41,252 nucleotides of DNA from contig JAJBBD010000239.1 in assembly GCA_020532355.1 (NCBI GenBank), forward strand, positions 1 through 41,252, given 5' to 3'. Positions within the stretch are counted from its first letter, which is position 1. Each line of letters opens with the position of its first letter. The position numbers were made by a program, and so were the translations under genes. Under the pieces are notes generated by a model. It did not search any database and was not told the origin of the DNA. It saw only the letters and a list, made by a program, of their open reading frames with translations. Origin of the DNA: Candidatus Cloacimonadota bacterium (GTDB lineage: Bacteria > Cloacimonadota > Cloacimonadia > Cloacimonadales > Cloacimonadaceae). This document shows, piece after piece, positions 1 through 41,252 of the stretch.

Positions 1-1749
1 GGGTGCTTCCTCTTTGCAGGCAAAAAAGTAGCTTTGGTGGGTGGTGCGATAGCTGCCGATCAAGCTTTAACCATAGCCCAGGCAGGAGCTGCTCACGTGG
101 AAATGATTACATTGGAAACCTTTGCAGAGATGCCGCTAACAGAGCGAGAAAAAGAGATACTAGTAGAAAACGGTGTACTTTTTAGTCATCGGAGTCGCAT
201 TGCCGAGATTGTGAATGAAGGCGAACGTACAGTGGGGATTAAGCTACGCAGAGTGGTTTTACCACAAGGCGAAAGCTTCCACCCCTCTCGCATCAAAGAT
301 GAAGATGGTTCTACCGATCAATTCCGCAACTTCGACTTGGTAATTATCGCCGTAGGCAACCGTCCAGCATTCAAGATTGAAGGCGAAGGCATCTACAGTA
401 CAGGCGATATGGTGAATGGACCCAGCACAGTGGTGGAAGCAGTTGCTTCCGGCAAAAACACAGCTTTCAAGCTTGATGCCGATTTGCGTAAGATCAACAC
501 TTATCGCAAACCAGAAAAGACAACCAAGAGTACAAACAGAGTACCGGGTTGGAATAGACTGCCAGTATCTTTACACACAGACTTCTTCGGGCGTAAGCTG
601 CGCTCGCCCTTCATCCTCTCTGCTGCGCCACCATCAGACGGTTACGAGCAGATGAAAACCGCTTATGAAGCAGGGTGGGCAGGGGGAATTATGAAGACCA
701 GTTTCGACAATCTGGATATTCATATCCCCAGTGAATATATGTTTGTTTGGGGCGATAAGGGCAAAACCTTCGCCAATTGTGACAATGTGTCTGAACACCC
801 TATCGACAGAGTTTGTGCAGAAGTAGCCCGCCTCATCAAAGAATACCCTGATCGCCTTACTATGGCATCCACCGGTGGTCCCGTCACGGGAGATGACACC
901 AGTGACAAAGTGGGCTGGCAATCAAACACCAAAAAGCTGGAAGCAGCAGGTGCCATGGGTATCGAATATTCTCTTTCTTGCCCTCAGGGTGGAGATGGCA
1001 CAAATGGCGACATCGTAGCACAAGATCCTGCCCTTACAGCCAAAATTATCGATTGGGTGATGCAGATTTCCGATCCTGAGATTCCTAAATTGTTCAAACT
1101 AACCGGAGCCGTAACTGCCATTTATCCAATTATCAGTGCCGTAAAAGAGGTTTTTGATCGCTATCCGAATAAAAAAGCAGGCGTGACTCTTGCCAATACA
1201 TTCCCTACTTTGGGCTTTCGGCAAGCAGAGGGCAAATGGGATAAAGGCATCATTGTAGGCATGAGTGGTGAAGGCGTATTACCCATCAGCTATCTCAGCC
1301 TCGCTCGTGCCGGTAGTATGGGAGTATTCATTTCTGGAAATGGCGGTGCTATGAACCATCATGATGCAGCTAATTTCCTCGCCTTAGGAGCGGGAAACGT
1401 ACAGTTTTGCACTCTGCCAGAACGTTATGGTTACGGCATAATTGATGAATTGGAGAGCGGATTGAGTCACTTGCTGCAAGAGCGCGGCATAAATAGCGTG
1501 AGCGAACTTATTGGAATTGCCCAGCCTCATCCGGTTACGGACTTTATGGATTTGAAGCCCAAACATAAACGCAGTTCCCTTATCAAAGATCTATGCGTAA
1601 AGTGTGGTAATTGTACCCGCTGTCCATATTTGGCAATAGAACTGGATAGTGAAGGATACCCAAGCATAGATGAGGATAAGTGCATGGGTTGTAGCCTGTG
1701 TGTTCAATTATGCTGGACAAACGCACTGGAAATGGTAGAAAGAAAATAA
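1..1749 (+). CDS. GltD/PreA-type fusion: dihydropyrimidine dehydrogenase-like flavin/Fe-S oxidoreductase (5' end outside window)
   Basis: The reading frame is open from base 1, so the start lies upstream. The visible first 150 residues or so are the C-terminal half of a GltD-like pyridine nucleotide oxidoreductase: a GKKVALVGG nucleotide-binding turn and a closing STGDMVNGPSTVVEAVASG segment. A PreA/dihydroorotate dehydrogenase-type FMN barrel follows (SPFILSAAPPSDGYEQ, YSLSCPQGGDG, GNGGAMNHHDAANF). The C-terminus is a two-cluster ferredoxin: CVKCGNCTRCP, then CMGCSLCVQLC. This order matches dihydropyrimidine dehydrogenase, which moves electrons from NAD(P)H through FAD and Fe-S to FMN and the substrate. 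However, at the position where DPD has its catalytic cysteine (before the GQDP motif) this protein has valine (codon 1015-1017, IVAQDP). Pyrimidine reduction is therefore doubtful and the substrate is unknown. It converges on the transhydrogenase operon. The family call is firm, the function is not. Confidence 0.85.
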   Translation, partial: GCFLFAGKKVALVGGAIAADQALTIAQAGAAHVEMITLETFAEMPLTEREKEILVENGVLFSHRSRIAEIVNEGERTVGIKLRRVVLPQGESFHPSRIKDEDGSTDQFRNFDLVIIAVGNRPAFKIEGEGIYSTGDMVNGPSTVVEAVASGKNTAFKLDADLRKINTYRKPEKTTKSTNRVPGWNRLPVSLHTDFFGRKLRSPFILSAAPPSDGYEQMKTAYEAGWAGGIMKTSFDNLDIHIPSEYMFVWGDKGKTFANCDNVSEHPIDRVCAEVARLIKEYPDRLTMASTGGPVTGDDTSDKVGWQSNTKKLEAAGAMGIEYSLSCPQGGDGTNGDIVAQDPALTAKIIDWVMQISDPEIPKLFKLTGAVTAIYPIISAVKEVFDRYPNKKAGVTLANTFPTLGFRQAEGKWDKGIIVGMSGEGVLPISYLSLARAGSMGVFISGNGGAMNHHDAANFLALGAGNVQFCTLPERYGYGIIDELESGLSHLLQERGINSVSELIGIAQPHPVTDFMDLKPKHKRSSLIKDLCVKCGNCTRCPYLAIELDSEGYPSIDEDKCMGCSLCVQLCWTNALEMVERK

Positions 1750-1770
1750 GGCAAAAAATATCGATAACTG

Positions 1771-1800
1771 AAAACCCCGCCCTTGCAGACGGGGTTTTTT
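1771..1800 (+). terminator. Rho-independent terminator between convergent operons
   Basis: A 9-base stem (AAAACCCCG pairing with CGGGGTTTT) around a 10-base loop is followed by a T run ending at 1800. It lies 22 bases after the stop of the PreA-like gene. Read on the minus strand the same stem ends in four Ts, so it may also stop the opposing operon, whose last stop codon is at 1813. Confidence 0.85.
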
Positions 1801-1812
1801 AATACAGTTGTT

Positions 1813-4800
1813 CTAGAAGCTAACGGAGTTGTTCCGAATACTGTAGAGACGGTTTATCTCTATTGCTGAACAGCTATTTGAGGGTACAATCGCAGTATTC
1901 AGAGAAGCCGTATCGATCCCGCCAAAGCTCTGTGGTTTATGATGCTGGAGCTCTGCAATTAGTTCTTCTGCGAGGTTGTTCCAATATGGAATATCCGCCG
2001 TTGCAGGAGAAATGAGTCCCACGCTGTAAAACAGACGGGAGAGCTCGCCAAACAGGGTGGATTTTAGCGGATTATGAAAGCGGGAAAGCTTTCCATTATC
2101 CCCAATAGCATGAGCTTCCAATTCTAGATAGTTGGGTCCAGGAAGGATTAGTGGACAGTCACAATCCTCAGGGATATTTGTAGATACACAAACTCTAAAT
2201 CTTGCTTTCGCAGAGGGTGCAACACCGAAACCGATGGCAAAATCACACTCTTCTTCATTAACCACTTCCGGATTTAGCGCCACAAAAGCGCTGTGATTCA
2301 TATAATCCGTAGTATGCATTACATTTTCTGTTCCGGCAAGATTCCATAAGGCTCCGGCAAGCTTCTCAGAAATTCGGTTCTGATTGTAGATATACAGACG
2401 GCCATCTTTGGCTTGCATATTGCTAAGATCGGGATAGCTTTCATCGGCAAAGCGTGTGTAGGCTTCGTCTTCGGGCATCGCTACCAAGATCAGCTTTTTG
2501 CCTTTCATCTGCTCAAGACGAATTATGCTAAGCAAAGTGCGGTTAAGCACTCCCACTATCACATATTCATTAAATTCTGTAAGGCGCAGGAAGGGGTTTT
2601 CCTTTGGACTGATATCCAGATACTGGTCACTAAAAGCCCTATAACCGGAAGCAGCACTTAGCTCACAATTTAGTGACTTTGCGATTCTATCAGCTACCAG
2701 CATTTCTTCAAGGCTGATGTGCGGGCTGATCTCGACACTTTTACTTTGGGCTGATTTCAGTGCAGTACTAAACACATTCAACGCCTCGCTCCAGCTAATT
2801 TGCAGATATTCACCATTCTTAAGCATCAGAGGCTTTTGCTGCTTGTGGTTATAGCTTTGCCATCCAAAGCGTCCCATAAAGCAAAGGTTTTTCCCATTGA
2901 AACCGGGCTTATCTTGAGGAGTGGTAATTTGTACCACTTCACTGGCTTGTACCCCCACTGAGATGTCGCAGCCAATGCCACATAAACCACAGTTTTGGCG
3001 GACACTGTCCTTTTGTGCGGGATTTAGCTTGTAACTCAGATTGCGTTCTACCAAGGCTCCTACCGGGCATACATCAATGCATTTGCCACAGCTCATGCAG
3101 CTCGTTTGAGTGAGAGATTCTCCAAACTCCGGTGCCATCACAGTAGCGAAACCCCTGTAAATAAAGCCCAATACGTTTGCTCCCTGAACCTCAGCACAAG
3201 TGCGGATGCAGCGTGCACAATTGATGCATTTATTGGCGTCGCGAACGATGAAAGGATGGCTGTAATCTATGGGATGGCGGGAGATATTGCCAACAAAGCG
3301 ATCTACCTCAACCTCGTATTCCGAGCAGTAATTCCTCAGAGCGCAATTTGTGTTCACCTGACAACCACATTCTAGGCACCGTGATGCTTCGGCTCGAGCT
3401 TGTGCTTCGCTAAATCCTTTTTCTACCTCGGTGAAAGTGTTTCTCGCTTCTACTATAGATATCTCCGGCATAATTTCGCGTGGAATTTGCTTAAATACTT
3501 CGTATTCTTTGGCTGAGACTTCGCTTATTTTCTTTGCTTTCTTGGAATTGAATTCAAACTTGGCTTTGGGCAGTGTACCTTTTATCAGATATTCAGCGAT
3601 AGCTTCGGCAGCTTTACGACCATCTGCGATAGCTTCGATTGCAGTAGCAGCGCCGCGCTGAAAATCGCCTCCGGCAAAGATATTGGCAATTCCGCTATAC
3701 ATGGTGTGTTCATCCACAATAGCGGTCTGCCAGCGCGAAATGGGAAGTTGTTTTCCTTGCACTTCGTTGTGCGGCATGGTAAAAGCGCTTACATCCGGTA
3801 CTTGTGAGATGGCGGCAATAATGCTATCAAAGCTTTTCATAAAGAACTCTCCGGTTGGTTCCGGTCTTCTTCTGCCGCTTGTATCGGGCTCACCCAAGCG
3901 CATTCTTTCGATTTTTACTTCTTTAAGAGTGCCATTTTCGCCCAGATACTCCACCGGATTGCATAAGAAATAGAATTGTACGCCTTCGTGTTCGGCAGCT
4001 TCGATCTCGAAAGGCTCGGCGGGCATTTCATCCTTTGTGCGGCGGTAGATTACAGTAACATCGCATCCCAGTCGAATTGCAGTTCTAGCACAATCTATAG
4101 CTGTATTGCCACCGCCCACGACCGCGAGCTTTTTGCCTGTTTTGTAAGCTTTGCCTTTGGCATGGGCTTTCAGAAAATCCACGCCTAGATAGCACCCTTC
4201 TAGATTGCTGCCCGGTACAGGCATAGGTACGGCGTTTTGAGCGCCTAAAGCCAGATAAACTGCATCGTAGTCACGGCTAAGGCTTTGCAAATCAAGGTCT
4301 TTACCTAGAGTCCTACCATAATGAATCTTCATTCCTCCACTGGACATCAGGGCAATTTCTTCATCCAATACTTTCTTAGGCAGGCGATATTCCGGTATTC
4401 CATAGCGCAACCAGCCTCCGCAAGTTTCTTCTGCTTCGAAGAGATCCACATTGAAGCCTTCATAGCTAAGATAGTAACCGCAGGTGAGTCCACTGGGACC
4501 TCCGCCGATTATTGCCACGAGTTTCCCATTATCGGGTTTACGTTCTGGAGTATATTGCCAAAAGTCTTTTAAGTCTTCATCAGCAGCGAAGCGTTTTAGT
4601 TGACGGATGGCAATTGGTTCATCCACTATACTGCGACGACATTCAGTTTCGCAAAATGCTGGGCACACTCTGCCAATTGAGAGGGGCATAGGTAGCGTAT
4701 CTTTTATTATTTTTACTGCTTCATGGTATTTGCCATTAGCGATAAGCGAAACGTAGGTTTGGATGTCCACATGGTTTGGACAGGCCATTTTACAGGGTGC

Positions 4801-5103
4801 CTCACAATCCGCATAGTGGTTGCTAATCAAGAGTTCCAATGCCATCTTGCGCGCAGCATGGATCTCTTTGCTATTGGTAGTAATCTGCATGCCGGGAGTA
4901 ATTTTAGTTCCGCATGAAGTTACAAATCCCTTTCTACCTTCCACTTTTACGGCGCAAACCCAACATGAGCCGTAGGGTTTTAGTTCCTCATCATGACACA
5001 GGGTAGGGATGTGGATGCCTTCGCTTTTGGCGAGTTCCAAAATTGTTATTCCTTCAGGGGCTTCAATTGATTTTCCGTTCAATATTACTTGCATCTGTCT
5101 CAT
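1813..5103 (-). CDS. StnC-like subunit: 2Fe-2S / GltD-like FAD-NAD(P) / ferredoxin / NuoG-like fusion, 1096 aa
   Basis: Domains in order: NuoG-type [2Fe-2S] ferredoxin (C36, C47, C50, C64); GltD-like Fe-S segment (C100, C104, C108, C147, C151, C155); FAD fold (GGGPSG near 200) and NAD(P) fold (VVGGGNTAIDCA near 328-339), continuing to about residue 500; a cysteine patch at 576-593; two [4Fe-4S] ferredoxin motifs (C626/629/632/636 and C669/672/675/679); and the Fe-S motif of molybdopterin oxidoreductases (NCGLCGIGC, C705/708/712, C741). The last 350 residues resemble a shortened, degenerate molybdopterin domain, as in NuoG. With the two upstream genes this matches the Stn-type NADH/NADPH/ferredoxin transhydrogenase plan: the GltD part would handle NADPH and the NuoE/NuoF pair NADH. 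The start overlaps the NuoF-like stop by 4 bases. A second ATG at 5094 is better spaced from AGGAAAGG. Domain calls are direct; the reaction is inferred. Confidence 0.85.
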   Translation of the reverse strand: MRQMQVILNGKSIEAPEGITILELAKSEGIHIPTLCHDEELKPYGSCWVCAVKVEGRKGFVTSCGTKITPGMQITTNSKEIHAARKMALELLISNHYADCEAPCKMACPNHVDIQTYVSLIANGKYHEAVKIIKDTLPMPLSIGRVCPAFCETECRRSIVDEPIAIRQLKRFAADEDLKDFWQYTPERKPDNGKLVAIIGGGPSGLTCGYYLSYEGFNVDLFEAEETCGGWLRYGIPEYRLPKKVLDEEIALMSSGGMKIHYGRTLGKDLDLQSLSRDYDAVYLALGAQNAVPMPVPGSNLEGCYLGVDFLKAHAKGKAYKTGKKLAVVGGGNTAIDCARTAIRLGCDVTVIYRRTKDEMPAEPFEIEAAEHEGVQFYFLCNPVEYLGENGTLKEVKIERMRLGEPDTSGRRRPEPTGEFFMKSFDSIIAAISQVPDVSAFTMPHNEVQGKQLPISRWQTAIVDEHTMYSGIANIFAGGDFQRGAATAIEAIADGRKAAEAIAEYLIKGTLPKAKFEFNSKKAKKISEVSAKEYEVFKQIPREIMPEISIVEARNTFTEVEKGFSEAQARAEASRCLECGCQVNTNCALRNYCSEYEVEVDRFVGNISRHPIDYSHPFIVRDANKCINCARCIRTCAEVQGANVLGFIYRGFATVMAPEFGESLTQTSCMSCGKCIDVCPVGALVERNLSYKLNPAQKDSVRQNCGLCGIGCDISVGVQASEVVQITTPQDKPGFNGKNLCFMGRFGWQSYNHKQQKPLMLKNGEYLQISWSEALNVFSTALKSAQSKSVEISPHISLEEMLVADRIAKSLNCELSAASGYRAFSDQYLDISPKENPFLRLTEFNEYVIVGVLNRTLLSIIRLEQMKGKKLILVAMPEDEAYTRFADESYPDLSNMQAKDGRLYIYNQNRISEKLAGALWNLAGTENVMHTTDYMNHSAFVALNPEVVNEEECDFAIGFGVAPSAKARFRVCVSTNIPEDCDCPLILPGPNYLELEAHAIGDNGKLSRFHNPLKSTLFGELSRLFYSVGLISPATADIPYWNNLAEELIAELQHHKPQSFGGIDTASLNTAIVPSNSCSAIEINRLYSIRNNSVSF

Positions 5104-6866
5104 CCTTTCCTGATCGCATTAAATTTGCAGGCATTAAAACAAGCTCCGCAGTGGATACATTTGCTTTGATCGATAACATGTACTTGTTTTACTTTTCCAG
5201 AAATACAAGATACCGGGCATTTACGGGCGCAAGCGGTGCAACCTATACATTTATCGGGGATTATCTCGTAGCGCAGAAGTTCGGTACAAACTCCAGCAGG
5301 ACAGCGTTTCTCTTCGATGTGTGCCAAGTATTCATCTTTAAAGTAGCGCAAAGTTGTCAGCACAGGATTTGGGGCGGTTTGTCCCAAACCACAGAGTGAA
5401 CCCTTAATGATATTTGAAGAGAGTTCTTCCAAGCGCTGGATATCTTCAGGTTCGCCTTTGCCTTTGGTAATGCGGGTTAAAATCTCCAGCATGCGTTTGG
5501 TTCCGATGCGGCAGAAGGTGCATTTACCACAGGATTCATTTTGCGTAAAGTTCAAAAAGAAGCGTGCCACATCTACCATGCAAGTACCTTCATCCATAAC
5601 CACCATACCGCCGGAGCCCATGATGGCACCAGTAGCGTTGATGGAGTCGTAATCCACAGTAGTGTCCAGCAGCGAAGCAGGTATGCAACCACCCGAAGGA
5701 CCTCCCATCTGCACGGCTTTAAAAGGCTTCTCTGTTTTCATGCCCCCACCTACTTTGTAAATGATATCGTGCAGTGTGATCCCCATTGGTACTTCTATCA
5801 GGCCGCTTCCGGCAATCTTTCCGGCAAGGGCAAACACTTTAGTACCAGGAGTTTTTTGGGTACCAATCTTACGAAATTCTTCCGCTCCATGATTGATTAT
5901 CCAAGTAATATTCGCCCAAGTTTCCACATTATTGATATTGGTAGGGCAGCCCCACAAGCCACTTTCTGCGGGGAAAGGAGGGCGAATAGTAGGCATACCG
6001 CGCTTACCTTCGATAGATTGCATCAAGGCGGTTTCTTCTCCACAAACAAATGCTCCAGCGCCTTCTTTAATATGCAAATCAAAGCTAAATCCGGTATCCA
6101 TGATATTTCTACCCAAATAGCCTTTTTGTTCGGCGGCTTCAATGGCAATTTTTAGATGACGAATTGCCATGGGATACTCAGCGCGGCAATAGATATAACC
6201 TTCATCTGCTCCCATGGCAAAAGCACCTATAATCATGCCTTCGATCACATTATGCGGATCTCCTTCCAAAATGCTGCGATCCATAAATGCTCCTGGATCA
6301 CCTTCATCAGCATTGCAAACCACGTATTTTTTGGCACCTTTAGCTTTGGCGGCAAAGCTCCATTTCAATCCGGTAGAAAATCCTGCACCACCTCGGCCGC
6401 GCAGCCCTGAATCTTTTACCAAATCAATTATCTGCAATGGTTGCATTTCTAATGCTTTTGTTAGGGCAGTATAGCCTCCGTGTTCGATATAATCGTCGAT
6501 GGATGTGGGATCGATAACTCCACAATTGCGCAATACAATGCGCGTTTGCCCTTCCAGCAAGCCGTTTCGCGTCCCATCATGGTTGTCGGCAAGGATTATA
6601 TTGGTTTGAGGCAATTCACCCTTTTGGTATGCCTCTAAGAATTCTATCACCTTGCTTGCATCAACCTTGCCCAAGCTAAGTGTGCCCTGCTTTCCTCCGC
6701 TTAGTTCCACGATGGGCTCTTCAAAACACATCCCAATGCAGGCTGTGCGTTTTAGTTCAAAATGTTTTCCAGCAGCTTTATATTGTTGCAATACATTATA
6801 AACTTCCATCGCACCCGCAGCTATGCCGCAGCTTGCCATGCCCACTTTTACGGTAATATTGCTCAT
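5100..6866 (-). CDS. NuoF/HydB-like NADH-binding flavoprotein with C-terminal ferredoxin domain (StnB-like)
   Basis: 588 aa. An N-terminal thioredoxin-like ferredoxin domain (about 1-90) has only three visible cysteines in the usual area (C13, C43, C47). The NuoF core carries the FMN loop RGRGGAGFSTGLKW (156-169), the NADH-binding stretch GAGAFVCGEETALMQSIEGK (269-288) and the N3-type [4Fe-4S] motif ESCGKCTFC (C446, C449, C452) with C492. The C-terminus holds two [4Fe-4S] motifs (C540/543/546/550 and C570/573/576/580). This is the architecture of HydB of bifurcating hydrogenases and of StnB, longer than NuoF of complex I. It should oxidise or reduce NAD(H) and pass electrons to the GltD-NuoG subunit, in the cytosol. 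It overlaps both neighbours by 4 bases (ATGA), which points to translational coupling. No [FeFe]-hydrogenase subunit is present nearby. Confidence 0.9.
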   Translation of the reverse strand: MSNITVKVGMASCGIAAGAMEVYNVLQQYKAAGKHFELKRTACIGMCFEEPIVELSGGKQGTLSLGKVDASKVIEFLEAYQKGELPQTNIILADNHDGTRNGLLEGQTRIVLRNCGVIDPTSIDDYIEHGGYTALTKALEMQPLQIIDLVKDSGLRGRGGAGFSTGLKWSFAAKAKGAKKYVVCNADEGDPGAFMDRSILEGDPHNVIEGMIIGAFAMGADEGYIYCRAEYPMAIRHLKIAIEAAEQKGYLGRNIMDTGFSFDLHIKEGAGAFVCGEETALMQSIEGKRGMPTIRPPFPAESGLWGCPTNINNVETWANITWIINHGAEEFRKIGTQKTPGTKVFALAGKIAGSGLIEVPMGITLHDIIYKVGGGMKTEKPFKAVQMGGPSGGCIPASLLDTTVDYDSINATGAIMGSGGMVVMDEGTCMVDVARFFLNFTQNESCGKCTFCRIGTKRMLEILTRITKGKGEPEDIQRLEELSSNIIKGSLCGLGQTAPNPVLTTLRYFKDEYLAHIEEKRCPAGVCTELLRYEIIPDKCIGCTACARKCPVSCISGKVKQVHVIDQSKCIHCGACFNACKFNAIRKG

Positions 6867-7339
6867 TTTTCCTCCTCAAAAGCATATCGTTCGAGGATGG
6901 GAGGGATTGCCTCAGGGCTTAGTTTGCCATATGTAGTATCGTCTATCATTATCACTGGCGCCAGCGAGCAGCAACCCAAGCAGGCTACTTCCATTAAAGT
7001 GAAGTTCATATCTTTGGTTGTACTTTCGTCATCTTCAAGTTTTAGAGCTTGGACTAAAGCTTCTTTGATGCCATCTGCATCGGAAACGTGACACGCCGTG
7101 CCCTTGCATACGCGAATAATGTGTTTACCTTGCGGTTCTAGCTTAAACATCGAATAGAATGTAGCGACGCCATATATATCAGCAGCGGGGATGCCGGTTT
7201 CTTTGGCAATATATCGCATTGTGTCTTTGTTCAGATGTCCCAGCAAAGCTTGGATTTCCTGAAGAAGCGGAATTAGAATACCCGGTTTTCCCCGATACTT
7301 CCCGATGATTGAGTCTAACTGAGAAAAATCTTTATCCAT
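6863..7339 (-). CDS. NuoE/HydC-like [2Fe-2S] subunit (StnA-like)
   Basis: 158 aa, the usual length for NuoE. A helical N-terminus is followed by the thioredoxin-like ferredoxin fold. The four ligands are C78 and C83 (VCKGTAC) and C120 and C124 (VACLGCC). YGVATFYSMF is the typical NuoE segment. I chose the ATG at 7339 because AAAGGAAG lies just upstream on the minus strand; the in-frame GTG at 7378 has no good ribosome site. It is first of a three-gene operon and overlaps the NuoF-like gene by 4 bases. The NuoE/NuoF pair forms the NADH-oxidising, and in HydABC/Stn complexes the bifurcating, core. This could be HydC of a hydrogenase whose HydA lies elsewhere, but the GltD-bearing third subunit favours a transhydrogenase. 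Confidence 0.9.
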   Translation of the reverse strand: MDKDFSQLDSIIGKYRGKPGILIPLLQEIQALLGHLNKDTMRYIAKETGIPAADIYGVATFYSMFKLEPQGKHIIRVCKGTACHVSDADGIKEALVQALKLEDDESTTKDMNFTLMEVACLGCCSLAPVIMIDDTTYGKLSPEAIPPILERYAFEEEK

Positions 7340-7601
7340 CGCACTTCCTTTGATATTAGCTTTTGGTATAATATACACCCAGTCTTCGGATGATAAATAT
7401 TACCAATGATGGCAATAAATCTTGAGCTATCCAATCTTGTCAAATAAAAAACGAGATATCCTGAGCTTAGTCTGCAGGTTTTGCTTTTTGCTGGATTTCA
7501 TGTTGATAGAGTGGGTTATCTTGATTGCTATAGCTTAGAGGTTCTAGGGAGTTGAGAAGAATAGCACCTTGTACAGGGAATTCCGATTATCCGGAAGTAT
7601 G

Positions 7602-7615
7602 CATATTGCAATATG
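7602..7615. promoter_or_regulatory. Perfect 14-base palindrome, possible operator
   Basis: CATATTGCAATATG is its own reverse complement. It lies about 260 bases upstream of the NuoE-like start and 470 upstream of the ABC gene, and directly follows an imperfect TTCCG/CGGAA inverted repeat. It could be a dimeric regulator site. No regulator gene is adjacent, so the role is a guess. Confidence 0.3.
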
Positions 7616-7664
7616 AGGCAAATCCAAAATTGTGTTTCTAAAATTATACCGCATTATAAGCTTC

Positions 7665-7756
7665 ATGCTTCAAGCAAGTATGCAGGAAGGTTAAAGCTAA
7701 TATTATGCATAATTTGCGGGATAATCTCCGCTTAAAGCATAGTTATGTTATGCTTG
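7665..7756 (-). repeat. Dispersed intergenic repeat, copy 1
   Basis: Read on the minus strand, a 35-base segment starting GCATAAC and ending GGAGATTATCC matches copy 2 (25241-25338) at 30 of 35 positions without gaps. A weaker, gapped second half contains AGCTT.AA..TT.CT.GCATACTTG, which aligns with copies 2 and 3. On the plus strand, 7716-7731 (GCGGGATAATCTCCGC) is a near-palindrome that could form a hairpin core. It lies wholly in non-coding DNA. Confidence 0.6.
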
Positions 7757-8005
7757 AGGTACAGACTTGGTAATCATTATGAAGTATCCAATCTCAAAAG
7801 ATAGAAAAGTGATATCTTAATAGCGTCACATTACCCTCTAACAGATTGTCGTTCTGGAGCTTGAAGATTGGATTAAGGGCTATTTTGTGGTGTTAGCACA
7901 AGTCTTATCTTTTTTATATCTATTGGTCGCAACCAGCCTATTTTTCTCATTTGAATATCTTGCCAAGCCAATCTGTAGATAGAAGTGACTATAAATAGCA
8001 ACAAT

Positions 8006-8028
8006 GCTGCAAAAAGGCAGCTTTTTTT
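8006..8028 (+). terminator. Terminator-like hairpin with T run, no gene upstream on this strand
   Basis: GCTGC pairs with GCAGC across AAAAAG and is followed by seven Ts. The stem is short (5 pairs) but the shape is that of an intrinsic terminator. No plus-strand gene lies between 1749 and here, so it may end an unrecognised small transcript, or be chance. Confidence 0.45.
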
Positions 8029-8029
8029 A

Positions 8030-8067
8030 TTGACACAATGTGTACGATACTTGTTATGGATTATATA
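8030..8067 (+). promoter_or_regulatory. Possible promoter of the ABC transporter operon
   Basis: TTGACA at 8030-8035 is a perfect -35 box. At standard spacing the -10 would be the poor GTTATG (8053-8058); the better TATATA (8062-8067) is 26 bases away. It lies directly after the hairpin at 8006-8028 and 18 or more bases before the ATG at 8086. Confidence 0.35.
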
Positions 8068-8085
8068 GGTGGAAAAGTATAGACA

Positions 8086-8766
8086 ATGGAAATCATCAAA
8101 ACCAACTCTCTGATTAAAGATTACGATCTTGGCAAGGTTAAGGTACGTGCTTTGAATGGTATAGATATCAATATCAAAGCGGGTGAATTTGTGGCGATAA
8201 TGGGTCCCTCAGGTTCTGGTAAAAGCACTTTGATGCATATAATCGGATGCTTAGACCGTCCCAGCGGGGGGGAATATTATCTGGATTCGGATTTGGTAAG
8301 CCAGTTGCCAAAATCTGCTCTGGCGGGAATTCGTAACCGCAAGATAGGATTTGTGTTTCAATCTTTCAATTTGTTACCACATCTAAGCATCGTAAAAAAC
8401 GTTGAACTACCGTTGATGTATAGCGGGATGTCGGGACGCTTACGCCGGGAGAAAGCTAAGAGCATACTTGCCGGAGTTGGTCTCTCAGACCGCTTTAAGC
8501 ACAAACCGAATGAGCTTTCAGGGGGGCAGAGGCAGCGAGTAGCCATAGCTCGTGCCATTGTGAACGATCCCTCAATACTTTTAGCAGATGAGCCCACGGG
8601 CAATTTGGATTCTCAATCTGGAGGGGATATTTTAGAGATTTTCAGCAAATTGCACGAAGCAGGGAATACGGTGATTATTGTAACTCACGATCCTGCAGTG
8701 GCAAGCAGGACAGATCGAATTATCAAGATAAAAGATGGAAAGGTGGATTATGGCGATCTCGCTTAG
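8086..8766 (+). CDS. ABC transporter ATP-binding protein, MacB/LolD type
   Basis: 226 aa, one nucleotide-binding domain. Walker [10 protein letters not shown] (about 40-48), Q-loop [12 protein letters not shown], signature LSGGQRQR, Walker [13 protein letters not shown] and switch histidine VTHD are all intact. The DEPTGNLDS string and the overall length are typical of the MacB/LolD/FtsE group, which power permeases with a large periplasmic domain. The next gene is such a permease and overlaps it by 17 bases, so the two form one transporter. The ribosome site (GGTGG about 15 bases upstream) is weak. Substrate unknown: a macrolide, peptide or lipoprotein role cannot be told apart from sequence. 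Confidence 0.92.
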
Positions 8767-9982
8767 CGAATCTTTCCACATAGGGATATCCGATATCATG
8801 ATGCGTAAAGTGCGCAGCCTTGTAACTATTTTGGGAATTGTTCTGGGCGTAATGTGCATCATGGTGGTTTTGGCGATCATCAGTGGAATGAACGAAACTA
8901 CGCTAAGCTGGATGGAAGAACGCGGGGGAGTTGGAAAAATCGAGATATTTCGCAATTGGGATTATGATTTTAGCAAGGGTGGATATGCATCTTTGAGTAT
9001 AACGGAGTTTAACCGACTGCGGGATTTGGTGCCCGAAGCAAAAGCGATTAATTCTACCGTACAGATGTGGGATTCTCGATTAAAACATGGAGGACTAACT
9101 TATACCGGTGTATGTATGGGCATTTTACCGGATTTCACGATAGCAGAAAACTGGAATGTGGATAGCGGCAGATTCATCAATCAAATAGATGTACGCGAAA
9201 ACAGTAACGTAGTAGTATTGGGTTCTTCTGTGGCACGGGATCTCTTTAAGGGGGCAGATCCAATTGGGGAAAGTATAAGCATAGCTAATAACACGATGCA
9301 AGTGATTGGAGTAATGCAGGAAAAAAAGTGGGAAGGTGAAGGGGGAGGCATGTGGTCGGGCAATGCTTTGGAATATCTAAATCAGCAGAGCTTTATTCCT
9401 ATTTCTACTTCAATAAGTAAATTCGGTTCGGAAAACATGATATCCAGCATCCAAGTACTGGCTCATACTCCAGAACAAGCTTTGCAATTACAGAAAAAAC
9501 TCAAGTTGATTCTGCTTAATATAAAGCGTGGTAAGGAAGTTTTTAGGGTGCGCTCTGCTCAGGAAGAATTATTGCAGATGCAACAGAACTCTCGGATATT
9601 TAGCATGGTGTTTACGATGATTGCTTCAATTTCACTATTGGTAGGGGGCATTGTGATAATGAACATTATGCTGGCATCCATAAAAGAACGAACCCGAGAG
9701 ATTGGCGTACGCATAGCCGTAGGAGCGCGCAGATTGGACATCTTTCTCCAGTTTTTGGTGCAAACCGTATTAATTACGGCGTTTGGCGGAGTATTGGGAG
9801 TTGTATTGGGTTTCACAATTTTAGACTTGGTGAGCGGATTTCTTGAGATGCCAATGAAAGCAGATCCGGGCATGATAATAACTGCGCTAATTGTATCTGT
9901 GGGAGTGGGTTTGGTATTTGGAATTGTCCCAGCTATTAAAGCCGGGAATCTGGATCCGGTAATAGCATTGAGGGAGGAATAA
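8750..9982 (+). CDS. ABC transporter permease, MacB/FtsX family
   Basis: 410 aa from the ATG at 8750, chosen because GGAAAGG sits 6 bases upstream; an in-frame ATG at 8735 lacks a site. One transmembrane helix near the N-terminus (LVTILGIVLGVMCIMVVLAI) is followed by a MacB-type periplasmic domain of about 220 residues, then three C-terminal helices (MVFTMIASISLLVGGIVIMN; the VQTVLITAFGGVLGVVLGF region; the IITALIVSVGVGLVFGIVP region). The cytoplasmic loop KERTREIGVRIAVGARRLDI and the ending AIKAGNLDPVIALREE are hallmarks of MacB/LolC-type permeases. It pairs with the ATPase upstream. No HlyD-like periplasmic adaptor or TolC-like gene is in the window, so whether it exports to the outside or acts within the envelope is open. 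Confidence 0.9.
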   Translation: MAISLSESFHIGISDIMMRKVRSLVTILGIVLGVMCIMVVLAIISGMNETTLSWMEERGGVGKIEIFRNWDYDFSKGGYASLSITEFNRLRDLVPEAKAINSTVQMWDSRLKHGGLTYTGVCMGILPDFTIAENWNVDSGRFINQIDVRENSNVVVLGSSVARDLFKGADPIGESISIANNTMQVIGVMQEKKWEGEGGGMWSGNALEYLNQQSFIPISTSISKFGSENMISSIQVLAHTPEQALQLQKKLKLILLNIKRGKEVFRVRSAQEELLQMQQNSRIFSMVFTMIASISLLVGGIVIMNIMLASIKERTREIGVRIAVGARRLDIFLQFLVQTVLITAFGGVLGVVLGFTILDLVSGFLEMPMKADPGMIITALIVSVGVGLVFGIVPAIKAGNLDPVIALREE

Positions 9983-9983
9983 G

Positions 9984-11057
9984 ATGGGAAAAAAGAAAGC
10001 CAATATGAGCAATACCTTTCATAAGCTGTTCAATCCGATTATTCAAGCCATAAGTATCAAGTTTTATAAAATCTGGTTAAACCTTTTAAGCCCCAAACGA
10101 AGAAATAAGCTGTTTATGAAAGCAAAAGATTTTGTGTCGCTTCTAGTAAATAGAATCATCAAAGAGCGCATTCCGCGGGAAGCGGGCAGTTTAGCGTATG
10201 TTACAATCCTAGGCTTTATCCCATTTATAACTTTTATCGTGATGATTGTACCAGATTTACCTTTCTTAAATCTGAAAGATAGAATTGCTGATGTGGTGGC
10301 AAAGAACTTTATTCCTGGCTCTGCGGATGCTGTAATGGACATGATAAACGAAATGATAACTCGGAGGATGGGTCTCAACATTATGGTGTTTGCTATTCTG
10401 TTGGTATCCTCGTATCTGCTGTTTAACAATATCCGCGTAACTTTCGATCGCATTCTAAGTACACACGCACCGGAAAATCCAGATATTCTAACTCAGTTTG
10501 TAAAGTTCTTTGGCACTCTGGTATTTGGATTCATCATCTTGGTGCTTCTCTTTTCCAGTTCTTCATTGCCCATTATATCGCGTTTAGTAAAGTTAAAAAT
10601 CTTCACTTGGCTTACCTATATTCTTCCTTTTATAACACAGTTCTTTGCCCTCTTTTTTATGTATATGCTATTACCAACGGTACGCATCAAGCGGCGGAGC
10701 TTGTTTTTAGGAACATTTTGGACAACTGTGATTTGGATTTTGGTGAAGAGTGGATTTGACGTATATATCTACAATCTTACAAGTTATCAGGCTGTATATG
10801 GAGTTTTGGCAGCTTTGCCCATCTTCCTGTTCTGGATATACATCAACTGGCTTATTATTCTGGGAGGCATTGTGATGGTAAGCGTTATCGATAAAGATGT
10901 TCGCGAAGAAGTAATCCAGAAAACTCCTGAACAGGTGGTAAAGATTACCTTGGAGATGTTTAGCGATAGCAAACTGAACAATCGGTTGGAAAGCTTTGTG
11001 AATAAAAAAGATATTAAGGATTTTGTCGGCAATATCGACGAGGAAGGTAATAAATGA
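9984..11057 (+). CDS. YihY/BrkB family inner-membrane protein
   Basis: 357 aa. The motif REAGSLAYVTILGFIPFITF after the first 65 residues is the family signature, and about six hydrophobic helices follow, ending with YINWLIILGGIVMVSVI. The family was once called RNase BN, but its members are membrane proteins of unknown role (virulence factor BrkB in Bordetella). The N-terminus (about 50 residues) and C-terminus (about 60 residues) are charged and probably cytoplasmic. GGAGGAATAAG precedes the ATG. The gene begins just after the permease stop and overlaps purH by 4 bases (ATGA), so it sits in the same transcript. Confidence 0.85.
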   Translation: MGKKKANMSNTFHKLFNPIIQAISIKFYKIWLNLLSPKRRNKLFMKAKDFVSLLVNRIIKERIPREAGSLAYVTILGFIPFITFIVMIVPDLPFLNLKDRIADVVAKNFIPGSADAVMDMINEMITRRMGLNIMVFAILLVSSYLLFNNIRVTFDRILSTHAPENPDILTQFVKFFGTLVFGFIILVLLFSSSSLPIISRLVKLKIFTWLTYILPFITQFFALFFMYMLLPTVRIKRRSLFLGTFWTTVIWILVKSGFDVYIYNLTSYQAVYGVLAALPIFLFWIYINWLIILGGIVMVSVIDKDVREEVIQKTPEQVVKITLEMFSDSKLNNRLESFVNKKDIKDFVGNIDEEGNK

Positions 11058-12601
11058 ATAAGTACGCTCTAATTAGCGTTTCCGATAAAACTGGCATAGA
11101 AACTTTAGCAATGGAGCTGGAAAAACTCGGCTATAAGATTATTTCTACGGCAAGAACAGCTAAACATCTGAGACAGTTTTGCACATCTTTGATGGAAGTT
11201 AGCGATTATACCGGTTTTCCAGAAATCTTGGACGGTAGGGTTAAAACCTTGCATCCCAAGATTCACGGAGCTATTTTAGCAGATAGAAGCAAAGAAAGCC
11301 ACTTGCGTAACCTAAAAGAACATTCAATTGGACAAATAGATGTTGTGGTTGTGAATCTATATCCCTTTGCCGATGTGCGTATGAAAGAGAATAGCACTCA
11401 TGATGAAATTATCGAGAATATCGATATTGGTGGACCCAGCTTGATTCGGGCAGCGGCAAAAAACTATCGTAACGTTACCGTATTGTGCGATCCTCGAGAT
11501 TACATCCCCACATTGGAACACCTTAAGCAAGATCAACAAATCCCGGAGTGCTGGAGTAGCTATTTGGCACAAAAAGCTTTCTTCCTAGTAAGTAATTACG
11601 ATGCCATTATAGCCGATTACTTGGAAGATTTTCGAAGCGAATGTGAGCCGGATATACAAATGCCCCCCTTTATGGATGTAAGCGCCAATATGAATAGACC
11701 GCTTCGTTACGGAGAAAACCCCCATCAGAAGGGTGCTTTTTATACTAACCATCCGAATGGATGGCGGGTGCTGCATGGCAAAGAACTCTCGTTTAACAAT
11801 ATTTTGGATATAGATGCTTCATTAAGGGCTATACGTTTGTTCGCAGAGCCTAGCGTCATTATAGTTAAGCACTGTAATCCTTGTGGAATCGGTAGCGGAG
11901 ACTGTCTATCCGAAGCGTATCGCAAAGCATTTGCTACAGATACCGTTGCACCTTATGGTGGAATAGTGGTGGTAAATCGCAAGCTGGATCTTGAAACCGC
12001 AGTAATGATCAATCGCATCTTTACCGAAATTATTATTGCTCCTGGGTATGAGGATGGAGTTTTGGACGTTCTAATGAAAAAGAAAAGCCGCAGACTCATC
12101 CACTTTGATCCCACTTTCCTAATTAAACCCAGCAATCACTATGAAGTAAAAACCATGCTTTGGGGATACTTGGCACAGGATTGGGATCTGGTGAATGAAG
12201 ATATTGAAGAATGGAGAGTGGTAACCCGTAAACAGCCATCTAAAGATGAGTTTGATGCTATGCTCTATGGATGGAAAGCGGTTTCGCTGGTGAAGTCGAA
12301 TGCCATAGCGCTGGCATACCCTCAACAAATTGTGGGTTTTGGCATTGGGCAAACAAGCCGCATCGACAGTACCTCAATTGCAATTTGGAAGGCAAAGAAG
12401 TTTAAGCACGATCTCAGTAGGGCTATTTGTGCATCAGATGGTTTTTTCCCTTATCGTGACAGCATCGATGAATTGTATCAAGCCGGTGTGAAGGCAGTTG
12501 TTCAACCAGGTGGTTCAAAAGGTGATGAAGAATGCATTCAAGCCTGTGATGAATTGGATATGACAATGATATTCACCGGATACCGCCACTTTAGGCATTA
12601 A
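11054..12601 (+). CDS. purH: Bifunctional AICAR formyltransferase / IMP cyclohydrolase
   Basis: 515 aa, normal length. It carries the last two steps of IMP synthesis. The N-terminal MGS-like cyclohydrolase domain has DYTGFPEILDGRVKTLHPKIHG and VVVNLYPF. The formyltransferase domain has LRYGENPHQ, SFNNILD, the catalytic-region KHCNPCG motif, KSNAIALA, GIGQTSRIDS, QPGGSKGDEE and the closing TGYRHFRH. One oddity: the usual STGGTAK loop of the cyclohydrolase reads STARTAK (residues 31-37), losing both glycines. It overlaps the YihY-like gene by 4 bases and is followed 48 bases later by a tRNA gene. No other pur gene is in the window. Confidence 0.97.
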   Translation: MNKYALISVSDKTGIETLAMELEKLGYKIISTARTAKHLRQFCTSLMEVSDYTGFPEILDGRVKTLHPKIHGAILADRSKESHLRNLKEHSIGQIDVVVVNLYPFADVRMKENSTHDEIIENIDIGGPSLIRAAAKNYRNVTVLCDPRDYIPTLEHLKQDQQIPECWSSYLAQKAFFLVSNYDAIIADYLEDFRSECEPDIQMPPFMDVSANMNRPLRYGENPHQKGAFYTNHPNGWRVLHGKELSFNNILDIDASLRAIRLFAEPSVIIVKHCNPCGIGSGDCLSEAYRKAFATDTVAPYGGIVVVNRKLDLETAVMINRIFTEIIIAPGYEDGVLDVLMKKKSRRLIHFDPTFLIKPSNHYEVKTMLWGYLAQDWDLVNEDIEEWRVVTRKQPSKDEFDAMLYGWKAVSLVKSNAIALAYPQQIVGFGIGQTSRIDSTSIAIWKAKKFKHDLSRAICASDGFFPYRDSIDELYQAGVKAVVQPGGSKGDEECIQACDELDMTMIFTGYRHFRH

Positions 12602-12649
12602 AATGTTTGACAGAATGCCGCCACCGAAAAGATTGGCAATTGCGCTTGC

Positions 12650-12740
12650 GGAGATGTGTCCGAGTTGGCTGAAGGAGCACGATTGGAAATCGTGTAAACG
12701 TGTGAGCGTTTCTAGGGTTCGAATCCCTACATCTCCGCCA
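12650..12740 (+). tRNA. tRNA-Ser (anticodon GGA), CCA encoded
   Basis: Acceptor arm GGAGATG (12650-12656) pairs with CATCTCC (12730-12736); discriminator G and CCA follow. The anticodon stem CACGA/TCGTG encloses TTGGAAA, with anticodon GGA at 12685-12687. The long variable arm and the GGGTTCGAATCCC T arm fit a class II serine tRNA. It lies between purH and sppA on the same strand. Confidence 0.97.
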
Positions 12741-12844
12741 CAATCTATACACGGGCTAAATTCTGTTTACACACACAATTTTTCGCAGTCTTACTTTGGG
12801 CTGCACCCAATTATACAAGTACATTTTTTTAGAAGGAGGCTCAA

Positions 12845-14569
12845 ATGAGCACCAAAAAAGTCATTTTAATCGTGTTTATCGTCCTTGTTATCCTGATAGC
12901 GTTATCATTTTGGACCGGCAAGCAGATGAGCAAATTGTCTCTTAATGCTCCCGGCTCAACTCCAATTAGTTCGGGTAGCTGGCTTCATCTGGATCCGGGA
13001 GCATACATCCCGGAGTATAGTGAATTACTGCCTTTTAATCTGTTTGGCACAAAAGAATTGAGCAGCATGCAAAACTTAGTAGCAAAAATCCGCAGTGCCA
13101 AAGACGACAAGCGCATAGATGGCATATTTATTGAACCGATGGGTATGCAGATCTCTATGGCAAGTATGAATGAGCTGGGTTTAGCTATTCAGGATTTTAA
13201 AAGTAGCGGAAAGCCAGTGCTTGCTTTTGGCGATATGATGAGTCAGGCAGATTATCTTTTGGCCAGTTATGCCGATGAGATCTATATGGATCCATCTGCA
13301 TCAGCAGGCTTGTTACTAACCGGAGCAGCAGCTAATATAACTTTTTTTAAAGAGTTATTCGATAAAATTGGCATAAAAATGCATGTGGTTCAATCCGGTG
13401 AATACAAAGGAGCCGGTGAACCCTATACTCAAACCTCTTTATCGGAGGGAACGCGTGCTAATATTGCCGAAGCCATTTCCGATAGATTTGATCTTATTAT
13501 CGATGCCATCGCCCAAAGGCGTGAGCTAACTCGCGATGATGTATTGGCAGTATATCAGGGTAGGACAGATCTGTTTATCTCGGCGCAGCAGGCTTTGGAG
13601 CTTAAGCTTATTGAAGCGGCAGGCTCTCGTAAAGAACTCTGCCAGAAACACAACATCGATGAGGATAAGCTAGTAAGGGTATCTGCGTATTCGGCAAAAG
13701 AAAACACTCATAGCGGCGATATTGTTGCCGTAGTATATCTGGAAGGGCAAATCATGGGCGGAAACGCTTCGATGGGGCAGGCGCTTATTTCGCATAATAA
13801 AGTGCAGAAAGTAGTGGAAGATATTCAGAATGATTCTTCGGTAAAAGCTGCTGTTATTCGTGTAAACAGCCCCGGCGGAAGCGCTCTGGAAAGTGAATAC
13901 ATCTACCGTGAATTATCGCAGTTAAATGCAAAAATCCCTGTAGTAATATCGATGGGCGGTACAGCTGCATCTGGCGGGTACTATATTTCTTGTGCTGGAA
14001 GGTATGTAGTAGCAGATTCCAGTACTATAACCGGATCCATCGGAGTTGTTATGATGATACCGGAAGCCACCGGACTAAGCCGCAAAATTGGTGTACGCTC
14101 GCAAACGATTAGATATGGTAAGTATGCAGGAGTATTAAACCCCTTAGAACCTTACTCCGCCGAGCTTATAGCTTCTCTAAGACGCAATTCGGAGGATACT
14201 TACAACGAATTCAAGTCCAGAGTGATGACGGCACGGAACATTAGTCCCGATAAAATCAACAGTTTGGCAGAAGGCAGAATCTTTAGTGCCGAAGATGCGC
14301 TTGCTCTCAATTTGATAGATGAAGTGGGTACGTTGGACAATGCCATCGCAAAAGCCGCTGAGTTGGCAAGTATTACCAGCTACTCAGCCAAAAATTTCCC
14401 GCGCAAGAAGAGTGTGTTGGAGTTTCTTAGAGAACTGGATATCACCAATCTTCAGGCACTTTCTTTATTAAAAGGAAAGCAGTTCAACCTTCAGAAGCTT
14501 ACAGAAACCATGCTAACCGATATTGAACCATACAAATGGCTATATCTGATGCCGGTAGGAATCGATTAA
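12845..14569 (+). CDS. sppA: Signal peptide peptidase SppA, long (67K) type
   Basis: 574 aa, two tandem S49 peptidase domains like E. coli SppA. One N-terminal transmembrane helix (residues 5-22) anchors it in the inner membrane. The general base is K188 in SGEYKGAGEPY; the nucleophile is S376 in GGTAASGGYY, in the second domain, as expected for this type. RVNSPGGSALES and TGSIGVV are further family motifs. SppA degrades leftover signal peptides in the membrane. A strong AAGGAGG lies 6 bases before the ATG. It is followed after one base by the RNase E/G gene, so the two are probably co-transcribed. Confidence 0.95.
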   Translation: MSTKKVILIVFIVLVILIALSFWTGKQMSKLSLNAPGSTPISSGSWLHLDPGAYIPEYSELLPFNLFGTKELSSMQNLVAKIRSAKDDKRIDGIFIEPMGMQISMASMNELGLAIQDFKSSGKPVLAFGDMMSQADYLLASYADEIYMDPSASAGLLLTGAAANITFFKELFDKIGIKMHVVQSGEYKGAGEPYTQTSLSEGTRANIAEAISDRFDLIIDAIAQRRELTRDDVLAVYQGRTDLFISAQQALELKLIEAAGSRKELCQKHNIDEDKLVRVSAYSAKENTHSGDIVAVVYLEGQIMGGNASMGQALISHNKVQKVVEDIQNDSSVKAAVIRVNSPGGSALESEYIYRELSQLNAKIPVVISMGGTAASGGYYISCAGRYVVADSSTITGSIGVVMMIPEATGLSRKIGVRSQTIRYGKYAGVLNPLEPYSAELIASLRRNSEDTYNEFKSRVMTARNISPDKINSLAEGRIFSAEDALALNLIDEVGTLDNAIAKAAELASITSYSAKNFPRKKSVLEFLRELDITNLQALSLLKGKQFNLQKLTETMLTDIEPYKWLYLMPVGID

Positions 14570-14570
14570 T

Positions 14571-16088
14571 ATGCGCAAAGACAGTGTTAATACAGAGATA
14601 ATTGTAAACGTTCACCCCCTCGAAAAGAGGGTGGCGGTTTTGGAAGATAATCGCTTAGTAGAGCTGTTTGTAGAGCGCAAAGATCACCAAAACCCCGTGG
14701 GCAATATATACAAAGGCATCGTGAAAGATGTGCTTCCAGGAATGGGTGCGGCGTTCATTGAAATTGGCTTGGAGCGTACCGCCTTTCTGCATTACAGCGA
14801 TATTGTGTTGGATTTCTTGGAGATTTATGAGGATGACAAACCGCACAAACGCCTTAATCCCGATGATAGTTCGCAGATTGGTAAGCTGTTAAAATCCGGT
14901 CAGGAAATAGTGGTGCAAGTTCACAAAGGTCCCATAGGCTCAAAAGGGGCGCGCTTAACCGGGCAGATTTCAATTCCGGGGAAGTATTTGGTGTTGTTTC
15001 CCAACAAGAATAAAATAGCCATTTCACGTAAAATATATTCGCAAGGAGAACGCAGTCGCATTCGCAATATTCTTTCTGAGATCAAAGACTCATCCTATGG
15101 CTTGATTGTCCGTACCGAAGCAGATGGCGCAGATGAAGAGGATATTCGCAATGAATATAAGGCATTAGCCAAAACTTGGCGGCTAATTGATAAGCAACTC
15201 AAATTTGCCAAAGCACCGGTATGTGTATTCGAAGAAAACGCTCTGGTGAACTACCTTATTCGCGATTTGTTTGGTGAGCATGTTGATCGGTTGGTTATAG
15301 ATGATAAGAGCTTCTATAAAAGCATAATAAGTCAGTTGGAAGATATCTCGGCAGATCTCATCCCATCTGTAGAATTATTCAAAGAAGATAGCCCCATTTT
15401 CGATTCTTGGGCAATAGAAAAGAAGATAGAAACCATCTTTCATAGCCGCATCTATCTGCCCTCAGGGGGCAACATTAAGATAGAGCAAACCGAAGCATTG
15501 GTGGCAATTGATATTAATACCGGCAGTTTTACCGGTAAAAGCAATTACGATGAAACCGTGCGTAAAACAAATCTGGAAGCAGCGGCGGAAGCAGCCAGGC
15601 AAATACGCTTGCGTGATCTTTCGGGTGTTATAGTAATCGATTTCATCGATATGACCGATGAGAAGGCTAAAGCGGATGTCCTGGAAATTTTACGTAAAGG
15701 CCTCAAACGGGATCGAGCAAAGAACAAAGTATATCCATTTACTGAGCTTGGCATGGTTGAGATTACCCGTAAGCGCATGAGAGCTACAATTATGGCAAAT
15801 TTTTCAGAGCCCTGTCCTTTCTGTAATGGAAGTGGGCGGATTATTAGTAAAGATGCCGTAACTATGCGGATTTACCGATGGTTAGTTCGCAGTGAGTACT
15901 TCATCCGTAATAAAAGATTGCGCATAGCGGTAAATCCCGAGCTTCTCAGTCATATTAAAGTGCACAACGAGGATTTTATCAGTTATCGAGATCAGATAGA
16001 TTTTGCCGAAGATGGCACCATCCGAGTTGATCAATTTAAGGTTTACAGCTTGCCTGGCATGGAGGATGTAACCTCAAAGTACTCATGA
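14571..16088 (+). CDS. rng: Ribonuclease E/G family endoribonuclease
   Basis: 505 aa, RNase G-like in length, without the long C-terminal scaffold of E. coli RNase E. The S1 domain covers about 40-130 (VGNIYKGIVKDVLPGMGAAFIEIG). Catalytic Mg ligands are D314 (VAIDINTGSFTGK) and D357 (IVIDFIDM). The zinc-link cysteines are C415 and C418 (CPFC), here followed by NGSGRI. It would process 5'-monophosphate RNAs such as rRNA precursors and mRNA. The start is one base after the sppA stop; there is a terminator just after its own stop. Confidence 0.94.
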   Translation: MRKDSVNTEIIVNVHPLEKRVAVLEDNRLVELFVERKDHQNPVGNIYKGIVKDVLPGMGAAFIEIGLERTAFLHYSDIVLDFLEIYEDDKPHKRLNPDDSSQIGKLLKSGQEIVVQVHKGPIGSKGARLTGQISIPGKYLVLFPNKNKIAISRKIYSQGERSRIRNILSEIKDSSYGLIVRTEADGADEEDIRNEYKALAKTWRLIDKQLKFAKAPVCVFEENALVNYLIRDLFGEHVDRLVIDDKSFYKSIISQLEDISADLIPSVELFKEDSPIFDSWAIEKKIETIFHSRIYLPSGGNIKIEQTEALVAIDINTGSFTGKSNYDETVRKTNLEAAAEAARQIRLRDLSGVIVIDFIDMTDEKAKADVLEILRKGLKRDRAKNKVYPFTELGMVEITRKRMRATIMANFSEPCPFCNGSGRIISKDAVTMRIYRWLVRSEYFIRNKRLRIAVNPELLSHIKVHNEDFISYRDQIDFAEDGTIRVDQFKVYSLPGMEDVTSKYS

Positions 16089-16097
16089 CATTATAAG

Positions 16098-16119
16098 CCC
16101 GAAGCAATTCGGGTTTTTT
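16098..16119 (+). terminator. Rho-independent terminator after the RNase E/G gene
   Basis: CCCGAA and TTCGGG pair around GCAA and are followed by six Ts. It lies only 14 bases before the next start codon at 16133, so the downstream gene is either read through or starts from a promoter overlapping this hairpin; I see no clear one. Confidence 0.85.
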
Positions 16120-16132
16120 GGGGAGCTATACA

Positions 16133-16861
16133 ATGAATTCTTCATTATATGATGAAATCTGCAGAAGTGCGGAACACAATCTGGCTGCAAAAGCAAATCC
16201 TGCAAATGTGATTCGCTATTCCCGCTATTTCAAGGATGGATACAATGCCTGGGGAGTGGATTCTCTTTATCTTAACGAACTATGCAACAGTGTCTTAGGC
16301 AAGTATCAGAATCTGAACCCCGAAGATGTCATCGAGTTGGGCAAAAGGCTTTTTGCTCACGGAAAATACGAAATGGCTAGTCTTGCCATAATGCTTTTAC
16401 AAAAAAAGCTTAAGCAGAGCAATAAAACCATATTTCATGGGCTTAAGGAGTGGTTCGATAACGGTGTAGGAAACTGGGCTCATAGTGATTTTCTTTGCTC
16501 TAAGATATTGCCGTATTTCCTGCTAAAAGACATCGTTGAAATAGAAGACTTCAGCACTTGGTTGAAATCTACCTCCAAATGGACCAGAAGAGCAGTGCCG
16601 GTAAGCCTGATCGCTGTTAAGAAAATCCTTCCGGTAAATAAGCTGTTGAGCTTCACAGAAGAGTTGATGACCGATCCCGAACGAGTAGTGCATCAAGGTA
16701 TGGGATGGTTTTTGAGGGAACTCTGGAAGTTGCATCCTACCGAAGTAGAGGATTTTTTGTATAAGCATCGCAACGATGCTGCCCGCTTGATAATTCAATA
16801 TGCTACAGAAAAAATCAGCAAAGAGGAGCGATTACGTTTCCGGAAGGATAAGCCAAAATAA
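16133..16861 (+). CDS. AlkD-like DNA alkylation repair protein (HEAT-like repeats)
   Basis: 242 aa, the usual length of the DNA alkylation repair (PF08713/AlkD) family. It is all-helical in character, with the typical central pattern NWAHSDFLCSKILP, then STWLKSTSKWTRRAVPVSLI and VHQGMGWFLRELWKLHP. AlkD excises positively charged alkylated bases without base flipping. I chose ATG 16133, with GGGGAG 7-8 bases upstream; an upstream TTG would fall in the terminator. The gene stands alone between a terminator and a 230-base gap. That gap (16862-17091) shows nothing I can identify. Confidence 0.8.
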   Translation: MNSSLYDEICRSAEHNLAAKANPANVIRYSRYFKDGYNAWGVDSLYLNELCNSVLGKYQNLNPEDVIELGKRLFAHGKYEMASLAIMLLQKKLKQSNKTIFHGLKEWFDNGVGNWAHSDFLCSKILPYFLLKDIVEIEDFSTWLKSTSKWTRRAVPVSLIAVKKILPVNKLLSFTEELMTDPERVVHQGMGWFLRELWKLHPTEVEDFLYKHRNDAARLIIQYATEKISKEERLRFRKDKPK

Positions 16862-17091
16862 TAGCTTAAGGTACAGTATCATACCAACAGTCTGCTTAAT
16901 ATTTGCTTTTTGAGACAGTTGAATAATCTGGGCATGGGGCTTTATTCTTATTCCTTCTCTGTTTCATTAGCTTGCCATTACCTATGTTTCAAGCAGGGGT
17001 CATCGGGCACAGACATGAGTATCTCTCTGTAAACCATGGGTAAGTCTTGCTTAATATATCTACCGTAGAATATGGAAAAGTGACCAGAGTT

Positions 17092-17880
17092 TTAAGGAAT
17101 ACTGGGGTTAAAAACGTTTGCAACGTAGTGGTCAAATATGCCTAGCTCCGCAGCAAAAGATGCCCCACTAAAGCTTATGATATCCGAATAAGTGATTGTG
17201 TTTAAGTAGTCATCCAAAAAGATATCAGATAGCGGGAGGTAGCTCCAATGCCAGGGCTCAAAATTGTGACCTCCATTTCTGGATTGAGTATAGGTAAGAG
17301 CAAAACCATAATTCTCAGCGTTATCTTTTAGCCACCGATAAGTACGCTTGCCTTTTGCACTTTGCCAAAATGCCAAACTAACCGAACAAAAATCTACATC
17401 CGTACCCCAGTGATGACGAGACGTGGAAGGCATTGCAGAATAAGTAAGAATATTTTGAACAATTTCTCTTTGCTGAGCATTTGTCAGCCAGTCAAATCTA
17501 CCTTTGCTGTACTTATTAATCTTCCGCTCCCAAATCAGTTTTTGCGTGTTGAAAGTGCGAGTTGCTGAAAGAATTCTAAGCGTTATGCCATCTTTTGCCG
17601 CCGCTTCTACTAAAGAATCAAGCGCACATTTGGCTTGAGTGTGTAAATACATATTTGCATACATATTATAATTACTGATGCGCTCAAAATCTGGATGCTC
17701 AGCAGGATCAAACTTGCCTAAAAGTAAGTCTTTGGGAGTGGATATGCGTTGGCAAGATTGAGAAAAGGAGGGATTAATCATGTCTGCATCGTACTCTGCA
17801 AATCTACCTATACCAAGCAATAAGAACATCAACAGCAAACAGATGATCTTGGGATTATTTGGGTAAATGCGCTTAGGCAT
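17092..17880 (-). CDS. VanY-type D-alanyl-D-alanine carboxypeptidase-like protein (M15B)
   Basis: 262 aa. A hydrophobic N-terminal segment (11-24) acts as signal or anchor. The zinc site is visible: S154, H156, G159 and D163 in SRHHWGTDVD, and E208 with H211 in EPWHW. These match the SxHxxG...D and ExxH pattern of M15 LAS metallopeptidases. It should trim peptidoglycan peptides in the periplasm. Its ATG overlaps the end of rmuC by 8 bases, with GGAGGAAGACG as ribosome site. VanY in a vancomycin-resistance sense is not implied, since no vanHAX-type genes are present. Confidence 0.85.
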   Translation of the reverse strand: MPKRIYPNNPKIICLLLMFLLLGIGRFAEYDADMINPSFSQSCQRISTPKDLLLGKFDPAEHPDFERISNYNMYANMYLHTQAKCALDSLVEAAAKDGITLRILSATRTFNTQKLIWERKINKYSKGRFDWLTNAQQREIVQNILTYSAMPSTSRHHWGTDVDFCSVSLAFWQSAKGKRTYRWLKDNAENYGFALTYTQSRNGGHNFEPWHWSYLPLSDIFLDDYLNTITYSDIISFSGASFAAELGIFDHYVANVFNPSIP

Positions 17881-19261
17881 CGTCTTCCTCCGTTCCCATA
17901 AAAATCTCTGTTATGCCGGGAAGGGCAGCAGTGGGAAGTTCTTCTACCTTGCGCAATTTCTTCTCTATTTGTCGACTTCGGTGACTGGCATGGCCAATTT
18001 CTTTACCGGCATCCTCGATTTTCTTTTGGGTTTTATCTAAAACATCTCCAAATAGTCCAAATTGTTTTTTAACTTCTGCCAGCACCTTCCAAACTTCACT
18101 GCTTTTTTTCTGGATGGCAAGGGTTTTGAACCCTACTTGCAGGCTGTTTAAGAGTGCAGAGATGGTTGTGGGTCCGCAAAGGATAACATTGTATTCACGC
18201 ATTATCTGTTCAAATAATCCGGGTATGCGTAAAACCTCAGCATAGAGGCTTTCGAAGGGCAGAAAGAGGAGGGCAAAATCTGTTGTAATAGGCGGGTTTA
18301 AGTATTTATCGCGGATATCTTTAGCACAAGATTTTATCTTGGCGACCACAGCTTTTTGGCTGTTTCTAATTGCTGCAGGGTCTCCAATTTCATAGGCATC
18401 TACCAGCTTGTGATAGTCTTCAATAGGAAACTTAGCATCAATTGGTAAAAATACTCTGCCGTTATCGTCGTCTTTTCCAGGAAGTGCGATGGCAAATTCT
18501 ACCACAGCATCGCTGCGTGGGTTGGGTTTAAAATTCTTTTCGTACTGATCTAAAGTGAGGATTTCTTCCAAAATGTTTTCGAGTTGCAATTCGCCTAATA
18601 CCCCCCTAGTCTTTACCCCAATAAGTGCTTTTTTGAGGTCACCCACACCGGTAGCCAGGCTGCGCATCTCACCTAAGCCTTTATGTACTTCTTCCAAGCG
18701 CTTACTTACTTGGTCAAAAGATTCTCCCAAGCGTTTTTCCAAAGTTGCATGAAGTTTTTCATCTACGGTTTTACGCATCTCTTCCAGCTTATTTTCATTA
18801 CCACTGCGGATTTTTTCCATGCTTGTTTCGATACCTGTTTTCAGTTTTTCAGATTGTTCGGACGTGACATTGGAAAGCTCAGCTAGTTTGCGAGATAGTG
18901 TATCCGAAAGATTATTCAAGGATTTACTAAGTTCTTCTCTGTTTTTTGTGGCATCCTCGTTCATCTGTTTGGTAAGTGAAAGCATTGTATTGCTAAGCTC
19001 CATGCGCGAGTCGCCAGCGACTTTAAGCTGACTGTCACTAAAGTTTTTTATCTGCGATGACAGTTCTATGCGATTATCGGAATTTAGCTTTAAAAGGTCT
19101 TGGCGCAAGCATTGAACGTCCTCTTTTATGGTGCGGGAGAGCATTTCAACTTCATTCTTGAGGTTGTTTATCTCATCGCGCGTGCTAAGTGGCTTGCGCT
19201 TGAGCAAGATTAGCAATAAAGCAATACATATTAGTAGCAAGCCCAATAAGACATTTTCCAT
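17873..19261 (-). CDS. rmuC: RmuC family DNA recombination protein
   Basis: 462 aa. An N-terminal membrane helix (about 3-21) is followed by a long coiled coil (about 25-200) with repeated LSxxLxxL-type heptads. The RmuC nuclease-like domain (about 215-400) includes RGVLGELQLENILEE, FLPIDAKFPIEDY and LLFLPFESLYAEVLR. RmuC limits inversions and recombination at short inverted repeats in E. coli; its biochemical activity is not settled. GAGGAACTGAT precedes the ATG. It is first of a two-gene unit with the VanY-like gene and starts 70 bases after the terminator of the glyA operon. Confidence 0.92.
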   Translation of the reverse strand: MENVLLGLLLICIALLLILLKRKPLSTRDEINNLKNEVEMLSRTIKEDVQCLRQDLLKLNSDNRIELSSQIKNFSDSQLKVAGDSRMELSNTMLSLTKQMNEDATKNREELSKSLNNLSDTLSRKLAELSNVTSEQSEKLKTGIETSMEKIRSGNENKLEEMRKTVDEKLHATLEKRLGESFDQVSKRLEEVHKGLGEMRSLATGVGDLKKALIGVKTRGVLGELQLENILEEILTLDQYEKNFKPNPRSDAVVEFAIALPGKDDDNGRVFLPIDAKFPIEDYHKLVDAYEIGDPAAIRNSQKAVVAKIKSCAKDIRDKYLNPPITTDFALLFLPFESLYAEVLRIPGLFEQIMREYNVILCGPTTISALLNSLQVGFKTLAIQKKSSEVWKVLAEVKKQFGLFGDVLDKTQKKIEDAGKEIGHASHRSRQIEKKLRKVEELPTAALPGITEIFMGTEEDDA

Positions 19262-19330
19262 ATCAGTTCCTCGTTAAATAATCTGGGCTATGAACAGTTT
19301 TTGCTAAGGTATTAAACATAAGAAATCATA

Positions 19331-19358
19331 GGGGGCTCAGATAATTTTGGGAGCCCCC
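19331..19358 (-). terminator. Inverted repeat ending the glyA operon, probable terminator
   Basis: GGGGGCTC and GAGCCCCC pair over 8 bases around a 12-base loop, starting 14 bases after the glyA stop. On the minus strand the stem is followed by TATGATTTC rather than a clean T run, so termination efficiency is uncertain. Confidence 0.55.
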
Positions 19359-19372
19359 AATTATCTCTGGAA

Positions 19373-20671
19373 TTAGGATTGCAGCTCGGGATACAGAGGG
19401 AACTTGGCGGTAAGGTTTCTTACCTCTGTTTTAATTTTTGCAAGCTCATCCTCATTTTGGTAATTATCTCGCACTTTAGCAATGAGAGAGGCAATAATCT
19501 TCATTTCGGCAATGCCCATTCCTCTGGTTGTGACTGAAGGGGTACCTAAACGGATTCCTGAGGCTACGAAAGGACTGCGTGTGTCGAAAGGAACCGTGTT
19601 TTTGTTGGCGGTAATGCCAGCTATATCCAAGGCTTCTTCCATCTTTTTCCCGCTGGGTCCTCCCTTTTCTTCTGGGCCCAGATCTATTAGCATCAAGTGA
19701 GTGTCTGTTCCTCCCGATACGAGATCAAATCCCTCAGCGATTAACGCATCAGCAAGAGCGTGAGCGTTATCTACCACTTTTTTCATGTAGGTTTTAAACT
19801 CTGGCTGTAAGGCTTCACCAAAAGCTACTGCTTTAGCTGCAATGGCGTGCATCAATGGTCCACCTTGAATACCGGGGAATACTTTGCCATCTATCTCTTT
19901 GGCATATTCCTCTTTGCACAGAATTAATCCCCCGCGTGGACCACGTAAGGTTTTATGCGTGGTGGAGGTAACAACATCAGCGTAGGGAACTGGGTTTTCG
20001 TGCAGTCCAACCGCAACTAATCCGGCAATGTGTGCCATATCTACCATGAACTTTGCGCCGACTATATCGGCAATTCTCCGAAATTGAGCAAAATCAATCT
20101 TACGCGGGTAAGCAGATGCGCCCGTGAGAATCATTTGCGGCTTGTGTTCTTTTGCCAAACGCTCGATTTCGGCATAATCGAATTGTTGAGTATCTTTGCC
20201 AACCATGTAATGTATTACATTATAAAGCTGCCCGCTAAACGAAAGAGGGTGTCCGTGCGTGAGGTGTCCACCATGGGCAAGCTCAAGGGCAAGAACGGTA
20301 TCCCCCGGCTTAACTAGGGCAAAATAAGCAGCCATATTGGCTTGAGATCCACTATGGGGTTGCACATTTGCGTGTTCTGCTCCAAAGAGTTTTTTAGCGC
20401 GCTCGATGGCAAGTTGCTCTGCCTGATCTATGAATTCGCATCCGCCATAATAGCGTCCGTAAAGATTGTAGTTTACTTTGCCTGTTTTCTTACTCCAGCG
20501 GTAGGGGTAACCTTCGGCATATTTATTGGTGAGGACGCTGCCCTGAGCTTCCATCACTGCCAAAGAAGTAAAGTTCTCACTTGCAATAAGCTCCAGGTTG
20601 TCCTGTTGCCTGCTTAGCTCTTGTGAGATTGCAGCAAAAACTTCGGGGTCTTGTTTTTGGATGTTTTTCAC
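19373..20671 (-). CDS. glyA: Serine hydroxymethyltransferase, with a 14-residue insertion
   Basis: 432 aa. It converts serine and tetrahydrofolate to glycine and 5,10-methylene-THF in the cytosol, using PLP. The family motifs are intact: [38 protein letters not shown] and the PLP lysine K240 in [13 protein letters not shown]. Between YAEGYP (51-56) and RYYGGCE (73-79) most bacterial enzymes have two residues (GK in E. coli); here residues 57-72 (YRWSKK...NLYG) form a 16-residue stretch. This segment lies near the active site in known structures, so the insertion may alter cofactor or subunit contacts. Last gene of the six-gene operon; its start overlaps rpiB by 4 bases. Confidence 0.97.
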
Positions 20672-21102
20672 TTCCGTTCTCCTTGATGTATTTTATTGAT
20701 TCTATTCAAATGTCTGCCCCCATCGAAGGGAGTTTCCAACCATGTTTTTACAATATCCACAGCATAATGAGTAGCAGTGAATCTGCCAGCTAATACCAGA
20801 ACATTGGCATTATTATGCATGCGTGAAAGCCTTGCTACATCTGTAATGTTACAAAGGGCAGCCCTGATTCCTGGAACTTTGTTGGCAGTAATACTCATTC
20901 CAATTCCACTTCCGCAGATAAGTATGCCAAATTCGCATTCACCTTCCGCTACTGCTTGGGCAGCAGGAAATCCAGTATCGGGGTAGTCAATACTTTCTTC
21001 GTTATTGGTGCCAAAATCCAAAAACTCATGTTCCGGGAAAGAGCGGATAATGAATTCTTTTAATGTATATCCAGCATGATCGCTTGCTATGGCTAGCCTC
21101 AT
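20668..21102 (-). CDS. rpiB: Ribose-5-phosphate isomerase B
   Basis: 144 aa from the ATG at 21102, which follows GGAGGTAAG and gives the normal RpiB length; the longer frame adds 12 unlikely residues. Motifs: [12 protein letters not shown] (phosphate and substrate binding), [20 protein letters not shown] with the catalytic cysteine, and [12 protein letters not shown]. It interconverts ribulose-5-P and ribose-5-P, or allose phosphates. It overlaps the upstream acyltransferase and downstream glyA by 4 bases each, so the three are translationally coupled. rpiB next to glyA is a common arrangement in bacteria. Confidence 0.95.
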
Positions 21103-22007
21103 CTTACCTCCGCCATCAGACAACTGAGGGCAATACAATAATACTTGGAGTTTTCGCTTTCGCTACGGCTCATTACCACAACGGGTTTCACCGTTCCCTG
21201 AATCAATCCGGCGAGCTCACCTCCAGCGAAGAGCATTAAGCCCTTGTAAAAGGCATTTGCTGTTTCCAAATTGGGAAGAATTAAGATGTCCGCATTTCCA
21301 GCAATAGGGCTTTGCACTCCTTTTATATCTCCAGCTATAGGGTCGCAAGCCAAAAAAATATCCAAAGGGCCGTCTATCAGACAATCCTTAATCTGTCCAC
21401 GCTCTGCCATTTTACTGATTAATGCATAATCTATCGTGTTTGGCATAGCTTCCGATACTTTCTCTGTGGCAGAAATGAGGGCTACCTTAGGCTTGGCTAT
21501 GCCCAAATTGTGCGCCATTTTAACACTATAGTTGATCATAGCGATTTTTTGGTTTAGATCTGGGGCTGGAAGCACGGCGGTATCCGATATCAGCAGGAGT
21601 TTATGATACTTGGGCAACTCAAGGGCGCAAGTATAGCTCATTATGGCTTTTGGGGGCAGTAATCCGCGTTCTTTGGAAAGTACTTCTCGAAGAAATTTAT
21701 CGGTACCCACCAATCCTTTCATCAATACATCTGCCTCATTGTTTTTTACCATTCGCACTGCTTCACGGGTGGCTTCTTCATGGTTTGATACATCTATTAC
21801 GTCAAAGCTCTCATCATTCAGCGAGAAATCCTTTAATAGTTCCATAATACGTGCTTTCGAGCCAATCATAATGGGATGCACAAAGCCTTCGTTTGTAGAG
21901 CGGCTAATTGCTCCTATTGTATTAGCGTCTTCGGCAACTGCTATGGCGATGCGGACTTTTTTATTTAGGGACTTTACTTTTAGTGCTATTTCGTTTAGAG
22001 TTTTCAT
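21099..22007 (-). CDS. Phosphate acetyl/butyryltransferase family protein, paralogue A
   Basis: 302 aa, length and sequence of phosphate butyryltransferase (Ptb). Visible motifs: VLMKGLVGTDKFLREVL, LPPKAIMSYTCALELPKYHKLLLISDTAV, PAPDLNQKIAMINYSV, DGPLDIFLACDP and ADILILPNLETANAFYKGL. Ptb moves an acyl group between CoA and phosphate, normally paired with butyrate kinase to make ATP. No kinase gene is next to it here. It is 3 bases downstream of a second paralogue. The acyl chain cannot be read from sequence. GVQSPIAGNADI at the C-terminal end replaces the usual GI.S.VAG.AD pattern closely. Confidence 0.85.
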   Translation of the reverse strand: MKTLNEIALKVKSLNKKVRIAIAVAEDANTIGAISRSTNEGFVHPIMIGSKARIMELLKDFSLNDESFDVIDVSNHEEATREAVRMVKNNEADVLMKGLVGTDKFLREVLSKERGLLPPKAIMSYTCALELPKYHKLLLISDTAVLPAPDLNQKIAMINYSVKMAHNLGIAKPKVALISATEKVSEAMPNTIDYALISKMAERGQIKDCLIDGPLDIFLACDPIAGDIKGVQSPIAGNADILILPNLETANAFYKGLMLFAGGELAGLIQGTVKPVVVMSRSESENSKYYCIALSCLMAEVR

Positions 22008-22010
22008 GAT

Positions 22011-22916
22011 TTATGCCATCAGAGCCGCTAGGGCAATTGAATATAATTTTGAGCGTTCACTATCGCCTCGGGAAGTAAGTACGCATGGTACTCTGGCACC
22101 AATCACAACTGCACAAAGATCACTTTTTAGTAGTTTCACTATGGTTTTGTAAAACACATTGCCAGATTCGATATTAGGGAAAAGAATGCAATCGGCATCG
22201 CCACATACTTCACTTTGCATGCCCTTGATTGTAGCGCTTTCTTTATCTACAATCAAATCCATTGCCAATGGACCTTCCACTACTCCTCCTTTGATCTGAC
22301 CACGTTGAGCCATCTTATGAATCAAAGCTGCATCGGCACAGGAAGGAATTTTGGGTAGAGTTTGTTCGCTGGCAGCTAAAAGTCCCACTTTAGGGCAGTC
22401 AATACCTAAAAAATGCGCAGTTCTAATCAGATAATTAGTTATCGCAATCTTTTGTTTGAGGTCTGGTAAGGGTATGATTGCCACATCTCCAAAGATGAGG
22501 AGTTTATGATAATTCTTAGGTTCTGCAACCGTAACGTGAGATAAAATAGCACCGGGATCCATTAAACCCTTATCTTTGTTGAGAATAGCTCTCATATAGC
22601 GATCGGTGGAGAGTAACCCTTTCATCAAAAAATCACCCTCCCCTCTGTTAATCAGATCTACTGCCAAGGATGCAGCGACAAGATCACTTGTGCAATTAAT
22701 TATTCTGAATATGGATGAGCTGATATTATGCTCTTGGCAAACTGCTTTGATTTTTGTTTCATCTCCTACTAAAATACCTTCAATAATGCCCATTTGAACA
22801 GCTTCGGCTACAGCCATAATAGTATGAGTGTCTATTGCCCATGCCGCTACAAGACGTTTCTTGGTTCGGGACCCTAATACTTCAAACATCTGGTCCAATT
22901 TGCGAATTTCCATCAT
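22011..22916 (-). CDS. Phosphate acetyl/butyryltransferase family protein, paralogue B
   Basis: 301 aa, clearly homologous along its whole length to the next gene. Shared motifs: FLMKGLLSTDRYMRAILNKDKGLMDPGAILSHV, split here by family loops; LPDLKQKIAITNYLIRTAH; GVVEGPLAMDLIVDK; and DADCILFPNIESGNVFYKTIVK. Start: two adjacent ATGs (22916, 22913); GGAG lies 5 bases before the second, so 22913 may be the true one. It follows the COG3014-like lipoprotein gene after 24 bases. The pair may be two subunits or two specificities; one could be a regulatory or inactive copy. Function beyond the family is not established. Confidence 0.85.
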   Translation of the reverse strand: MMEIRKLDQMFEVLGSRTKKRLVAAWAIDTHTIMAVAEAVQMGIIEGILVGDETKIKAVCQEHNISSSIFRIINCTSDLVAASLAVDLINRGEGDFLMKGLLSTDRYMRAILNKDKGLMDPGAILSHVTVAEPKNYHKLLIFGDVAIIPLPDLKQKIAITNYLIRTAHFLGIDCPKVGLLAASEQTLPKIPSCADAALIHKMAQRGQIKGGVVEGPLAMDLIVDKESATIKGMQSEVCGDADCILFPNIESGNVFYKTIVKLLKSDLCAVVIGARVPCVLTSRGDSERSKLYSIALAALMA

Positions 22917-22940
22917 TACTCCATTGTATTGTTTATTTAT

Positions 22941-24335
22941 CTATTCAAAATACCAAGTACAGATTAGATTAGGTTTGTTGGTCCCTACCTGAAGGTTGTG
23001 TTGTTCACTATGAATAAGTCTTCCCTTGGGGGAAAAATATTCCATGCGGATGCTTTGATCGCCTGTTGATACCGGAATCTCGGCGATTAAAGCTTCTGAG
23101 GGGAAGAACTGCGATATTCTTAGATCTGCATTTTCACTAAGAAAAACTGCGGCATCTGCAACCAGACTTAGAAGAGTCGCTCCCAGATCTGAGCTACTTT
23201 TGCGAGCTTGCTCTTTTGCTTTTTCGGCAGCAAGACCTTTCAGCACGGTTCTGCTAACGCTTTTAAAGATGATCATTGGCTCTTTAAGTTCATAGCTTCT
23301 GCGGGCTATCAAGCTCATATCTTCAAGTTTCTTCAGTGTATAACGTTTGCCGTCAGCAGTAACGAGATCAACTCTACCAATTTTTCGCTCCCGGTCTTCC
23401 AAGTATGGTATGGCAAACTTAAAATAGTATCCCTCGTCGATTCCTTCCCAAGGTATGGTGTCTATATCGATATCATTGTTTGCCGTTCCGATAATCAGAA
23501 GATCTTTGGAAGTATGGACGTGCATCTCTAATGGGCGTTTATACGGACCCCGGTTTACAAAACTGAGTACTCTTAAAACATGTCCCTTAGTATCTAATTT
23601 GGGCTCAATAATCTTTGGGGCAGAAAAGGGATACAGTTCTGGTTGGCTGGCAAAGGCATACTGCACATTATTGAAATCTATGCGAGCGTCGTCATGATAA
23701 TTGTTGGTTTGGTATAGAACCATACTTAAATAACGGGCTAAAGCTGAAGAATGAAATCTGCCGCGAGAACTCTTGAACTTTATTTTTGCCTCAGAATCCA
23801 AATCCATCTCTTTGGCAATACGTGCATATTTCTGCTCTAACAGGCTCAGTTTTTCGTCAACCCGCCTCACTTCTACCATTGCGGATTCCAGATTTCCCAT
23901 TTCCAAAAAGTTGAGAGCTTTAAACACATTGATATAAACGTCTTCATAGTCTTCCCCAGAGTATTCAAGCGAATTGTCGTTCAATAAAATCGAGGCAGCG
24001 GAGCGAGAAACACTTTTGGTATAGAGTTCTTGGATGGCGTCTTCTGCAAGTTGTAACAATTCATTGCTTTGCTGCCAATTGCCCTGAAAGTGATGCAACA
24101 TGCCAGCATCCAAATAGTAGAGTAATTGTTCCTTCTTGCGATACATTCCCGGTTTTTCAACAATTGACAGTGCCTTTGTAATATCCTGCCCCGCCATTGC
24201 TTTATCCAATTCTTTTCGGGTGCGTGATGAGGTTATATTTTGCGCACATGCTCCCAGTAATAAGACAATAAAAACCCACAGAACCAGTACTGAAGCTCTG
24301 GAGTGGATGTGGCTGTACTCTCTTAAGGGGTTCAT
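22941..24335 (-). CDS. COG3014-like lipoprotein
   Basis: 464 aa. The signal peptide ends in the lipobox LLGAC, with C30 as the lipidated residue. The body begins with a helical, TPR-like region (about 40-230; LYYLDAGMLHHFQGNW, VFKALNFLEMGNLESAMVEVRRVDEKL), followed by a beta-rich domain that contains IPWEGIDEGYYFKFAIPYLEDR. This pattern fits the uncharacterised COG3014 lipoprotein family, which often sits with LpoB-type genes, as here (9 bases after the LpoB-like stop). It probably works in the periplasm with the LpoB-like protein. Family assignment is from memory of the pattern, without a search. Confidence 0.7.
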   Translation of the reverse strand: MNPLREYSHIHSRASVLVLWVFIVLLLGACAQNITSSRTRKELDKAMAGQDITKALSIVEKPGMYRKKEQLLYYLDAGMLHHFQGNWQQSNELLQLAEDAIQELYTKSVSRSAASILLNDNSLEYSGEDYEDVYINVFKALNFLEMGNLESAMVEVRRVDEKLSLLEQKYARIAKEMDLDSEAKIKFKSSRGRFHSSALARYLSMVLYQTNNYHDDARIDFNNVQYAFASQPELYPFSAPKIIEPKLDTKGHVLRVLSFVNRGPYKRPLEMHVHTSKDLLIIGTANNDIDIDTIPWEGIDEGYYFKFAIPYLEDRERKIGRVDLVTADGKRYTLKKLEDMSLIARRSYELKEPMIIFKSVSRTVLKGLAAEKAKEQARKSSSDLGATLLSLVADAAVFLSENADLRISQFFPSEALIAEIPVSTGDQSIRMEYFSPKGRLIHSEQHNLQVGTNKPNLICTWYFE

Positions 24336-24344
24336 GGATGGGGA

Positions 24345-24944
24345 TTATTTAAAGCGACTGCGTTCCACTATCTTCATAATCTCTTTATTGCCTATCCATA
24401 CTGTTTCTGTTGTTTCCACGTCTATAAGCTCCATATCTATCTGGTAATACTTTGCCGAGGTGCGGTCAATCTGATCGTTGATAGTTTTAACTGCACCCTT
24501 AAGCATAAAATCTGCACCCAACTCTTGGGCCATTTGCTTTGCTGTTTCCTCCGAGGCAAAGTATTGCTGTTCTGCACGTTCGTCACGGACTTCATCACGA
24601 ATATCTCTTGCAGCTACGAACCTAACCGCTCCACTGTTAATGAGCTCGCGGGAGATATCGGCAATAAAGGTTTCCATCTCTATGTGCTCGCTGGAGAGAT
24701 TGCGCATTGTGCCCACTATTACAACCGGAGTGCGCCCTTTTTCTTGTAAAAAGCTGCTAAGCCAAGGACGGGATACAACATCCCGAATCATTTCTTCTGC
24801 AACCAGACGGCTGTCTGTATTGTTCCATTTGCCGCTAAGGTCTGCGACAGTATCGGTGGAAACACGTTGGACTTTAACGCTGGGTCCACAAGCGGCAACC
24901 AGCAGGGCTAAGCCAAGTATCATCGGGATCAGTAATTTCTGCAT
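24345..24944 (-). CDS. LpoB-like lipoprotein, activator of a penicillin-binding protein
   Basis: 199 aa from the ATG at 24944, which follows GGAGGAACA; a longer frame adds 12 residues. The signal peptide ends in LLVAAC (C19 lipidated). The mature part has the LpoB fold pattern: DTVADLSGKWNNTDSRLVAEEMI, VVIVGTMRNLSSEHIEMETFIADISRELINSG, AQELGADFMLKGAVKT and YQIDMELIDVETTETVWIGNKEIMK. LpoB reaches through the periplasm to switch on the class A synthase PBP1b. It is the first gene of a six-gene operon that ends in glyA. Confidence 0.85.
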   Translation of the reverse strand: MQKLLIPMILGLALLVAACGPSVKVQRVSTDTVADLSGKWNNTDSRLVAEEMIRDVVSRPWLSSFLQEKGRTPVVIVGTMRNLSSEHIEMETFIADISRELINSGAVRFVAARDIRDEVRDERAEQQYFASEETAKQMAQELGADFMLKGAVKTINDQIDRTSAKYYQIDMELIDVETTETVWIGNKEIMKIVERSRFK

Positions 24945-25452
24945 TGTTCCTCCATTTGTATGGAATGTATTGTGTTTCAATGTTTAGCTGAGTTTATTCA
25001 ACAAATTATCTATTAAAAAGAAAAACACTGCAAAGGCAGGTTTTTGTCAAGCCAAAATTCCTTATATCAATAACACGCTATAAAATCCTATCTAATTATC
25101 TGAAACTATAAATATATACAATAATTAAGGATTCTTACTGCATAATTTATATAAAAGCTTATCCAATAAGCATAAAAACCTTGCCATAGATTCGTCTCTT
25201 TAGCTCTCAGATTTGATGTTTTGCCGCTTTCTCTTCCATTGCTTTGAGCATAACTTAAGTATGGATTAATCGGAGATTATCCTATGCCAACAAGATGATG
25301 TCTGCTTGAAGCTTTGCTAATGCTTACTTGATGCCGGATGGGGAGAAGTACGGGGGCTGGCTTAATATAGAGCAAAACAAATGATGCAAAGCAGTTTATG
25401 CGAGGGCAAGATATCCATAGAAACAAACTTTTTTATATAGCTTAAGTATTGG
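24945..25452. other. 508-base intergenic region
   Basis: No credible gene. It should hold the promoter of the minus-strand lpoB-like operon; a TTGACA box is present on that strand near 25047-25052, but no -10 at normal spacing. A small CTGC/GCAG hairpin (25028-25039) is flanked by runs of T on one side and A on the other. Dispersed repeat copy 2 lies at 25241-25338. The rest is AT-rich without structure I can name. Confidence 0.5.
25241..25338 (+). repeat. Dispersed intergenic repeat, copy 2
   Basis: The left half (GCATAACTTAAGTATGG, then CGGAGATTATCC at 25271-25282) matches copy 1 at 30 of 35 positions. The right half GCTTGAAGCTTTGCTAATGC (25304-25323) matches the minus strand of copy 3 at 17 of 20 positions. 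It therefore links the two other copies. The orientation is set so that the GGAGATTATCC core reads on the plus strand. Confidence 0.6.
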
Positions 25453-28206
25453 TTAACGGAGTTCTTTCTTTAGCGTTTGTACGATAAAATCTATAAGGCT
25501 TGAGCTGTCCAAGCTTTTCTCTACAGCATGTAGAACCTTTAGTTTCTTAAGCTCATCCATGTATTCATCCTTTATCATATCTGCAATAGCAATTACCGGT
25601 AAGTCATAGCCATGTTCGCGAGTGTTTTGAAGTGTTAGAATAACTTCCGAAGGGTTTTCACTTAGATCTGCCACAATTACGTGGAAGTTATTTTTTCGCA
25701 ATTGGTCGATAGCTTCTTGGGAAGAGCACACAAATTTACAATCTAATTTTCGCTTGCGGCAAGATCGTTGCATAAGTTGTTGCATATTATTGTCTGAAGC
25801 CAGAATTAGCAGATGGTATTCAAACTCGTTCAATTTTAGAATATCTCGAATTACAGGAGCAATCTGGCTGGCAGTGAAGGGTTTAGCTATGAATGGATAA
25901 TTTTGTTTACCGCCACCCTGTTGGATTATTATATCGTCCGTAAAACCAGACATCAGTAGTACTTTTTGATCAGCTTGCACTTTTCTAACTTCTTCCACCA
26001 ATTGCATACCGTTCATATTGGGCATAACTACATCAGTTAAAAGCAGGTCTGGCACGATTCCTTCTTTAATCTGAGCTAATGCCTCAGAGGCTTTTGTGGT
26101 AGCTATAACCTGATAGCCCATATTCGTAAGCATCTTTTTAATGAGTAGACAAAGTGTTTCTTCATCTTCAACTACAAGGATCTGCTCATTCTTTCCATGG
26201 TCGGGCTTCACTAAGTGAAAAGATGCAGAATCTTTCATGCCTTCGCTCACCGGCAGGAAGATGTTGATCTCAGTGCCTTTATCAGGTTTGCTGTCCAGAA
26301 ATATCGCCCCTCCCATTTGTTGAACAATGCCCCACACCGTAGAAAGTCCCAAGCCTCTGGCTTCAGATTTGGTAGAGAAAAAGGGTTCGAAGATCTTATC
26401 TTGAATTTCAAAATCAATTCCGCATCCGGTATCTTTGAGATTAAGCAACACATATTCACCGGCAGGGAGCTCAAGTTTGCGATAAGGGCTGTTCAACTTG
26501 ATGGTTTCGTTTTGGGTTCTAATGCGGAACACTCCACCAGTAGGCATTGCTTCTTTTGCATTTATCACCAGATTAACAATTACTTGCTCCATTTGTGTGG
26601 GATCGGCTTTAACGGTTTTAAGATCTTCGGCTAAAACGAAGCTAAGCGCAACTTCTTCTCCCAACATCCTCGTAATAATGCCTTTAAGATTATTTATCAG
26701 GCTATTCAAATCTAAATCCCGATTGGCGATAATTTGTTTTTTACTAAAGGCGAGCAGCTCTCTGGTTAATCTTGCCGCACGCATACCTGCTTTGAGGATT
26801 TCATCAGCCAATTCTCGTAGGGGACTATGTTTGGGAAGCTCTTCCAGAAGGTCTTCAGAATAACCTAAAATGATGGTAAGAAGGTTATTAAAATCGTGGG
26901 CAACTCCCCCGGCTAATTTACCAATTGCCTCCATTTTTTGGCTGCCTAAAAGCTGATCTTGCAATATCCTGAGCTCGGTAATGTCAATGTTTGCCCCTTC
27001 AATTACCGAAATTCCATCGTTATTGGTAGAAATTCTTGCCGAAAGTAAGGTTAGCAATCTGCTGCCATCTTTGCGTTTTAACTCCACTTCATAGTTTTCC
27101 ACAATTCCATTCTGCAGAAGCAATTCTTTAAGCTTTATTCTATCTTCCGGGTGTACGTAGAGATCTTTGATATCTTTCACGCTTTGCACCATTTCGGTGG
27201 GAGAAGAATAGCCAAACATCTGGGCGAAATGTCGGTTAACGCTTATGTACTGATCATCTAGGGTAGATTGAAATACCCCAGCCATAGAGTTTTCAAACAG
27301 ATCTCGATATTTCTCCTCGCTTCGAGCAAGTGAATCCAATGCTTTTTTACTCTCGGTGATGTCGGTCATAATACCCACAGATCCAATAACAGTTCCAAAT
27401 TCATCTTGTACCGGAGCCCCGCTTATTCTCAACCAGATGAGACTCCCATTTTTCTTCTTTCCTCTAAGGATATATTCATCTACTTTGCCTGATTGACGCT
27501 CCAAGTTTTTCTTGCGGATAATATGCTGGTCATCAGCTATTACTACAAGCTCAAACCCAGTCTTACCTAATGCTTCTTCGCTGCTATAACCAAATAATTC
27601 ACACCAACTGGGATTCACATATTTTATGTAATCGTCGTTATCCACCATTATCACTGCTTCTCTCATCGTGTTAAGCAGCAATCTATATAACTTTTCCCGC
27701 TCCTGAAGTTTGAGCTCTGCAGTTTTACGTGCGTGGATGCTATGAGCAACTGCTATCACCGATTTTACTCTATTCTCTTCATCAAACAAGGGAGAAAGAT
27801 TGGCTGTGTGCCAGCGATATTCGCCGTGGCTATTCTTAATGCGATACTCAAATCCGGTTTGTGTTTTCTTAGAGCGGAATGCTTCCTTTAAATACTTCTT
27901 TGCTTTTTGAGCATCTTCCGGATGGAATAGTGTGTCGAATATAACCTTGCCTATCATTTGATCTGATTGATGACCTAATTGCCTAATCCAGTTTGGGGTG
28001 CTATAGAGGATTTTGCCCTTCTCATCCATTTCCACAATAGTGTCGCTGGCATTTTCTAATATAGAGCGATACATATCTCGTTCTGTTGCAGCTTGCTCAA
28101 GTTGAACCAGTTTTCCACTTAAATCTTGAATTAACTTGGGTCGAAGAGTGTCGTCTGCACAAACGAGGTTGCTATAAAAATCCTCAATATACTTTTTCCA
28201 ATCCAT
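25453..28206 (-). CDS. Cytosolic hybrid histidine kinase, three PAS domains and two receiver domains
   Basis: 917 aa without membrane helices. Domains: PAS 1 (about 45-165), PAS 2 (about 172-288), PAS 3 (about 298-413), HisKA with phospho-acceptor H437 (GGVAHDFNNLL), and HATPase (N box VNLVINAKEAMP 544-555, DTGCGID 592-598, FEPFFSTKSEARGLGLST). Receiver 1 (about 675-792) is complete: acidic pair EDE at 680-682, D725, K775. Receiver 2 (about 797-912) keeps D847 and K897 but lacks the acidic pair (ILASDNN), so it is probably not phosphorylated normally. There is no DNA-binding output, so it must signal through a partner elsewhere. It stands alone between two operons. Confidence 0.92.
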   Translation of the reverse strand: MDWKKYIEDFYSNLVCADDTLRPKLIQDLSGKLVQLEQAATERDMYRSILENASDTIVEMDEKGKILYSTPNWIRQLGHQSDQMIGKVIFDTLFHPEDAQKAKKYLKEAFRSKKTQTGFEYRIKNSHGEYRWHTANLSPLFDEENRVKSVIAVAHSIHARKTAELKLQEREKLYRLLLNTMREAVIMVDNDDYIKYVNPSWCELFGYSSEEALGKTGFELVVIADDQHIIRKKNLERQSGKVDEYILRGKKKNGSLIWLRISGAPVQDEFGTVIGSVGIMTDITESKKALDSLARSEEKYRDLFENSMAGVFQSTLDDQYISVNRHFAQMFGYSSPTEMVQSVKDIKDLYVHPEDRIKLKELLLQNGIVENYEVELKRKDGSRLLTLLSARISTNNDGISVIEGANIDITELRILQDQLLGSQKMEAIGKLAGGVAHDFNNLLTIILGYSEDLLEELPKHSPLRELADEILKAGMRAARLTRELLAFSKKQIIANRDLDLNSLINNLKGIITRMLGEEVALSFVLAEDLKTVKADPTQMEQVIVNLVINAKEAMPTGGVFRIRTQNETIKLNSPYRKLELPAGEYVLLNLKDTGCGIDFEIQDKIFEPFFSTKSEARGLGLSTVWGIVQQMGGAIFLDSKPDKGTEINIFLPVSEGMKDSASFHLVKPDHGKNEQILVVEDEETLCLLIKKMLTNMGYQVIATTKASEALAQIKEGIVPDLLLTDVVMPNMNGMQLVEEVRKVQADQKVLLMSGFTDDIIIQQGGGKQNYPFIAKPFTASQIAPVIRDILKLNEFEYHLLILASDNNMQQLMQRSCRKRKLDCKFVCSSQEAIDQLRKNNFHVIVADLSENPSEVILTLQNTREHGYDLPVIAIADMIKDEYMDELKKLKVLHAVEKSLDSSSLIDFIVQTLKKELR

Positions 28207-28323
28207 TTGGTCTCCAGATCAGCTATTTATAGTCAAAAGCCTCAAGTTTTCTTATCTGTCAATGCCAAACTTAACGAGCTTGTGCATAACCAAGAGATTT
28301 GTGGATAATATTCCACTTTACTA

Positions 28324-29133
28324 TCAAAGGTTTAACAGGAGTAAGCTTAATACTAGAAGCACCCATAATACGTATTCTTTGGGTTCCGGTTTATGTTTCC
28401 AAAGAAATATATCGCTGCCAATGCTCATGAGCACAATCCCCACTGCTACAAAAGGATATGCTATTGCGGCAGGAACGGACTCCAGTCCTTCTAAAAAGAA
28501 AACCGTCGAATAGCGATTGGGAAGCCCTAAAATAAAGCCATAGAATACTAAAACGAGAGGAAATTTCTGTTTGCCAAAGATAATAGCGATCAAAGTATAG
28601 AAGAAAGCAGAGCCAAAGATGAGAAACACAAAAAAGCTTTCATTTCCTCCCCCCAGTTCTTTAAACACTTTCATGCTGGCGTCGCTTGCTCCGGAGATAA
28701 CAAAAAGAAGGGCTATCCATAAGAAATTGCGTAAGGATTTTGGCTCTGCTTTCAAAGTAAATGCCGAAATGCCCAACAAGATTCCCAGCATATTCCATAG
28801 CTTTAGACTTTCATTAAAGAATATAAGTGACAATAGGATGGGAATAATCATTGCTATGCGCATAGATCCCACTGAAAGAGAGAGTCCATTGGCAACAATG
28901 CATTTCTGATAAACCCAGAAATTAGTCAAAAAGAAAGCACCGGTTAAAATGCCAAAAACTACATCAAAGTTACTCACGTAGCTGGGATTAAGACTAAGAG
29001 CGCTAAATACCGTGGCTATGAAATAATTACCCAAGAATACAGGCATCATACTAAGTGGCTTTTGCCGTCCCAAATGCATGAGAAAGTTGGCAATTAAAAC
29101 CGAGCAGAGGATGCTTAAAAATAGATATAGCAA
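28324..29133 (-). CDS. EamA/DMT-superfamily transporter-like membrane protein
   Basis: 269 aa with about nine to ten hydrophobic helices, arranged as two related halves. The first half closes with SLSVGSMRIAMIIPILLSLIFFNESLKLWNMLGILLGISAF, here quoted in pieces: RIAMIIPILLS and FFNESLKLWNMLG are typical of the EamA repeat. The second half shows VPAAIAYPFVAVGIVLMSI. Such proteins export small metabolites such as amino acids, but the substrate cannot be inferred. It begins 5 bases after the split-barrel gene, as the last gene of the fetAB-led operon. Confidence 0.75.
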   Translation of the reverse strand: MLYLFLSILCSVLIANFLMHLGRQKPLSMMPVFLGNYFIATVFSALSLNPSYVSNFDVVFGILTGAFFLTNFWVYQKCIVANGLSLSVGSMRIAMIIPILLSLIFFNESLKLWNMLGILLGISAFTLKAEPKSLRNFLWIALLFVISGASDASMKVFKELGGGNESFFVFLIFGSAFFYTLIAIIFGKQKFPLVLVFYGFILGLPNRYSTVFFLEGLESVPAAIAYPFVAVGIVLMSIGSDIFLWKHKPEPKEYVLWVLLVLSLLLLNL

Positions 29134-29138
29134 GTGTT

Positions 29139-29540
29139 TTACCGCACTATTTCTTCAATATCTTCTCCCGGTTTGAGATAACGCCATTCATCTGGCATCA
29201 ATTGATACAAGATGAAGCTTTCATCGGCTATATCTTGCCAATAGTCATAGATGAATTTTGCCGCATCCGCCACTTCTTTCTTGAGCATGATATCTCGTAT
29301 TTCCAATGCCTTTCCGGATATACGCAAATATCCATTTCCAGAGCTATCGGCAAGAGGCAGCAAGCATTCCATATAAGGGTTTTTACTCAATTGTCTAACT
29401 TTGGGGTCGGTTTTACCTGTAGCCAGAAACAGTCTTTGTTTCAGGGTAATGAGGGTCATGGGACGCACTTTTGGTCGGGAGTCATCCACAGTTGCCACAC
29501 TTACTGCTTGAGTGAGTTGCAAAAGATCCCAATACTTCAT
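29139..29540 (-). CDS. Pyridoxamine 5'-phosphate oxidase-like FMN-binding split barrel protein
   Basis: 133 aa, the length of single-domain flavin reductase-like split barrels. It has VATVDDSRPKVRPMTLI, LFLATGKTDPKVRQLSKNP and YLRISGKALE, the usual strand pattern of this superfamily. Members bind FMN, F420 or heme-like cofactors; the exact reaction is not known. Its ATG overlaps the fetB stop by 4 bases, and the EamA-like gene follows after 5 bases. A redox role linked to iron is possible from context only. Confidence 0.8.
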   Translation of the reverse strand: MKYWDLLQLTQAVSVATVDDSRPKVRPMTLITLKQRLFLATGKTDPKVRQLSKNPYMECLLPLADSSGNGYLRISGKALEIRDIMLKKEVADAAKFIYDYWQDIADESFILYQLMPDEWRYLKPGEDIEEIVR

Positions 29541-30310
29541 TTATACTCCTTAAGGGGCAGATTGTATTTATCGAAGCGTTTACTCAGATAAAACCTTATT
29601 CCCAAATAATCTGTAAGGCACACTCCACTGAATATAGCAGTCATTATCATCATCTGATATTTTATAGCAACCAGGGGAGAAGAACCTCCCAGAATTTGTC
29701 CTGTCATCATTCCCGGCAGGCTCACCACGCCCATTGAAGCGATATTCAGCAATTGAGGCAACAGTGAAGCATGCATGGCTTTTCTAAATGTGGGCAATGC
29801 TGCTTCCCAAAGATTTGCTCCCAAGCCCAAACGCGTGTAATAGGCGCGCCAATTATCTGAAAGCCCGCTTTCAAATCGTTCCAATGCCAAAGCAAGGCTG
29901 TTCATGCTGTTTCCCAACACCATTCCATATATCGGGATGGCATATTCGGGGGAGAAGAATGGCTCGGGACGAATCACCATAAATAGAATCCAGGGCATTA
30001 TTATGATGCTGGTACTCCCCAAAGCAGTGGCAAGGATAGGTAATAGAATGCGGCGTTGAAACTTGAGTCTTCCTCTTAAGGTGAATACTGCGTTAGAAAT
30101 CATAATCAGCATCCAAAACAGGGTAAGCCAAGATATTTTCTGAGTGAACAGAAATTCCAGCCAGATTCCCATTAAACTCAACTGGATAATCATTCTTCCA
30201 AATGAAGTAAAGAGTTGACCAATCAGCTTGAGTTTTAGATGCAGAAAGATCAATATGGGAAATATAAGCAACAACAGGGCGAAAGCTAAACCAAGATAAT
30301 TAATATCCAT
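29537..30310 (-). CDS. fetB: FetB/YbbM-type ABC transporter permease
   Basis: 257 aa, with about seven helices. The UPF0014 signature is clear: the N-terminal FGRMIIQLSLMGIWLEFLF, central YGMVLGNSMNSLALALERF, and MGVVSLPGMMTGQILGGSSPLVAIKYQ. In E. coli FetAB is an iron exporter that lowers oxidative stress. It begins 3 bases after fetA, its ATPase. The downstream gene overlaps by 4 bases. Confidence 0.88.
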   Translation of the reverse strand: MDINYLGLAFALLLLIFPILIFLHLKLKLIGQLFTSFGRMIIQLSLMGIWLEFLFTQKISWLTLFWMLIMISNAVFTLRGRLKFQRRILLPILATALGSTSIIIMPWILFMVIRPEPFFSPEYAIPIYGMVLGNSMNSLALALERFESGLSDNWRAYYTRLGLGANLWEAALPTFRKAMHASLLPQLLNIASMGVVSLPGMMTGQILGGSSPLVAIKYQMMIMTAIFSGVCLTDYLGIRFYLSKRFDKYNLPLKEYK

Positions 30311-30313
30311 TTC

Positions 30314-30967
30314 TTAGAGCTCCTTACTGTCAATAATCTTGCCATTTTCAAGTTTCCAACTTCGTTGCCAGCGTTCTTGCCATAGAGGATCGTGGGAAAT
30401 GGCAATTACGGCTCCGGGATAGTTTTTGAAAATGCAATCTGAGATTATGCCGGATGTTTTCTGGTCTAAGGCCGAACTGATTTCGTCCAAAAGCAAGATC
30501 TTGGGTTTTAACAGCAAAATACGTATCAAAGCGATGCGCTGCTTTTCTCCTCCGGACAGCAATTCGGTATTTTTATCTAAATAACTTGCAGAAAGCTTGA
30601 AATTCTCAAATAGTTCCAAGGTTTGCTGTTCCCGCTTGGGGTTCTGGTTGTGTTTATTGGCCGAGAAGTGAAATGGCTCTTGCAATATATCACGAACGGT
30701 TCCCTCGCCCAAAAAGGGTTCTTGCATTACCATACAAATCTGACTTCGCAACTCATAGGGAGCATATTCTCGCAAGTCCTTACCTTCAAAGAGGATTTTG
30801 CCATCATAATTCTGATTCATCAGGTTCAAAGTGTTTAACAGCGAGCTTTTTCCTTGTCCTGTTTGTCCCACTATTAGAATGCGTTCTGCAGGTTTCACTG
30901 CCAAATCCACATTGCTCAGCAGATCCTTATCTTCATAAAACAGACGTTTGATCATTATCTTTAACAT
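30314..30967 (-). CDS. fetA: FetA-type ABC transporter ATP-binding protein
   Basis: 217 aa. Walker A GQTGQGKSS (about 34-42), Q-loop VMQEPFLGEGTV, signature LSGGEKQR, Walker B ILLLDEISSALD and switch histidine ISHD. The short domain and its permease partner match FetA (YbbL). AAGGAG lies 9 bases before the ATG at 30967. It is the first gene of a four-gene operon. A TATAAT box on the minus strand at 31025-31030 could be its -10, although the nearest TTGACA is only 10 bases away. Confidence 0.86.
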   Translation of the reverse strand: MLKIMIKRLFYEDKDLLSNVDLAVKPAERILIVGQTGQGKSSLLNTLNLMNQNYDGKILFEGKDLREYAPYELRSQICMVMQEPFLGEGTVRDILQEPFHFSANKHNQNPKREQQTLELFENFKLSASYLDKNTELLSGGEKQRIALIRILLLKPKILLLDEISSALDQKTSGIISDCIFKNYPGAVIAISHDPLWQERWQRSWKLENGKIIDSKEL

Positions 30968-31113
30968 TAATTGCGGCTCCTTAAGAGTAATGCTTGTTAT
31001 CTTTCTTCAATTAATGGCAGAATTATTATATTAACTTATGTGTCAACAAGTTTCACTCAAAATAAGAGCGAATACAACGCGAAAATCTTGGCGGCTTGGT
31101 TACATTTATTTAT

Positions 31114-31205
31114 CCGGTATGGTAAAGCGAGCATTAGCAAATGTTCAAGCTACCATAATCCCTTACTTGCGGGAGAATCTCTGCCTAAACCCTCGCTAAG
31201 GATAG
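31114..31205 (-). repeat. Dispersed intergenic repeat, copy 3
   Basis: On the minus strand GCTTGAACATTTGCTAATGC matches copy 2 at 17 of 20 positions, and the core GCAGAGATTCTCCCGCAA aligns with GCGGAGATTATCCCGCAA of copy 1 (16 of 18). On the plus strand the core 31169-31184 is a near-palindrome as in copy 1. It fills most of the otherwise empty gap between fetA and the DUF3078-like gene (30968-31265). Confidence 0.6.
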
Positions 31206-31265
31206 CTGTAGGCAACAAGACTAAAGCATGCCATGTTAGTAGTTTAGAAGAGTTTTGGAGAACTC

Positions 31266-31296
31266 AAAAAAAACCGGTGATAAGATAACACCGGTT
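31266..31296 (-). terminator. Rho-independent terminator of the mscS-DUF3078 operon
   Basis: On the minus strand AACCGGTG and CACCGGTT pair over 8 bases around a 9-base loop and run into eight Ts. It starts 23 bases after the stop codon of the DUF3078-like gene. Confidence 0.88.
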
Positions 31297-31318
31297 AATA
31301 TAGACCTAAGTATTTAGA

Positions 31319-32191
31319 TTAAAACAGGTTATAGCTAAAGCCAAGACCCAGCATTTGCTTCCACTGCATTTCGTGCACTTGCTCTTTATCGTAACGGAGT
31401 TCAAACAAGAGATTTGCACTAACCATACCGAAAAGCTTGGTAGTAAGAGTATTTTCCCAAACCAAATCGGGAGATTTCCAGTCATCAGTAGAGATATCGT
31501 CATCCTCGGAATTGAATAGTGCTTGATACACCTGTAATCTGCTGCGGAAAGTAGATTGCAGAGGAGCGTTGATCTGTTTTTTAAGTTCAGAAACAAATTC
31601 CAGACCACCGTCCATTGTAGTATCAGTTTCTTTATTTCCGTTAACGATCTCGTCGCGGTTCACATTCTGTCTTAATGCTGCGCCAAGACGGGAATTTAGC
31701 AACATCGATTCATTTTCGATAAAGGTTCTCATAATACCTGCGGTTTCAGTAAAGAGCATTGGGTTTACAAATCTGGTATTATCTTCAGCTTCTTGGGAGA
31801 GATCCAGGAATTGAGATTCCAAGCGGCCAGCCAAGAAAGGATCTACCCAGCTTTGCAGAGTAAAACGCCATAAACTTTCTAAGTCGATCTTATCAGTAGT
31901 TTTTTCAGGGTTTTCCCAGTATTTGCCGTCCGCACCGGTTTTCTGCAGATGAGTTTGACCAAAAGCGAGTTTCATAGTATTGCGATTGTGCAGCCAATCC
32001 TTCATTTGTTTTTCCATAGAACCATTCATATTCGCCAACCAGGTAATGTTGCTGAGTTCAGTGCCCACCCAGTTATCGCTGAAGGCACTCTGAGAAAGGG
32101 TTAGACTAATATCGGCATCAGTTTTCCAACCTTCTGCACTTAGGGCGAGTACCAGAATTGTAAGGCTTAATAAGATCAGTGTCCTTTTCAT
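31319..32191 (-). CDS. DUF3078-like outer-membrane beta-barrel protein
   Basis: 290 aa from the ATG at 32191, preceded by AGGAGAATACATT. The signal peptide MKRTLILLSL...LALSA is probably cut near residue 19. The mature part has the DUF3078 pattern: LSQSAFSDNW near the start, NRNTMKLAFGQTHLQ, then KTTDKIDLESLWRF. Alternating strands continue to a terminal LGFSYNLF, and the last residue is phenylalanine, a usual sign for outer-membrane insertion. Function unknown. It follows the MscS-like gene by 16 bases and ends in a strong terminator. Confidence 0.75.
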   Translation of the reverse strand: MKRTLILLSLTILVLALSAEGWKTDADISLTLSQSAFSDNWVGTELSNITWLANMNGSMEKQMKDWLHNRNTMKLAFGQTHLQKTGADGKYWENPEKTTDKIDLESLWRFTLQSWVDPFLAGRLESQFLDLSQEAEDNTRFVNPMLFTETAGIMRTFIENESMLLNSRLGAALRQNVNRDEIVNGNKETDTTMDGGLEFVSELKKQINAPLQSTFRSRLQVYQALFNSEDDDISTDDWKSPDLVWENTLTTKLFGMVSANLLFELRYDKEQVHEMQWKQMLGLGFSYNLF

Positions 32192-32207
32192 AATGTATTC
32201 TCCTAAT

Positions 32208-32990
32208 TTATGCCCAAATGCCTTTAGCATTCAAGGCAAGCTTGATTTTTTCGGTTAAACTGGCGTGTACTTTTCCATAATCCTTGTTATTCACATGAGC
32301 AAAAACTCCAAAGACAATAGCTGCGGCATTGGCATCGGTCATAATAATGGCAGGAGCGGGGTCTTTTAGAATATCGCTTTCACTGTCTATTGCGGCGCGC
32401 AACAGATCCCGAACAGCATTGATATCAGAAGTTCCGGGAACATTGATGCTAAGCTCAATGCGGCGTGTAGGCAGGGTGGTAAAATTTGTGATGGTATCGT
32501 TTGAAAGCTTTCCATTTGGTATAATAACTTTGCGTCCATCTCCGGGAAAAACAGTGGTTGCAAAGATGCCAATATCGCTTACAATGCCGTTTATTCCTCC
32601 GGCTATAACGCTATCTCCAACTTTAAAGGGACGGAAAATAAGTAACATTACTCCCGAAGCGAAATTTCCCAAAGTTCCTTGTAGAGCCATCCCAACTGCC
32701 AAAGTGGCGGCACCGAAAACAGCGATTAAAGAAGTGGTTTGAACTCCCAGTTTTGCGATGGCTGCAATTATTACAAAAGCGAGGATAATACCATAGGCAA
32801 GGTTTCCTAAGAATTGTACTACATTGCCATCCATTTTTCCTTTGCCCAAAAGCTTCTTTAGAAGTCCGGCAATACCCTTAGCAATCCATCTGCCAATAAA
32901 GAAAATTAATAGAGCTATCAGTAGTTTGCCAGCAAAACTGATAGTCAGTTCTGGCAATCGTTCCATAAAAAGCGCTAATTTGTCTGTCAT
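32208..32990 (-). CDS. mscS: Small-conductance mechanosensitive channel, MscS family
   Basis: 260 aa, close to E. coli MscS (286 aa). There are three N-terminal helices; the pore-lining third helix reads AATLAVGMALQGTLGNFASGVMLL, here recognisable by its Ala/Gly packing pattern, followed by FRPFKVGDSV. The cytoplasmic beta domain follows (GGINGIVSDIGIFATTV, IIPNGKLSNDTITNFT). It opens under membrane tension to release solutes on osmotic downshift. AAAAGGAG lies 6 bases before the ATG. It is first of a two-gene unit. Confidence 0.92.
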   Translation of the reverse strand: MTDKLALFMERLPELTISFAGKLLIALLIFFIGRWIAKGIAGLLKKLLGKGKMDGNVVQFLGNLAYGIILAFVIIAAIAKLGVQTTSLIAVFGAATLAVGMALQGTLGNFASGVMLLIFRPFKVGDSVIAGGINGIVSDIGIFATTVFPGDGRKVIIPNGKLSNDTITNFTTLPTRRIELSINVPGTSDINAVRDLLRAAIDSESDILKDPAPAIIMTDANAAAIVFGVFAHVNNKDYGKVHASLTEKIKLALNAKGIWA

Positions 32991-33168
32991 AAGACATCTC
33001 CTTTTCCTAAACGTGTAAATAGGTGGTTGAATATATTCTTTGATAAGGCTTAGAGTGGGTCAAGCTTTTATCATTCTTGATAATATAGTTACTAAGATAA
33101 TCCAAAATTCTTATCTGTCAAGTAAACTTGAGATTTAGAGCAGCTTAAGTACGAGTTAAGATTTGAAG

Positions 33169-33197
33169 TTGACAAATCTGCGCCCGTTGTAGATAAT
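33169..33197 (+). promoter_or_regulatory. Sigma70-type promoter of the pepT-like/dap operon
   Basis: TTGACA (33169-33174), a 17-base spacer and GATAAT (33192-33197) make a near-consensus promoter. Transcription would start near 33204, about 26 bases before the ATG at 33230. Confidence 0.7.
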
Positions 33198-33229
33198 GTA
33201 GCTAAGTAATATTACAAGCGAGGTCGGCG

Positions 33230-34348
33230 ATGCAAAATGATGTAATAAGCTATTTTATGCATCTTATCAGTATTGACAGCGAATCCAAAAATGAGCGTGC
33301 AATGATAGATGCCTTAAAGAAAGACTTACAGCAATTGGGAGCTGAAGTTGATGAAGACGATTGTGGTAATTCTACCGGTGGCAACGCCGGGAACCTATAT
33401 GGATATATTCCCGGCAATATCCAGAAAAAACCAATTCTGTTTTGTGCTCATGTAGATACCGTAAAACCCGGAAATGGCATCAAAGCAAGAATAGAAAACG
33501 ATACTATATACAGTGATGGCACAACTATTTTGGGTAGTGACGATAAATCTGGCATAGCAGAAATAGTTATGGGTATCAAGCAAATTAAACAGAGCGGCAA
33601 AGACCATGCTCCTATCGAGATACTTTTTACCGTAAGCGAAGAGATTGGGCTTTTGGGTGCGAAACATTTCGATAAATCGCGGTTGAAATCTGCGTTTGGC
33701 TATGCTTTGGATTCTCATAATGTGGGCGAACTAATCATTGGAGCTCCATCGCAAAACTCGTTTGTAGCAACCTTTTATGGTAAAGAAGCCCATGCGGGCG
33801 TTGAGCCGGAAAAGGGTCTTAGCGCCATTCGCATCGCTTCGGAAGCAATATCGGCGACACCTTTGGGCAGAATAGATTTTGAAACAACATGCAATATCGG
33901 AAAGATTTACGGCGGAGAAGCTACGAACGTTGTGCCGAACAAGGTAGTTGTTCACGGAGAAGCACGCAGTCATAACCACTCAAAACTCGAACGGATCTGT
34001 GACGATATCAAGCATGCATTCCAAAGTACAGTTGAACGTTATGCCGAACAAGGTGGGCGATTGGAAATATCGTGTGATACCGAGTATGAAGCATTTAAAG
34101 TAGATGAGTATTCTGCTGTAGTTCAAGTGGCGGCAAAAGCTCTGAAAAACTTGGATATTCCAGCTGTCATCAAAACCGGTGGCGGAGGCAGCGATGCCAA
34201 CATCATCTCTGCTGGGGGATTACCAATTATAATTACTGGAACCGGAATGAATAAAGTGCATACTGTGGATGAGAACATTAAAACGGATCAGTTGCTCAAG
34301 GGAACAGCCTTTGTAAACGAACTGATCAGGATTTATAGTGCCGAGTAG
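33230..34348 (+). CDS. M20 family peptidase, peptidase T-like
   Basis: 372 aa, matching the shorter PepT-like group. Metal-site motifs are intact: HVDTV (first zinc ligand), GSDDKSG (bridging Asp), SEEIGLLGA (catalytic and ligand Glu), a later ALDSH and the final VHTVDE. A dimerisation lid domain lies in the middle (AHAGVEPEKGLSAIRIA, GGEATNVVPNKVVVHGEARSH). It would remove N-terminal residues from small peptides in the cytosol. It starts behind a good promoter and precedes dapB by 3 bases. In this DAP operon, a succinyl-DAP desuccinylase role (also M20) could be considered, but the motifs fit PepT better. Confidence 0.88.
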   Translation: MQNDVISYFMHLISIDSESKNERAMIDALKKDLQQLGAEVDEDDCGNSTGGNAGNLYGYIPGNIQKKPILFCAHVDTVKPGNGIKARIENDTIYSDGTTILGSDDKSGIAEIVMGIKQIKQSGKDHAPIEILFTVSEEIGLLGAKHFDKSRLKSAFGYALDSHNVGELIIGAPSQNSFVATFYGKEAHAGVEPEKGLSAIRIASEAISATPLGRIDFETTCNIGKIYGGEATNVVPNKVVVHGEARSHNHSKLERICDDIKHAFQSTVERYAEQGGRLEISCDTEYEAFKVDEYSAVVQVAAKALKNLDIPAVIKTGGGGSDANIISAGGLPIIITGTGMNKVHTVDENIKTDQLLKGTAFVNELIRIYSAE

Positions 34349-34351
34349 AAG

Positions 34352-35098
34352 ATGATAAAACTATGCCTAGTCGGCTATGGGAAAATGGGGAAAATGCTCC
34401 ATCGTTATGCCCCTCAAAAGGGTTTTGAGGTTGTTGGTATTATAGATCCAAATTGTCCGGATGCAGCTAAGGATATTACTCAAGAGAGCCTTAATAATGC
34501 AGAAATCGTGATTGAATTCAGCAACCCCAAAGTGGTGTTGGAAAACCTGCACAAGCTTATTGCACTGAAACAAAACATAGTTGTGGGAACCACTGGTTGG
34601 CATAATAACTTAGCTCAAATAGAAAAACTTGCCCAAGTAGCCAACATCGGCATGGTTTATGGAGCAAACTTTTCTTTGGGAATGAATCTGTTTTCTAAAG
34701 TGGTAGCTGCTGCGGTACAAGTGTTTGATCACTTTGAAGACTACGATCTTTTGGCATGGGAAAAGCATCACGCTCAAAAGGTGGATAGTCCCTCTGGCAC
34801 CGCTGTAGAGCTTGCAAAACTCATTCTTGAAAATAGCTCTCAAAAGAATAAAGTTGTGTGGGATAGACTGCAGCGAAAACCAGAACCAGATGAACTGCAC
34901 TTTGCCAGTATTAGGGGCGGAAGCATTCCCGGAACTCATGTTATTGCTTTTGATGGTGAGGCAGATACAATCGAACTAAGTCATGTGGTACGCTCTCGAG
35001 CAACATTTGCTTTGGGTGCCCTGCAAGCGGCTAAATGGTTACATGGCAAATCTGGAGTTTTCAACATTACTCAAGTAATAGAGGACGTTCTATGCTAA
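34352..35098 (+). CDS. dapB: 4-hydroxy-tetrahydrodipicolinate reductase
   Basis: 248 aa. It reduces HTPA to tetrahydrodipicolinate with NAD(P)H in lysine and diaminopimelate synthesis. Motifs: VGYGKMGKML (nucleotide binding), VVGTTGWHNN, GANFSLGMN, the catalytic EKHHAQKVDSPSGTA, IRGGSIPGTH and RSRATFALGALQAAKWL. All key residues expected for the family are present. The start is 3 bases after the peptidase stop; its last codons overlap the dapF start by 7 bases, so the two are coupled. Confidence 0.96.
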   Translation: MIKLCLVGYGKMGKMLHRYAPQKGFEVVGIIDPNCPDAAKDITQESLNNAEIVIEFSNPKVVLENLHKLIALKQNIVVGTTGWHNNLAQIEKLAQVANIGMVYGANFSLGMNLFSKVVAAAVQVFDHFEDYDLLAWEKHHAQKVDSPSGTAVELAKLILENSSQKNKVVWDRLQRKPEPDELHFASIRGGSIPGTHVIAFDGEADTIELSHVVRSRATFALGALQAAKWLHGKSGVFNITQVIEDVLC

Positions 35099-35883
35099 TA
35101 CCCTTTATCAAAATGCAAGCTCAGGGAAATGACTTTGTAATATTGGATACATTCGAACAGCAAATTGATGCAATCGATTATGCTTCATTGGCTGTAGCTG
35201 TGTGTGATCGTCACTTCGGAGTGGGGGCAGACGGTTTGGTGATTGTAGGTGCTTCAATGCAAGCAGATGCCCGCATGACAATATATAACAACGATGGATC
35301 TTTAGCCGAGATGTGTGGAAGCGCCTTGCGCTGCGTAGCTCAACTGCTGATGGATAAGCTTAAGAAATCATCTGTCATGGTGCAAACAGACTCGGGAATA
35401 AAGGAGGCATGGCGTGAAGCAAAAACTATCCACGTAAATCTGGGTGTTGCCCAAATGATCCAAAGCTCAATGCTTGTGGAGAGTTTTTGCGGAGATCTTG
35501 TGGATATCGGCAATCCTCACTTTGTTGTGTTTACAGATACGATTCAAGATAATCCTCATCTTCAGTATGGTGCTATTTTAGAACACCATCAAGCTTTCCC
35601 CAAACCAGTTAATGTCCATTTTGTAAAGATACATGATCGCAGCAATCTTGAGATGAAGATCTGGGAGCATGCTTGTGGGGCAACACTTGCCTGTGGCACT
35701 GGTGCGGCAAGTAGCGTGTTTGCTGGGATAATGCATGATTTGCTGGAAAGGAAAGTAAGTGTAAAAGTGCCTGGGGGTAAGTTGACCATAGAAATGTGCA
35801 CAGATGATTCTTTGCTTTTGGCGGGGAGTGTAGAAGAGAGTTTTAGGGGTATTTATTTGTGGAAAACCTCGGTGAATATCTAA
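35092..35883 (+). CDS. dapF: Diaminopimelate epimerase, divergent
   Basis: 263 aa from the ATG at 35092 (AGAGGACG upstream); a longer frame would run inside dapB. It converts LL-DAP to meso-DAP for peptidoglycan and lysine. Both catalytic cysteines are present: C75 (NNDGSLAEMCGSALRC) and C201 (ACGTGAA). QGNDF and DIGNPHF are also normal. Three signature positions differ from the usual family: CGNG reads CGSA (75-78), the ER pair that holds the substrate carboxylate reads EH (192-193), and GET reads GAT (196-198). The enzyme is probably still a DAP epimerase given its neighbours, but substrate binding may differ. Confidence 0.9.
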   Translation: MLIPFIKMQAQGNDFVILDTFEQQIDAIDYASLAVAVCDRHFGVGADGLVIVGASMQADARMTIYNNDGSLAEMCGSALRCVAQLLMDKLKKSSVMVQTDSGIKEAWREAKTIHVNLGVAQMIQSSMLVESFCGDLVDIGNPHFVVFTDTIQDNPHLQYGAILEHHQAFPKPVNVHFVKIHDRSNLEMKIWEHACGATLACGTGAASSVFAGIMHDLLERKVSVKVPGGKLTIEMCTDDSLLLAGSVEESFRGIYLWKTSVNI

Positions 35884-36473
35884 GCAACTTACGCCAGGAG
35901 AAAGGCATAGATTATGCCCAAATCTGGGAAGATATTCGCATTCCCAAAGAGCAGATATGTGCCTTGGAAGAAAACAGACTCTTCGATCTTAAGAACTATG
36001 GTTTTGCCAAAGCCTTAGTGTATAATTACGCACGCTATTTGGGGGCAGACATACCAGAAGTTTTAAACGAGTTCTACGTAATGATGCCGGAAAACACCAA
36101 GAAGGAATACACCCCTTGTAGAGTTGTAAAAGAGAGAAAGATTATGCTCTCTACAAACTTTCTGTGGACAATTAGCATTATCGTATTTGTAGGCATTTTA
36201 GGCTCAATTCTCTTCCATAGCTACCGTCAGGGATGGTTAAATGCACCAGATTTCTTCAATAGGGAAAGAAAGGTTTCAGCGGATGAATCGTCCCCAAGAG
36301 AAGAGAATGTGAAACCAGATAGTTTGCGTATCAGAATGCGCTTGCTGAGTGAAAGCATTCCTCAAAACAATACGGTTCAGCTCTCAAAGGAGAAACACCA
36401 ACCGTTAGCGGATACCACAGATTATATTGGCAATATCCTTGAAGAAAGCCCTGTAAATATTAGAATAAATTAG
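35859..36473 (+). CDS. RodZ-like protein: HTH domain, one transmembrane helix
   Basis: 204 aa from a GTG at 35859 that overlaps dapF by 25 bases. The N-terminal domain (about 1-80) is a RodZ-type helix-turn-helix: MENLGEYLSNLRQEKGI, IRIPKEQICALEENRLFDL, YGFAKALVYNYARYLGAD. One membrane helix lies at about 101-119 (WTISIIVFVGILGSILF). The periplasmic part is short (about 80 residues) and polar, without the usual DUF4115 domain, so it is a reduced RodZ. RodZ links MreB filaments to the wall machinery. Placement behind dapB-dapF ties it to cell-wall supply. No mreB is nearby. Confidence 0.75.
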   Translation: MENLGEYLSNLRQEKGIDYAQIWEDIRIPKEQICALEENRLFDLKNYGFAKALVYNYARYLGADIPEVLNEFYVMMPENTKKEYTPCRVVKERKIMLSTNFLWTISIIVFVGILGSILFHSYRQGWLNAPDFFNRERKVSADESSPREENVKPDSLRIRMRLLSESIPQNNTVQLSKEKHQPLADTTDYIGNILEESPVNIRIN

Positions 36474-36594
36474 TATTCATAAGATTGCTAATTTGCAGCA
36501 TGTTTTATGATAGGGAGCAAGCAGGAGCCATGTTTTCTTGTAGCATAGCTTTGTTTTGGGGCTTTATGAAGCAGTCTTTTACGAAAGAAAAGTC

Positions 36595-36623
36595 TTGACT
36601 TTGGCAGGTAAAAAGACTAATCT
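36595..36623 (+). promoter_or_regulatory. Sigma70-type promoter of the antiporter pair
   Basis: TTGACT (36595-36600), a 17-base spacer and TAATCT (36618-36623). Transcription near 36630 would begin about 40 bases before the ATG at 36671, and this rules out the in-frame TTG at 36623 as start. Confidence 0.6.
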
Positions 36624-36670
36624 TGTCATATATCGCTAATAATATGCTTGAGAAAAAGATAGGAGTATTG

Positions 36671-38392
36671 ATGGGACCAATAACCGAACATCATCTGATG
36701 CTATTTTTAATTCAGTTTGCCCTGCTTTTGGGCTTTTGTAAGTTGTTTGGTTACATATTTGAGAAGCTCAAGCAATCCAGTGTAACCGCTGAGTTATTGG
36801 TGGGAATTGTATTGGGACCGGCAATACTGGGCAAAATAGCACCGGGTGTACAGGCATATCTTTTTCCCGATGATGTGGTGCAAAGATCAATGTTGGAGGC
36901 TTTAGCGTGGTTTGGCAATTTCTTTCTTTTAATGGAGACGGGGCTTGAAATAAACTTTTCTAAGGTATGGCAACAGCGTGGGGATGCGGTTAGGCTTTCG
37001 GCGGCGGATCTTGTTCTACCCATTTTGTTATGTTTTATCCCTATCTATTTTTTGCCGGATCGATATGTAGCGGATCCTTCTCAGAAAGTGCTGTTCGCCT
37101 TGTTTATTGCGGCAATTATGACCATTAGTGCTTTACCGGTAGCCATTAGGGGCTTACGAGATCTTAACATATTAAAAACTGACGTTGGTTTTCTCATTAT
37201 TTCGGCCTTAACGATAAATGATATTGCCGGATGGGTGATATTTACCATTATTTTAGGGATTTTTGATCACGGTTCTTTGGAATTGGGATTTGTAGCCAAA
37301 TTGGTGGTTCTTACTCTGGCATTTACGATTATCAGCCTTACTTTATTGAGGCGCATAGTAGACAAAGCAATGACCTATATCCACCACAAGACAGGTGAAT
37401 CTTCAGGCTTAAAAATCACTTTTATTATGGTGGTTGGGGCGATTTTTGGTGCTGTTACTTTGCAGATTGGTATTCACTCATTGTTCGGCTTTTTCATAGC
37501 TGGTACTATTTTGGGAGAAGCCAAGCATATCAGTGAAAAAGACCGGTTTGTGGTTAATCGTTTAGTGTATTCAATATTTGTTCCCATCTTTTTTGCCAAT
37601 ATTGGTTTACATCTGGATTTCATAGCCAATTTCGATTGGTTCTTGGTGCTGATTATTAGCGCCATAGGCATTGCAGCCCGCTATGTGGCAGCATATATTG
37701 GTTCCCGATGGTCGGGACAGGACAAATCCAATTTAGCGGTAATTGCCATTTCACACACTCCCGGCGGGCAGATGCACATTGTAGTTGGCATGCTTGCCTA
37801 TTCAGCTGGACTGATTACAGAAAAGGTATTAGTAAGCATTATTGCTGCAGCGATTATCTCTACGATAGTTTTTGGTCCTTGGCTATCTCAAGCGGTTCGC
37901 AAGCTAAAGAAAAGCATATTTGACATCTTATTTGCCGAAGATGATGTATTTATAGATACTGAAGGACGCACTCAAGATGAGATTTTGCACTATATGAGTG
38001 GCGTGGTTGCCCGCAAAACAAAGATCAGCCGTGATAATATTTACCAAGAAATAAAGTTGCGAGAAGACCAGATGAGCACAGCCATGGGGCGAAGTATTGC
38101 CATACCTCATGCGCGCCTGGAAGGACTGGATAAATCTTACATTTTCGCTTTTCATACCAGGCAAGGCTTAGAATGGGATAGCCCAGACGGCAATTTGGTA
38201 AGACTAATAGTTTTAGTAATTACCCCTAAAGAGTCGCCCAATGCGCAATTACAGATTTTGCAAAGCCTGGCAAATGCCTTGCACGACAACCAGAAAGCCA
38301 GAAACATGGTAACCAGTAGAGATAGACGCTTCATTTGGGCAACCATCCGCAGCGAACTTAATGCCTGTCAGCAATGCAATTTAGAGGCGTGA
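36671..38392 (+). CDS. Cation/proton antiporter fused to PTS IIA domain, copy 1
   Basis: 573 aa from the ATG at 36671, chosen for AGGAG 6 bases upstream and because the second copy starts with the same MGPITEHHL. Residues 1-415 or so form a CPA2 (Kef/NhaS-like) antiporter with about 12 helices; the ion-binding pair is N183-D184 (LTINDIAGW), and GIHSLFGFFIAGTILGEAK is also typical. Residues about 430-573 are a PTS IIA domain of the fructose/PtsN type with phospho-histidine H480 (STAMGRSIAIPHAR). The ND pair suggests electroneutral exchange. The IIA part probably gates transport by phosphorylation. No EI or HPr gene is in the window. The next gene is a full-length paralogue. Confidence 0.88.
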   Translation: MGPITEHHLMLFLIQFALLLGFCKLFGYIFEKLKQSSVTAELLVGIVLGPAILGKIAPGVQAYLFPDDVVQRSMLEALAWFGNFFLLMETGLEINFSKVWQQRGDAVRLSAADLVLPILLCFIPIYFLPDRYVADPSQKVLFALFIAAIMTISALPVAIRGLRDLNILKTDVGFLIISALTINDIAGWVIFTIILGIFDHGSLELGFVAKLVVLTLAFTIISLTLLRRIVDKAMTYIHHKTGESSGLKITFIMVVGAIFGAVTLQIGIHSLFGFFIAGTILGEAKHISEKDRFVVNRLVYSIFVPIFFANIGLHLDFIANFDWFLVLIISAIGIAARYVAAYIGSRWSGQDKSNLAVIAISHTPGGQMHIVVGMLAYSAGLITEKVLVSIIAAAIISTIVFGPWLSQAVRKLKKSIFDILFAEDDVFIDTEGRTQDEILHYMSGVVARKTKISRDNIYQEIKLREDQMSTAMGRSIAIPHARLEGLDKSYIFAFHTRQGLEWDSPDGNLVRLIVLVITPKESPNAQLQILQSLANALHDNQKARNMVTSRDRRFIWATIRSELNACQQCNLEA

Positions 38393-38466
38393 ACCATAAG
38401 ATATCATATTATTCTTATTCGGGCTGACTTCTCAACCGGTATGAAAACGGTTACCAAGGAGAACTG

Positions 38467-40188
38467 ATGGGACCCATTACCGAACATCATTTATTGTTGT
38501 TTCTCATTCAGTTTGGGTTGGTATTGGGTCTATGTAAATTTCTGGGTTATTTTTTGGCGAAGATGCGACAATCCAGCATCACCGGCGACATCTTGGTAGG
38601 CATTATGTTAGGTCCCGCAATTTTGGGCAAATTCTTCCCAGATCTACATGCCACCATCTTTCCCGATAATGCCATACAGCGTACCATGCTGGAGACCATT
38701 GCCTGGTTTGGGAACCTTTTTTTGCTAATGGAAGCAGGATTAGAGATTAATTTCTCACGAATATGGCAACAGCGAGCAGATGCCATAAAATTATCTTTAG
38801 CAGATCTCACTTTGCCCATAATAATCAGTTTTATCCCGATATATTTACTTCCATCGCACTATTTGATTGATCCTTCCAGCAGAATTCTTTTTTCGCTGTT
38901 TTTAGCTGCGGTGATGACCATAAGCGCACTGCCAGTGGCAATACGGGGGATGAGAGACCTGAACATTCTCAAGACAGATGTTGGCTTTTTGATTCTCTCC
39001 GCACTTACGATGAACGACATCGCTGGCTGGGTATTGTTCACCATTATTTTGGGCATGTTTACACAAGGTTCTTTGGAGCTGGGATTTGTGGGGGGATTGA
39101 TCGCTAAAACCCTTATCTTTACCGTTATCAGCCTAACTTTGCTACGCCGGTTAATTGATAAAGTAGTTACCTTTATACATAATAAAACAGGGGAAGCATC
39201 GGGACTAAAAATCACTTTTATCATGCTCATAGGGGCTTTGTTTGGTGCCATCACCCTCAGAATTGGCATCCATTCACTGTTTGGATTCTTTATTGCTGGC
39301 ACCATTTTGGGCGAAGCAAAACACATCAGCGAGCGTGATCGTTTTGTGGTGAACCGTTTGGTTTATTCTGTTTTTGTACCCATATTCTTTGCCAATATTG
39401 GTTTACATCTTGATTTTATTGCAAATTTCGACATTGCCCTGGTGTTGATTATGCTTAGTGTGGGCATTGCGGCGCGCTATGTGGCTGCATATCTTGGAGC
39501 TCGATGGTCCGGACAGCATAAAAGCAATCTTTCCGTTATTTCCATCGCACACACTCCCGGAGGCGAAATGCATATTGTTGTAGGTATGTTGGCATTTACT
39601 GGTGGCCTTATAAGCGATAAAATCTTGGTGAGCATAATATCTTCATCGCTTATCTCTACAATCATCTTTGGTCCGTGGCTTTCCTTTGCGGTTAAAAAAT
39701 TGCGTAAGGATTTGTTTGATGTTCTGTTTCGCGAAGAAGACGTATTTATTGGTGCAGAAGGTAATTCCCAAGAGGAGATTATTCAATATATGAGCAGGGT
39801 TGTAGCTAAACGCAGCAAGCTCAATTCATCGCTTGTGTATCAGGAGATAAAACTACGTGAGGATCAGATGAGTACCGCAATGGGGCGCGGTATTGCCATA
39901 CCTCATGCTCGACTCGAACATCTCAAACATTCTCATGTATTCGTTTTTCACAGCCAACAAGGTATCGAATGGGATAGCCCGGATGGAAGCTTGGTGAGGT
40001 TTATCATTTTGGTAATAACCCCCAAAGAATCTCCAAATGCTCAACTACAAATTTTGCAAGGATTAGCCAATACTCTGCGCGATAGACAAAAGGCTCAAAG
40101 CTTAGTAAATAGCAGAGATAGCCGTTATATCTGGGCTGCATTGAAATTGGAATTGGATGAATGTCGAGATTGTAACCTAAGACATTAA
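38467..40188 (+). CDS. Cation/proton antiporter fused to PTS IIA domain, copy 2
   Basis: 573 aa, co-linear with copy 1 and very similar by eye along both domains, with no gap at the key sites: ion-binding pair N183-D184 (LTMNDIAGW) and phospho-histidine H480 (STAMGRGIAIPHAR) have the same numbers. The two differ most in the early loops and in the linker before the IIA domain. AAGGAGAACTG precedes the ATG. The 74-base gap after copy 1 contains a small AACCG/CGGTT hairpin (38435-38452) and no terminator, so the two are probably one transcript. Possible reasons for two copies: hetero-dimer, or different cations (K+ and Na+). Confidence 0.88.
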   Translation: MGPITEHHLLLFLIQFGLVLGLCKFLGYFLAKMRQSSITGDILVGIMLGPAILGKFFPDLHATIFPDNAIQRTMLETIAWFGNLFLLMEAGLEINFSRIWQQRADAIKLSLADLTLPIIISFIPIYLLPSHYLIDPSSRILFSLFLAAVMTISALPVAIRGMRDLNILKTDVGFLILSALTMNDIAGWVLFTIILGMFTQGSLELGFVGGLIAKTLIFTVISLTLLRRLIDKVVTFIHNKTGEASGLKITFIMLIGALFGAITLRIGIHSLFGFFIAGTILGEAKHISERDRFVVNRLVYSVFVPIFFANIGLHLDFIANFDIALVLIMLSVGIAARYVAAYLGARWSGQHKSNLSVISIAHTPGGEMHIVVGMLAFTGGLISDKILVSIISSSLISTIIFGPWLSFAVKKLRKDLFDVLFREEDVFIGAEGNSQEEIIQYMSRVVAKRSKLNSSLVYQEIKLREDQMSTAMGRGIAIPHARLEHLKHSHVFVFHSQQGIEWDSPDGSLVRFIILVITPKESPNAQLQILQGLANTLRDRQKAQSLVNSRDSRYIWAALKLELDECRDCNLRH

Positions 40189-40228
40189 TTTACATAAGAA
40201 CATCAATAGGAAAATCGCAAATAAAAAA

Positions 40229-40304
40229 TGGCATCCCGTAGGGGAATCGAACCCCTGTTGCGTGACTGAGAATCACGAGTCCTAGGCCACTAGACGAACG
40301 GGAC
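40229..40304 (-). tRNA. tRNA-Glu (anticodon CTC), CCA encoded
   Basis: Minus strand: acceptor GTCCCGT pairs with ACGGGAT (one G-T pair at the end), then discriminator G and CCA. The anticodon stem CGTGA/TCACG encloses TTCTCAG; the anticodon is at 40268-40270. T arm GGGGTTCGAATCCCC. Its 5' end lies right behind the terminator-like hairpin at 40308-40330. Confidence 0.95.
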
Positions 40305-40307
40305 GCA

Positions 40308-40330
40308 AGAAAAAAGGCGCCTGCGCACCT
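40308..40330 (-). terminator. Terminator-like hairpin between the two tRNA-Glu genes
   Basis: On the minus strand AGGTGC pairs with GCGCCT (one G-U pair) around a 4-base loop, followed by six Ts and then the 5' end of tRNA-Glu(CTC) a few bases on. Transcripts from tRNA-Lys and tRNA-Glu(TTC) would meet it first. Confidence 0.7.
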
Positions 40331-40344
40331 CAATACTTAATATT

Positions 40345-40419
40345 TGGCGACCCCTAGGGGAATCGAACCCCTCTTGCAAGAATGAAAATCTTGAGTCCTA
40401 ACCGATAGACGAAGGGGTC
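40345..40419 (-). tRNA. tRNA-Glu (anticodon TTC), CCA encoded
   Basis: Minus strand: acceptor GACCCCT pairs with AGGGGTC, then discriminator G and CCA. The anticodon stem CAAGA/TCTTG encloses TTTTCAT; the anticodon is at 40384-40386. T arm GGGGTTCGATTCCCC. It lies 9 bases downstream of tRNA-Lys in the same transcript. Confidence 0.96.
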
Positions 40420-40428
40420 GCAAATATT

Positions 40429-40503
40429 TGGTGATCCAGGATGGGATCGAACCATCGACTCTCTGCTTAAAAGGCAGATACTCTACCGCTGAGTTACTGG
40501 ACC
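40429..40503 (-). tRNA. tRNA-Lys (anticodon TTT), CCA encoded
   Basis: Minus strand: acceptor GGTCCAG pairs with CTGGATC (one G-T pair), then discriminator A and CCA. The anticodon stem TCTGC/GCAGA encloses CTTTTAA; the anticodon is at 40469-40471. It is first of three tRNA genes on this strand. Confidence 0.95.
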
Positions 40504-40526
40504 GAAATTTCAATATGTTTTTTCAA

Positions 40527-40552
40527 ATTTTAGAGAGCTTGGTTTTTGTCAA
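40527..40552 (-). promoter_or_regulatory. Possible promoter of the tRNA cluster
   Basis: On the minus strand TTGACA (40547-40552) is followed by TAAAAT (40527-40532) after only 14 bases, and the tRNA-Lys 5' end is 23 bases further. The -35 is perfect but the spacing is short. Confidence 0.3.
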
Positions 40553-40773
40553 GCATAATTAACTATATTAAGCAATTTATGTCGCCTATCTTACTGCGTA
40601 TTAATTATATAGATATACCTAAAAAGTATCCAGTTCGGCGAGATTATCTAAGCGGATCTTCTCTTAAGTATAATCTTACATAACGAATTCTAAATACTTT
40701 ATCGCAATATTACCGATGCTTTAGGCAGATATAGTGCTTTAGACAAAGGAGTATAGCAGGAGGAACCTTTGTT

Positions 40774-40986
40774 ATGTTATGCTTAAAACTACAAGGCCAG
40801 AAGAAGTATTATAAACTTTTTGCGCTCCGCAAAATACTCAAATATGGTGCAAGCATTGTGGCTTATCCTCAAGTCGCAGAGATCACTAATATCATGATCG
40901 AAAACCGCTACAAAGATAAGCAGAATTACTTTTTGACTGGTTTTGCGGTAAAAACCGGAATTGCAAACAGGCAGTTCGTGCAATAA
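40774..40986 (+). CDS. Hypothetical small protein, 70 aa (doubtful)
   Basis: GCAGGAGGAACC stands about 8-10 bases before the ATG, a good ribosome site, and this is the only reason to list it. The product is basic and lysine/tyrosine-rich (LQGQKKYYKLFALRKILKYG at the start), without signal peptide or membrane helix, and I recognise no family. The first bases (GTTATGTTATGCTT, 40772-40785) equal a 14-base piece at the edge of dispersed repeat copy 1, which argues for non-coding origin. The 270-base gap before it (40504-40773) holds only the tRNA promoter region and a short CGAGATTATC stretch like the repeat core. Confidence 0.25.
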   Translation: MLCLKLQGQKKYYKLFALRKILKYGASIVAYPQVAEITNIMIENRYKDKQNYFLTGFAVKTGIANRQFVQ

Positions 40987-41252
40987 AGTGTCAGCATTAA
41001 GACACACATTTGCGCACATATTGAACAAAAAAAGACAGTGTGTTGGTTGCAATGGCGGCTTAGAAATGTATAAACATAAATATTTTTTCAAGTGTAAGTA
41101 CATGGTATACAGCGCAATGTGAATGTAAAAGATAAAAAAAATGCCCAGTTTTTGGAATTGGCACAGCTCTTGCTCTAAAGATATCTGTGCTACGGCACAT
41201 ATTATAATGTGAACACAATAAGTGAAACACTAAATTAAAAAACTTAACCCCA
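40987..41252. other. Non-coding right end
   Basis: AT-rich DNA with several A and T runs. A minus-strand frame exists here but has no ribosome site. I see no RNA gene, repeat or terminator that I can support. It may be the upstream region of a gene beyond the window. Confidence 0.4.

Follow-up and report, generated by a model that had tools for sequence, protein, structure and literature searches.

A DPD-type GltD-PreA fusion of Cloacimonadota as a candidate yanthine reductase of reductive uric-acid degradation

The locus and the full-length protein

The window, as we call the whole stretch of 41,252 nucleotides analysed here, is the entire contig C239 of a Candidatus Cloacimonadota genome of 2.69 Mb in 339 contigs. 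It opens with the larger part of a fusion between a GltD-like module and a PreA-type domain, which is followed by a second GltD-containing gene (Table 1). Contig C267 ends with the same 123 bases with which the window begins, and the frames join across them to a fusion protein of 813 residues. Uncut relatives have 809–860 residues, apart from L057 with its over-extended start (1135 residues). The nearest named relatives in a scan of species genomes are Cloacimonadota MAGs at 87% identity.

Table 1 Features of the fusion gene and its neighbour (positions in the window unless a contig is named)
Feature	Position	Strand	Remarks
GltD-PreA fusion enzyme, C-terminal 582 residues	1..1749	+	open frame, incomplete at the left edge of the window
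N-terminal 231 residues of the fusion	contig C267:2325-3017		same genome; exact 123-base overlap with the window start
C-terminal part of the GltD-like module	1..495	+	Rossmann NAD(P) site and closing FAD motif
NAD(P)-site motif GGAIAAD	40-60	+	one residue shorter than the GGGNTAMD type
MITLE after beta-2	103-117	+	GltD-like module; without Arg-Arg
Closing FAD motif GDMVNG	403-420	+	GltD-like module
PreA/DHOD-type FMN domain	559..1521	+	PF01180 29 bits; PreA model 208 bits (under cut-off); best match of the L035 model is pig DPD
Active-site loop SCPQGGDGTxGDIVxQ	976..1023	+	nearly invariant in the fusion family, unlike DPD/PreA
Cys327 (TGC)	979..981	+	equivalent of DPD catalytic Cys671; Cys in 45/45 relatives with a residue there
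Val339 (GTA)	1015..1017	+	aligns with pig Cys684 and with Val of E. coli PreA
First C-terminal 4Fe-4S motif CVKCGNCTRC	1594..1623	+	one residue shorter than in PreA; 44/44 relatives
Second C-terminal 4Fe-4S motif CMGCSLCVQLC	1681..1713	+	sequence motif
GltD-containing neighbour	1813-5103	-	tail to tail with the fusion; NfnABC/StnABC-type bifurcating complex

The domain order of dihydropyrimidine dehydrogenase (DPD), claimed in the first-pass annotation, is borne out by profile matches: within the open frame of the window a GltD-like module comes first, then a PreA/DHOD domain and finally two 4Fe-4S motifs. The N-terminal piece on C267 contributes Fer4_20 (DPD domain II) and the beginning of Pyr_redox_2 (Pfam). 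The protein of the close relative L035 matches Fer4_20, Pyr_redox_2, DHO_dh and 4Fe-4S dicluster models near their cut-offs; DHO_dh scores 23.9 bits there, below the cut-off of 27, and 29 bits in the window protein. The fusion thus has the DPD-type combination of GltD and DHOD modules flanked by 4Fe-4S motifs at the N- and the C-terminus.

For residue counts, identical relatives were merged, which left 46 distinct sequences; L057 was kept despite its N-terminus. Two entries were removed before counting, namely L033, the true PreA of genome G036 (61% identical to E. coli PreA), and L061, a fragment from a Thorarchaeota-labelled contig. This fragment (L061:4064-4453) is 70% identical, and its short contig carries a coverage of 0.37 in the title; it is possibly a contamination. 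Upstream of the fusion, contig C267 (L003) holds at 372-1436 (+) a gene that resembles by eye a dTDP-glucose dehydratase and has an in-frame stop here, while its counterpart is a single 357-residue frame in L037, L039 and L041.

The tail-to-tail neighbour with a GltD module, also noted in the first pass, does exist. The pair recurs in genomes G005 and G007 and was not seen in the other close loci of the scan. The neighbour is one of three genes on the minus strand (1813-7378): a 1096-residue GltD/NuoG-like protein, a NuoF-like protein and a 171-residue protein that is NuoE-like by size and place only. The large subunit matches electron-bifurcating Nfn-ABC/StnABC transhydrogenases (695 bits to 9bov_A, 694 bits to 8oh5_C), and most genomes of the window's order are listed with an open frame of about 1,100 residues that has a GltD-type match.

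Active site, clusters and predicted structure

It had been claimed that the fusion lacks the catalytic cysteine of DPD and carries a valine at this position. In a phmmer search against the PDB, SLSCPQG of the fusion pairs with NLSCPHG of pig DPD, whose cysteine is residue 671 as counted from the start of the printed alignment at Ser624. The chains with C671A (1h7x) and C671S (7m31) differ from the wild type at exactly this letter. The cysteine of SCPQ, which the same annotation had named as another candidate, is therefore the one at the catalytic site; the valine call was a misalignment, and loss of the catalytic cysteine is ruled out. The valine codon itself was read correctly, but its position is non-catalytic, with Val339 opposite pig Cys684 (LACGQDP) and the valine of E. 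coli PreA (SDVGQ). Of the 46 distinct relatives, 45 have residues at these two positions, and neither Cys327 nor Val339 varies among them. As judged by sequence alignment, on which this placing is based, the DPD-like catalytic cysteine is intact in the fusion. An SCP cysteine is also found in four PyrD-like proteins of the window's order.

Residues K232, N259, S326, C327, K366 and N399 of the fragment are kept and align with residues of DPD that we take to serve in the FMN site and the active site; the equivalents of Asn609, Asn736 and the aligned lysines of DPD are kept as well. At pig Asn668, presumably a pyrimidine-binding residue, Ser is found in 45/45 relatives, so this feature of DPD is absent, and Gln stands at the position of pig His673. 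Since the FMN-site and active-site residues and the nearly invariant catalytic loop are retained, the role of a pure electron-transfer module, proposed in the first pass, finds no support and was rejected.

The reported shortening of the first C-terminal cluster holds: all 44 relatives reaching the motif have CxxCxxCxxC instead of the CxxCxxCxxxC of PreA, followed by P in 40 of them. At the N-terminus, eight cysteines of the L035 protein align with C79, C82, C87, C91, C126, C130, C136 and C140 of pig DPD, which we assume to include the cluster-binding ones, and Q93 aligns with Q156 as counted from the printed alignment. The NCBIfam equivalog model for PreA, with its cut-off of 335 bits, is missed by the window protein (208 bits) and by L035 (199 bits).

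AlphaFold2 was run on 31 relatives; the first row was the protein of L035, which shares 87% identity with the fragment in the window. The model has a mean pLDDT of 85 and a pTM of 0.80, with low confidence in the loop after the cysteine (pLDDT below 50 at residues 561-568). In Foldseek, the first 39 rows are all pig DPD, the best with E 8e-54 and a TM score of 0.74 by query length, at an rmsd of 13 Å over the whole chain. VIA-align matches the model to 1gt8_C with Z 33.6 and an rmsd of 3.7 over 697 residues; on the GltD half alone, GltD chains of the NfnI type reach somewhat higher values (Z up to 36.8).

Comparison with known systems

With pig DPD (1gt8/1h7w), its best Foldseek match, the fusion shares the domain order, the FMN domain, the N-terminal cysteines and the equivalents of Cys671 and Gln156. 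It differs in its active-site loop, in Ser for Asn668, in the shorter first C-terminal cluster and in its purine-gene context, and the two are 22–27% identical in the structural alignment. The E. coli PreT-PreA system has the same modules, and PreA likewise has Val at the position of Val339 and SCPQ at the catalytic cysteine. PreT and PreA are, however, encoded by two genes, whereas the fusion is one gene with a DHOD domain of about 30% identity, a shorter first cluster and a missed PreA cut-off.

E. coli YgfK also unites GltD and DHOD-like modules in one chain, its gene lies beside ssnA, and YgfK and the fusion replace each other across genomes. Yet the 1032 residues of YgfK have the reverse module order, the DHOD part is not significantly similar (BLAST E 0.08), and HGCPP stands in the region corresponding to the SCP loop. 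The YgfK model TIGR03315 (cut-off 835 bits) gives 84 bits for the N-terminal piece from the window's own genome and 88–151 bits, in the GltD half only, for the other fusion genes listed. Orthology with YgfK is rejected by these far-below-cut-off scores and by the BLAST value. Clostridial UacX, a PydA homologue, was compared through its homologues L141 and L142. These lie beside ssnA and combine a DHOD-type domain with C-terminal ferredoxin motifs, but have 365-371 residues, without the FAD/GltD part and without the SCP cysteine loop.

In a tree of DHOD domains (24 rows; L150-L152, fetched as possible outgroups, were left out as not DHOD-like), the fusion forms a single clade (100/100) with a long stem; its neighbour is PreA (90/88), and it falls inside the PreA/DPD group (98/94). 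The AU test disfavours a grouping with UacX (p 0.036) and gives p 0.185 for a grouping with pig DPD; since the program warns of long branches, we take the tree as moderate evidence. Together with the fused GltD module, the separate lineage in this tree leads us to reject orthology with UacX. As UacX lacks the SCP cysteine and the loop of YgfK is different, a shared active-site chemistry is not readable from the sequences.

By the account of Li et al. (2025, PMC12507026), E. coli YgfK with NAD(P)H and SsnA turns 2,8-dioxopurine (yanthine) into ureidomethyl-hydantoin, and C. difficile UacX with reduced methyl viologen and SsnA gives the same conversion; YgfK, UacX or SsnA alone had no detectable activity. 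Because PF01180 serves as the mark of UacX in their network, it may include some fusion proteins under that name; the main text contains no word beginning with 'Cloacimon' or 'fusion'. A literature search over titles and the starts of abstracts, covering few subscription journals, returned nothing on this fusion or on reductive uric-acid degradation in Cloacimonadota.

Gene neighbourhood

The scan of species genomes returned 33 loci, of which 27 (L034-L060) hold close relatives of the fusion. Fifteen are labelled Cloacimonadota or Cloacimonetes; the other 12 include Ignavibacteriae, Elusimicrobia, Deltaproteobacteria, Opitutae and Bdellovibrio. An SsnA homologue directly adjoins the fusion in nine of these 12 (L045, L047, L048, L049, L050, L052, L053, L054 and L059), cut by the contig end in L049 and divergent in L052, and none lies directly beside it in L051, L055 and L057. 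Genes like ygeY and ygeW are also found in L045, L047, L048 and L053. SsnA and YgeY exceed their NCBIfam cut-offs in L045, where a PALP enzyme and a YgeW-like carbamoyltransferase stay under theirs; L048 has XdhA-, XdhC- and MocA-like proteins, all under cut-off.

No SsnA gene lies directly beside the fusion in the window or, as judged by clustering of the neighbouring proteins, in any of the 15 Cloacimonadota loci of the scan, several of which have short or cut flanks. Elsewhere in the window's order, the two genes are adjacent in G035, G045, G046 and G058 and about 4 kb apart in G027. In the phylum Elusimicrobiota they share a contig in 45 genomes, in 37 of them within 400 bases and in 35 of these on the same strand.

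The ssnA gene of the window's own genome is split over two contigs: on C51, the end of the contig interrupts SsnA (412 bits), and C283 starts with 38 residues matching the end of the relatives' SsnA (76% to L085 and L092). On C283 follow ygeY (546 bits), a threonine-synthase-like PALP enzyme and a dihydropyrimidinase-like protein under cut-off and, further on, xdhA-like and xdhC-like genes, ygeW (616 bits), a second PALP enzyme and a MobA-like protein. Here the fusion gene is not beside its proposed partners, so the link rests on co-occurrence and on the relatives.

Two PALP enzymes per cluster, one threonine-synthase-like and one of 481 residues, are seen at L093:1330-2523 and 7461-8906 and at L048:14374-15534 and 19427-20872. 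They occupy clusters where a YgeX of the E. coli type would be expected, and another enzyme may be in use for the diaminopropionate lyase step in these lineages.

Co-occurrence and mutual exclusion across genomes

Gene content was compared in 59 genomes of the window's order (fusion called at E below 1e-100, SsnA counted above 400 bits against a curated cut-off of 455.5 bits) and in 247 genomes from the phylum of an Elusimicrobiota MAG (fusion at E<=1e-60, SsnA at E<=1e-80, YgfK at E<=1e-150). In the order, the fusion is found in 29 genomes and SsnA in 31, which include all 29, giving 29/29 fusion genomes with SsnA against 2/30 others (Fisher 8e-15, ignoring shared ancestry). SsnA lies over the curated cut-off in 26 of the 59; the five of the 31 below it include the contig-cut copy of the window's genome. 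Weaker SsnA-like proteins (283-325 bits) occur in eight more genomes, all without the fusion. The XDH-type molybdenum hydroxylase family PF20256 is present in exactly 39 genomes, the 31 with SsnA and the eight with a weaker SsnA-like protein, and covers all fusion genomes. YgeY above 300 bits is found in 36 genomes, again including all 29; 35 copies exceed its cut-off, and that of G012 is cut.

The phylum set repeats this pattern. Fusion is found in 53, SsnA in 62 and both in 51 of the 247 genomes, hence SsnA in 51/53 fusion genomes against 11/194 others (Fisher 2e-39, which likewise ignores shared ancestry). The two fusion genomes without SsnA at E<=1e-80 are G488 and G503, and one of the 11 with SsnA but no fusion has YgfK. 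Over both sets, 80 of 82 fusion genomes carry SsnA. That some members of genera g1 and g5 have neither gene suggests repeated joint loss.

YgfK occurs in eight genomes of the order (seven over cut-off, one partial) and in one of the phylum set, in none of these nine together with the fusion. The PreA equivalog exceeds its cut-off in one of the 59 order genomes, G036, which has no fusion and carries YgfK beside ssnA. In G032 (L095), an ssnA-ygeY-xdhA-xdhC-ygeW cluster is present and neither fusion nor YgfK was found, which points to a gap in the assembly or to a further kind of reductase. G037 (L110, C1), also without the fusion, has xdhA-, xdhB- and xdhC-like genes beside one resembling UacX (42-44% to the homologues L141/L142 from clostridia), as well as an SsnA-like protein of 283 bits.

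A proposed role in uric-acid degradation

We propose, at a probability of about 0.82, that the fusion is a flavin/iron-sulphur yanthine reductase of DPD-type architecture, which would carry out the dearomatising step of reductive uric-acid degradation. A purine, 2,8-dioxopurine, is most likely its substrate rather than uracil, because the fusion family is tied to the genes for oxygen-free uric acid breakdown. The earlier suggestion of a different substrate was probably right, given Ser at the position of Asn668, the family-specific loop, the failed PreA cut-off and the linkage to SsnA and other uric-acid genes.

For substrate, electron donor and electron path we infer the following scheme. The soluble enzyme would comprise an N-terminal 4Fe-4S domain, FAD and NAD(P) domains, an FMN/DHOD domain and two C-terminal 4Fe-4S clusters. 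NAD(P)H, in the window's genus probably NADH, would reduce the FAD, and electrons would pass through the 4Fe-4S clusters to FMN. FMN would then give a hydride to yanthine and Cys327 a proton; the dihydro product would be opened by SsnA, with YgeY and YgeW acting downstream. NAD(P)H is the probable donor because the GltD module is kept. An Arg-Arg pair is typical of NADPH sites; the NAD(P) site of the window's genus is atypical and lacks it, as does that of E. coli PreT, for which NAD(+) dependence is annotated, and L053 keeps Arg-Arg. These sites hint at the cofactor preference. Several observations count against this role: the Cloacimonadota loci of the scan have no SsnA gene directly beside the fusion, two Elusimicrobiota fusion genomes show no SsnA at E<=1e-80, the NAD(P) site of the window's genus is atypical, the downstream lyase of these genomes is threonine-synthase-like with no clear match to YgeX, and HyuA is represented by a weak candidate.

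Could the fusion be a genuine DPD, reducing uracil or thymine, with its link to purine genes coincidental or a sign of joint nucleobase salvage? The same domain order, the retained catalytic Cys, Lys and several Asn, and the grouping of the DHOD domain with PreA/DPD would all fit. We nevertheless consider it very unlikely in view of the invariant Ser, the Gln at His673, the different loop, the score far below the PreA cut-off and the presence of SsnA in nearly every fusion genome of the two sets.

Just as improbable is that the fusion feeds electrons to, or catalyses, another step of the pathway, for example as the partner of an XdhA/XdhC-type hydroxylase that has no adjacent FAD subunit in the ssnA cluster and would turn uric acid into yanthine. 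Molybdenum hydroxylase genes do adjoin the fusion in seven of 18 typed loci (L045, L088, L089, L091, L098, L099 and L100), and in the window's genome no xdhB adjoins the xdhA-xdhC pair that lies near ygeY (L093). In six of the seven, however, the hydroxylase has a FAD-subunit-like gene of its own, L099 being cut by the contig end; moreover, the FMN active site is kept, and such a role would leave no YgfK for dearomatisation. The poorest candidate is the reduction of another heterocycle that SsnA-type amidohydrolases then open: the fusion in L055 adjoins an amidohydrolase with just 23% identity to E. coli SsnA, with a closer SsnA elsewhere in the genome, but YgeY passes its cut-off both in L045 and in the genome of the window, and YgeW passes in the latter, though it falls short in L045.

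Implications

The best reading of these data is that the yanthine reductase proposed here stands, as a third architecture, where E. coli has YgfK and clostridia have UacX. A more far-reaching view holds that it is a third lineage of the DHOD superfamily, recruited for yanthine independently of YgfK and UacX, and that single-chain enzymes of DPD architecture may have acted in the anaerobic degradation of purines earlier than, or in parallel with, that of pyrimidines. Such an early purine role comes into consideration because the AU test does not reject a grouping of the fusion with animal DPD, but we regard this view as unlikely.

For the family, the annotation as PreA or DPD is a likely misannotation, which is corrected here. 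In Cloacimonadota, Elusimicrobiota and their relatives, where YgfK is found in 8/59 and 1/247 genomes, the fusion is a candidate for the dearomatising step of reductive uric-acid degradation, and it suggests that three distinct protein lineages serve one newly described reaction.
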